A stretch of DNA of 39,121 nucleotides from a virus: positions 1-39,121 of IMG/VR virus record IMGVR_UViG_3300024265_000126; one strand, 5' to 3'. The notes under the pieces were generated by a model that made no database searches, was not told the origin of the DNA, and saw only the letters and a list, made by a program, of their open reading frames with translations. The number at the start of each line of letters is the position of its first letter. Position 1 is the first letter of the stretch. The position numbers and the translations under genes were made by a program. Positions 1 through 39,121 of this stretch are shown here, in pieces.

Positions 1-2128
1 TCGATTTCTTATCGATCGTCCTCTCGCTCAGTAAATAGTGGGCCGTGACAGAGTCGCTGTCCTGGCCGATTCTGTGCGCGCGATCTTCTGCCTGGGTTAA
101 GGCCGCCGGTGTCCAGGGTAGCTCCAAAAATGCGACGTTGGAAGCCGCTGTCAACGTCAGGCCGACTCCCATCGCTTGAATGTTTCCGACGATGATTCTG
201 GCCTTGCCACTCTGGAAGTCGTCGACCGCTTGCGCTCTGGCCTCCATAGGCGTTCCGCCATAGATCTTCCGAGACGCAGGGAAGGCGTCCGCGACGGCCT
301 CGACTACGTTGATGTGAGTAGCGAAAACGATAAGCTGTTCGCCGGTCTCCAGGAAGTCTCCGATCCAACCGAGCGCCGCTTTCATCTTGCCGGCGACGGC
401 GACCTGTTTCAGAGCTTCGATCCGGATGAGCTGCTCGGCTTGGGCGGCCCTCTGCTCTTTGTCGTTTCGATAGGACGCGAGGAGTCCGCGAGCCCGAGCC
501 GCGACGTAGCCTTTCCGGCCCACGCCGCTCTGCTCTAGATTGCTCCGCGTCTCGGCGCGGCTTGCGTCGATCTTGAGCCGACCGGAGGCCGACTCCTTGA
601 CTGAGCTACAGCGATCTTCGTCCCACTCCTCTATCGCGGCTTTGCGGAACTCGGCGCGCTTCTCGGTATTGAGCGACGCTTGCTCTCCGATCCATCGAAT
701 CACGTCGGCCTCGGTCCGGTCGTACTCGGCCCGGTTGGTGAGGGGCAATACGATCCGAGTGCGGACCTTCGGCGGCAGCTCTTTCAGCACGTCGGCCTTG
801 AGCCGTCTTACCATACATACGCTACGCAGCTTAAAATTTAGTTCCTCAAGATTCGCCGCTCCGTCGGTGTTGTAGCCGAACCGTCCTTGGTATGCCTGAC
901 AGTAGCGGCCCGTGAATTTTTTCCATCCTCCGAACTCCTCCAGCCGTCCCATGATTTGTAGCTGGGAGATTAACTCGGCGGGACGATTCATGATGGGAGT
1001 CCCGGTAAGAAGCAGAACTAGGTCAAGGGTCTTAGACTTCGCAAGAGACCTGCAAGCCTTTGAACGTTTGGCACGTGCATTTTTTGTCATGTGGCTCTCG
1101 TCTAGTACAAGAGCCCGAGGAGCCTCAGCCGTGAGCGTATCGATCCACCAGTGCAAAACATCGTAGTTAAGGACATAGACGTGAGCGTTGAACAGAGAGA
1201 GATCCATCATCGGCTTGCGGCCCTTCAAGGTAACGACTGAGCGGCCGGGCAGCCAGCGCTGTGTCTCGCGTCTCCAGTTTTCCTTTAGCGATGCCGGGCA
1301 TACGATCACTGCGGGGTAGGCGTTCTTGGCGGCGATCGCTGCGAGGCTCTGCGGAGTTTTCCCGAGTCCCATTTCGTCTGCGATGAGAACGCCACCGGAA
1401 TTGCAGCGAGACAGGACATACTCGACCCCGCCCTTTTGGAACGGATACAGGGCGTCACCGCCTTGGCCGAAGTTCTCGATCTCGATCGTCCCGCTCTCTG
1501 CCTTCGAGTCCGCGACTGCGGCCGTCATCGAGGTGACAGCTTCTCGCGCCTCGTCTTCTAGGCCGGGCTCCATCTCGAAGTCATACCGCTTGCCGAAGTC
1601 AACGAGCGCCTGCATAACGGATGCCTCAGCCGGGACGGTCCAGAAAGCGCCGTTCCATTCTCGTCCCGGAAGGGTACGAACTGCTGAGCCGAGTTCTTGG
1701 CCCCAAGGGAAGTGAATCTCGAAGTGGCCCTCGGGATCTCGAATGATCCTCCGGGGTGGGAGGTCTTCGTATTCGAGAGACATCGAGGCGAGCGCCGGGT
1801 CGATGCTCAGCCCGTTGGCGTTCGCGAACTCAACGACGGCCTTGATCGCGTCCGGAGTCGAAGCGGCATTCCACTCTTTGAGGCCAGGATTCCAGGAACG
1901 TCCGGGGACCATATCCTTGACCGAGCGAACGATCGCCGGGTCGTAGGGAAAGCGAATCCGAATGATGCCCTTCGAGATTGCCGAGGCGTCCCGTCGGGCG
2001 GTGAAGCGGAGGTGTGTCGAGGTCTCATCGAGCCACACGTTGACGCTAGGCGTCGAGGCGGCCCCGGCTCCTGGATCTCCGGGAATCGGAAGGCGCTTGA
2101 ACTGGGTGGGCTTCGGCGTGGCTCTCAT
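1..2128 (-). CDS. SNF2-family helicase with HARP-like repeats, truncated by left edge
   Basis: The frame is open for 709 codons from the ATG at 2128 to the window edge, so the C-terminus is missing. Residues about 56-92 and 136-168 are two related repeats (FPYD...VPGRSWNPGLKEWN and FPWG...LPGREWNGAFWTVP) that resemble the HARP-type substrate-recognition repeat of SMARCAL1-like annealing helicases. The ATPase core follows: Walker A ADEMGLGKT (about 250-258), DESH box (343-346), LLLTGTP motif III, and helicase C-terminal motifs ending in QAEDRAHRIGQ (motif VI). It should be an ATP-dependent DNA translocase or annealing helicase, acting in phage replication or recombination. It is last in a leftward operon and its ATG overlaps the stop of the preceding small gene (ATGA). 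The domain call is firm; the exact role is inferred. Confidence 0.93.
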   Translation of the reverse strand, partial: MRATPKPTQFKRLPIPGDPGAGAASTPSVNVWLDETSTHLRFTARRDASAISKGIIRIRFPYDPAIVRSVKDMVPGRSWNPGLKEWNAASTPDAIKAVVEFANANGLSIDPALASMSLEYEDLPPRRIIRDPEGHFEIHFPWGQELGSAVRTLPGREWNGAFWTVPAEASVMQALVDFGKRYDFEMEPGLEDEAREAVTSMTAAVADSKAESGTIEIENFGQGGDALYPFQKGGVEYVLSRCNSGGVLIADEMGLGKTPQSLAAIAAKNAYPAVIVCPASLKENWRRETQRWLPGRSVVTLKGRKPMMDLSLFNAHVYVLNYDVLHWWIDTLTAEAPRALVLDESHMTKNARAKRSKACRSLAKSKTLDLVLLLTGTPIMNRPAELISQLQIMGRLEEFGGWKKFTGRYCQAYQGRFGYNTDGAANLEELNFKLRSVCMVRRLKADVLKELPPKVRTRIVLPLTNRAEYDRTEADVIRWIGEQASLNTEKRAEFRKAAIEEWDEDRCSSVKESASGRLKIDASRAETRSNLEQSGVGRKGYVAARARGLLASYRNDKEQRAAQAEQLIRIEALKQVAVAGKMKAALGWIGDFLETGEQLIVFATHINVVEAVADAFPASRKIYGGTPMEARAQAVDDFQSGKARIIVGNIQAMGVGLTLTAASNVAFLELPWTPAALTQAEDRAHRIGQDSDSVTAHYLLSERTIDKKS

Positions 2129-2229
2129 CGCTTGAATTCGTTCATTGCAGTGCCGATCAGAAGCAAGCCGCAGCAGACCACCACGAAGAAAATAATTCCG
2201 CATCCAAAATCAATATAGGCTTCAACCAT
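2125..2229 (-). CDS. Small single-span membrane protein
   Basis: The peptide is 34 residues long. It begins MVEAYIDFG, contains one hydrophobic segment (GIIFFVVVCCGLLLIG, about residues 11-26) and ends in a basic NEFKR tail. Its stop overlaps the helicase start in an ATGA junction. The frame stays open upstream as far as 2499, but codon third positions are poor there while the competing frame (2157-2432) looks coding. A start at 2229 is therefore preferred, preceded by a GAGG-like site. No function is recognised. A longer form starting at 2445 cannot be excluded. Confidence 0.45.
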   Translation of the reverse strand: MVEAYIDFGCGIIFFVVVCCGLLLIGTAMNEFKR

Positions 2230-2432
2230 TCCCTCAGGCCTCGTTCCGACGTGCGCTCGCGATCGAACATCGACCGGGCGGCGATCCGCTTCCTCGTACT
2301 CGGCCGGAGTCCGGACGCGGAGAGAACCGGGTCGTTCTCCTGGCGGATCATCTTCTCGGCGTAACGGGAACCGGCTTGGCGTCGGCTCTTGGCCTGTCGG
2401 TTGCGGTCGCGGTTGAGCTTGTTTTGTTTCAT
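2157..2432 (-). CDS. Hypothetical basic protein
   Basis: This 91-residue protein is strongly basic in its first half (MKQNKLNRDRNRQAKSRR). Its start overlaps the stop of the upstream gene as ATGA. Third codon positions are rich in G or C over the first two thirds, as in neighbouring genes, and this is why this frame is chosen over the overlapping one. The last 25 codons overlap the small membrane protein in another frame and have less typical codons. No family is recognised. Confidence 0.6.
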   Translation of the reverse strand: MKQNKLNRDRNRQAKSRRQAGSRYAEKMIRQENDPVLSASGLRPSTRKRIAARSMFDRERTSERGLREWLKPILILDAELFSSWWSAAACF

Positions 2433-2755
2433 CGTTCGTCCTCATCGTTGGTTCGTCTCTGAGCGTCGAGCGTCGCGAGAGCGGTTTCGAGAGCCGCAAA
2501 ATCGCCGTGACTCAGCAGCTCGGATCTCGCCGCCGTCTCGACCGTCTCTAACGCCTCGATGAGAGCGGAGTCTTTTTGGAGTTGCCGCTTCATATCGTGG
2601 GCTAGGTGCCACGCCTCCAAGGTCCACCGCGCGGCCTTCGCCTCGGGAGGCTCCATGTCTTCGAGTAGATCTTTGACGAGCCACAAATCGGGGACGCTGA
2701 TCGCCCGGATGGGCTCGTCGTCTTTGCCTGCGCGTTTGAGCATTCTGTTTGTCAT
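2429..2755 (-). CDS. Hypothetical protein, leftward operon
   Basis: The protein has 108 residues, is probably mostly helical and acidic at its C-terminus (DAQRRTNDEDER). A GGAG ribosome site lies about 10 bases before the ATG, just after the stop of the upstream zinc-ribbon gene. The segment LWLVKDLLEDMEPPEAKAARWTLE and the following residues look amphipathic. No cysteine motifs or membrane segments are seen, and I do not recognise the family. It belongs to the leftward operon that ends in the SNF2 helicase. Confidence 0.72.
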   Translation of the reverse strand: MTNRMLKRAGKDDEPIRAISVPDLWLVKDLLEDMEPPEAKAARWTLEAWHLAHDMKRQLQKDSALIEALETVETAARSELLSHGDFAALETALATLDAQRRTNDEDER

Positions 2756-2768
2756 CGTTCTCTACTCC

Positions 2769-3050
2769 TCAGATTGGTAGCCGGATCGTACCGGCCGGGT
2801 AGGTTATCTTGGCCGGGCTCGGCGTAAGTGCCGGGCAGCCGTCCAGGTGGTATCCCAGGCGAGCGCAGTACGGGCACTTCGGATGGACGAATATGCAGCC
2901 CGGAGTCACGAGGACGCCGGACTCGATCTCGGTCGCACAGGTGCCGCAGCCGATCTGCATTCGATCGGAGCCGTAAGCGACCCCGACGCTGACTTGGCGG
3001 TGGCGATTGCAGGATGGGCAGTAGCGGATCTCGACGTCGGCTATGAGCAT
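2769..3050 (-). CDS. Cys-rich zinc-ribbon-like protein
   Basis: The protein has 93 residues and three CxxC-type pairs: CPSC near residue 12, CGTC near 36, and CPYC about residue 60, followed by a further HLDGCP. It most likely binds one or two zinc ions structurally. Its ATG at 3050 overlaps the stop of the preceding gene (TGATG). A GTG one codon upstream at 3053 is possible, but the coupling favours 3050. The function is unknown; small zinc ribbons of this kind are common among phage early genes. Confidence 0.75.
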   Translation of the reverse strand: MLIADVEIRYCPSCNRHRQVSVGVAYGSDRMQIGCGTCATEIESGVLVTPGCIFVHPKCPYCARLGYHLDGCPALTPSPAKITYPAGTIRLPI

Positions 3051-3220
3051 CACCGGGCCTCCGACAATTCAACCTGATCGCAGTGGTGGTCGAGGTGGTG
3101 CTGGTGGATTCGGTTGGCCTGCCTGTCTGCCGCGATGAATAGAATGCACACGACGGCGATGACACCAACGAACGCGACGAGCTTCATGATCATCAGCGAC
3201 ATGAAATCTGATTCCGTCAT
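3050..3220 (-). CDS. Small membrane protein (56 aa)
   Basis: The ATG at 3220 overlaps the stop of the gene before it (ATGA), and the stop overlaps the next start (TGATG). A hydrophobic helix (LVAFVGVIAVVCILFIAA, about residues 14-31) is followed by a His-rich cytosolic or periplasmic tail (NRIHQHHLDHHCDQ). The double coupling and tight fit between two better-supported genes argue that it is real. Its function is unknown. Confidence 0.68.
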   Translation of the reverse strand: MTESDFMSLMIMKLVAFVGVIAVVCILFIAADRQANRIHQHHLDHHCDQVELSEAR

Positions 3221-3441
3221 CGGACCTCCGAGATCTCGACGCTAACGATTCCGTCGCGCTGAATGATCTCAGCTTTGCGATCCTTGGCGGCTGCCGGATC
3301 GTCGATTGTCTTACACTCCAGGCGGAGTATCGTCGTTGAGTCGGGCGACCAGGAGTAGTCCTTCGCCACCGGAACGGGGCCGACTACCATGTAGCCGGGA
3401 CAGAGCCAGGGGCGGCGGGTCTCGATCAGAATGCGTCTCAT
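3217..3441 (-). CDS. Hypothetical protein
   Basis: The protein has 74 residues and starts MRRILIETRRPW. The start at 3441 is chosen because it overlaps the stop of the upstream gene (ATGA) and removes a long unlikely N-terminal extension. The C-terminal half (AEIIQRDGIVSVEISEVR) is probably beta-rich. No motif is recognised. Confidence 0.68.
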   Translation of the reverse strand: MRRILIETRRPWLCPGYMVVGPVPVAKDYSWSPDSTTILRLECKTIDDPAAAKDRKAEIIQRDGIVSVEISEVR

Positions 3442-3941
3442 GCGGACGCCTCGCATGGTTCCAGTTCTGCCATGCTTCGGAAAAGTGGCGCGAGCTCCAC
3501 GCTCGCCTGTCTCCATTTGTCGGAGTCGGGATGGTTGCGCTTCTGGATGCTCTGCAAGCGCCCGACCTGTTGCAGTAGCGAACTTTTCCGACTCGCCTTC
3601 TTTTGTTCTGACCGCACTCGCTGTTGCTGAGTGGTTGGCGCGAACGTGACTGTAAAACCGTCCTTCGTTGACTCGCGGACTGCGGGCCATCCGTCAGAAC
3701 CGGACAGCCGCGAAACCGACGTACAGCCAGCCTCGCATGTGACCGGCTTGCGGGTGGCGTCTTCGAAATACGCAACGTCTTCTACCGCGAGCCGTTCGAC
3801 TTGCTGACCGGAGATATCGCGCCCAGTGTAGAGCGCCGACGTCCCGGCGCACTTGGCGCAGATGAGCCGCCCGTTGTCGCTGATGTAGATCGCCCCACCC
3901 TTCAGGATCGGGGAGGGTTTCCGCTTCGTGGTTTCGGTCAT
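3438..3941 (-). CDS. Cys-containing phage protein, first gene of leftward operon
   Basis: The protein has 167 residues. The N-terminal part contains CAKC (about residues 28-31) and, after a GRDISGQ segment, CEAGC (about 69-73), which together could bind one zinc. The C-terminal half is polar and helical. It is the promoter-proximal gene of the leftward operon. An AGGAG ribosome site lies 11-12 bases before the ATG. Both the site and the start codon sit in the loop of a perfect inverted repeat, so translation may be controlled by RNA structure. The first eleven or so codons form one arm of that repeat. The function is not recognised. Confidence 0.75.
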   Translation of the reverse strand: MTETTKRKPSPILKGGAIYISDNGRLICAKCAGTSALYTGRDISGQQVERLAVEDVAYFEDATRKPVTCEAGCTSVSRLSGSDGWPAVRESTKDGFTVTFAPTTQQQRVRSEQKKASRKSSLLQQVGRLQSIQKRNHPDSDKWRQASVELAPLFRSMAELEPCEASA

Positions 3942-3982
3942 GGTCGTGTCTCCTGTTAGAAACCACGAAGCGGAAACCCTCC
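3912..3982 (-). promoter_or_regulatory. Start-codon hairpin: perfect 24-bp inverted repeat
   Basis: Positions 3912-3935 are the exact reverse complement of 3959-3982, with a 23-base spacer at 3936-3958. On the leftward transcript the upstream arm precedes the ribosome site. The spacer carries AGGAG and the ATG (3941-3939). The downstream arm codes for residues 3 onward of the protein. A 24-bp uninterrupted stem would be very stable. The repeat itself is directly visible. A role in translational control, or as a protein-binding cruciform, is inferred. Confidence 0.8.
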
Positions 3983-4214
3983 TCGCTGAGGGAATCCTAT
4001 CCCCTATTTTCCGAAAAGTCTAGCTTTTTTCTGAGCCGTGTGTGCTTTTCTCGCAATCGCCTTTATCTACCTGCAATTCTGGACTCCGACACTCCCGGCT
4101 ATCTAAAGGATAAGAGGGGTCGCTAGACAAAGGCTATCTTTTACGGTCCATTTTAGGATAAGTTAGGGGCGCGGCCGGGACGGATCCCGGTCACGGAACC
4201 GAGAGGAGAATCAA
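3983..4214. promoter_or_regulatory. Divergent intergenic control region
   Basis: This non-coding gap lies between the leftward and rightward operons and is visibly richer in A and T than the genes. Leftward, a TAGACT box near 4020 lies 17 bases from TAGGAT near 3996, a sigma70-like candidate promoter. Rightward, TAGACA near 4125 and TAGGATAAG near 4153 are present but badly spaced. GGATAAG followed by GGGG occurs twice (near 4109 and 4153), and a related TAGGGGATAGG occurs on the other strand near 4000. GCTAGAC occurs in both orientations (near 4016 and 4121). These could be operators. A small CCGGGA/TCCCGG hairpin lies just before the ribosome site of the first rightward gene. Confidence 0.6.
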
Positions 4215-4424
4215 ATGCCAAGAGGACGACCACCAAAAGCGGACGCGCCGCTCAATGTCACGCTTGCGCCAGATATAAAGGTGGCGCTCAACGAGGCCGC
4301 CAAGGAGGTGGGCTGTTCGCTCTCCGGCTTCGTGGCCGGAGTGTTAACCGGAGTCGGCTCTTCGAAGTCTGAATTTCTCGCGGCCTACGGCGATGAGATA
4401 AGACGACGAGCGAGCGCAGGATGA
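4215..4424 (+). CDS. Small DNA-binding protein, AT-hook plus ribbon-helix-helix-like
   Basis: The protein has 69 residues. It opens with an AT-hook-like RGRPPK, and then LNVTLAPDIKVALNEAAKEV reads like a beta strand followed by two helices, as in ribbon-helix-helix repressors. GAGAGGAG lies 9 bases before the ATG. As the first gene rightward of the divergent control region, it is a good candidate for the regulator binding the repeated GGATAAG sites. That role is inferred from position. Confidence 0.75.
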   Translation: MPRGRPPKADAPLNVTLAPDIKVALNEAAKEVGCSLSGFVAGVLTGVGSSKSEFLAAYGDEIRRRASAG

Positions 4425-4621
4425 ACGCAACCATGATGATGCCCTTAGAAGCCGGGGCCTACTCGCACCTAGAGACTTCGCAGTGTGACGGTCCAGGCCT
4501 TTGCGTTCGAAACAAACTCACGAGGGCGATCTGGTGGTTCGGCGGCAAGGCTAGCTGCGAGAGTTACCTTCGTCGGCTGCGAGCGGGGCTCGTCGAGATT
4601 CAAGTCTCCGCTTCGTACTAA
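4421..4621 (+). CDS. Hypothetical protein
   Basis: The protein has 66 residues and its start overlaps the preceding stop (ATGA). It contains three cysteines and a central WWFGGK segment. It sits between the putative regulator and the ERF recombinase. No family is recognised. Confidence 0.6.
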   Translation: MNATMMMPLEAGAYSHLETSQCDGPGLCVRNKLTRAIWWFGGKASCESYLRRLRAGLVEIQVSASY

Positions 4622-4643
4622 TCAAACCCAGGAGGAGAAACAG

Positions 4644-5594
4644 ATGACAGAGGAGACACGGCAGCGCAACGCTGCAACGATCGGTGAACTTTCAGACGCA
4701 CCTGAGGATGCTGCCGCCCTCGACCCGATCGAACCCGTACCAGAGACGGCGACGCTCGGGATCGAATCATCGCGAGAGATCGACAAGATCGCGGCCGCGC
4801 TCGTGAAGGCGCAGAGCGGTTTGGAGTTGGTCACCAAGGATGGGATCAACACGCACCTGAACTCGAAGTATGCGACGCTCGGCGCGATCAATAAAGAGGT
4901 CAAACCGAGGCTCTCGAAACATGGGATCGCTACCTTCGGGTCTGCGGCGCGGGAGTTAAGAACGGGCAAGCCGATCTATCTGCTTCGGCTCATCCACAGG
5001 TCGGGCCAGTGGCTCCAGTCCGCGATCCCTCTCGTGATCTTCGAACAGAAGGGCGTCAACGCCGCGCAGAGTGTGAACTCGGCAGTTACCTACGCGAGCC
5101 GAGCGCTGCTGTCAGGAGCGATGGGGGTCGCGACCGAAGACGACGACGGGAACGCGGCCGACGGCCAGCCGCAGAACGATGGAGCGCCTCCACAGGAACC
5201 GGAACGCAAGAGCCGAGAGGTTCCGGCCGAACGCGGCAGAGGGATCAATCGACCCGGCAACGAACCGAAGCGCGGTCGCAACCCCGACTCGCCTCCGAAG
5301 CTCGACGTTCGGCCGTTCGAGTTGACGGCCTTCATCGCGAGCGAACATTGGGCCGCCGTCGGCGCGGACTGGCACACCGGCCGGAGGATCTCGAAGCCGC
5401 AACAGAAGCGACTTTATGCAGCGGCATCGTCCGAGGGTTACTGGTCCACCGAACAGGTCAAGGCGGTCCTGTTCCGTCACTTCGGAATTGAGTCATCGTC
5501 GGAGATTCCCGGCGATTGGGACAGCCGAGGACTTCAGCCCTATAGCAAGATCGTTGAGATTCTGACCACCTTCTCGCCCGAACCCGGCGCGTGA
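4644..5594 (+). CDS. erf: ERF-family single-strand annealing protein
   Basis: The protein has 316 residues from the ATG at 4644, which has AGGAGGAG upstream. The frame is open further 5', but that part overlaps the preceding gene. After an acidic N-terminus, the region about 50-175 has ERF-family features: ALVKAQ, the HLNSKYATLGAINKEVKPRLSKHG-type strand (split by the motif), and SAVTYASRALLSGAMGVATEDDD at the end of the core. A charged, Pro-rich linker leads to a C-terminal helical domain (ISKPQQKRLYAAASSEGYWS) of the kind that follows SSAP cores in phages. It should anneal complementary single strands during phage recombination. The nuclease partner is encoded immediately downstream with a GTGA overlap. 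Confidence 0.9.
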   Translation: MTEETRQRNAATIGELSDAPEDAAALDPIEPVPETATLGIESSREIDKIAAALVKAQSGLELVTKDGINTHLNSKYATLGAINKEVKPRLSKHGIATFGSAARELRTGKPIYLLRLIHRSGQWLQSAIPLVIFEQKGVNAAQSVNSAVTYASRALLSGAMGVATEDDDGNAADGQPQNDGAPPQEPERKSREVPAERGRGINRPGNEPKRGRNPDSPPKLDVRPFELTAFIASEHWAAVGADWHTGRRISKPQQKRLYAAASSEGYWSTEQVKAVLFRHFGIESSSEIPGDWDSRGLQPYSKIVEILTTFSPEPGA

Positions 5595-6259
5595 ACGATT
5601 CCGGCATCGTCGGCACCGGGAAGCAGATACCGGGCGGCGGGAGCTTCAACGAGATCGGCCATGTGTACCGCAACGACAACTACGTCATCGTTCCGTCCGT
5701 TACTCAAGCGATCAGAGAGGCGGGGCTCGGGGTCAATCTCGTCGGCGCTCCTCAGTGGGCCCTGGAGAAAGCCGGAGAGCGTGGGCGTCGAATCCACAAG
5801 GCCCTGCTTTTCGCTCTCGAAGGCGACCTCAATTGGAGGACGCTCGACGCCACCCTAAAGCCGGTGGTCAAGGCCGGGGTCAAGGCACTCTCCGAGGCTG
5901 GCTTCGAGCTGACGAGAGGTGAGTCACGGTTCGTCTCGAAGCGGTATCACTACGGGGGGACGCCGGACTACGAAGGACTACTCAACGGGACCGACGCGGT
6001 GGTTGACGCCAAGAGCGGCTCGACGGTTCCGATCGGAGCGACCGGGCTCCAGGTCTCCGGTTACGCTCTCGGGATCGCCGAGCGCCGAGAGATAGACCGC
6101 CGTCCGAAACGATACGTACTACGCCTCTGGCCGAAGCGAGGAGAGGCGAGACTGATAGCCATTACCACGGACCCCTACGAAGACGAGGCCGACTTCCTCG
6201 CTGCCGTCCGGGTGTGGCACAGGAATCACAGAGCCGACTTGAACAAGGAGATGAGATGA
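5591..6259 (+). CDS. PD-(D/E)XK exonuclease, partner of ERF
   Basis: The protein has 222 residues. A GTG start overlaps the ERF stop (GTGA). Nuclease-fold residues are visible: H69 in an early helix, D126 in GGTPDYEG, the D-x-K pair D139/K141 in VVDAKSG, and Q154 in the following helix. This order fits RecB/Cas4-like phage nucleases, which resect DNA ends for a single-strand annealing protein. Its adjacency to ERF supports a two-component recombination system. Confidence 0.82.
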   Translation: MNDSGIVGTGKQIPGGGSFNEIGHVYRNDNYVIVPSVTQAIREAGLGVNLVGAPQWALEKAGERGRRIHKALLFALEGDLNWRTLDATLKPVVKAGVKALSEAGFELTRGESRFVSKRYHYGGTPDYEGLLNGTDAVVDAKSGSTVPIGATGLQVSGYALGIAERREIDRRPKRYVLRLWPKRGEARLIAITTDPYEDEADFLAAVRVWHRNHRADLNKEMR

Positions 6260-7188
6260 CAACGCAATCAGAGATCGAGAGGAACGCGACAGAAGCCCCG
6301 ACCGGAGAGACCGCACTAGCGCGGATTGAGAATTTGCCGGTGCGGGTCGAGAGCGCGGAGGAGTACAAGATCGTGGTTCAGGCCGGGAGGGGATTCCGGG
6401 ATCTGGTTCGAGAAATCGATCAGTGGTTCGAGGGCACCAAGACAGAGCCCGGCCCGAAGGTCCAAGCGCATAGCCTCTGGAAATCTCTCTGCGATAAACA
6501 CAAGGCGGCCCGGAGTCTCCCGGAGCGCGGACTCAAGACGGCAAAGCTCTTACTCGACGGATTCGATAAGAAGGTCCGGCAAGAGAAGGCCGAGGCGGAG
6601 CGCAAGGCCCGCGAGGAGCGAGAGCGTATCGAGCGTGAGGCCCGCGAGGAATCCGAGCGGCTAGAGGCCAAGGCCACGGAGGAGCGCGAGGAGGCGGAAC
6701 GGCTCAAGACCGAAGCCCGCGAGCAGAAAGAAACGGCCGAGCGGCTCGCGGCGGAGCCACCTGGAGATCCGGAGGATGAGCGGAAGCGACAAGCAGAACT
6801 TGACGTTGCTGCGGAGGATGAGCGCGACCGACTGGCCGCGATCGCGGACGCAGAGAGAGCGGCCGAGGATCTTGATCGCGCCGCTGAGCGAGCGCTAGAG
6901 GCTCCCACGAGAACGCCGGCTTCATTCGCAGCCCCGGTCGAGGAAGCTCCGGCAGTCGAGGGCGCGAGCAAGAGTGAGGGTTGGGATTTCGAGATCATTG
7001 ACCCCACCAAGATCCGGGTCAAGGTGATTCGAGACGCAATGCGAGTCGTCGCGGCGGAGAAGATCAAGACCTCGTGGCTCGGTCAGCATCTCAAGAAGAT
7101 CGTTGGGGCTCACGGCGAGGCCGCCGGCTCGATCATCGGAGAGGGCTCGATCGAGGTCAAGACCAAGACGACTAGAAGCTTTCGGTGA
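6256..7188 (+). CDS. Coiled-coil phage protein of recombination cluster
   Basis: The protein has 310 residues. The start at 6256 is chosen for its ATGA overlap and AAGGAG site. Residues about 110-225 are an almost continuous Glu/Arg/Ala-rich coiled coil. The C-terminal 70 residues, from GWDFEIIDPTKI to a basic KTKTTRSFR end, resemble the conserved C-terminal domain of coiled-coil proteins that often accompany phage SSAP and nuclease genes. It may assist recombination or bind DNA ends. The precise role is unknown. Confidence 0.72.
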   Translation: MTTQSEIERNATEAPTGETALARIENLPVRVESAEEYKIVVQAGRGFRDLVREIDQWFEGTKTEPGPKVQAHSLWKSLCDKHKAARSLPERGLKTAKLLLDGFDKKVRQEKAEAERKAREERERIEREAREESERLEAKATEEREEAERLKTEAREQKETAERLAAEPPGDPEDERKRQAELDVAAEDERDRLAAIADAERAAEDLDRAAERALEAPTRTPASFAAPVEEAPAVEGASKSEGWDFEIIDPTKIRVKVIRDAMRVVAAEKIKTSWLGQHLKKIVGAHGEAAGSIIGEGSIEVKTKTTRSFR

Positions 7189-9713
7189 GTCAGAGATTCG
7201 ACCCAGAGAGCTATCAGAGGTTTCTGGAAGACAAGATGGTGTCCGCTCCGGTGTCAGGGCTCAAGGTCAGTCGGAGTGATCTTAGCTCGTGTCTCAAACC
7301 TCACCAAGCGGACTTGGCTCTCTGGATGCTGCTCGGAGGCAAGCGTGCCTGTTTTGCGGCTTTCGGATTGGGCAAGACGCTGATTCAACTAGAGGTCCTG
7401 AGAATCATCCGTGAGCGCATTGGCGGAGTCTGCATGGTGATCTGTCCGCTCGGGGTCAAGCAAGAATTTCAGCGCGACGGTGCCGACCTACTAGGGCTCA
7501 CGACGGAGTACGTCCGGAGTGATGCCGAGGTCGCGGCATCGGGTGCCGACGTCGTTCTGACGAACTATGAGCGCGTCAGAGATGGTGGAATCTCAGTCGG
7601 AGGGCTCACGGCCGTGTCACTCGATGAGGCGTCGGTACTTCGCGGCTACGGGACGAAGACGTTCCAAGAGTTCCTCCAGATCTTCCCGGACGTACCTTTC
7701 CGCTACGTTGCGACGGCGACTCCGAGCCCGAACCGCTTTAAAGAGTTGATCCACTACAGCGGATTCCTCGGCATCATGGATACCGGGGAAGCGCTCACGC
7801 GGTTTTTTCAGAGGGACAGTCAGAAGGCGAACAATCTCACCCTCTACCCTCACAAAGAACAGGAGTTCTGGGCGTGGCTATCTTCATGGGCTGCATTCGT
7901 CACGAAGCCGAGCGATCTGAGGCACGATGATGCTGGCTACGACTTGCCGCCGCTTGAGGTTCACTATCACGAGATCGACAGCGACCACTCGAAAGCAGGC
8001 TCAGACAACTTCGGCCAGTCGAGACTCTTTAGAGACGTGGCGTTTTCGCTCGCAGAAGCGGCCCGTGAAAAGCGGGACACTCTATCCGCTCGTGTGAGCA
8101 AGGCTATCAAGATCATAGGCGAGGCCCCTGACCGACACTTCATCATCTGGCACCACCTCGAAGATGAGCGCCGCGAGATCAAGCGGCAGTTGCCAGCAGC
8201 GTCTGAGGTCTACGGCTCTTTGGACCTGGAGATTCGGGAGGAGAGAATCATCGCATTCTCCGATGGTGAACTTCAATATCTAGCGACCAAGCCGCGCATC
8301 TCGGGGTCCGGTTGCAACTTTCAACGGCACTGCTCGGATGCGATCTTCGTCGGTATCGACTACAAGTTCAACGATTTCATCCAGGCGATCCACCGCCTCT
8401 GGAGATTCTTACAAGAGCAGACGGTCCATATTCACGTAATCCACACCGAGAGCGAACGGCCCATTCTTCGAGAGCTGCTCGCGAAGTGGGAGCGCCACAA
8501 GGAGCTAGTTTCCAATATGAGCGACCTCATCAGAATTCACCACCTAGCCGACGCGATCACAAGCGGCCTCAAGCGCTCGATCGGAGTCGAGCGGCTCGTC
8601 GCAACCGGCTCAGGATGGCAAGCGGTCCATTCTGATTCGATCCTCGAAACCGCCGAGATGCAAAACGAGAGCATCGACCTAATCGTGACCTCGATTCCGT
8701 TCGGCAACCATTATGAATACAGCCCGAGTTTCAATGATCTCGGGCATTCAACGGGCAACGACCAGTTCTTCGAGCAGATGGATTATCTGACGCCAGAACT
8801 GCTTCGGGTGCTCCGTCCCGGGCGGGTCGCCTGCGTACACGTCAAAGACCGGATCTTGTTCGGCAACGTGACGGGAGACGGCATGCCGACAGTCGACCCG
8901 TTCCACGCCCTGACGATCTTCCACTATCTGAAGCACGGCTTCCGGCTCGCGGGCATGATCACGATCGAAACTGACGTCGTGCGCGAGAACAACCAGACGT
9001 ACCGCCTCGGCTGGACAGAGAATTGTAAAGACTCGACGAAGATGGGAGTCGGGTGTCCCGAGTACCTGCTGCTTTTTCGGAAGCTACCGAGCGACACCAC
9101 GAAAGGCTACGCCGACGTTCCAGTCTCCAAGTCGAAGGATTCCTACACGCGCGGGCGCTGGCAGATCGACGCACGCGCAAAGTGGAACAGTTCCGGGGAA
9201 CGCCATCTGACGCCGACAGAGATCCGGGACACCTCATTGCAGAGGGTCAACGAACATTTCGCCGCGTACATGGCTGGCCACGTATACGATTACGATGAGC
9301 ATGTTAGCCAAGCCGATGCCCTCGACTCGGTGAACCACCTACCGGCGACGTTTCAAGCTCTGAATGTGCCGGCCAGGACCGCTCACGTCTGGCACGACAT
9401 CGTGCGTATGCGAACGCTCAACGCGGAGCAAACGCGAAAGCGCCAACAGAACCACATTTGTCCGCTTCAATTCGACATCATTGATCGCTGCATCCAGCGC
9501 TTCTCCAGTCCCGGCGAGCTGGTTTACGATCCGTTTGCGGGCATCATGTCGGTTCCGTATCGGGCGATTCTGATGGGTCGCAAGGCTATCGGAGTCGAGC
9601 TCGCCTACGATTATTGGCGCGATGGAGTCAAGTACTGCGAAGCAGCAGAGATCAAGGCGCAGACTCCGACGCTCTTTCAGATGTCGGTGACAGAAGAGGA
9701 GGCGACCGGATGA
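7185..9713 (+). CDS. DEAD/SNF2-like helicase fused to DNA methyltransferase
   Basis: The protein has 842 residues, with a GTG start overlapping the preceding stop. The N-terminal helicase half has Walker A FGLGKT near residue 65, a LDEAS box in place of DEAD, TATPSPNRF (motif III), and a C-terminal lobe with a QAIHRLWR motif VI. The second half is a beta-class amino-methyltransferase: catalytic motif IV TSIPFG near residue 503, and motif I DPFAGIMSVPYRA with the acidic GVEL near the C-terminus. SIPF replaces the usual PP[YF] form, which I recall as normal in this phage family. It should methylate adenine N6 or cytosine N4 while moving on DNA, perhaps for protection from host restriction. Confidence 0.88.
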   Translation: MSQRFDPESYQRFLEDKMVSAPVSGLKVSRSDLSSCLKPHQADLALWMLLGGKRACFAAFGLGKTLIQLEVLRIIRERIGGVCMVICPLGVKQEFQRDGADLLGLTTEYVRSDAEVAASGADVVLTNYERVRDGGISVGGLTAVSLDEASVLRGYGTKTFQEFLQIFPDVPFRYVATATPSPNRFKELIHYSGFLGIMDTGEALTRFFQRDSQKANNLTLYPHKEQEFWAWLSSWAAFVTKPSDLRHDDAGYDLPPLEVHYHEIDSDHSKAGSDNFGQSRLFRDVAFSLAEAAREKRDTLSARVSKAIKIIGEAPDRHFIIWHHLEDERREIKRQLPAASEVYGSLDLEIREERIIAFSDGELQYLATKPRISGSGCNFQRHCSDAIFVGIDYKFNDFIQAIHRLWRFLQEQTVHIHVIHTESERPILRELLAKWERHKELVSNMSDLIRIHHLADAITSGLKRSIGVERLVATGSGWQAVHSDSILETAEMQNESIDLIVTSIPFGNHYEYSPSFNDLGHSTGNDQFFEQMDYLTPELLRVLRPGRVACVHVKDRILFGNVTGDGMPTVDPFHALTIFHYLKHGFRLAGMITIETDVVRENNQTYRLGWTENCKDSTKMGVGCPEYLLLFRKLPSDTTKGYADVPVSKSKDSYTRGRWQIDARAKWNSSGERHLTPTEIRDTSLQRVNEHFAAYMAGHVYDYDEHVSQADALDSVNHLPATFQALNVPARTAHVWHDIVRMRTLNAEQTRKRQQNHICPLQFDIIDRCIQRFSSPGELVYDPFAGIMSVPYRAILMGRKAIGVELAYDYWRDGVKYCEAAEIKAQTPTLFQMSVTEEEATG

Positions 9714-10315
9714 GCTGGCTCGACCGAGGACTCGAAGACTGGATTGCGAAGTTGGGACGGCACGGATGGAGTGATCGACAATACGCGGAGATTATCTCCG
9801 CACTCCATGCCGCCTACGAGGGCGGCTTCGAAGACGGAGCCGGAGACCTAGAGGCGACGCGGGCTCTCCTTAAAGACGCTGCCCACAAAATCGCGGAGCT
9901 AAGTCAGACTGTCGAGCTTCTGAGCCGTCCTCATGGTTTGGGAGTGGAGCGCTCTGACGCTTCGGAGATAATCGGAGGGGTAGAGAAGCCCCCGGAACTA
10001 AACTTCAAGCAGCAAGGGGCACCAGAGACGGCGACTGAGAATCTTTCAGATAAGCCTTGGCCCTCGGTGGGCACCCGGGTGCGATCACGTCGAGGATTCG
10101 CCGGAGTCCCGAGAGGGACCGAGGGCGTCGTCGACGCAGACTATGACTCGGACGTCATGGTCGCATGGGATCTCCCGGATCGGCCGTTGCCGCCGGACTA
10201 TGGAATCCGCTGCATGGTCTCAACGTTCAAGCCGCCGATGGCGGCCGAGCCCGGGGCTCCGCTTCGGGACGGCTTCGACAAGAGGACCGAACTCGACATG
10301 CTGGAGGAGGTATGA
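9710..10315 (+). CDS. Phage protein with SH3/KOW-like segment
   Basis: The protein has 201 residues, with the start set by the ATGA overlap at 9710. The N-terminus is helical (amphipathic WIAKLGRHGWSDRQYAEIIS). The C-terminal part (GTRVRSRRGFAGVPRGTEG followed by VVDADYDSDVMVAWDLP) reads like a small beta-barrel that recurs in phage accessory proteins. No catalytic motif is visible and the function is unknown. Confidence 0.7.
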   Translation: MSWLDRGLEDWIAKLGRHGWSDRQYAEIISALHAAYEGGFEDGAGDLEATRALLKDAAHKIAELSQTVELLSRPHGLGVERSDASEIIGGVEKPPELNFKQQGAPETATENLSDKPWPSVGTRVRSRRGFAGVPRGTEGVVDADYDSDVMVAWDLPDRPLPPDYGIRCMVSTFKPPMAAEPGAPLRDGFDKRTELDMLEEV

Positions 10316-10830
10316 CGAAACGAGACAGACTCCTCGCCTCGATCAGTAGGAAGCGAGAAAGTATCTCGAATCTCAGGTCTCAGGTACACGAACTGGAGAG
10401 CGAGGTCCAGGAACGTCTCGACGCTCTCGCTCCGCTCGTAAGCCCGGTCTCAGTCGGAGATCGCCTACTGTTCGAGCGGAGGAAGTCGGGCGGCAGAATC
10501 GGCTACGGCTACCGATCGAAGCCTGGACCGGATCGGTGGATGGCCGAGTGCTGGGAGGTGACGAAGATCGGAGCCCGAACGCATGGCCGTTCCGACTTCG
10601 AGGACGATCCTATCGACCTCCACTGGACCGCGAGACTCAAGCGAATTCGCAAAGACGGAACCGATAGCAAGGGATCGGATCAGAGCCTCTACTGCCGGGA
10701 GGGATACATGAGCGTTCCGCATCTCTATGACGAGTTCAAAATTGGCGGCAAGGCTGCGACGAGAGGTTTGCTAGAAATCCGAGCGATCCGCAAGTTCAGG
10801 ATCGAACCGGCGGCGGAGGTCGAGAGATGA
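10312..10830 (+). CDS. Hypothetical coiled-coil plus beta protein
   Basis: The protein has 172 residues. The ATG at 10312 overlaps the previous stop (ATGA) and AGGAGG lies 5 bases upstream. The first 35 residues form a coiled coil (SISNLRSQVHELESEVQERL), and the rest is basic and probably beta-rich. No recognised family. Confidence 0.7.
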   Translation: MTKRDRLLASISRKRESISNLRSQVHELESEVQERLDALAPLVSPVSVGDRLLFERRKSGGRIGYGYRSKPGPDRWMAECWEVTKIGARTHGRSDFEDDPIDLHWTARLKRIRKDGTDSKGSDQSLYCREGYMSVPHLYDEFKIGGKAATRGLLEIRAIRKFRIEPAAEVER

Positions 10831-11015
10831 GCAGCAACGACTTCCCGACCGCTCGCTACTTGGCAGACATCATCGTGACCACTTGCCGGATATGCCACCA
10901 GCGCAAGGCGACCTGTGAACTCATGGACCGTTGGAACGGGAGCCTCGGATTCGTATGCCGGCAGTGCGGGAAGGCGGCCATCGCGGACGCAAAGAGAGGA
11001 GAGTTCGAGCGATGA
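10827..11015 (+). CDS. Zinc-ribbon protein
   Basis: The protein has 62 residues and an ATGA start. CRICHQRKATC and CRQCG supply two CxxC knuckles for one zinc. It is the last gene before the structured leader at 11016-11139. Possibly a small nucleic-acid or protein adaptor; the function is unknown. Confidence 0.7.
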   Translation: MSSNDFPTARYLADIIVTTCRICHQRKATCELMDRWNGSLGFVCRQCGKAAIADAKRGEFER

Positions 11016-11139
11016 ATTTTTGCGCTATACTGTCTGAGCCACAGTCGCTCTGTGACAGGGCCGGTGGGGTTCCAATTCCTCACCGAACCGGCCCCCCGGC
11101 CCCTCTTTTAAGGTTTGGTGAGAAAGGTTCGGTGAGGCA
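11016..11139 (+). promoter_or_regulatory. Structured leader with mutually exclusive hairpins before HNH/replication genes
   Basis: This is a non-coding gap. A TATACT -10-like box lies at 11028-11033 with only a weak -35. A CACAG/CTGTG hairpin follows at about 11040-11055. Next comes a GC-rich stem in which 11058-11065 pairs with 11087-11094, extended by an inner 4-bp stem. CCTCACCGAACC (11078-11089), part of that stem, is also the exact reverse complement of GGTTCGGTGAGG (11126-11137), which overlaps the ribosome site of the gene at 11140. A near copy, GGTTTGGTGAG, lies at 11112-11122. The leader can therefore fold to free or to hide the ribosome site. The pairing is seen; a regulatory role is inferred. 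The only T-run is short and distant from the stem, so a terminator is unlikely. Confidence 0.55.
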
Positions 11140-11469
11140 ATGGCCTATAGCGATCTTCTAAGAGATCCGAGATGGCAACGTAAGCGCCTGGAGATTCTCC
11201 AGCGTGATGGTTTCGCGTGCCGGTGTTGCGGCTCCAAAACCGAAACACTTCACGTCCACCACGGCTACTACGCGAGGGGACGCAAGCCGTGGGAGTACAA
11301 CAACGAATCTCTCTGGACCGTTTGCGAAGAGTGCCACGGATTATCCCAAGACCTCTTGACCGATTTACGCCGGGTAGTCGGGCACTTAACTCCGGCTGAG
11401 CTATCTGATCTGACGCACGGACTAGTCCACAAAGTCGGGGACCGTATACGAGCGGAGCCGGGCCAGTGA
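11140..11469 (+). CDS. HNH endonuclease-domain protein
   Basis: The protein has 109 residues. The zinc knuckles are C27-x2-C30 and C62-x2-C65. Between them lie the HNH residues H40-H41 (LHVHHGYY), N54-N55 and H66 (CEECHG). The compact domain fills nearly the whole protein, so it could be a free-standing nicking or packaging-associated nuclease or a homing remnant. It is translated from the structured leader and overlaps the replication initiator by GTGA, which suggests co-expression with replication genes. Confidence 0.8.
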   Translation: MAYSDLLRDPRWQRKRLEILQRDGFACRCCGSKTETLHVHHGYYARGRKPWEYNNESLWTVCEECHGLSQDLLTDLRRVVGHLTPAELSDLTHGLVHKVGDRIRAEPGQ

Positions 11470-12221
11470 GCTTCACCGCCCTTGCCGCAGTAATCGACAA
11501 TGCGAACCAGGAGCGCCTCCGAGGGGCGAAGGTTTCAGAGCGCTGCATTCTGATGCTCCTGGCCTATCGCCACAACCACGAGACGGGGAAGTGCTGCCCT
11601 CATATCAAAACGATCTCCAAGGAGACCGGCCTTTCGCCCCGAGCCGTTCGGGCAAATCTCACACTGCTAGAGCAGCGCGGAGTCCTTACTCGGCGTCCGA
11701 TTCTGAGAGGTCAAAAGATGATCGGGCAGCAATATGACCTCAACGTCGACCCGCCAGAGAACAAGCCGAAGAGGGGGGCCGAATCTGCCAGGGTAGGGAG
11801 GCAGAATCCGCCAAACAGGGGGGCCGAATCTGCCAAAACAGGGGGGCCGAATCTGCCCCCAGAACAGAAAGAAGAAGAAAGGAAAAAGAGAAACTCAGGA
11901 GAGAGAGAGGCCGCGATCCAAGAATTCGAGTCTCAATTTTGGCCCGCATGGCCGAAGAAGGCAGCGAGGAAGGACGCGGCGAAGGCCTACGTGACCGGGA
12001 GGCTTAACGGGATGCCAGCCATCGAGGAACTACTGGCCTCGATCAAGAAGCACAGCGGCGGCAAGCAGTGGCTCGACGGGTTCATCCCTCACGCCGCAAC
12101 CTGGATCAGGGGCGAGAGGTGGGGTGACGAAGTAGACACGCCGAGGCCAACCGGCCGTCACGCGGCTCCGGCCTGGGTCGACCCGGCGAAGCGGAAGATA
12201 AAGACGAGGAGGACATCATGA
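11466..12221 (+). CDS. Replication initiator, lambda O-like, with internal origin
   Basis: The protein has 251 residues and a GTG start. The N-terminal domain (about 1-95) is a winged helix with a clear helix-turn-helix (IKTISKETGLSPRAVRANLTL). A flexible linker (about 97-145) contains GAESA repeats and a Lys/Glu run. The C-terminal domain (FWPAWPKKAARKDAAKAY to PHAATWIRGERWGDE) is the common phage initiator domain thought to contact the helicase or loader. The linker is low-complexity because its DNA carries four 17-bp iterons, as in lambda O. The helicase loader gene follows with an ATGA overlap. Confidence 0.85.
   Translation: MSFTALAAVIDNANQERLRGAKVSERCILMLLAYRHNHETGKCCPHIKTISKETGLSPRAVRANLTLLEQRGVLTRRPILRGQKMIGQQYDLNVDPPENKPKRGAESARVGRQNPPNRGAESAKTGGPNLPPEQKEEERKKRNSGEREAAIQEFESQFWPAWPKKAARKDAAKAYVTGRLNGMPAIEELLASIKKHSGGKQWLDGFIPHAATWIRGERWGDEVDTPRPTGRHAAPAWVDPAKRKIKTRRTS
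11773..11911 (+). repeat. Four iterons plus purine-rich tract: candidate replication origin
   Basis: Units of GGGGGGCCGAATCTGCC begin at 11773, 11818 and 11841, with a diverged copy GGGAGGCAGAATCCGCC at 11796. Spacings are 23, 22 and 23 bp, about two helical turns, so all copies face the same side of the DNA. Immediately downstream (11858-11911) is an almost pure A/G stretch, AT-richer than its surroundings, which could unwind. The arrangement inside the initiator gene matches the lambda ori plan. The repeats are seen; origin function is inferred. Confidence 0.82.
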
Positions 12222-12970
12222 GCGAGTGTCCTAAGTGCAACGGCCGAGGCTGGCTGGCTGTCACCGAGTCAGTCAACGTCATGAGCAACGATGAGGTCGG
12301 AACCGTGCAAAGCGCCCAGCCGTGCGACTGCCGCTACGAGTGGGAGTTCATTCTCCAGCGAGCCGGAGTCCCAGCGGAGCATCGAGCGGTCCCGGAGGAT
12401 CTACCGATTCCGGATCCCGACATCGAGAGCTGGAGCGGCGATCCCTGGTGCATGGTGTTCTTGCCGAGGGTCGAGGATGACGGCTCGGTGCCGAGACCGA
12501 ATGGGACGGGGAAGACCTGGATGGCGGTTCGAGTCCTCGGGCTCTGGATTCGAGAGGGACGCGGGCCGTTTCAATTCGATGGGCCGATACGAAGGGGCAA
12601 GCTGGTCGGCTTCGGCGCGCCGCGTTTCGCTCAAGTCGGCTGGGCTATTGAGAGCATGCGCCGGGACATCGGGACCGGCTCTACCGCCACGATGGACGCG
12701 CTCTGCAACGCTCGGCTATTGGTCCTCGACGATTGGGCCGCGATGCGGCAGACGGAGTACGGCCAAGAACGAATGAGGCTACTCGTAGAGCATCGATCGA
12801 CGAACTCGCTACCGACGATAGTTACCTGCGACCGGCCGCTCGAAGCGGTCGATTCTCAGGGTGAAGCGGCCGTGGAGATTCGGCTGGCGTCAAGGATGGG
12901 GAAGCGGTCGAGCGATGGGAAGTCCTACGCTTTCGAGATCGACCACGCAACAGATAGGAGGACGGGATAG
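12218..12970 (+). CDS. DnaC-like helicase loader, AAA+ ATPase
   Basis: The protein has 250 residues. A zinc-binding N-terminus (CPKCNGRGW and CDC) precedes an AAA+ core: Walker A NGTGKT (95-100), Walker B LLVLDD (167-172), a sensor-like TIVTCDRP, and an arginine-bearing ASRMGKRS segment. It should load the replicative helicase at the origin bound by the initiator encoded just upstream. The two genes form the familiar initiator-loader pair. Confidence 0.86.
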   Translation: MSECPKCNGRGWLAVTESVNVMSNDEVGTVQSAQPCDCRYEWEFILQRAGVPAEHRAVPEDLPIPDPDIESWSGDPWCMVFLPRVEDDGSVPRPNGTGKTWMAVRVLGLWIREGRGPFQFDGPIRRGKLVGFGAPRFAQVGWAIESMRRDIGTGSTATMDALCNARLLVLDDWAAMRQTEYGQERMRLLVEHRSTNSLPTIVTCDRPLEAVDSQGEAAVEIRLASRMGKRSSDGKSYAFEIDHATDRRTG

Positions 12971-13117
12971 ATGGGAACGAACTACTACGTCGCGGTTGAC
13001 ACTTGTCCTACGTGTGAGCGGGGGGAAGAAGTCCATATCGCCAGACACCAGATCGGTTATGGATGTGTCGGTCACGGGGCAGGGACTTGGGACTTGATAA
13101 CGGGAGACTTTTCTTGA
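12971..13117 (+). CDS. Short MGTNYY-family phage protein
   Basis: The 48-residue peptide begins MGTNYYVAVDTCPTC, contains the pair C12/C15 and ends shortly after GYGCVGHG. The opening MGTNYY with a nearby CPxC and a following HI motif is characteristic of a small phage protein family of unknown function. The ATG directly follows the loader stop, and its own stop overlaps a TTG start (TTGA). Confidence 0.66.
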   Translation: MGTNYYVAVDTCPTCERGEEVHIARHQIGYGCVGHGAGTWDLITGDFS

Positions 13118-13662
13118 GCCCGCGCTACCGACAGCCCGACCGGAGATGCCCGCATTGCGGAGGCCCGAAGTTCATCAAAACCGAGGGCGGGTCAGCCTAT
13201 GAGTGCGACTGCGACAAGATCGAGCCTTGTAGCCTCTGCGAGGGTCGCGGCTTTCGGAAGATCTCCGGAGAGTCGATCAAGTGCGTCTGCCAGGGAGGGC
13301 CGGGCGTAATCGATCGAGGGTTTCCGCCGGAGACGAGAGCCCGAGCCGATAGCCGGGAGACCTCGCGGAAGGCGGCCGACTTCGTCTGTCCGAATCTGAA
13401 CGCGAACCAATGGCAGGTTTACTATGCGCTCGTGGCGCTCGGCTCAGCGATTCACCAGAAGATTGTCGCGGCTATCCGAGAAACTGAGCTACGCTGTGAG
13501 CGCGGCCACACGCAATCGTCCTCGGGAATACGGACGCGGACGGCGGAGCTGGTCGAGATCGGATTGGTTCGAGATACCGGACGGACGGCGAAGACTGAGG
13601 CAGGATTTGACTCTACGGTTTGGGCGGCGGTCTCGATGACGCAACTTGAGGTCGGATCATGA
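13114..13662 (+). CDS. Zinc-finger plus winged-helix protein
   Basis: The protein has 182 residues if it starts at the TTG at 13114, which overlaps the preceding stop. An upstream start would run through the MGTNYY gene. The N-terminus has three Cys clusters (CPHCGG, CDCDK followed by CSLCEGRG, and CVCQGG), similar to a DnaJ-type zinc module. The C-terminal half (NANQWQVYYALVALGSAIHQ to LVEIGLVRDTGR) reads as a winged helix with species of order helix, recognition helix and wing. It is probably a DNA-binding accessory factor of replication or transcription. Confidence 0.7.
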   Translation: MSPRYRQPDRRCPHCGGPKFIKTEGGSAYECDCDKIEPCSLCEGRGFRKISGESIKCVCQGGPGVIDRGFPPETRARADSRETSRKAADFVCPNLNANQWQVYYALVALGSAIHQKIVAAIRETELRCERGHTQSSSGIRTRTAELVEIGLVRDTGRTAKTEAGFDSTVWAAVSMTQLEVGS

Positions 13663-13886
13663 CTCCCTGGACCGTGACGCGAGACGGCGAAGTCCGGGTG
13701 CGCGCTACACGGAGGCTGCTTGGCTCGGCAAGGCCATGTCGAATTCCGTCGACGACCTGGAATGGGCAACTGGCAATGAGGACAACTTGGATTGCGAAGC
13801 TCCACGGAGGTCTAGAGATCGGTGATTTCAATAAACAGAGACGAGCGGCCGAGGCCGTCTATAAGACAGCGGAGGCGTGGATGTGA
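13659..13886 (+). CDS. Hypothetical protein
   Basis: The protein has 75 residues with an ATGA start overlap. It is Arg-rich at the N-terminus with a C-terminal helix (FNKQRRAAEAVYKTAEAW). There is no recognised motif. The stop overlaps a GTG start for the next gene. Confidence 0.62.
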   Translation: MTPWTVTRDGEVRVRATRRLLGSARPCRIPSTTWNGQLAMRTTWIAKLHGGLEIGDFNKQRRAAEAVYKTAEAWM

Positions 13887-14512
13887 CCTGGACCGCCGTC
13901 GAGATGCCGCTCTGTATTCTCCGGGTCGGAACACGACCCAACGCCGTGCTAGTGAAGCAACAGATCCTCGCGCTCTCTAAGAGCCCGGAGATCTACGACC
14001 GGCCCCGGGTTATCGGTGAGCTGGTAACTCGTGGCGAGGCGACGGTGATTGCGGCGAAGCGGCTCGGTTGGGGAGCGATCGAGGTCCAGAAGAAAAGCGA
14101 GCGTCAGGCCAAGAAAGAATACGACGGTCCGCCGTGTCGGCCGGTTTGGATCCTGGAGGAAGTCGAGCCGTTGGTCGAGGTACTCCAGGAGCGACTCATC
14201 GAGATGCTGAACGGTGACGGCGGTCCCTTAGTCTCGAAAGCGCGGGCTCTAGAGTTCGCGATCGTGTGCACATTGCATGAAACGGGATTCCCTGGCGAGG
14301 CGATAGGACGCGATCTAAGCGCCGCACTCTCGCTTTCCGGGGCTCTCCCCCATAATCAACCACCCGAAGCCACCCTAGACCCCGCTACGATCCACGTAGG
14401 GGGCAATGGCGGGCCTCGGAGACTCTCCACAGGAGGAGGAAACCATGTCAGAGAAGAAAACGAAGATAGACGAAGAGGCGGGCAAGCTGCCGTCGTGGCT
14501 AGTGGGCTTTGA
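13883..14512 (+). CDS. Hypothetical protein
   Basis: The protein has 209 residues from the GTG at 13883; a GTG two codons upstream is an alternative. The core is mixed alpha/beta (VIGELVTRGEATVIAAKRLG). The C-terminal 50 residues are Pro/Gly-rich and become unlike normal protein after about 14400. The last 68 bases overlap the next gene, so the true end of the functional domain may be earlier. The stretch LPHNQPPEA is a motif I have seen in phage proteins of unknown role. Confidence 0.6.
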   Translation: MTWTAVEMPLCILRVGTRPNAVLVKQQILALSKSPEIYDRPRVIGELVTRGEATVIAAKRLGWGAIEVQKKSERQAKKEYDGPPCRPVWILEEVEPLVEVLQERLIEMLNGDGGPLVSKARALEFAIVCTLHETGFPGEAIGRDLSAALSLSGALPHNQPPEATLDPATIHVGGNGGPRRLSTGGGNHVREENEDRRRGGQAAVVASGL

Positions 14513-14951
14513 CTCGTCGCTGTTCGCGGCTCCGGTCCCGCTCGCTGGCACCGAGGTCGAGTTCCGCAAGACCCAGGTCGTCGATCTCATGAGCGAGGCG
14601 TCGGAACTCGACGATGAAAGCCAGCGTCTCGGCTCGGAGAAGTCGGCCGTCGATAAGGTTCTCAAGGATAAGCAAGCCGACGCAAGGAGGATCGCCCACG
14701 AGATCCATTTCAAGGTCCGCAACGAAGAGGTCGAGTGCGTCCGCGTCCCGCTAGTCGAGGAGGGGCTCGTTGCTCTGAGACGACCGGACAAGCGAGGCAT
14801 GCCGATCCTGGCGCTCTACGATCTCGGTGACGCCGAGGCGGAAGCGACCGGACAGATCAAGCTTAACGCTCGAAGCCGGAAGTTCACTGAGGAGACGGCA
14901 GCTCGGGTTGCTGCATTTTCTGAGGTCGAGAGAGCGAGGCTTCACAGGTGA
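14445..14951 (+). CDS. Hypothetical phage protein
   Basis: The protein has 168 residues. An AGGAGGAGG site lies 5 bases before the ATG at 14445, better than any upstream start. A coiled-coil-like middle (LMSEASELDDESQRLGSEKS) is followed by a beta-rich part. The protein is acidic. There is no motif for a function. Confidence 0.72.
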   Translation: MSEKKTKIDEEAGKLPSWLVGFDSSLFAAPVPLAGTEVEFRKTQVVDLMSEASELDDESQRLGSEKSAVDKVLKDKQADARRIAHEIHFKVRNEEVECVRVPLVEEGLVALRRPDKRGMPILALYDLGDAEAEATGQIKLNARSRKFTEETAARVAAFSEVERARLHR

Positions 14952-15241
14952 TTGCGGGAATGAACGATAACGATGCCTGTTGTGCCTGTCTGGCGGTCAA
15001 GTACGATCCCGTCGTCGGTAAAGATCTCACAACTGAACGCTGGCGGTGTCCGAACTGCGGCGGTGAGTTCCAACGAGTCCGACCGAAGACCGTCGCCGTG
15101 GACTGGGAGAAACTGCGGGAGGCGCTGGAGAAGGAGGCAGACGAATACTACTACGCAGACGGTGCCTGCATGTGGCCCGGCTGTGAATTTTGGGAGCATG
15201 GCCCTCACTCCGATTGCTGCCCACTGGAGGAGAAGGAATGA
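14948..15241 (+). CDS. Cys-rich zinc-ribbon protein
   Basis: The protein has up to 97 residues, from a GTG overlapping the preceding stop or from the ATG at 14960. CCAC and CPNCGGEF form a zinc ribbon. A second Cys group lies at the C-terminus (CMWPGCEF, CCP). Its function is unknown. The stop overlaps the next start (ATGA). Confidence 0.66.
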   Translation: MIAGMNDNDACCACLAVKYDPVVGKDLTTERWRCPNCGGEFQRVRPKTVAVDWEKLREALEKEADEYYYADGACMWPGCEFWEHGPHSDCCPLEEKE

Positions 15242-15330
15242 GCCTGAATGAAATTGTGTGCCTCGCGATCGCTTCGTTTTGCGCCGGAGTCTTCGTGACT
15301 TGCTTCGTCGCACGGCGGTTCCTCAGATGA
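15238..15330 (+). CDS. 30-residue membrane peptide
   Basis: The peptide begins MSLNEIVCLAIASFCAGVFV and ends in RRFLR, so nearly the whole chain is one membrane helix with a basic end. Both junctions are ATGA overlaps, which supports translation by coupling. The function is unknown; size and topology resemble small phage lysis or membrane-stress peptides. Confidence 0.5.
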   Translation: MSLNEIVCLAIASFCAGVFVTCFVARRFLR

Positions 15331-15653
15331 GTTTCCGCGACCGTCGATCGTTCAAGCAGATCGGAGGTCTCCGGGCATACTTCCGTCAGGCGCTTTGGGG
15401 CTTCTGGTGGAGAGCGACCCTAGACCGGAGACTCCGAGCTGAGGGACTGGCAAAGGGTGAGCAGGGTCGAGCTTGTTTCTGTTGCAAGAGCGGCCCGGAC
15501 GGCTCGGGGAGGTGTACTCACCGAGACTATCCGGGCGGGTGTCCACCTCTCACTCGATGCGATCGAGAGGTGGGGCATAGGGAGCGGTGCGGCGTGGACG
15601 GGGTAGCGTTCCCCGATCTCCCGCAGTGGCCGCTCAAGGACTACAGCGAATGA
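15327..15653 (+). CDS. Cys-rich hypothetical protein
   Basis: The protein has 108 residues, with the start at 15327 set by the ATGA overlap. A basic aromatic N-terminus (RAYFRQALWGFWWRATLDRR) is followed by a Cys/His cluster (CFCC, CTH, CPP, CDR, HRERC), probably binding zinc. It also carries an ATGA junction with the next gene. Unknown function. Confidence 0.65.
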   Translation: MSFRDRRSFKQIGGLRAYFRQALWGFWWRATLDRRLRAEGLAKGEQGRACFCCKSGPDGSGRCTHRDYPGGCPPLTRCDREVGHRERCGVDGVAFPDLPQWPLKDYSE

Positions 15654-16195
15654 AACGAGGAGAGCCGCTCCGGCGACGAACCCCGTTGAAACGGGGCGGT
15701 CCTCTGGTGCGTTCGCCGATGCGAAAGAAGTACAGCCGCAAGGGAACGCTCGCGACACTCGGAGAGCCGATCGCAAAGGCTCTCGGGATCGAGACGCTGG
15801 CGGAGCGCAGAGACCGCAGGAAGCGAGATCGCTACCTCGAAAACTTCGCCGGGCCGTTCCCGGCCTACGACCACTCAGAATTCGCCCGGCGTCGAGGCTG
15901 CCTCTTGGCGCTCCTGACGCCGAGTTACCACGACCACCGTTGCGGCGGCCCGGTCCAGGCGGCTCACGTAGTACCGCGATCTCGTGGCGGTAGCTGGCGG
16001 GACGTGGTCGGGCTCTGCCTTTTGGCGCACCACGAGTTCGACGTCAACATGGCGAACTGTACCGCTCAGTTTCTCGACCGCCACGGAGTCGACCTCTCTC
16101 GTGAAGCGTCGGCCATGGCCCTCGGAGCGCCGAGGCGAGCGACGGAGGAGCCGGGGGAGTGGGATACAGACATGAGGAGGAGGATGACGCGATGA
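15650..16195 (+). CDS. HNH-like phage nuclease
   Basis: The protein has 181 residues from the ATG at 15650. The basic N-terminus LKRGGPLVRS is typical of Rap/NinG- or DUF968-type phage nucleases. The catalytic region reads C-LLALLTPSYHDHRCGG followed by AAHVVPRSRGGSWRDVV and CLLAHHEFD, an HNH-type arrangement with H-x-V, a following Asn/Asp position and a second HH. It may be a Holliday-junction or packaging nuclease. A RuvC-like resolvase lies three genes downstream. Confidence 0.68.
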   Translation: MKRGEPLRRRTPLKRGGPLVRSPMRKKYSRKGTLATLGEPIAKALGIETLAERRDRRKRDRYLENFAGPFPAYDHSEFARRRGCLLALLTPSYHDHRCGGPVQAAHVVPRSRGGSWRDVVGLCLLAHHEFDVNMANCTAQFLDRHGVDLSREASAMALGAPRRATEEPGEWDTDMRRRMTR

Positions 16196-16386
16196 GGGAG
16201 ACGATTGTGAGCATCGAACTATCAAAGGATGACAACGGAATCGCGGTGGCCTGTGAGGTCGAGGGCGGACTGCTCGGACCGGGAGGGGAGCGCCGGGAGA
16301 CGGTCTACGGTGATGCCGAGGAGCTTCTGGAGTGGCTTCGGGAGTGGATGGAGACATTCGGTCCGAGAGCCACGTTGACGCGATGA
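16192..16386 (+). CDS. Hypothetical acidic protein
   Basis: The protein has 64 residues and ATGA overlaps at both ends. The pattern is strand-strand-helix (IVSIELSKDDNGIAVACEVE, then DAEELLEWLREWME). It is probably a small soluble protein; no family is recognised. Confidence 0.65.
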   Translation: MRETIVSIELSKDDNGIAVACEVEGGLLGPGGERRETVYGDAEELLEWLREWMETFGPRATLTR

Positions 16387-16625
16387 TAGACGAACCGAAC
16401 GCAGCGAAACCGGCGATACGAAAAGGCTGGAGGGGCCGAGCCGGAGCGCGCGGGTTCTTGAAGCGTCTAGAGAGGGCGAGAGAGCGAGAGCTGGAGCGCG
16501 TTCGAGTCGACCAGAACGTCGAGAATATCGCGGCGGCCTTCGAGTGCCGTCCGGTGAGGAAGATCAAGCCGAGACTAGCGAAGCTTGATCGGTTAATAGA
16601 GAAGACCAGGAGGAAGACGGAGTGA
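16383..16625 (+). CDS. Hypothetical basic helical protein
   Basis: The protein has 80 residues, very rich in Arg and Lys, with a long helix (FLKRLERARERELERVRVDQ). The start at 16383 overlaps the preceding stop. It probably binds nucleic acid. It is followed by the resolvase with a GTGA overlap. Confidence 0.62.
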   Translation: MIDEPNAAKPAIRKGWRGRAGARGFLKRLERARERELERVRVDQNVENIAAAFECRPVRKIKPRLAKLDRLIEKTRRKTE

Positions 16626-17110
16626 GGATCCTCGGTATCGACCCGAACGAAGATACGGCGGCCTGGGTCCTGTGGGACTCGGTCGAGCGCGAAGTCATCG
16701 AGAGCGCCGAGTGGCCAGTGGAGAAGTTTCTCGGTTCAGTGAGTACGGTTCTCGCCTTCGGCGGCTGGCCGGATGTCTACGTAGTTGAACGCCTGGAGAG
16801 TTTTCAGCTTCGAGTGAACCAAGCGACATTCAAAGCTCAGTGGCACGGCGGCCGGATCTTTCATGCTTGCGGCCCACTCGCTTACTCGATCACTCGGAAG
16901 CAGGTCAAGCTCGCGCTGCTCGGAACGATCATCGGGAACAACGCCGACGTTCGCTGCGCCCTGATTGATCTCCACGGAGGGAGCCGGAAGGCTGCTATGG
17001 GGGTCAAGAAGGCCCCGGGACCACTCTACGGGCTCCGAAAGGATCAGATGCAGGCGTTGGCCGTCGCGGTCGCTTGGGCGACGTTAGAGGGGGATTTCGT
17101 TGCTCTGTAA
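16622..17110 (+). CDS. RuvC-like Holliday junction resolvase
   Basis: The protein has 162 residues with a GTG start. The RNase H-fold acidic residues are visible: D7 in ILGIDPN, E56 in VYVVERLES, and an Asp in the final helix (KDQMQALAVAVAWA). Length and motif order match RuvC-type phage resolvases, which cut four-way junctions before packaging. It complements the ERF/nuclease recombination genes at the start of the operon. Confidence 0.83.
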   Translation: MRILGIDPNEDTAAWVLWDSVEREVIESAEWPVEKFLGSVSTVLAFGGWPDVYVVERLESFQLRVNQATFKAQWHGGRIFHACGPLAYSITRKQVKLALLGTIIGNNADVRCALIDLHGGSRKAAMGVKKAPGPLYGLRKDQMQALAVAVAWATLEGDFVAL

Positions 17111-17354
17111 ATCCGCTCTGCGCTGGGTCGTTGGTGACGGTAAATATGGGCACGTCCGAGGATCTTCGAGTCTGTTCCTCTGTGGGGCGTCGACTCGCGG
17201 CTCATGGCTCGCGAGGTTTACAGTCGCCTGTCGGCATTGCGCTCGAAGGGCTCGACGGCGGGACCGGGTACGAGCGGCCCGAGCTGCCGGATGGAGCGGC
17301 TATCGGGTTCGCCGGCGGCAACGACACGCTCACGGACTACGGACGGCGGCCGGT
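17111..17354 (+). other. Ambiguous coding stretch
   Basis: All three rightward frames are largely open here. One (TTG at 17100, GAGGGGG upstream) runs into the Cys-pair gene at 17355. Another has the best third-position G/C content from about 17225 to 17345 (ATG at 17146). A third starts at an ATG at 17204. None gives a recognised protein, so no single gene is called. One of them is probably used, since a 245-base gap would be out of keeping with this operon. Confidence 0.4.
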
Positions 17355-17468
17355 ATGTGGACTTGCGAGGTCTGCCGCATCGAGATCGAGCCCGGTCAGA
17401 GGTACTATGACGGACACAAACATCGGCGAGCGCATCGGCGGTGCGTGGAAACCAAGAGGAGGAGATGA
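17355..17468 (+). CDS. Mini zinc-finger protein (37 aa), start uncertain
   Basis: MWTCEVCRIEIEPGQRYYDG is followed by a His/Cys pair and ends RRCVETKRRR, a single CxxC...HxxC finger common among phage small proteins. The ribosome site before 17355 is weak. The protein may instead be the end of a 122-residue product beginning with the TTG at 17100, which has a better site. Confidence 0.55.
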   Translation: MWTCEVCRIEIEPGQRYYDGHKHRRAHRRCVETKRRR

Positions 17469-17471
17469 TCG

Positions 17472-17831
17472 ATGATTGAATTGAAACCGGGTGTCAGGGT
17501 AACGGCTATGAGCCCGCAGATCGGGCTGGCGATACAGGTGGCGGCCTCGGCCTGGACCGGCGCTTGGGATGAAATTGAGCCCGAGAACATTCGTTGTATT
17601 GGAATGGTCGTCACCTCCATCAACGACTCCCTCCACGCCCGTACCAGCCTCCACTATATCGGCCACGCCTGCGACATTCGCACCAAGACGCTGCCCACGG
17701 CCACGGCCAAACGATGGTTTGCGGCAGAGGTTCGGAGGCGGCTTGGTGTTGACTTTGATGTGGTGCTAGAGGGGCTGGGAACGCACAACGAACATCTGCA
17801 CGTCGAGCACCAACCGAAAGGGGCCGCGTGA
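17472..17831 (+). CDS. Peptidase M15-like (D,D-/L,D-peptidase fold), candidate endolysin
   Basis: The protein has 119 residues. The zinc-site signature S59-x-H61-x2-G64-x-A66-x-D68 (SLHYIGHACD) and the later EHLHVEH (H110 as third ligand) are those of M15-type D-Ala-D-Ala carboxypeptidases and phage endopeptidases. AGGAGG precedes the ATG. It is short for a complete endolysin, as it has no separate wall-binding domain. A two-helix membrane protein follows closely and could be a holin. A catalytic role is likely; lysis is inferred. Confidence 0.68.
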   Translation: MIELKPGVRVTAMSPQIGLAIQVAASAWTGAWDEIEPENIRCIGMVVTSINDSLHARTSLHYIGHACDIRTKTLPTATAKRWFAAEVRRRLGVDFDVVLEGLGTHNEHLHVEHQPKGAA

Positions 17832-17896
17832 CGGCATCAGAGAATCCCCGGCTGAAGCGATTCCGCAAAGGCTGGATGAACCGGGCCTATGAGTAA
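17828..17896 (+). CDS. Possible 22-residue basic peptide
   Basis: A GTG overlaps the peptidase stop (GTGA) and encodes MTASENPRLKRFRKGWMNRA followed by YE and a stop. Nothing but the coupling and a plausible composition supports it. Confidence 0.3.
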   Translation: MTASENPRLKRFRKGWMNRAYE

Positions 17897-17923
17897 GGCC
17901 CCAAACAGGAGGAGGAGGAGACG

Positions 17924-18211
17924 ATGAAACTAGCCGAAGACGAACGAATGACCCCGGACGCGCTCGCTTGGCGGGCAGCCGCAAAGGGACGCGAGTTCGA
18001 GCGGCGCAAGGCGAACTTGAGGATCCATTGGCTGCGAGTACAGATCTACGTTCTCTGGATCATTCTCGCGGGGCACGTCGCCCCGCTCTACCTGACGCAT
18101 CCGAAGTTAGGGTGGCTCATGACGACCCTCTCACTTGTCGCAGCGATAGCCGCGGTCGTGATCGGCGCTTGGAAGGCCCCCGCGCCGCCGCCGCAACGGG
18201 GCGTCTCATGA
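17924..18211 (+). CDS. Two-helix membrane protein, candidate holin
   Basis: The protein has 95 residues, with AGGAGGAGGAG before the ATG. A charged N-terminus of about 37 residues is followed by two hydrophobic segments (VQIYVLWIILAGHVAPLYL and LMTTLSLVAAIAAVVIGAW) and a Pro-rich basic tail. Two-span topology and position after an M15-type peptidase suit a holin, but a second holin candidate occurs at 24946. Confidence in a membrane protein is high, in a holin moderate. Confidence 0.68.
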   Translation: MKLAEDERMTPDALAWRAAAKGREFERRKANLRIHWLRVQIYVLWIILAGHVAPLYLTHPKLGWLMTTLSLVAAIAAVVIGAWKAPAPPPQRGVS

Positions 18212-18282
18212 TCCGTCTGCCGTCTACCTGCTGGGTGCAACCGCAACCGAGGGCGCGGGCTGCCGCTGTGAGGGCTAGATGA
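18208..18282 (+). CDS. Possible 24-residue peptide
   Basis: An ATGA overlap starts MIRLPSTCWVQPQPRARAAA, ending shortly after. Its stop overlaps the next ATG. It may only couple translation of its neighbours. No function. Confidence 0.25.
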   Translation: MIRLPSTCWVQPQPRARAAAVRAR

Positions 18283-18665
18283 CGTACAGGAGAACCAAAA
18301 ATGCAAAATCCAGAAACAGGCAAACTTCACGAGAGTCAATGTACCGGGCACTAAAAAACCTGCCGCTGGAACACACACCGGACGGAAGGAAACACGTCCC
18401 CACCCCCGACCCCGAGAACTCCTGGCCCGACCTCGGCGCGATGCTGGAGTGGGCAACGGAGCAAGGGCTGGTGGTTGACCTTGGAATTATCAATCCGGGC
18501 TTTTGGGTGCCCGTTTGTTTCGACTATGAGGAAGGCGGCTCGAAGCTGTACGCAGACCGGCTGCTCAAGGGCAATGAATGCGCTTGGCCCAACCTTCGCC
18601 GCGCTCTGACCGAGTGTGTTCTAGAGGTGTGGGAAAAGAAGGGGGAAGCCGATGAAGCCGAATGA
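18279..18665 (+). CDS. Hypothetical protein
   Basis: The protein has 128 residues from the ATG at 18279 or 108 from 18339. The recognisable body begins MYRALKNLPLEHTPDG and includes SWPDLGAMLEWATEQGLVVD. A 17-codon peptide (MQNPETGKLHESQCTGH) with a good AGGAGA site occupies another frame at 18301-18354 and may tune translation. Codon choice around 18290-18370 is AT-richer than in neighbours, a hint of recent acquisition. No family recognised. Confidence 0.6.
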   Translation: MTYRRTKNAKSRNRQTSRESMYRALKNLPLEHTPDGRKHVPTPDPENSWPDLGAMLEWATEQGLVVDLGIINPGFWVPVCFDYEEGGSKLYADRLLKGNECAWPNLRRALTECVLEVWEKKGEADEAE

Positions 18666-18933
18666 GCGTGACCTGGAGCGGGCGCGGGAGTGGCTGAAGG
18701 AAGAACAGGGGGTAGATTTCGTTGGTGGTGATCCGGAGAAAGCGCTGACGGCACCGTGGAACGCGATTGTTCGATCACTTGCCGTCCTGATCGCCACCGT
18801 GCAGCAGGGGCAGCACGAGGCGACGGCGGGAAAACTTCTTGACCGACTGGACGCAGACAATGTTTGCGACTGTGTTAGCGCGTGTATCCAGATAGCTACC
18901 GCTGCCCCGCCATCCATGAAAAGAAACGTCTGA
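18652..18933 (+). CDS. Hypothetical helical protein
   Basis: The protein has 93 residues and overlaps the preceding gene by 14 bases. GGGGGAAG lies a few bases before the ATG. The composition is helical (DLERAREWLKEEQG, AIVRSLAVLIATVQQGQHEA). No motif is recognised. The short gap to 18987 contains a repeated CCCGAGAGG (near 18943 and 18960). Confidence 0.6.
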   Translation: MKPNERDLERAREWLKEEQGVDFVGGDPEKALTAPWNAIVRSLAVLIATVQQGQHEATAGKLLDRLDADNVCDCVSACIQIATAAPPSMKRNV

Positions 18934-18986
18934 TAGCATTTCACCCCGAGAGGGTCGGAGCCCGAGAGGCCGGCAAACCCTAAACC

Positions 18987-19199
18987 GTGAGCCAGAAGTC
19001 CAATAACGTCATCGACATCGAGACACGGCGGGCGTTCCAGCGCTGGGCAAGAACTCCGGACGGCCCGAACTTCATAGACCCGTCCGAGTTCGGGATAAGC
19101 CTAGAGGACTTCGACCGACTTTCTGAAGAGGCGACCGAGGGAAAATCTCGATGGAGCCTTTCAAGACTCCTGGGCGGAAAGGACGGCAACCCGGAATGA
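18987..19199 (+). CDS. Hypothetical protein
   Basis: The protein has 70 residues from a GTG; the ribosome site is weak. The N-terminus (NVIDIETRRAFQRWARTPDG) and the central DPSEFGISLEDFDRLSEEA are plausible short helices. Its stop overlaps the next start (ATGA). Unknown function. Confidence 0.55.
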   Translation: MSQKSNNVIDIETRRAFQRWARTPDGPNFIDPSEFGISLEDFDRLSEEATEGKSRWSLSRLLGGKDGNPE

Positions 19200-19396
19200 C
19201 CCTGTCTTCGCAGCCGTTCCCGTATACGCCGAGCCCCCCGGTTGATCGGTCCTCGACCGCCGACCTCTCCGACGAAGATCTAGGCGCCGCCGTTGCCGAT
19301 GCATACTGCATTCATCTGAAATTCGTTCGGAGGGGCAAGCATCTGATCTCACAAATCTACGGTCAACCAAGAAACCGCATGGCTCGCGATTCGTGA
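19196..19396 (+). CDS. Hypothetical protein, possibly frameshifted at its end
   Basis: The protein has 66 residues from the ATGA at 19196. The helix SDEDLGAAVADAYCIHLKFV looks real, but the C-terminal PRNRMARDS does not. In the +1 frame, open from 19347 to 19469, the sequence continues as TAWLAIRDEVGDDERAWLEA and ends LLDHRRLDQG, which reads like a natural helical C-terminus. A +1 shift, programmed or by mutation, would give one protein of about 90 residues. Confidence 0.5.
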   Translation: MTLSSQPFPYTPSPPVDRSSTADLSDEDLGAAVADAYCIHLKFVRRGKHLISQIYGQPRNRMARDS

Positions 19397-19478
19397 CGAG
19401 GTCGGAGATGACGAACGGGCGTGGCTTGAAGCCGCGCTACTAGATCACCGACGACTAGACCAGGGATAACCCCAAGAG

Positions 19479-20408
19479 ATGATTTCGAACCCCACGAAGA
19501 TCGTCGAAACGCCGGACGGCGATCTCGTCGAGGCGGGCCGATGCGGTCGTTGGAAGCGCGATCAAGCTCGGACTGACGCTGGGCTCCCGACCCGAAAGCA
19601 GGAGGCACTCGCGGCGCTCGAAACCGCGAAAGGAGAAGGAAAGACCCCGGCCCAGCTCGCGGCCCTCGCTCGGCGGCTAGTTAAGAAGGCGGCCGAGTCA
19701 GGGTGGCGGTGCAAGATTACGGTCAACCCAAGGGGTTCGGGCTGTAAGCGGCTCCACGGCGGCAAGACTCCGAGCGGCGTTGACTCGCCACAGTTCAAGC
19801 ATGGCCGCTATTCGCTCGCTCGCTATCTCAGGCCGGAACAGGTCAAGGCTTACGAGGCGTGGCTAAATGATCCTGCCCGATTCGACCACGCTCGACAAGG
19901 GGCGGCTCTGGAGGTTCTCCTGGTCAATCAGGTCTCCCGGCTCCGGGCTCCGGCCCTGGTCGAGTGGAAGCTAATCTCGGACGGGTGGGCGATGATCCAA
20001 AAGGCCGGACGGCTCGCCTCTACCGGGAAGGACGCCGACAAAGAGAAGGCGGTCCTTCTCCAGGGTCAGGCGCTCTCGATGATCGGCCAAGGGATCGGAG
20101 GATTCGACGTGGAGAGAGACAATGCGGAGGCGGTCAAGGTCTCGGCGGATCTTATAACCGAACAGCGCCGGGTCGCCTCGGCGGAGAACCTCCGGACTCA
20201 CCGAGAGCAGGAGATCATCACGCTCCAGCAGCACACGGCTCAGAGGGCGAGAGAGATCGAGTTGTTCTGGCAGGCGATCGAGAACGAGACGCGAGGGATG
20301 AAGGGCCGAGACGCGAAGCTGGTTCGAGGGGCGCTCCTAGCCGGTGTTGCCGCGTGGCGAGCCGAGGGGGACCGATGGACAGAGGGGCCGAAGGGGACGG
20401 TTAACTAG
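19479..20408 (+). CDS. Candidate small terminase subunit
   Basis: The protein has 309 residues. Near residue 90 it has CKRLHGG...GVDSPQFKHGRYS, a Cys/His-Gly-Gly and KHGRYS pattern I associate with phage small-terminase-like proteins. A long helical C-terminal half follows (ITEQRRVASAENLRTHREQE). It lies two genes before TerL, separated by a papain-like gene. Role: recognition of packaging-site DNA and regulation of TerL. The call rests on this motif and on position. Confidence 0.6.
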   Translation: MISNPTKIVETPDGDLVEAGRCGRWKRDQARTDAGLPTRKQEALAALETAKGEGKTPAQLAALARRLVKKAAESGWRCKITVNPRGSGCKRLHGGKTPSGVDSPQFKHGRYSLARYLRPEQVKAYEAWLNDPARFDHARQGAALEVLLVNQVSRLRAPALVEWKLISDGWAMIQKAGRLASTGKDADKEKAVLLQGQALSMIGQGIGGFDVERDNAEAVKVSADLITEQRRVASAENLRTHREQEIITLQQHTAQRAREIELFWQAIENETRGMKGRDAKLVRGALLAGVAAWRAEGDRWTEGPKGTVN

Positions 20409-20419
20409 GAGGAGGAACT

Positions 20420-20953
20420 ATGACGACAGAGGTGGGGTTCGAGCGAGGGAACCGAAGAAAAGGGAGCGGCCTGGCCGTACCGTTTACTGACGCCGAGATC
20501 GAGATAGCGGCCCACGAGTGGGGGGCGAACTGCGGCCCAGGAGCACTCTCCGCCGCCACGGGGCGCTCGCTCGGAGAGGTTCGCGATGCCCTCACCCCAT
20601 CTTGGCCTGGATATACGAATGTCGGCCACCAGGAAAAGGCGCTTCGGAGGATGGGGCTCTCTAGCCGACGGACGAGGAGCGGAGTTTGGCCATGGACGAA
20701 GTTCGGGAGCATGACGGGCAGAGGGCTCGTTTTCGTTCAATGGCTCGGTCCATGGATGGAGAAGCACTGGCGGGAACAGTGTCAGCAGACGCACTGGGTA
20801 GCTACCTACGCGCCAGCCGATCGTCTTGGGGTGTTGCTTTTCGATGTCAGCTACCCGGCTTGGTTGACAATCTACGAATGGGAAAAGATCGTCGCGCCAG
20901 ATCTTCACGATGACGGCTGGAAGATTAGGAGCGGGCTGGAGATTCTGTTGTGA
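20420..20953 (+). CDS. Papain/C39-like cysteine peptidase-fold protein
   Basis: The protein has 177 residues, with AGGAGGA before the ATG. C38 in ANCGPGALSAATG begins the catalytic helix, H125 in QTHWVATY and D142 in LLFDVSY could complete a papain-like Cys-His-Asp site. This order fits C39-like peptidase folds. Its place between the terminase subunits is unusual but, as I recall, such proteins do occur beside phage packaging genes. Substrate unknown; maturation of a head or terminase protein is one possibility. Confidence 0.62.
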   Translation: MTTEVGFERGNRRKGSGLAVPFTDAEIEIAAHEWGANCGPGALSAATGRSLGEVRDALTPSWPGYTNVGHQEKALRRMGLSSRRTRSGVWPWTKFGSMTGRGLVFVQWLGPWMEKHWREQCQQTHWVATYAPADRLGVLLFDVSYPAWLTIYEWEKIVAPDLHDDGWKIRSGLEILL

Positions 20954-22443
20954 GCCGGGGCGCTGTCGCCGCTCGCGACTTCTACGACCTCGCTGATTCG
21001 ATCGAGACGCGGGCTCTTGGGCTCGGATCCGAAGCGGCGTGGGAGTCCGGCGTCTGCAAGCCGTGGTCAACCTCGAAGCGGCCAAAGCAGACGATCAACT
21101 GGACGACGAAGTGGTTCCTCTGGATGTTCCTCGCCGGGCGAGGCTGGGGCAAATCATGGAGCGTGATGGGCAACTCCGTAGAGCGCTGGAAGACCGGAGC
21201 CTGGAAGCGGACGGCGCTGGTTGCTCCGACCCAGGATGATGTGCGGAAGCTCGTTGAGGAAGACGATGAGAGCGGACTCTTGGCTATGTGCTACGCCGAG
21301 GGCGTCGAGGCCCGGTTCCGGCCGGGAAAGCTCATGGTCGAGATCGGGGCCGGTCGAGATTCTGCCAAGGTGTTTCTCTACTCTGCCGAGCGGCCGGGTC
21401 GCCTCCGGAACAAACAGCACGACTCGGCGATCTTGGACGAGATGCGAGAGTTTGTCGGGCTCGAAGCGGTCTATGACAATCTAATTCGAGGACTACGGCT
21501 CGGCTCGGACCCGAGGATCATCGCCGGCACGACGCCGCCTGGAGTAGTAGGCGCGAAGAGTACCGGCGCGAAGGTCCAGGCGGCCAACCGAGAATTTATC
21601 AGGGGAGTCCTCCGGGGTGGGAAGTACTGCCGGCGCGAACACGGCCAGCCGCCGCCGCTCATGAGCCGAGAGAGTACGATGATCGTGACCGGCCCTTCGG
21701 ATGAGAACCTCGCGAATATCTCACCGACCTATGAGGCCCAGGCGATCGAGCCCTACCGGGGTACGAGAATCGGGAAGCAGGAGGTCGAGGGGCTATTCGT
21801 CGATGAGATCGAGGGGTCGATTCTTTCACTCGAAGACATCGAGGCTCATCGGGTAGCGAAGGACGACAAGCTCCCGGATTACGATGTAGTCGGGGTCGCG
21901 GTAGATCCGGCTGGACGCCACAAGGTCGAGAACTCTGAGACAGGGATTCTCGGCGGCGCTCGTGGCTGGCCTGACGGCTTCAACGCGAAGACCCACGAGC
22001 CCTACGGTAAGGCCCACGCCTATATCCTCGCGGACAAGAGCGGCCACTACAAACCGCTGGGCTGGGCCCGTCGTTGCTGCGGTCTCTATAACCGACTCGG
22101 AGCGGACTGGATGGTCGGAGAGATCAACCACGGCGGCGACATGGTCGAGCAGAATATCCGGAGCTATGACGACTCGGTGACCTTTCGGATGGTCACGGCC
22201 TCTCGCGGCAAGCATGTCAGAATCGCTCCTTGCCTCTCGCTAGTCGAGCAGGGGCGGGTCCATCACGTCGGGACTACGGACGCGGCGAAGGCGGCCTTCG
22301 AGGTCTTGGAGGATCAGTTGACGCAGTTTACCGATGACGGCTGGCAGGGAACCGGATCACCGGATCACGCCGACGCCTGGGCTTACCTCGTGAGTGAGCT
22401 ATTGCTCGGCGACCTTCGGACGGGGTACGCTCTGACCTTCTAG
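20950..22443 (+). CDS. terL: Terminase large subunit
   Basis: The protein has 497 residues with a GTG overlapping the preceding stop. The ATPase domain has Walker A AGRGWGKSW (62-70) and Walker B with catalytic Glu ILDE (161-164), then GTTPPG as coupling motif. The nuclease domain has GVAVDPAG (first Asp) and a final DHADAWAYLVSELL. It is the ATP-driven DNA packaging motor that also cuts the concatemer. Full-length by family standards. Confidence 0.95.
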   Translation: MSRGAVAARDFYDLADSIETRALGLGSEAAWESGVCKPWSTSKRPKQTINWTTKWFLWMFLAGRGWGKSWSVMGNSVERWKTGAWKRTALVAPTQDDVRKLVEEDDESGLLAMCYAEGVEARFRPGKLMVEIGAGRDSAKVFLYSAERPGRLRNKQHDSAILDEMREFVGLEAVYDNLIRGLRLGSDPRIIAGTTPPGVVGAKSTGAKVQAANREFIRGVLRGGKYCRREHGQPPPLMSRESTMIVTGPSDENLANISPTYEAQAIEPYRGTRIGKQEVEGLFVDEIEGSILSLEDIEAHRVAKDDKLPDYDVVGVAVDPAGRHKVENSETGILGGARGWPDGFNAKTHEPYGKAHAYILADKSGHYKPLGWARRCCGLYNRLGADWMVGEINHGGDMVEQNIRSYDDSVTFRMVTASRGKHVRIAPCLSLVEQGRVHHVGTTDAAKAAFEVLEDQLTQFTDDGWQGTGSPDHADAWAYLVSELLLGDLRTGYALTF

Positions 22444-22465
22444 GAGGAGAAACGGGTGCCAAGCC

Positions 22466-22705
22466 ATGAGTGAAGAGGTCCGTTGCGGGAACTGCGGCGC
22501 GAAGCTCGGAGAGATACTCCCGAGCGGCGAGGTCGAGGTTCGGCGGCAGGGCCGAGTGGTCAGGGTCCGTGAGGGGAGCCTGGACTGCTCTCGCTGTAGC
22601 CTAACGGTTCGAGTCCGGCCCGGATCGGCTCCGACGACTAGCGTTTCGATGCGCGGGGTTTTCAGGACCGGGGGGCGTGCTAGCATTCCCGGGAGGAGTG
22701 GATGA
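22466..22705 (+). CDS. Com-like zinc finger protein
   Basis: The protein has 79 residues. VRCGNCGAKLGE and, later, LDCSRCSL give two CxxC knuckles in the spacing of the phage Mu Com family, small zinc-finger translational regulators. The Ser/Arg-rich tail is atypical. The ribosome site is weak, with AGGAGGAG lying too far upstream. The stop overlaps the next start (ATGA). Confidence 0.68.
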   Translation: MSEEVRCGNCGAKLGEILPSGEVEVRRQGRVVRVREGSLDCSRCSLTVRVRPGSAPTTSVSMRGVFRTGGRASIPGRSG

Positions 22706-23142
22706 CTCAGACAGCTCAGAACCGGCAGAGCAAGGGCGCGAAGCTCACCAAGACCGAAGCGGACGCCGCGGTCGGTCTCGCCAGGGTATCTCATATAAGC
22801 CACGGCCTTTCTCAAGGGAACGTCGTTCGGGAAACCTCGCCCAATGTCTATGGGCAAGCGCAAGCCGACTCTGAGGGGAACATCGGCGGTGGCCTATCAT
22901 TCGTCTTTCACGTTGAGGACGCGAACAACTACTCGATATGTCGGGCAGGAACTTCTCGACACTTACCGTTTCAGTCTCACGGTCATGCCGGCGGATTCGG
23001 GACGAAGCTCTACCTGAGTCAGGGACTCGCAGCGGCTTTAACTGTTACGAAACCGACTAGCGGCTTCATTGTGTACTGCGCCTATATCGTAGATGACGAC
23101 ACGATCGGTTGGGAGCCCGGCTTCGTAGCGGTCGAGGAATAG
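22702..23142 (+). CDS. Virion-associated protein, paralogue of the gene at 35577
   Basis: The protein has 146 residues. From about residue 38 it aligns with the protein at 35577-36017: GNVVRE/GDIVRR, AQADSEGNIGGGL/AQADTLANIGRGL, GGFGTKLYLS/GGFGTDLYLS, ALTVTK/TLTVTR, and IGWEPGF/IQWEPGW. The pattern suggests a beta-rich domain, as in phage fibre-tip or decoration proteins. Each copy lies just upstream of a fibre-like protein with a signal peptide, so each may be a paired adaptor. Confidence 0.66.
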   Translation: MTQTAQNRQSKGAKLTKTEADAAVGLARVSHISHGLSQGNVVRETSPNVYGQAQADSEGNIGGGLSFVFHVEDANNYSICRAGTSRHLPFQSHGHAGGFGTKLYLSQGLAAALTVTKPTSGFIVYCAYIVDDDTIGWEPGFVAVEE

Positions 23143-23176
23143 GAGGAGAAGAGTGGGCATAGGAGGAATCAACGAG

Positions 23177-24928
23177 ATGACGAACCTACGACGACGACCG
23201 ACGATACTTCAAGACCCGATTTTCTGGATCGCCCTGGCGATCTTGATACTCCTCCTGGTCGGCCCATCTTTCGGTCAGAGCTTCCGCCACAAGGCGCTCT
23301 CTCACGCGACGGACTGCACGAGCCTGACCGGCAAGAAAGCGAATCAGTTCTGCTACGAACTCGACAGCGGCGGGTGGTTCGTCTGCGAGCCGACATCCGG
23401 AGACTGCGACACGGCCGGGGAGTGGATCGAGGTCGCGGGCTCTCCAGGGACAGGAGCCTTCCTAGACTCCGGCGATCCCGTCGTTCTGAACACACCGACG
23501 AAGGACGTCGTTATCGGGACGGGCCAAGTCAACTCGTCGAAGCTCTCGATCGACGGAGACGCGGATCAAGTTCAGCTCACGGTCCAGGGTAACGGAACTC
23601 AGACCGCAGACCTAGTGTCATTTGAGGACAGTGCCGGGACAGGATTCTTTACCGTGATGGGAGACGGCAAGGCCGGGTTTGGTACGGCCTCGCCTGACGA
23701 CATCGTCGGTCTGCCGTTCGACGGGACTATCGCTTGGGGTAGCGGCTCTGGTGCCGGCCGATTCATTACCGGAGCGAGTAGCAGTACGGAGGGGTTGGGG
23801 CTTTTCTCCAAAAACGATATCGCGCTAGTCATCGACTCAGACAACAACGCCTCCGGGCAGAAATTCACGATAGCAGCGGACGGTGCCACGGTCGCCTCTG
23901 CTACCGCATTGTTTGCTGTCACGGAAGATGGCGATGTCGGGGTCGGCAGAGACCCGGCCGCCGGTGTGGACTTTGAGCTGTGGACCGCCACCGCTGATGG
24001 CCTATTCAGTATCACGAACGATGGCTCGGGAGTCGACTCACGTTTTGCACTAGCAGAGGGAACGGCCGGGGATATTGGCCTCTACTTTGAGTATGACGGC
24101 ACCGCGAACATCGGTTACATAGGGATGGGAGATTCGGTCGCGCCGACCGGAGCATGGTCAAAGCGGATTCAGATGACGAGAGGTGGAACCGAGGTTGAGT
24201 TTCCTGTCGGGGACGTAGACATCTCGAACGGGGACTTGATCATATCCGGCTTGGTCGATGGAGTAGATGTCTCGACCCTCTCTATTGATACCAACGCGGG
24301 CACGATCTGCACCGGCACGAATACCTATCTCGACGGCGAAGGGGGCTGCGACATCGTTTCGATTAGCGGCGTGGGCGGCTCCGGGACGGTCGGGACGATC
24401 CCGAAGTACACCGCCACGACCACGATCGGTGACTCGATCATTACGGAGTTAACGGGCGAGATCGGGATCAACATAGCGGCTCCTGATGGAACGCTTCACG
24501 TTCACACGGCGACCGCCGGAGCCGTCACTGCCAATACGGGCGCGAACGATCTCGTCGTTGAGAATAGTAGCGGTGCTGGGATCTCGATATTATCCGGCGC
24601 TGCGAATACGGGCGTTATTGCCTTCGGTACGGGTACGTCCAATTTCCTTGCCGGTATTCAGTGGGCCGAGTCGGTCGACCAATACATCACGGGGACTAGT
24701 AAAGCGGGGGCGTCTTACGTGTTGCGGAGCGGAGATTCGGTGCTGGCGCTCATCTTAGATTCTGCTCAGGAAGTACAGGTGCAAAATATCCTCCATATCG
24801 TCCCTAAGGCCTCAGCCCCGGCGACTTGCTCGATTGGGGATTTCTACGTCGATACCAGTGGCGCGGCCTGCGCATGCTCGTCAACGAACACTTGGACCGA
24901 GATGCACGGCGTTGGGTCGTGCGTCTAA
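23177..24928 (+). CDS. Fibre-like virion protein with N-terminal signal/anchor
   Basis: The protein has 583 residues from the ATG at 23177, with AGGAGG upstream; a GTG at 23153 also has a good site and would add eight residues. IFWIALAILILLLVGPSFGQ is a Sec-type signal or anchor. A Cys-rich segment follows (C, FCYEL, WFVCEP, DCD), then a long Gly/Asp/Thr-rich repetitive beta region with QLTVQG-, LVIDS- and FSITND-type strands, typical of fibre or beta-helix stalks. The C-terminus (PATCSIGDFYVDTSGAACAC...W) is a compact Cys module also found at the N-termini of the proteins at 36040 and 37146. The role is probably host attachment. Confidence 0.7.
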   Translation: MTNLRRRPTILQDPIFWIALAILILLLVGPSFGQSFRHKALSHATDCTSLTGKKANQFCYELDSGGWFVCEPTSGDCDTAGEWIEVAGSPGTGAFLDSGDPVVLNTPTKDVVIGTGQVNSSKLSIDGDADQVQLTVQGNGTQTADLVSFEDSAGTGFFTVMGDGKAGFGTASPDDIVGLPFDGTIAWGSGSGAGRFITGASSSTEGLGLFSKNDIALVIDSDNNASGQKFTIAADGATVASATALFAVTEDGDVGVGRDPAAGVDFELWTATADGLFSITNDGSGVDSRFALAEGTAGDIGLYFEYDGTANIGYIGMGDSVAPTGAWSKRIQMTRGGTEVEFPVGDVDISNGDLIISGLVDGVDVSTLSIDTNAGTICTGTNTYLDGEGGCDIVSISGVGGSGTVGTIPKYTATTTIGDSIITELTGEIGINIAAPDGTLHVHTATAGAVTANTGANDLVVENSSGAGISILSGAANTGVIAFGTGTSNFLAGIQWAESVDQYITGTSKAGASYVLRSGDSVLALILDSAQEVQVQNILHIVPKASAPATCSIGDFYVDTSGAACACSSTNTWTEMHGVGSCV

Positions 24929-24945
24929 CTAGAGGAGGAGAGACA

Positions 24946-25176
24946 ATGAAGAAGTTAACCGGAAAGCGTAGCCGCTACTCACTGATCGTTCTCGCGGTCT
25001 CGATGGCCCTGCGAGAGTTCTTGAACATCGACGTTCCGGAGGAGGAGATCGGCGGTCTAGTCGATAAGGCGCTCGTGATGATCGAGGGCGTCTCGGCGTT
25101 CGCCACGCTCCTGTTCGGCCTGCTGAAAGCTGAGCGAATCGAGGCTGCTAACGGTAGTTCCCTGAGAGGACTCTAG
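24946..25176 (+). CDS. Candidate holin
   Basis: The protein has 76 residues, with AGGAGGAG upstream of the ATG. A basic N-terminus (MKKLTGKRSR) precedes a hydrophobic SLIVLAVSMALREFLNI, then an acidic loop (VPEEEI) and a second hydrophobic segment (GVSAFATLLFGLLKAER). Small phage holins with a final membrane segment ending in a charged GxxKAE-like tail look similar. It starts the lysis-like block placed between fibre and portal genes. Confidence 0.6.
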   Translation: MKKLTGKRSRYSLIVLAVSMALREFLNIDVPEEEIGGLVDKALVMIEGVSAFATLLFGLLKAERIEAANGSSLRGL

Positions 25177-25179
25177 CTG

Positions 25180-26214
25180 GTGTTCGGAGTCACGGCGGTT
25201 TGGGACCGTCGCAACGAGCCATTCGTCTCGGATGAAACTCGTCGCTGGATAAAAGCTCTCGGGATCGGGGCCGAAGTCATGATGCTCGTCCAGGACGCGA
25301 CAGCAGGCGGGATCAAGAACCCGAATAGCCGGTCGATTCTTTTCTCGTCTCCCCTTCGTGGTGATCTGTCCATCCAGCAGCAATGGAATCTGCTCGTTGG
25401 CGTCCACCGGACTCTGACTCTCGACATTTGGGAGCCGGCCGAGCCGCCGAACTACGAAGTCAACCTCTATAGGAATCACCGCCCGACGATCGCAGAGTGG
25501 AAAGCTGCTGCTCGGCAGGCCGTCGCGGCGAAGCCGGACATCGTCGAGCTATTTAACGAGCGGCTAGAGAGTGAGGCGGTATATGCAGATCAGGTGATCC
25601 GTGCGGTGCTTCCGATCTTCAGGGCGGCGAACATCCCGACGCTTGCCGACCATCCGTTGACGACCTATCAGTCGAAGCACATCGCCGTTCGCCGGGAGTG
25701 GGACCTCGAGACGACCCGGGCCGTTGCGCGTCAAAGCCTTGCGGACCCTCGCGCCAGGATCGATGAGACGTGGCTCGGCGCGATGCCGAACAGCTCGACT
25801 TGGACTGAGGAAGGGGCCGCGAAGTATATGGCCGCCGTCGAGGAGTCGAAGCGCCTTCGACGCAGAATCAACCTGTTCGTCGCCGGCCCGAAGCGGCGCA
25901 AGTGGGGCAGATCAATATACGAGATCGGGCTCATCGACAATGAGGGGAATGTCGCGACGGCGGGCCGAGCCCTAGAGAAGATCGTCGGAATCGAACCTGA
26001 ACCGGGACCCGATCCGGAGCCAGAGCCGGAGCCCGAACCGGGGCCGATTCCCGATTCGGTCGACACCGCAGCAGCAGCCCGGAAGATCGTCAGGCAAGTC
26101 GATGAAGGCGACAAGAATTGGTCCCGCTTTCAGCGCGGCGAACCGACGTTCGCACCGACGCAGACCGTTCGAAACATCCTCGATGACATCGGCCATCCGT
26201 GGCCTGAGGACTAG
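25180..26214 (+). CDS. Probable glycosidase-like (TIM-barrel) protein, candidate lysin
   Basis: The protein has 344 residues with a GTG start just after the holin candidate. DIVELFNERLESE resembles the strand-4 Asn-Glu of clan-A glycoside hydrolases, and YEIGLIDNEGN near residue 245 resembles their late strand-turn. A Pro-Glu linker (EPEPGPDPEPEPEPEPGP) joins a short C-terminal helical domain (TAAAARKIVRQVDEGDKNW) that could bind the wall or pack on the catalytic part. A lytic role is suggested by position. The family assignment is tentative. Confidence 0.5.
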   Translation: MFGVTAVWDRRNEPFVSDETRRWIKALGIGAEVMMLVQDATAGGIKNPNSRSILFSSPLRGDLSIQQQWNLLVGVHRTLTLDIWEPAEPPNYEVNLYRNHRPTIAEWKAAARQAVAAKPDIVELFNERLESEAVYADQVIRAVLPIFRAANIPTLADHPLTTYQSKHIAVRREWDLETTRAVARQSLADPRARIDETWLGAMPNSSTWTEEGAAKYMAAVEESKRLRRRINLFVAGPKRRKWGRSIYEIGLIDNEGNVATAGRALEKIVGIEPEPGPDPEPEPEPEPGPIPDSVDTAAAARKIVRQVDEGDKNWSRFQRGEPTFAPTQTVRNILDDIGHPWPED

Positions 26215-26230
26215 CGGAGGGAAAAGAAAC

Positions 26231-26296
26231 TTGTCAGATTTTAGCCCCCAGCGGAAACGGCCCACCGATGTCAGGAGTGTGCAACGATGTCAATAA
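26231..26296 (+). CDS. Possible 21-residue leader peptide
   Basis: A GGAGGG site lies 11 bases before a TTG that encodes MSDFSPQRKRPTDVRSVQRC followed by Q and a stop, overlapping the next ATG by ten bases. It could couple translation of the membrane gene. Weak evidence. Confidence 0.25.
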   Translation: MSDFSPQRKRPTDVRSVQRCQ

Positions 26297-26706
26297 CGCG
26301 AGGGGCGAATGGGCAAGTACAACGGATCAACGGTCGAACAGGTAGGGTCCTAGCGTGGCTGCGTCTGGCACTTCCGGTCACGGTGACGATGTTCGTCGCG
26401 GTTGTTCTGCCGCTCAACGTATGGCACTTCCGGCAGCACCTAGATGTCGACAGGTTCATGGACAAGGGGCCGCGCGTGACACCCGTCGAGCTAGAGAACA
26501 AGGCCAAAGATCTTCGGGCCGAGTGGGTTGCCGAGTACTCGGAGCCGCTGCCGATTTCCAGTTTCCGGTTGACGGCACTGGAGGAGAACCGGGCGCTCAT
26601 TACCGTAACGCTCGAATCACTGCGCCGGGGCCAGGCCGACCACGGCGAGCGCCTAGCGTCGATCGAGTCTCGACTATCGAGTGTCTTGAGAATCCTGGAG
26701 AACTAG
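26287..26706 (+). CDS. Membrane-anchored coiled-coil protein, possible spanin-like
   Basis: The protein has 139 residues. A basic N-terminus precedes one membrane helix (LALPVTVTMFVAVVLPLNVW, about 27-46). A periplasmic-type domain ending in a heptad-rich helix (ERLASIESRLSSVLRILEN) follows. It belongs to the block after the holin and lysin candidates, so an inner-membrane spanin or membrane-tethered structural role fits. No lipobox partner is clearly visible. Confidence 0.6.
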   Translation: MSITRGANGQVQRINGRTGRVLAWLRLALPVTVTMFVAVVLPLNVWHFRQHLDVDRFMDKGPRVTPVELENKAKDLRAEWVAEYSEPLPISSFRLTALEENRALITVTLESLRRGQADHGERLASIESRLSSVLRILEN

Positions 26707-26725
26707 CCAGTGCCGGGGGTGTTCA

Positions 26726-26947
26726 TTGCAACGCCTGATCGTCGGGCTTCTGATCGGGCTTCTCTGTCTTGGTGTAGTGCTGGCGTTACAGATGTTCGCG
26801 ATCTCCGGTCAGCTCGATGCGCGCAAGAGTTCTCGGCAGGACATGATGGAAGCGAGGATAATCGTTCTTGAGAAGAACGTCGAAAAACTCAAAGCCAAAG
26901 AGGAGCTACGCAATGCCATGCCCAGCCTGCAAGATCATCTTGAATGA
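26726..26947 (+). CDS. Membrane-anchored coiled-coil peptide, Rz-like candidate
   Basis: The protein has 73 residues from a TTG. An N-terminal membrane helix (LIVGLLIGLLCLGVVLALQMF) is followed by a charged coil (MMEARIIVLEKNVEKLKAKE). This is the topology of an Rz-type inner spanin. A small Cys-bearing gene is nested in its 3' end in another frame, but that gene lacks a lipoprotein signal. Confidence 0.55.
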   Translation: MQRLIVGLLIGLLCLGVVLALQMFAISGQLDARKSSRQDMMEARIIVLEKNVEKLKAKEELRNAMPSLQDHLE

Positions 26948-27107
26948 GAACGTGAAATCTGCCGTCAATACGTTTCACCGCTTCGCCGACATGGACCTGC
27001 TGATCCCAGAGGACATCGAACGCGCGATGAGGGCCGATGAGAAGACGCTCAAGGTCTATCGGGCGATCAACGATGGGGCGGCTAAGAGACAGGAAGATAC
27101 CCTCTAG
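26913..27107 (+). CDS. Small hypothetical protein nested in preceding gene's end
   Basis: The protein has 64 residues. GAGGAG lies 7 bases before the ATG at 26913, inside the preceding gene. It begins MPCPACKIIL with one CxxC and continues as a helical chain (VNTFHRFADMDLLIPEDIER). The 35-base overlap in a different frame is seen. Function unknown. Confidence 0.58.
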   Translation: MPCPACKIILNENVKSAVNTFHRFADMDLLIPEDIERAMRADEKTLKVYRAINDGAAKRQEDTL

Positions 27108-27184
27108 CCCGTCTGTGCTAGCATTTCCTCTGCCCCCGCCATAGAGGCCAGAGAGCCCGCGCGTCGGCCTAACTCTCTGGCCCA

Positions 27185-30100
27185 ATGACTACGATCATCA
27201 CACCACAAGAGGACGCGCAGCTCGTAGCCGCCGAGGCTACGGCCGCAGGAATGGTCGGCAGTCTCCGCCAAGCATCGAACGATGTAACGGCACAGCTAGA
27301 ACGGATCGCGTTCGCTTCGAAGCACGGCTTCTCCTACGGCGGCGACAGAGACCTGAACACGGCGCTCGGCAGGACCGACCGGCTAACGATCGAGAACTAT
27401 CGTGCTCGCTACCGGCGAGGCGGGATCTTCAAGCGCATCATCAACGCAGCTCCGAAGGCAACGTGGGTCTCGGGTGCGACGATCGAGGAGGATCCGGACC
27501 CGGAGACGCAGACCAAGTTCGAGGCGGCCACCGAGACTTTATTCAAGAGGCTGAATATCTGGAGCCTGTTACTCCGCGCCGATATCCTCGCGGGCCTTGG
27601 CCGGTATTCGGCTCTACTGATCGGCGGCGAAGGTAAAGCGGAGGATCTCGAAGGCGAGATCAGCTTCGGCTCAGACGGACCGACCTTTCTGCGCGCCATC
27701 GCCGAAGACAGGGCAAAGATCCATGAGTTCGAAACAGACACGGAGAGCGAGCGCTTCGGCAAACCCAAGATCTATACGGTGACTCTGAACGCGGACTCTT
27801 CTGGCCGTCTGATCTCTAAGTCTAGGGAGGTGCGGATTCACTGGACACGGATCATCCACATTGTCGACGGCGCGCTCGAGAGTGATGTATTCGGGACACC
27901 TCGAGGGGAGGCTACCTGGGATCTATTCGACGATATCTATAAGGTAGTCGGCGGTGGGGCCGAGGCAGCGTGGAAGGGAATGGATCCCGGTCTGAGCTTT
28001 AATATCGACCCGACGCTTCCTGTCAGCCCGGCCGACGCGAAGAAATTCAAAGAGGAGATCCTAGAGTTTCAGCACGACCCGAGGAAGCGCTACCTCCTGT
28101 CGCGTGGCGTCGAGGTGGATCAGCTTACACCCTCGGTGATGAACTTCGGTTCTAACTCAAAATCGCTTCTGGAGCTGATCGCCGGCACGGAGGAGATCCC
28201 GCTTCGGATTCTCCTTGGAACCGAAAGGGGGGAGCTGGCTTCGTCCCAGGACGAGCGAAACTGGAATAAGAGGATTGAGGAGCGCTGGGCGCTATTCGCT
28301 GAGCCGGTCGTCCGGGATCTGGTCGACCGTTTCATCCAGTTCAAGGCGCTGCCGGCAGTAGCGGAATACCGCGTCAACCGTCCCGTAGCGGCCGAACTCG
28401 ACGCCGAGGAGACGGCATCTCTCGCGGGCAAGATCGCCTCAGCTAACAAGGCACAACGCGACGCAGGCGATACGCTTATCTTGACCTCCGAGGAGATGCG
28501 CAGAAAGCTCTACGACATGGAGCCGTTGGAAGTCTCGGGCGGAGATCCGGAGTCGACCCAGCTTCGAGGAGCGGCCGAACCCGAGGGCGAACACCGAGCA
28601 GTCCGTCAGGCGGCGCTCGCGGCCGAGCCCGCGCACGAAGCTCTCTGGCGCGGTCTGTGGTCCGAGCTGGAGGACGCGCTGCCGTCAGATACCATGCTGG
28701 AATCCGCGATCGGGGCGCTCGACGCCGAAGCGATCACAGTACAGGTCGAACTTGAGGAGTCGACGGGGGAGGTTTCAGATGCTCCGGAAGATCTTCTGGC
28801 CGGGCCGCTCGATCTGATCGACGCCGCGCTCGCGGAAACGATCGAGGACTTCGAGGAGCCTCTCCAGGCTCTACTTTCGAAGACATTGACGGACGGAGCT
28901 GAGCGGTCGCTAGAGGTCATCGACACGCGGGGCTCATATCTCCTGAACGGAGATCCTCAGTTTGCGCCGGCGAAGCGTGGGTTGCTGGGAAGGTTCAGGC
29001 GGCGGGGTGCTCAGTTTGATGCCATCAATCCGAGCGCGGTCAGTTGGGCCACGAACACGGCCGCCAAAAGAATCACGGAGATCGCGGCCGGCTCAAGAGA
29101 GACCGTCCGCACGGTGATAGCTCAGTCGCTCGCGACCGAGGTCTCGATACCGAGAGCGGCGGCGCTGATTCGAGAGACGATTGGACTCAGAGCAGACCAA
29201 GCTCGGGCCATTGTGAGGCTCGGTGTAGATCTAAGGGCCGCGAGTCCCGGCTCGACCGTTCTCAAGGGCGGGCTCAAGTTCAAGGTTCCGCAGTCCGGAG
29301 CGTCGAATAGCTTCGTCAAAAGGTCACAGGCTCGCTATACGAAGAGGGCTCTCCGGGTCCGGGCCGAATTGATCCGTCAGACCGAGACGGCGAACGCCGC
29401 GAACGCTGGCCTTCGGGAGACCTGGAGGCAGGGCCGGGAAGCGGGCGCTCTGCCGTTGAACGTCAAGCGGGTTTGGATTGACTCTGGAGACGACCGGGTG
29501 CGACCAAGCCACGCGGAAGTCAATGGCGAGGAAGTCGGGATCGACGAGGACTTCTCAATCGGAGTAGAGCCCGGAGAGGAGCCGCGCTGCTTCCTGCCCG
29601 GGACTCTCGTATCAGGTCGATTCGTCGCAGGGCTAAAGGCCGACTATTCTGGTCCTGCCAGGGAGATCGAAACGGCTAGCGGGCACAGGTTGCGCCTGAC
29701 CGTCAATCACCCCGTACTCACCACACGCGGCTGGATTGCCGCTTTTGAGATTGAGACCGGAGATCAAGTGCTCGGATACGCGGGCGAGGTCGTGCGGCCG
29801 ACTGGCCCTGGAAAGCCACACGATGACGATCCGCCAGCCCTCATTGAAGATGTATTCGAGACGCTTGCGCTGGGTGGAACACGAGCCGTTGATCTTCATC
29901 CCCATTACCTCCACGGCGATGCGCGCTGGGTTGAAGGCCAGATCAATATTGTAGGGACCGATCGGGTATTGACGGGAGAAGTTGAACCCGCGAGAGGAGA
30001 GACGGGCAGTGAGCTCCGCCTCTCCCTCTCCGATTCGAGCCGGGATCATCTTCTGGTGGGCAGTCTTGGCGCTGGCGATCTTACGACTCATAGGAGTCCT

Positions 30101-30442
30101 GCTCCCTCTGCTGGCGGCCCAAGCCGCTCCGCACTGGCGCTTGATAGCGGCGGGGTCCTTCTTCAGACCCAGCCACTTCACGCTCTCAGCCTCGGACCGG
30201 CCGCGCACTGGAACACCGTTAAGCCGGAAGCGGCGGGACAAAGCGTCACGGCTGATACCCAATTCCTTCGAGAGTTGGTTGACAGAAGCGCCGGAATGAT
30301 AGCGCTGGATGAGGTCGTTAAGATTTTTGATTTCGATTTCCGGGGCCATGTTTACGATCTCCAGTCTGTTACGGGTTGGATTTTAGCTAACGGCATTATA
30401 TCAAGTAACTGCCGTTGCGGTCAGGGATTGGTGGCGGCATGA
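27185..30442 (+). CDS. Portal fused to Mu gpF-like minor head protein, interrupted by an intein
   Basis: The precursor has 1085 residues. Residues about 1-450 are a portal of the DUF1073-like type (NYRARYRRGGIFKRIINAAP, EVRIHWTRIIHIVDG, LLGTERGELASSQDERNW). Residues about 480-801 form a helical linker and the gpF-like domain, with LIRQTETANAANAGLRETWR, WIDSGDDRVRPSHAEVNGE and PGEEPR. The gpF end motif PxxPR-CRCG is split: an intein of 274 residues (802-1075) begins at C802 and ends SN-C1076. After splicing the mature protein would have 811 residues. Portal and gpF are usually separate genes. The portal forms the DNA entry ring; gpF-like proteins sit at the head interior or connector. Confidence 0.88.
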   Translation: MTTIITPQEDAQLVAAEATAAGMVGSLRQASNDVTAQLERIAFASKHGFSYGGDRDLNTALGRTDRLTIENYRARYRRGGIFKRIINAAPKATWVSGATIEEDPDPETQTKFEAATETLFKRLNIWSLLLRADILAGLGRYSALLIGGEGKAEDLEGEISFGSDGPTFLRAIAEDRAKIHEFETDTESERFGKPKIYTVTLNADSSGRLISKSREVRIHWTRIIHIVDGALESDVFGTPRGEATWDLFDDIYKVVGGGAEAAWKGMDPGLSFNIDPTLPVSPADAKKFKEEILEFQHDPRKRYLLSRGVEVDQLTPSVMNFGSNSKSLLELIAGTEEIPLRILLGTERGELASSQDERNWNKRIEERWALFAEPVVRDLVDRFIQFKALPAVAEYRVNRPVAAELDAEETASLAGKIASANKAQRDAGDTLILTSEEMRRKLYDMEPLEVSGGDPESTQLRGAAEPEGEHRAVRQAALAAEPAHEALWRGLWSELEDALPSDTMLESAIGALDAEAITVQVELEESTGEVSDAPEDLLAGPLDLIDAALAETIEDFEEPLQALLSKTLTDGAERSLEVIDTRGSYLLNGDPQFAPAKRGLLGRFRRRGAQFDAINPSAVSWATNTAAKRITEIAAGSRETVRTVIAQSLATEVSIPRAAALIRETIGLRADQARAIVRLGVDLRAASPGSTVLKGGLKFKVPQSGASNSFVKRSQARYTKRALRVRAELIRQTETANAANAGLRETWRQGREAGALPLNVKRVWIDSGDDRVRPSHAEVNGEEVGIDEDFSIGVEPGEEPRCFLPGTLVSGRFVAGLKADYSGPAREIETASGHRLRLTVNHPVLTTRGWIAAFEIETGDQVLGYAGEVVRPTGPGKPHDDDPPALIEDVFETLALGGTRAVDLHPHYLHGDARWVEGQINIVGTDRVLTGEVEPARGETGSELRLSLSDSSRDHLLVGSLGAGDLTTHRSPAPSAGGPSRSALALDSGGVLLQTQPLHALSLGPAAHWNTVKPEAAGQSVTADTQFLRELVDRSAGMIALDEVVKIFDFDFRGHVYDLQSVTGWILANGIISSNCRCGQGLVAA
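29588..30409 (+). mobile_element. Intein in the gpF-like domain
   Basis: Residue 1 is Cys (CFLPGTLV, block A). GHRLRLTVNHPVLT is block B with the TxxH core. FDFRGHVYDLQSVTGWILAN is block F, and GIISSN followed by Cys is block G. The usual penultimate His is Ser here (SN|C), a variant known in some inteins. It sits exactly before the conserved CRC end motif of gpF, a typical conserved-site insertion. The region between blocks B and F has no LAGLIDADG or HNH domain in this frame; instead the opposite strand carries a nuclease gene. Splicing has not been shown. Confidence 0.85.
29633..30349 (-). CDS. Vsr/EDxHD-like homing endonuclease, antisense inside the intein
   Basis: The protein has 238 residues. 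The ATG is at 30349 with GGAG about 9 bases upstream. Residues 8-60 contain a helix-turn-helix (SVNQLSKELGISRDALSRRF) followed by GVPVRGRSEAES, a pattern of mobile nuclease DNA-binding domains. Residues 105-180 are a Vsr-like nuclease fold: RIGEGEAEL (E110), the strand pair with GPYNIDLAF (D136) and RIAVEV (E147), then RKRLEYIFNEGWRIVIVWL. The His-rich stretch expected between VEV and the Arg helix is replaced by GMKINGSCSTQ, so catalytic His may be lost. Its codons are registered exactly opposite the intein's codons. It should cut intein-free alleles to drive homing. Confidence 0.72.
   Translation of the reverse strand: MAPEIEIKNLNDLIQRYHSGASVNQLSKELGISRDALSRRFRLNGVPVRGRSEAESVKWLGLKKDPAAIKRQCGAAWAASRGSRTPMSRKIASAKTAHQKMIPARIGEGEAELTARLSSRGFNFSRQYPIGPYNIDLAFNPARIAVEVMGMKINGSCSTQRKRLEYIFNEGWRIVIVWLSRASRPHDLARVSEHLISGLNLKSGNPAACGEYGVIDGQAQPVPASRFDLPGRTRIVGL
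30395..30424 (-). promoter_or_regulatory. Candidate promoter for the antisense endonuclease
   Basis: On the minus strand CTGACC (30424-30419) and a perfect TATAAT (30400-30395) are separated by 18 bases, ending 46 bases before the endonuclease ATG. The -10 box overlaps the sense codons for the two Ile of the intein's NGIISSN block, using ATT ATA, an AT-rich choice in a GC-rich gene. The -35 lies in the C-extein and stop-codon region. The boxes are seen; promoter activity is inferred. Confidence 0.5.
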
Positions 30443-30555
30443 CGATCAAAGAGTTTTTTGCCTGCCTTCTGGGTGCTCTGGGAGACATGGGGATCATGCT
30501 CTCCTCTCCTACGCTCGGTAGACGTTGGGTTGAAGGCAAGAAGGATTTCCAATGA
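30439..30555 (+). CDS. Short hypothetical protein (38 aa)
   Basis: Its ATG overlaps the portal-gpF stop (ATGA). The peptide begins MTIKEFFACLLGALGDMGIM and ends GRRWVEGKKDFQ; the hydrophobic N-terminal half may be amphipathic. Function unknown. A still smaller open frame of 13 codons follows at 30552. Confidence 0.45.
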   Translation: MTIKEFFACLLGALGDMGIMLSSPTLGRRWVEGKKDFQ

Positions 30556-30603
30556 GCCGCAACTACAAGGGCTCACTACGGACAAGCGTCTGAGGATGGG
30601 TAA

Positions 30604-32280
30604 ATGAAACGCCGCCTCTACGTAGGACTCCGAGGACTCGCCGACGGTTCGGCGATCCGCACTGCCGAGTTCGAGGGCCGAGATCATCTAGTCGTCCCGG
30701 TCATCATGATGGTTGGAGATTCAGTCGTCAGACCGCTCGGCTCGACGGGTCCGGAGTTCGTACCGGCTGAGGAACTTGGCGCGCTACCGGCGGCCTGGGA
30801 CGGTGAGCCGGTCATGACGGACCACCCCTCGATCGAGGGCCAGATGGTCTCGGCGAACATCCCGGTCATCCTGGAGACGATGGCTTTTGGACAGTGTTTC
30901 AATACGGCGTTCCGAAACGGGAGCCTACAGACCGAGGCGTGGCTCGACCGCGAGAAGGCGACCGCCCTCGGAGGCGATGCCGAGGTGGTAGTCGAGCGCG
31001 TCCTCGCCGGTGAGATCGTCGAGGTATCCGTGGGCTGCTGGATCACGGCGGTACACGAATCAGGCAAGAGCCCGACCGGTGATAGCTACGATTCGAAATG
31101 GACCGAGATCGCTCCGGACCATCTGGCGCTTTTGCCGGTCGGAACCGAGGGGGCTTGTTCGGTCGAAATGGGCTGCGGGACGCCTCGTGCTGCCCGGTCT
31201 CAGCCCGGTTGGACGCCTCAGAGGGGGATAGCCCCACAAACGCCAGATCGGACGCGCGAGAGAGTTCTACGAGCGGCCGAGGAGGACCCGGATATGAACT
31301 GGAAAAAGCTGATTGGTGTAATGCGCTCCCTCGCGATCCGGAGCAAGCCGGATGACACGGAGGCCCGCGAACAGATCTCGGCATTGACCGTGACTCTTCG
31401 TGCCGCCCTGGACTCGATGAGCGACGGCGATCTGTGGGCCGCGCTCTGGAGAGCGCTCGAAGCCGATGTACCGGCCTTCGACTGGATCGAGGATGTCTTC
31501 TCGGCGGAAGGCCTCGTGGTCTATACGACATGGCCGCCCGACGAGCCGCTGATGACCTGGAGCCGGAGCTTTACGGTTTCTGATTCTGGAGACGTGACTC
31601 TGGGTAGCGATCCAGTGGAAGTAAAAGCTGTGACAAGATTCGAGCCCGTGGCGGCCGAGGGCGGCCAAAGCGAGCCCGACAAAACCAACGGCAACGCGAG
31701 CGAAGGCTGCAATTGCCAAACCCCGGAAGGAGAAACCCCAACCATGAACGATTCGATGAAAGCATTGATCGCTCGGTTGACGGACGGCTCGCTTGTGCGT
31801 TCCCCGTTCTCTGCCGAGTGCGCCGAGAAGCTCGCTGGCTTCGATGAGGAGAAGTTAACGGCCATGGCCGCGAGCTTCGAAGATCCGGAGCCGGTCGTCG
31901 AGCCGAAGGTCGAGCCGGTCGTCGAGCCCGAGCCCAAAGTCGATCCGGCCCCGGTCGTCGACCCGGATGTAGTCCACCTCAGCAAAGCGGAGCATCAGAC
32001 GCTTACCGCTCTTGCGAGTGAGACCGAGGACCGAAACAAGGCGCAGCGAGCGAGCCTCGTCGAGAGTCTCATCAAGAAGACTGGCGACGGTTCCAAGGCG
32101 ACCTTCGAAGCGATGGATCTCAACAGCCTTCGTCAGTTGGCCTCGGATCTCAAGATCAACAAACCGAAGCCCGACTTTTCTCTGAGCCAGCCGGTCGGAG
32201 ATCCGTCGAACGATGGCGATGACATCGCGCCTCCGAAGACGCTGGCCGACGCCGTCAAAGCACGCCGGGCCGTCAACTAG
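30604..32280 (+). CDS. Prohead protease-scaffold fusion
   Basis: The protein has 558 residues. Residues 1-180 are a DUF2213-like head protease: WDGEPVMTDHPS (H74) and EIVEVSVGCWI (S142) are likely catalytic. Residues 230-350 form a second domain (MNWKKLIGVMRSLA, WIEDVFSAEGLVVYTTWP) frequent in such proteases. The rest is an acidic, Pro-Val-Glu-rich and helical scaffold (VEPKVEPVVEPEPKVDPAPV), ending in a Lys-rich tail. It should organise and then clear the procapsid interior before the decoration and capsid genes downstream. Two internal in-frame starts with good ribosome sites (31294 and 31744) could yield shorter scaffold forms. Confidence 0.84.
   Translation: MKRRLYVGLRGLADGSAIRTAEFEGRDHLVVPVIMMVGDSVVRPLGSTGPEFVPAEELGALPAAWDGEPVMTDHPSIEGQMVSANIPVILETMAFGQCFNTAFRNGSLQTEAWLDREKATALGGDAEVVVERVLAGEIVEVSVGCWITAVHESGKSPTGDSYDSKWTEIAPDHLALLPVGTEGACSVEMGCGTPRAARSQPGWTPQRGIAPQTPDRTRERVLRAAEEDPDMNWKKLIGVMRSLAIRSKPDDTEAREQISALTVTLRAALDSMSDGDLWAALWRALEADVPAFDWIEDVFSAEGLVVYTTWPPDEPLMTWSRSFTVSDSGDVTLGSDPVEVKAVTRFEPVAAEGGQSEPDKTNGNASEGCNCQTPEGETPTMNDSMKALIARLTDGSLVRSPFSAECAEKLAGFDEEKLTAMAASFEDPEPVVEPKVEPVVEPEPKVDPAPVVDPDVVHLSKAEHQTLTALASETEDRNKAQRASLVESLIKKTGDGSKATFEAMDLNSLRQLASDLKINKPKPDFSLSQPVGDPSNDGDDIAPPKTLADAVKARRAVN
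31744..32280 (+). CDS. Possible internally started scaffold (Nu3-like)
   Basis: GGAAGGAG lies 11 bases before an in-frame ATG at 31744 (codon 381) that begins MNDSMKALIARLTDGSLVRS, exactly at the start of the scaffold-like region after a low-complexity Gly/Asn linker. The 178-residue product would be scaffold without protease, as lambda Nu3 is to C. A second site, AGGAGG 8 bases before ATG 31294, could start the middle domain. Confidence 0.5.
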   Translation: MNDSMKALIARLTDGSLVRSPFSAECAEKLAGFDEEKLTAMAASFEDPEPVVEPKVEPVVEPEPKVDPAPVVDPDVVHLSKAEHQTLTALASETEDRNKAQRASLVESLIKKTGDGSKATFEAMDLNSLRQLASDLKINKPKPDFSLSQPVGDPSNDGDDIAPPKTLADAVKARRAVN

Positions 32281-32322
32281 GCTCACCAACAAACCAACCA
32301 ACGAAATAGGAGCAATCCAATC

Positions 32323-32781
32323 ATGGCAAGCCAAGTAATTGCCCTTCGGGGCACTCCGATTGTCGACGAGCAGCTCACAGCTTCGGCTGTGTTCACTCCT
32401 GGCGATCTCATCGAGGTCGACACCGGCCAATGGCGTCGTCACGCAAACGCCGGTCTCAACGCCTCGCCTATCTTCGCGCTCGAACGCGACGAACTCGGCG
32501 AGGGCATCGGTTTGGGGACCGCCTCGGCCGTCGACTACGCCGCGAGCGACCGGGTGAAGGCCGGGTTTTTCGCGCCCGGCATGCGCGTCAACGCTTTCAT
32601 CCCGTCCGGTCAGAATGTCTCGATCGGCGACTACCTCGAATCCGCCGGCGACGGAACGCTTCGCGCTCTCGTAACCGATGCCGCGACCGATGACACTCAA
32701 CGAGAGTCAGTCGTCGCGCAGGCGGCCGAGGCCTCCGGAGCCGTTCTGGTCAAGACCCGCGTCAAGGTCTGGATCGTCTAG
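32323..32781 (+). CDS. Capsid decoration protein-like
   Basis: The protein has 152 residues, starting MASQVIALRGTPIVDEQLTA, with AGGAG upstream. The regular short strands (GDLIEVDTGQWRRHAN, NVSIGDYLESAGDGTLRALV) and position between scaffold and major capsid genes match beta-rich head decoration proteins of the DUF2190/lambda D position. Stabilises the expanded capsid by inference. Confidence 0.7.
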   Translation: MASQVIALRGTPIVDEQLTASAVFTPGDLIEVDTGQWRRHANAGLNASPIFALERDELGEGIGLGTASAVDYAASDRVKAGFFAPGMRVNAFIPSGQNVSIGDYLESAGDGTLRALVTDAATDDTQRESVVAQAAEASGAVLVKTRVKVWIV

Positions 32782-32827
32782 CAGCGATTCCGATTCAACA
32801 ACCAAGAAACCCAAGGAGACAATTCAA

Positions 32828-33862
32828 ATGCAGACACAACAAGCACGGGTCGATGGTGGCGCGGCCTTTATGCGTCAGGCGATGTCGAGCGGCCGTTGGG
32901 CTGCCGAGCGCCTTCTCGCCGCGACCAAGGCCGGACGGCACCTGAGCCTGTCCGAACTTCGAACCTGCGACACGCTCCGCAAAGACGAATGGAAGGCATT
33001 CGACGATACGTTGATCGCCGAAGGCGTCATTCGGATTCCCGTTACCTCAATGCTTCTGAGTCGAGGCCTCTCGGTCCCGATTCCGAACGCGCTCGGAAAG
33101 ACTCTTTTCGAGTACGAGAAGATCACCGACATGGAGGCGGCCGTCATTTCGCTTGACGGGCTGGCGCGCGGTGATAGTGACCGTCAGGAGTTCTCGCTCA
33201 GCAGTATTCCGGTGCCGATCATCCACAAGGATTTCAATATCTCGATTCGGACATTGTCGGCTTCTCGTGAGCGCGGCGAGTCACTGGATACCACCCAGGC
33301 CGGTACGGCTGGGCGGCTCGTCACTGAGGAGCTGGAGAACATCCTGATCAACGGCGGCCCGCAGTTCGGCAGTTCAACGATTCCCGGTTTCACGACCGAG
33401 ACCAATCGCAACCAGAGCGTTCACGGCACGAACGGCGTGTGGTCGGACTTCCCGACGAAGACGGGCGCGAACATGATCGCCGATGTTCTGACCGGCAAGA
33501 CGGCCCTCCAGGGAGATCGGTTCTTCGGTCCCTACGGGATCATCCTGCCGGGCAACTACGATGTGGTCATCGACAACGATTTCAAGGCCGACGGTGACCA
33601 GACGATCCGCGACCGGATCCTCAAGATCGACGGCATCGAGGAGATCGTAACGTCAGACCAGATGACAGATGACGAGTGGGTCCTGTTTCAGTTAACCAAA
33701 GACGTGGCCGCGATCCTCGAAGGCGAGGAGCTGCAAACGGTCCAGTGGGATCTCTACGGCGGAATGGCCGTCGCCTTCAAGGCGATGATGATCAAGGTGC
33801 CGTTGATCCGGTCGACCCAGGCCAATCGGTCAGGTATCTTTCACATGGCGGGAACTGCGTAA
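32828..33862 (+). CDS. Major capsid protein, encapsulin-like HK97 type
   Basis: The protein has 344 residues from the ATG at 32828, with AAGGAG upstream; the frame is open further but overlaps the decoration gene. Helical N-arm with DTLRKDEWKAFDDTLI, then IPVPIIHKDFNISIRTLSAS, FGPYGIILPGNYDVVID, and AVAFKAMMIKVPLIRS near the end follow the order of a DUF6260/encapsulin-like HK97-fold capsid. It assembles the icosahedral shell. Confidence 0.86.
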   Translation: MQTQQARVDGGAAFMRQAMSSGRWAAERLLAATKAGRHLSLSELRTCDTLRKDEWKAFDDTLIAEGVIRIPVTSMLLSRGLSVPIPNALGKTLFEYEKITDMEAAVISLDGLARGDSDRQEFSLSSIPVPIIHKDFNISIRTLSASRERGESLDTTQAGTAGRLVTEELENILINGGPQFGSSTIPGFTTETNRNQSVHGTNGVWSDFPTKTGANMIADVLTGKTALQGDRFFGPYGIILPGNYDVVIDNDFKADGDQTIRDRILKIDGIEEIVTSDQMTDDEWVLFQLTKDVAAILEGEELQTVQWDLYGGMAVAFKAMMIKVPLIRSTQANRSGIFHMAGTA

Positions 33863-33893
33863 ACCTCATACTTTCAACAATCGAGGAGGAGGC

Positions 33894-34178
33894 ATGGCCT
33901 ATTTGCTAAAGGCGCTCAAGCCGGGGGGAGCGGAGGAACTGATGCCAGAGTGCGTTCGGATCTTCAAGACTCCTCTCGGCAAGCCCGGAAGCTGGCGACT
34001 CAAGCTGGAGCTCAAGGGAGGCGGAGACCCGCTCCAGATGACCGTCCCGAGCGCCGAGGCGGAGACGGTTTTCATCATGAGCCCACACGGAGACACGATA
34101 GAGATCCTCGGCAAGCGGCCGCAGCATAAAGGTGGGCCGCGCCACCGTAGAGACAGACAGGAACAAAGGAGGCATTGA
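33894..34178 (+). CDS. Hypothetical head-region protein
   Basis: The protein has 94 residues with GAGGAGG before the ATG. The first two thirds are beta-like (SWRLKLELKGGGDPLQMTV), the tail is very basic (KRPQHKGGPRHRRDRQEQ). It lies between the capsid and connector genes. No family recognised. Confidence 0.62.
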   Translation: MAYLLKALKPGGAEELMPECVRIFKTPLGKPGSWRLKLELKGGGDPLQMTVPSAEAETVFIMSPHGDTIEILGKRPQHKGGPRHRRDRQEQRRH

Positions 34179-34179
34179 G

Positions 34180-34587
34180 ATGAGCGAAGACAAAAGGGCG
34201 TACAGGTACACAGGGATAGAGGGCAAGTACCTCACATTTGACGGCAAGCACCACCGGGCTGTGAAGTCGGGCGAGGTCGTTCAGATGACAGACAAGACGG
34301 CCCACAGCTTTCGACCCCGTTTCGAACTGGTCACCGAGTCCGCAGTCGAGACCGATCCAAAGGTGACCGAGATTGCACAGGAGGATGCCGACCTGGCGGA
34401 CGCGAGAACGGAAGCCTCTGCGCTCGTCGCTCGAAACGTCGGCGACGCCACGAACAAGATCAACCGGACAGTCGATGTCGAGCTTCTCGAACTAGCCGAG
34501 GAAGCCGAGAATGAGAAGCCGAAGCCGAGGGCCGGAGTCCTGAGGGCGATCAGTGACCGAATCGAAAAGATACTTTCCGAGGAGTAG
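34180..34587 (+). CDS. Hypothetical head-region protein
   Basis: The protein has 135 residues from the ATG at 34180, with AAGGAGG upstream. An N-terminal beta part (YRYTGIEGKYLTFDGKHHRA, SGEVVQMTDKTA) is typical of small head-associated or neck proteins; an acidic helical C-terminus follows. The function is unknown. Confidence 0.64.
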   Translation: MSEDKRAYRYTGIEGKYLTFDGKHHRAVKSGEVVQMTDKTAHSFRPRFELVTESAVETDPKVTEIAQEDADLADARTEASALVARNVGDATNKINRTVDVELLELAEEAENEKPKPRAGVLRAISDRIEKILSEE

Positions 34588-34593
34588 CGCGCC

Positions 34594-34944
34594 GTGGTCT
34601 ACGACCCGTCCATTCGAACCGATCTGAATTGGGTCCGACTCAAGATCCAAGACACGAATGACTCTCCGAATCTCCAGGATACGGAGATCGACTTTCTGTT
34701 GGGCGAGGAGCCGAACAAGTGGTACGCGGCGGCGGCGGCGCTGGACGCGATCAAGGCGAAGCGCGCGGCGCTCGGCGGCGGACTAGTTGAAAAGAGAGTC
34801 GAAGATCTAGAGCTTCGATTCGGAGGCCAAGACTCCGCCGGAGATGCCATCGATCGACTCATCGAGACTCTGCGGAGAGAGGGAGCGCGGCGATTGGCCG
34901 GTACGTCTCGCTTCCCGTTTCTCCAGACGCTAGGAGATCTCTAG
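34594..34944 (+). CDS. Head-tail adaptor (connector) protein
   Basis: The protein has 116 residues, with a GTG start. DLNWVRLKIQDTNDSPNLQD followed by TEIDFLLGEEPNKWYAAAAALDAI has the pattern of gp6/head-tail adaptor 1 proteins, all-helical rings that join portal to tail. It is followed by a head-closure gene, in usual order. Confidence 0.72.
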   Translation: MVYDPSIRTDLNWVRLKIQDTNDSPNLQDTEIDFLLGEEPNKWYAAAAALDAIKAKRAALGGGLVEKRVEDLELRFGGQDSAGDAIDRLIETLRREGARRLAGTSRFPFLQTLGDL

Positions 34945-34946
34945 TC

Positions 34947-35294
34947 GTGCCCGATGCGATTACGACACTGCTCGAAGACCTCGCTCCGGATACGCTGATC
35001 GCTCAGCCGGGGGCGGAGGATGAGACCGGGACCTTTGTAGCGGCCGGGTCTGCGCTTACTCTGACGAATACCCGCATCAGTGGGAAGCGGCGGATGGTGA
35101 GAGACCAGCTCGGCCGCGAGGTCGTCTCTAGCGTCCATGCGATCGTCCTCGAATTGAACTCGCTCACGGTCGAAGGCTTCCGCTACACGCTCCCATCGAA
35201 CCGTCCGGAGCCGAGAACGAATCTCAAGGCTCTAGCAGTCCGGATCGTGCCGGATGAGAACGGCCCCCATCATGAAGTTGTGGAATTCCCTTAG
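34947..35294 (+). CDS. Head closure/stopper-type protein
   Basis: The protein has 115 residues, with a GTG start two bases after the preceding stop. MVRDQLGREVVSSVHAIVLE, LTVEGFRYTLP and DENGPHHEVVEF are the strand motifs I associate with phage head-closure or stopper proteins. It should seal the head-tail interface. An antisense gene is inserted right after it, before the fibre genes. Confidence 0.72.
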   Translation: MPDAITTLLEDLAPDTLIAQPGAEDETGTFVAAGSALTLTNTRISGKRRMVRDQLGREVVSSVHAIVLELNSLTVEGFRYTLPSNRPEPRTNLKALAVRIVPDENGPHHEVVEFP

Positions 35295-35297
35295 GGA

Positions 35298-35591
35298 TTA
35301 TTCGACATGAGCCCAAGTTTTTCTAGACACGACCTGCTGAGCTGTGTTTCTAGCAATCCCGTATTTTTCCGCAAGGCGGCGGGTACCGAGACCGTAGGAG
35401 CTTCGGTCTTCTCCTGCCTTGAACCTGCCCATCTTGAGAGGTCCTTTGGCGTAGTCAGCGCGGATGGACCGAACGATCTCAGGGGTCAGTTTCTTCGGAT
35501 TCCGAAAGCGCTCAGGGTATTTGCGAGCGCCGTTGCGATCTCCGGTCGGCTCGTGTTGACTTTTCGTAGGGGCTGAATGATGACGGACCAA
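35298..35591 (-). CDS. Small antisense helix-turn-helix protein, homing-nuclease-related
   Basis: The protein has up to 97 residues from a TTG at 35591. DRNGARKYPERFRNPKKLTP, then EIVRSIRADYAKG, and GLGTRRLAEKYGIARNTAQQ followed by VVSRKTWAHV match the C-terminal DNA-binding module of many HNH-type homing nucleases. No nuclease motif is present, so it may be a remnant or a repressor. It is the second leftward gene in an otherwise rightward region and overlaps the next gene's start by 15 bases. Confidence 0.66.
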   Translation of the reverse strand: MVRHHSAPTKSQHEPTGDRNGARKYPERFRNPKKLTPEIVRSIRADYAKGPLKMGRFKAGEDRSSYGLGTRRLAEKYGIARNTAQQVVSRKTWAHVE

Positions 35592-36017
35592 CTCGACCTA
35601 CGAAGAATGAGGACGGCCGGTGATGCGAATGATCTGGAGCCGACCGACGCCGATGATCTGATCGCTCCGCAGATCGTCGAGGCGCATACATTCGTCATCG
35701 GCGACATAGTGCGGAGGGTCGGGCTCGACGCTTATGTGAAGGCTCAGGCCGATACGCTGGCGAACATAGGACGCGGCCTCGCGCTGGTTGTCCATACCAA
35801 CGGACCTACGAAGTACTCCGTCTTGCGCCACGGCAACGTCCACGCCGTCACGATTACGGGGCATGGTCTCGTTGGAGGCTTCGGAACTGATCTGTACCTG
35901 TCGACGACGGTCGCCGGGACTCTAACCGTGACACGATCGCCGGGCCAGAACGTCTACGTCGGATTCATCATCGATACGAATACGATTCAGTGGGAGCCGG
36001 GCTGGACAGTCTTCTAG
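35577..36017 (+). CDS. Virion-associated protein, paralogue of the gene at 22702
   Basis: The protein has 146 residues, starting MMTDQLDLRRMRTAGDANDL. From residue about 40 it aligns closely with the product at 22702-23142 (GDIVRRVG, AQADTLANIGRGL, GGFGTDLYLS, IQWEPGW). A beta-rich fold is likely. It precedes a signal-peptide-bearing fibre protein, as does its paralogue, which suggests duplication of a two-gene unit. Confidence 0.68.
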   Translation: MMTDQLDLRRMRTAGDANDLEPTDADDLIAPQIVEAHTFVIGDIVRRVGLDAYVKAQADTLANIGRGLALVVHTNGPTKYSVLRHGNVHAVTITGHGLVGGFGTDLYLSTTVAGTLTVTRSPGQNVYVGFIIDTNTIQWEPGWTVF

Positions 36018-36039
36018 GAACAACGAAAGGAGCGACACC

Positions 36040-37143
36040 ATGACCAGAAAAACAATTCTCGCGATCTTGGCCGTACTGGCCTTAGGGGTCGCTCCGGCTT
36101 TGGCTCAGCGAACGGGAGTTACGATTACCACGTTCGCTGCGCTTCCGCCAACCTGCACGGATGGGCAGCCGTTCGTGGTGATCGACGCGAACGCCACCTG
36201 TACCGCCGGTTCAGGCGCGAAGCGCTGGTGTATCTGTGAATCCGACGCCTACATACCCGACCCAGCCGGAGCGCCCGGAGTGGACTCTGTCGGGACGGCG
36301 GAACTCGACGATGGGGCCGATACGCCACTGGCCGGTGAGTGGGTGCAGGTTGACCCTGGCGATACGGGCCGATTCAACTACCGCACAGACGCAGAGCTTC
36401 TAACCGACTCTGGGGCTGCGCCGTTAGCTTCGCCAGCGCTTACCGGAGACCCGACCGCGCCGACGCCGTCGGTCAACGACAACGATACGTCGATCGCGAC
36501 GACCGCCTTTGTGCAAGCTGAGACGTTTGCCGGGGACGTGAGCGGAACGATCGGAGCCACCGTTGTCGACGATGTCCAGACCGCGACAACGAACACTGAG
36601 GTTACCGGGGACAGTACGACGCAAGTTGCGAGCACGGCGTTTGTACAACAGGAGATCCGCCTCGCCGAAGACTGGGAGCCGTTCGATTTCTTCATGGACG
36701 GGACCCGTTGCAAACCGCCCGTCGAGGCCACGATTAATTCCGGCGCGGCGATCGGGACGATGGATTGCGACAATCACGCCTCTTCGCAGTTCGAGGGGAA
36801 TCGACGGCTCGATGACTACGGCGGCGGGACGATCGTATTCACGCTGCGGGCGGTTAACGTCAACGCCACGCCGTCCGGGGTTATGGATTGGGATTTCCGG
36901 GCGTCCTGTCGCGGCGACGGCGATGCCATGAACGATACCTGGAGCGCCAACGCGGCGGCGGCAATCACCTTCGCTACGCAGTTCGCCGAGGAGCACGTCT
37001 CGACGGCTGCGGTCACGCCCGACGGATCTTGCGCCGTCGGAGATACGTTGTACTGGCAAGCCATCCTTGACGAGCCCTCGACTACGACGACTCAGATGTC
37101 CGAGGTAGAGATCCTCGGAGTGAGCGCTCGGGAACAGGGATAA
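36040..37143 (+). CDS. Fibre-like secreted virion protein
   Basis: The protein has 367 residues with AAGGAG upstream. A classic signal peptide (MTRKTILAILAVLALGVAPA with LA-Q cleavage) precedes a Cys module (LPPTCTDGQPFVVID...CTAG...WCICES). Then come phage-fibre repeats: SPALTGDPTAPTPSVNDNDT with IATTAFVQAE, and a second VASTAFVQQE. A C-terminal beta domain with spaced Cys follows. SPALTGxPTAP and xxTTAFV repeats are common in tail fibres. A Sec signal on such a protein is unusual. Confidence 0.74.
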   Translation: MTRKTILAILAVLALGVAPALAQRTGVTITTFAALPPTCTDGQPFVVIDANATCTAGSGAKRWCICESDAYIPDPAGAPGVDSVGTAELDDGADTPLAGEWVQVDPGDTGRFNYRTDAELLTDSGAAPLASPALTGDPTAPTPSVNDNDTSIATTAFVQAETFAGDVSGTIGATVVDDVQTATTNTEVTGDSTTQVASTAFVQQEIRLAEDWEPFDFFMDGTRCKPPVEATINSGAAIGTMDCDNHASSQFEGNRRLDDYGGGTIVFTLRAVNVNATPSGVMDWDFRASCRGDGDAMNDTWSANAAAAITFATQFAEEHVSTAAVTPDGSCAVGDTLYWQAILDEPSTTTTQMSEVEILGVSAREQG

Positions 37144-37145
37144 TT

Positions 37146-39121
37146 TTGCGCCGCTCGTTCTTCACTGTTGCCGTAGTTATGGCGCTGTTTCTAGCGGCGG
37201 CTGGCGGCAGTCCCCTTGCAGCTGCGTCTGAGAGGGTCGCACTAACCAAGGTCGACGTGGTCGATCTGCCCCCTACGTGTGAGCCGGGGCAGCCGTTTAT
37301 CGTCAAGGACGGCAACAGTGCGTCTGACTGCGTAACCGGCACGGGCTCAACGAAGGTGCTCTGTACGTGCGACGACTCGGGGAGTAGCTATAGCGCAACC
37401 GGAGACGGAAACTCGGGCGGAACGCCGACGCAGATCGTGGCGGGTGATTCGGATATGACCGTGACGGACGCGGGGGTCGGGGACATCACCGCAACCGTAG
37501 ACGGCGTAACTGCGATGGTGCTAAACGGGGTCGGATCGGGGGTCAACTACGTCGACATTACTCCTAGCATCACTGCTGTCGGCCCGACGATCGCTGCTGA
37601 GGGGGAGACGAATGTCGACCTCAACCTGTCGGGCAAAGGGACCGGGCAGGCTCATCTGGGAGGCTGTATCGATGACGATCTCGACGGGACCTGCGAGACC
37701 TTCGTCGCGAGCAACATCTTCAATATCGACCCGGACGATGACGGTGACCAGCAGATGACGTTGACCGGATCTGGGAACCTAAGGGTCCTGGCGTCAGCCG
37801 CGAACACCTTGATCTTCACCGGTAACAGCAACGAGTCGCCAGGACTGTTTCAGCGAGCGGCTCAAAGTGCGACGCTCCCGGTCATCGTCACCTATGCTGG
37901 CCACGGGCCTACAACCGGATTCGGCGGGCAGGGCTCTGGCGGTGATGCCGGTTACGTCTCAACCATCATAAATTCTATCGAGAGCCTGCGCGTAGCCGGT
38001 GTCGCTTCGGGTGTGAATCGAGTCCAGATCACGCCAGGGGCAACCGGCACCGGATCGACCATCGCTAGCGCTGGCGAGGCGACGGTTCCGCTTGTGTTCA
38101 CCACAGCGGGGACCGCAAATTTCGACTTCTCCGACGACAACATCAACGCGAGCGGCGGGATCGACCTGCCCGCAGATGCGGTCGATGCACTCACAGAAAT
38201 AGCGCAGTCGATCAAGACGGCTGCGAACGACACCGATCCTCTCGCGGTTTATACGGGAGGCAATCCCGGCTCGAATGTCTGCGTCGAGATGACCTCGACT
38301 GGGACTCTGATTGCCGCAGCCGATACCTGCGCGAATCTTGGACCGGGCGGCGCGACGGCGATCAACGATCTCGGAGATGCCGGTGGAGTCGGAGTGGTCC
38401 AAGTCGGAACAGACCAGGAGTGGGGGCAGACCTGGACCTGGAATACTCCGGTCACGACCGTTGCCGCTCTGGATGGGCTCAAGCTAATCATGGACCTGGA
38501 CGCGACCACGGACGTTCAGACGCAGAGCATTCTCGCCCTCGAACGATCAGACGGTGCGGGGACCACGGCGCTTGAGGCGATACTGAAGATCAACAACGCC
38601 GAGGTTACGGCAGCGGTGATAAGCGGAATCGAGATCCGCTCGGCAGCGGGTGGGATGACGTCGGCAATCGACGCCAACGACGCACAGATCACCAACATCA
38701 TCGAACATGCGGGTGGCTCAGTCACGAGCAGCGACCTCGACATCATCGACGATGGCACGGTGGACGGAGGTACGGGTGGAGATATCGGAGACGGTACTAT
38801 CGACGGCGAGGATATAAACGCCAACTACGCCGGGGCATACCTCACCGAGACTGCGGCCAGCCCGGATACGCTCGGCGTAGACGATGAAGTGGTACGGCGC
38901 ACCTTCACCTTCATAGTGGAAGCTCCGACTACGGCGGAGGACGGCGACATTCAGCACATGCTCGATGTGGGCTGTACGATTGACCGGGTGCAGTGCTCAG
39001 TGGCTGCCGCGACGAGCGTCACGATCAACATCAACGAGCGGGCAATAGGAACTCCGAACTCGACCGGAGACGACGCGCTCTCCTCGGGATTGGTTTGCGA
39101 CGTAGGATCGCAGTCATCGTG
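37146..39121 (+). CDS. Fibre-like secreted protein, truncated by right edge
   Basis: The frame is open for 658 codons from a TTG at 37146 to the edge; an ATG at 37179 would cut into the signal peptide. The N-terminus (MRRSFFTVAVVMALFLAAAG) is a signal peptide. It is followed by LPPTCEPGQPFIVKDGN...CVTG...VLCTCDDSG, the same Cys module as the previous protein. The rest is a long Asp/Thr/Gly-rich beta region (MTVTDAGVGDITATVDG, LNLSGKGTGQAHLGG, DDGTVDGGTGGDIGDGTIDG), as in fibres or beta-helix stalks. The function is probably adhesion; the C-terminus is outside the window. Confidence 0.78.
   Translation, partial: MRRSFFTVAVVMALFLAAAGGSPLAAASERVALTKVDVVDLPPTCEPGQPFIVKDGNSASDCVTGTGSTKVLCTCDDSGSSYSATGDGNSGGTPTQIVAGDSDMTVTDAGVGDITATVDGVTAMVLNGVGSGVNYVDITPSITAVGPTIAAEGETNVDLNLSGKGTGQAHLGGCIDDDLDGTCETFVASNIFNIDPDDDGDQQMTLTGSGNLRVLASAANTLIFTGNSNESPGLFQRAAQSATLPVIVTYAGHGPTTGFGGQGSGGDAGYVSTIINSIESLRVAGVASGVNRVQITPGATGTGSTIASAGEATVPLVFTTAGTANFDFSDDNINASGGIDLPADAVDALTEIAQSIKTAANDTDPLAVYTGGNPGSNVCVEMTSTGTLIAAADTCANLGPGGATAINDLGDAGGVGVVQVGTDQEWGQTWTWNTPVTTVAALDGLKLIMDLDATTDVQTQSILALERSDGAGTTALEAILKINNAEVTAAVISGIEIRSAAGGMTSAIDANDAQITNIIEHAGGSVTSSDLDIIDDGTVDGGTGGDIGDGTIDGEDINANYAGAYLTETAASPDTLGVDDEVVRRTFTFIVEAPTTAEDGDIQHMLDVGCTIDRVQCSVAAATSVTININERAIGTPNSTGDDALSSGLVCDVGSQSS

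Follow-up and report, generated by a model that had tools for sequence, protein, structure and literature searches.

The window, by which we mean the whole 39,121-nucleotide stretch analysed (IMG/VR virus record IMGVR_UViG_3300024265_000126), carries a replication initiator gene at 11466-12221 on the plus strand. The gene has a GTG start and encodes a 251-residue protein, P0001, which matched the phrog_270 "replication initiation protein" profile over most of its length (residues 19-233, E 1.6e-27) and HTH_36 at residues 24-72 (E 9.8e-9; 35.3 bits, cut-off 25). A winged helix (residues ~20-95) is followed by a disordered linker (~96-131) and by a C-terminal helical domain ending in HAATWIRGERWGDE. 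The stop codon of the initiator overlaps, within an ATGA, the start of a second plus-strand gene at 12218-12970. Its product matched phrog_50 (E 2.9e-11, residues 96-248) and phrog_3277 (E 6.7e-5), confirming that a helicase loader gene follows the initiator, as had been proposed from the sequence alone, and that the loader is DnaC-like. An HNH endonuclease gene lies directly upstream of the initiator (11140-11469; phrog_119, E 6.2e-13).

An AlphaFold2 model of the initiator, built with 26 relatives, placed the winged helix at a pLDDT of 92-97 over residues 21-90, with helices at 23-34, 47-54, and 58-70 and a wing at 74-92. The pLDDT was below 50 at linker residues 103-127, encoded by nucleotides 11772-11846, and the C-terminal part was helical. 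The best structural matches of the winged helix included the plasmid initiator entries 4pql, 4pt7, 5kbj, and 4pta (Z 9.1-10.4), which we take to be staphylococcal RepA structures; the values for 4pt7 and 4pql (Z 10.2-10.4) were within 1 of those for unrelated winged helices. Foldseek likewise returned only ordinary winged helices, all with E above 1e-3, and no family claim here rests on them. Searching solved structures with the initiator sequence yielded marginal matches to capsid proteins only, which we rejected; lambda O had no match in the same set.

Four 17-bp direct repeats (iterons) lie inside the initiator gene, all on the plus strand: iteron 1 at 11773-11789 (GGGGGGCCGAATCTGCC), iteron 2 at 11796-11812 (GGGAGGCAGAATCCGCC), iteron 3 at 11818-11834 (GGGGGGCCGAATCTGCC), and iteron 4 at 11841-11857 (GGGGGGCCGAATCTGCC). 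Direct reading gave start-to-start distances of 23, 22, and 23 bp, in agreement with the 22-23 bp spacing of the original prediction. The copies also fall where that prediction had put them, in the linker between the DNA-binding and C-terminal domains, the iteron-coded residues being those predicted to be disordered. The array is the top tandem repeat of the 39-kb contig (scores 112 and 123; the runner-up scored 61), and no second iteron cluster was found in the window. Elsewhere in the 39 kb, there was no site within two mismatches of the iteron motif, except copy 4 read on the reverse strand. Each copy has a 13-bp core, GGCCGAATCTGCC or GGCAGAATCCGCC, that forms an imperfect dyad, self-complementary at 10 of 13 positions, a level attained by 0.6% of the 13-mers in the window; the perfect form, GGCAGA-A-TCTGCC, was seen in relatives.

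Iterons 1 and 3 share one reading frame and iterons 2 and 4 another, and the encoded peptides are GAESA, RQNPP, GAESA, and GPNLP, respectively. The array scored 51, above the maxima of 33.5 for 60 synonymous-codon shuffles and 36 for 60 codon-order shuffles. Since the frames alternate and the score exceeds that of every shuffle of either kind, the feature that has been kept is the DNA. A disordered linker would leave its codons free to hold DNA sites, so that iterons are possible in any frame.

Neither blastn in phages nor searches of viral and genome contigs with peptide patterns found close relatives of the window. A strict search for two copies of GGGGGC..AAT.TGCC had no match, and the single-copy matches to this pattern (L011-L013) were set aside as chance. 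Iterated DNA is present at the same place, each time with its own sequence, in the annotated relatives EBPR podovirus 2, Pam5, Parlo, Pavtok, SfII, and a Sulfitobacter plasmid. Scans supplied further initiator loci, 80 from IMG/VR and 65 from bacterial genomes, and the comparison set comprised 56 dereplicated loci, window included. In the course of this survey, we also noted that the initiator frame of Pseudanabaena phage Pam5 (L005:1908-2744), with 22-bp iterons GAGGGGTCAGAATGTGACCCCC, is unannotated in its record.

At least three linker iterons were present in 48 of the 56 loci, and the iteron sequence was lineage-specific. The spacing check proposed in the original prediction gave a consistent answer: among 89 iteron spacings of 18-26 bp, 30 were 22 bp and 36 were 23 bp (66/89 together). 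Spacings that are multiples of three were mildly depleted (20/89, p 0.03), and the iteron copies used more than one reading frame in 40 of the 48 loci. The original prediction had named, as evidence against it, relatives that keep the linker protein while the DNA repeats decay. We observed the opposite, with the iterated DNA kept in place while the linker peptide and the iteron sequence change. These family-wide regularities were not found described in the open papers searched, which cover part of the literature.

The same data bear on a rival explanation, in which selection keeps a repetitive linker protein and the DNA repeats follow from it as a by-product. The repeats do lie in a coding linker, and in-frame arrays occur in a few lineages (the SfII type, LV-2017, and the L039/L055/L105 group). 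However, two frames alternate in the window, most of the family mixes frames, arrays exceed their synonymous shuffles, and the linker is predicted to be disordered. A repeat at the protein level was rejected on the basis of the frames and the shuffles, and we regard the by-product explanation as extremely unlikely.

Immediately past the array lies a purine-rich, A-rich tract on the plus strand (11860-11914), a candidate DNA-unwinding element. The near-pure purine run noted earlier after the iterons is real: at 28 nt (11866-11893), it is the longest on either strand of the contig, and the most purine-rich 56 bp of the window are at 11861-11916. By nearest-neighbour energy, no 50-bp stretch of the contig is less stable than the one starting at 11860 (-61.3 kcal/mol, against a mean of -75.0 and an sd of 3.9). 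The tract is thus the stability minimum of the contig in addition to being purine-biased, which makes it a natural unwinding element. This arrangement recurs among relatives; the 50 bp past the last iteron ranked within the least stable 5% of the locus in 38 of 39 cases, compared with 15% for randomly placed controls.

We also observed a recurrent tetramer, AACC, in the unwinding tracts of the 39 loci, window included (75 bp past the last iteron). There were 85 copies, against a mean of 41 and a maximum of 54 in synonymous shuffles, and only 3 copies of GGTT on the same strand; the density was 29 per kb in the tract and 3.6 per kb elsewhere. The copies are mostly 11-15 bp apart, fall in all three frames, and accompany unrelated hosts and unrelated iterons (for example, L005, L018, L080, and L166). 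In these relatives, the repeats have the appearance of an unwinding ladder that is conserved and strand-specific, and they can be compared with the 13-mers of the DNA-unwinding element that TrfA binds as single-stranded DNA (PMC4081077). The window's own tract lacks the AACC ladder and has its purine run where most relatives have AACC.

If the winged helix reads the repeats, similar recognition helices should go with similar iterons even where the rest of the domain differs. In a partial Mantel test on 36 loci that controlled for the remainder of the domain, iteron similarity tracked helix similarity (r 0.247, p 0.0005); the remainder, given the helix, did not track the iterons (p 0.12). The helix signal persisted when the set was dereplicated to 23 loci (r 0.183, p 0.0055) and when the loci fetched by motif were removed (r 0.173, p 0.002), all these p-values being approximate, as the relatives are phylogenetically non-independent. 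A sliding seven-residue window peaked, in the dereplicated set, at SPRAVRA, the N-terminal part of the recognition helix (P0001 residues 57-63; codons 11634-11654, plus strand), where similarity tracks iteron similarity between loci. In the full set, columns at the end of the domain rose too, probably because in some loci the first iteron extends into those codons.

The converse search started from DNA only. Scanning for a doubled core GGCAGAATCTGCC returned nine contigs, in eight of which (4/5 when distinct) the core lay inside a wHTH initiator gene. The helices of these initiators read ERAIR, IRAVR, or PRSVR, compared with PRAVR in the window and KRAVQ in L018-L023. A complementary pair is L022 and L080, whose C-terminal parts are 87% alike and whose winged helices are 49% alike, with wholly different iterons. 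Exceptions with other iterons were L110 (QRAVQ), L090 (DRAVR), and L147 (ERAIR); these break a simple one-to-one code between helix and iteron, so the rule is partial. Overall, the comparison supports the initiator as the predicted binder of the iterons, via its recognition helix.

We considered whether the repeats might instead serve as operators, bound by a different phage or host protein such as a repressor. Repressors, too, typically have 13-bp dyad sites, but similarity among the iterons tracks the recognition helix of the initiator itself, unrelated genomes keep the repeats at this place in the initiator linker, and searching with DNA only lands on initiator genes. Together, these observations make a different binder very unlikely.

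The layout of the locus closely parallels that of lambda O/ori, as originally predicted: a winged helix, a linker with four dyad iterons, an unstable tract, a C-terminal domain, and a loader gene. The lambda iterons, at 39034, 39054, 39078, and 39101 (spacing 20, 24, and 23 bp), are 19-bp imperfect inverted repeats bound by O, with an AT-rich region adjoining, and two of them plus this region are enough for unwinding (PMC7466680). In lambda, and in the origins of Stx phages, the initiator likewise has two domains joined by a linker that holds four dyad iterons ~22 bp apart, read in more than one frame, and an A-rich, purine-rich unstable tract follows directly, then a helicase-loader gene. The lambda tract contains the purine-rich AAAAGAAAAAAGAAAAGA, and within the 6-kb locus tested, the least stable window of lambda ranks in the lowest 0.4%. 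Run as a positive control through the same measurements, lambda gave the same picture as the window.

The components themselves differ. Lambda O matched Phage_rep_O (PF04492, E 5.7e-36), whereas P0001 had no match to it at E 0.1, and the wHTH profile built in this analysis did not find lambda O. The loader of the window is DnaC-like (phrog_50) and that of lambda is P-like (phrog_109); the C-terminal domains also differ. Both initiators match some broader PHROGs (391, 678, and 345), and a distant kinship between them is possible. The iterons are unrelated, ATCCCTCAAAACGAGGGA in lambda and GGGGGGCCGAATCTGCC in the window. The claim of an unrelated repeat sequence therefore holds against lambda, but not more widely, as the core GGCAGAATCTGCC is common to other, distantly related phage initiators with like helices. 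P0001 is instead a member of the phrog_270-type initiators, which combine an HTH_36 winged helix with a C-terminal FDxFW...HPATWLNGERW domain; its relatives of this type share the 22-23 bp linker iterons and the unstable tract after them, with iterons that differ by lineage.

A similar arrangement is known in the pSK41-type RepA_N proteins of Gram-positive plasmids. There, the N-terminal domain binds four Rep boxes in the middle of the rep gene, the ori-encoded middle is a dispensable linker, and a domain for interaction with primase (DnaG) takes the place of an adjoining DnaC-like loader (PMC5703833). The window shares the four sites in mid-gene and, putatively, the linker-encoded origin; P0001 had no Pfam match to the RepA_N domain at E 0.1. 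The putative origin of the window resembles those of lambda and the pSK41-type RepA_N plasmids in how it would work, and it belongs to neither family.

From these features of the sequence, we conclude that the replication origin of this phage is very probably the linker region of its own initiator gene. In the mechanism that we propose, the N-terminal winged helix, probably as dimers, would bind the four imperfect-dyad iterons via its recognition helix, as the comparison across loci suggests. The ~22.7 bp spacing would then build a compact nucleoprotein complex resembling the O-some of lambda. Strain and supercoiling would open the adjoining purine-rich tract, whose position is observed. The C-terminal domain and the DnaC-like loader would place the host DnaB helicase on the opened strand, by analogy with lambda O/P and from the gene order. 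GC skew, which had been suggested as a check, was positive from 9 kb to 32 kb without a switch at 11.8 kb; it is uninformative as an origin marker here, because transcription direction probably dominates it.

Binding by the initiator could also serve mainly self-regulation, through autorepression or iteron pairing for copy control, with the strand opening elsewhere. The repeats are intragenic, covariation of helix and iteron is expected from binding alone, and iteron plasmids are known to use iteron pairing for control (PMC5703833). However, the 50-bp stability minimum of the contig abuts the array, post-iteron DNA is among the least stable in nearly all loci measured, the window has no other iteron cluster, and the same placement is an origin in lambda and pSK41. 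We consider a mainly regulatory role to be quite unlikely next to an origin in the linker.

Two other genes of the contig drew our attention. The frame at 7185-9713, which may serve in DNA modification or defence, encodes an 842-residue protein whose N-terminal part is helicase-like (weak Helicase_C match) and is joined to an N6/N4 DNA methylase domain. The portal/MuF fusion gene at 27185-30442 holds an intein (29588-30409, plus strand; residues 802-1075), and a 238-residue frame (29633-30349, minus strand) lies antisense and wholly within the intein coding DNA, with matches to an HTH and to the DUF559/MTES_1575 nuclease. Homologues of this frame occurred in 122 phage records, 116 of them over at least 80% of its length, with a best identity of about 33%. 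We inspected one of them, from Pseudomonas phage vB_Pae_BR313c; it likewise has no annotation and runs antisense to a MuF gene, which itself gave a weak intein-splicing match. This suggests that an antisense homing nuclease within inteins is a recurrent arrangement.

A more general reading seems to us evenly balanced between right and wrong: that the window belongs to a very widespread class of initiators, distinct from that of lambda, in which the winged helix and the iterons form a portable specificity cassette. The helix would largely set the iteron sequence, and the iterons would turn over in concert within a fixed, frame-alternating 22/23-bp geometry; a separate strand-opening tract would be kept independently of the iteron sequence. 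If true, phage origins would have a partial recognition code that could be read without anything beyond the sequence. For the phage itself, the analysis provides a well-supported origin in an uncultivated genome without an annotated close relative, and it turns a resemblance to lambda into a tested prediction, with the recognition helix covarying with the repeats across lineages. The lambda layout also occurs with proteins whose binding domain shows no detectable sequence similarity to lambda O, and many metagenomic phage origins could be located via the disordered linker of their initiator.
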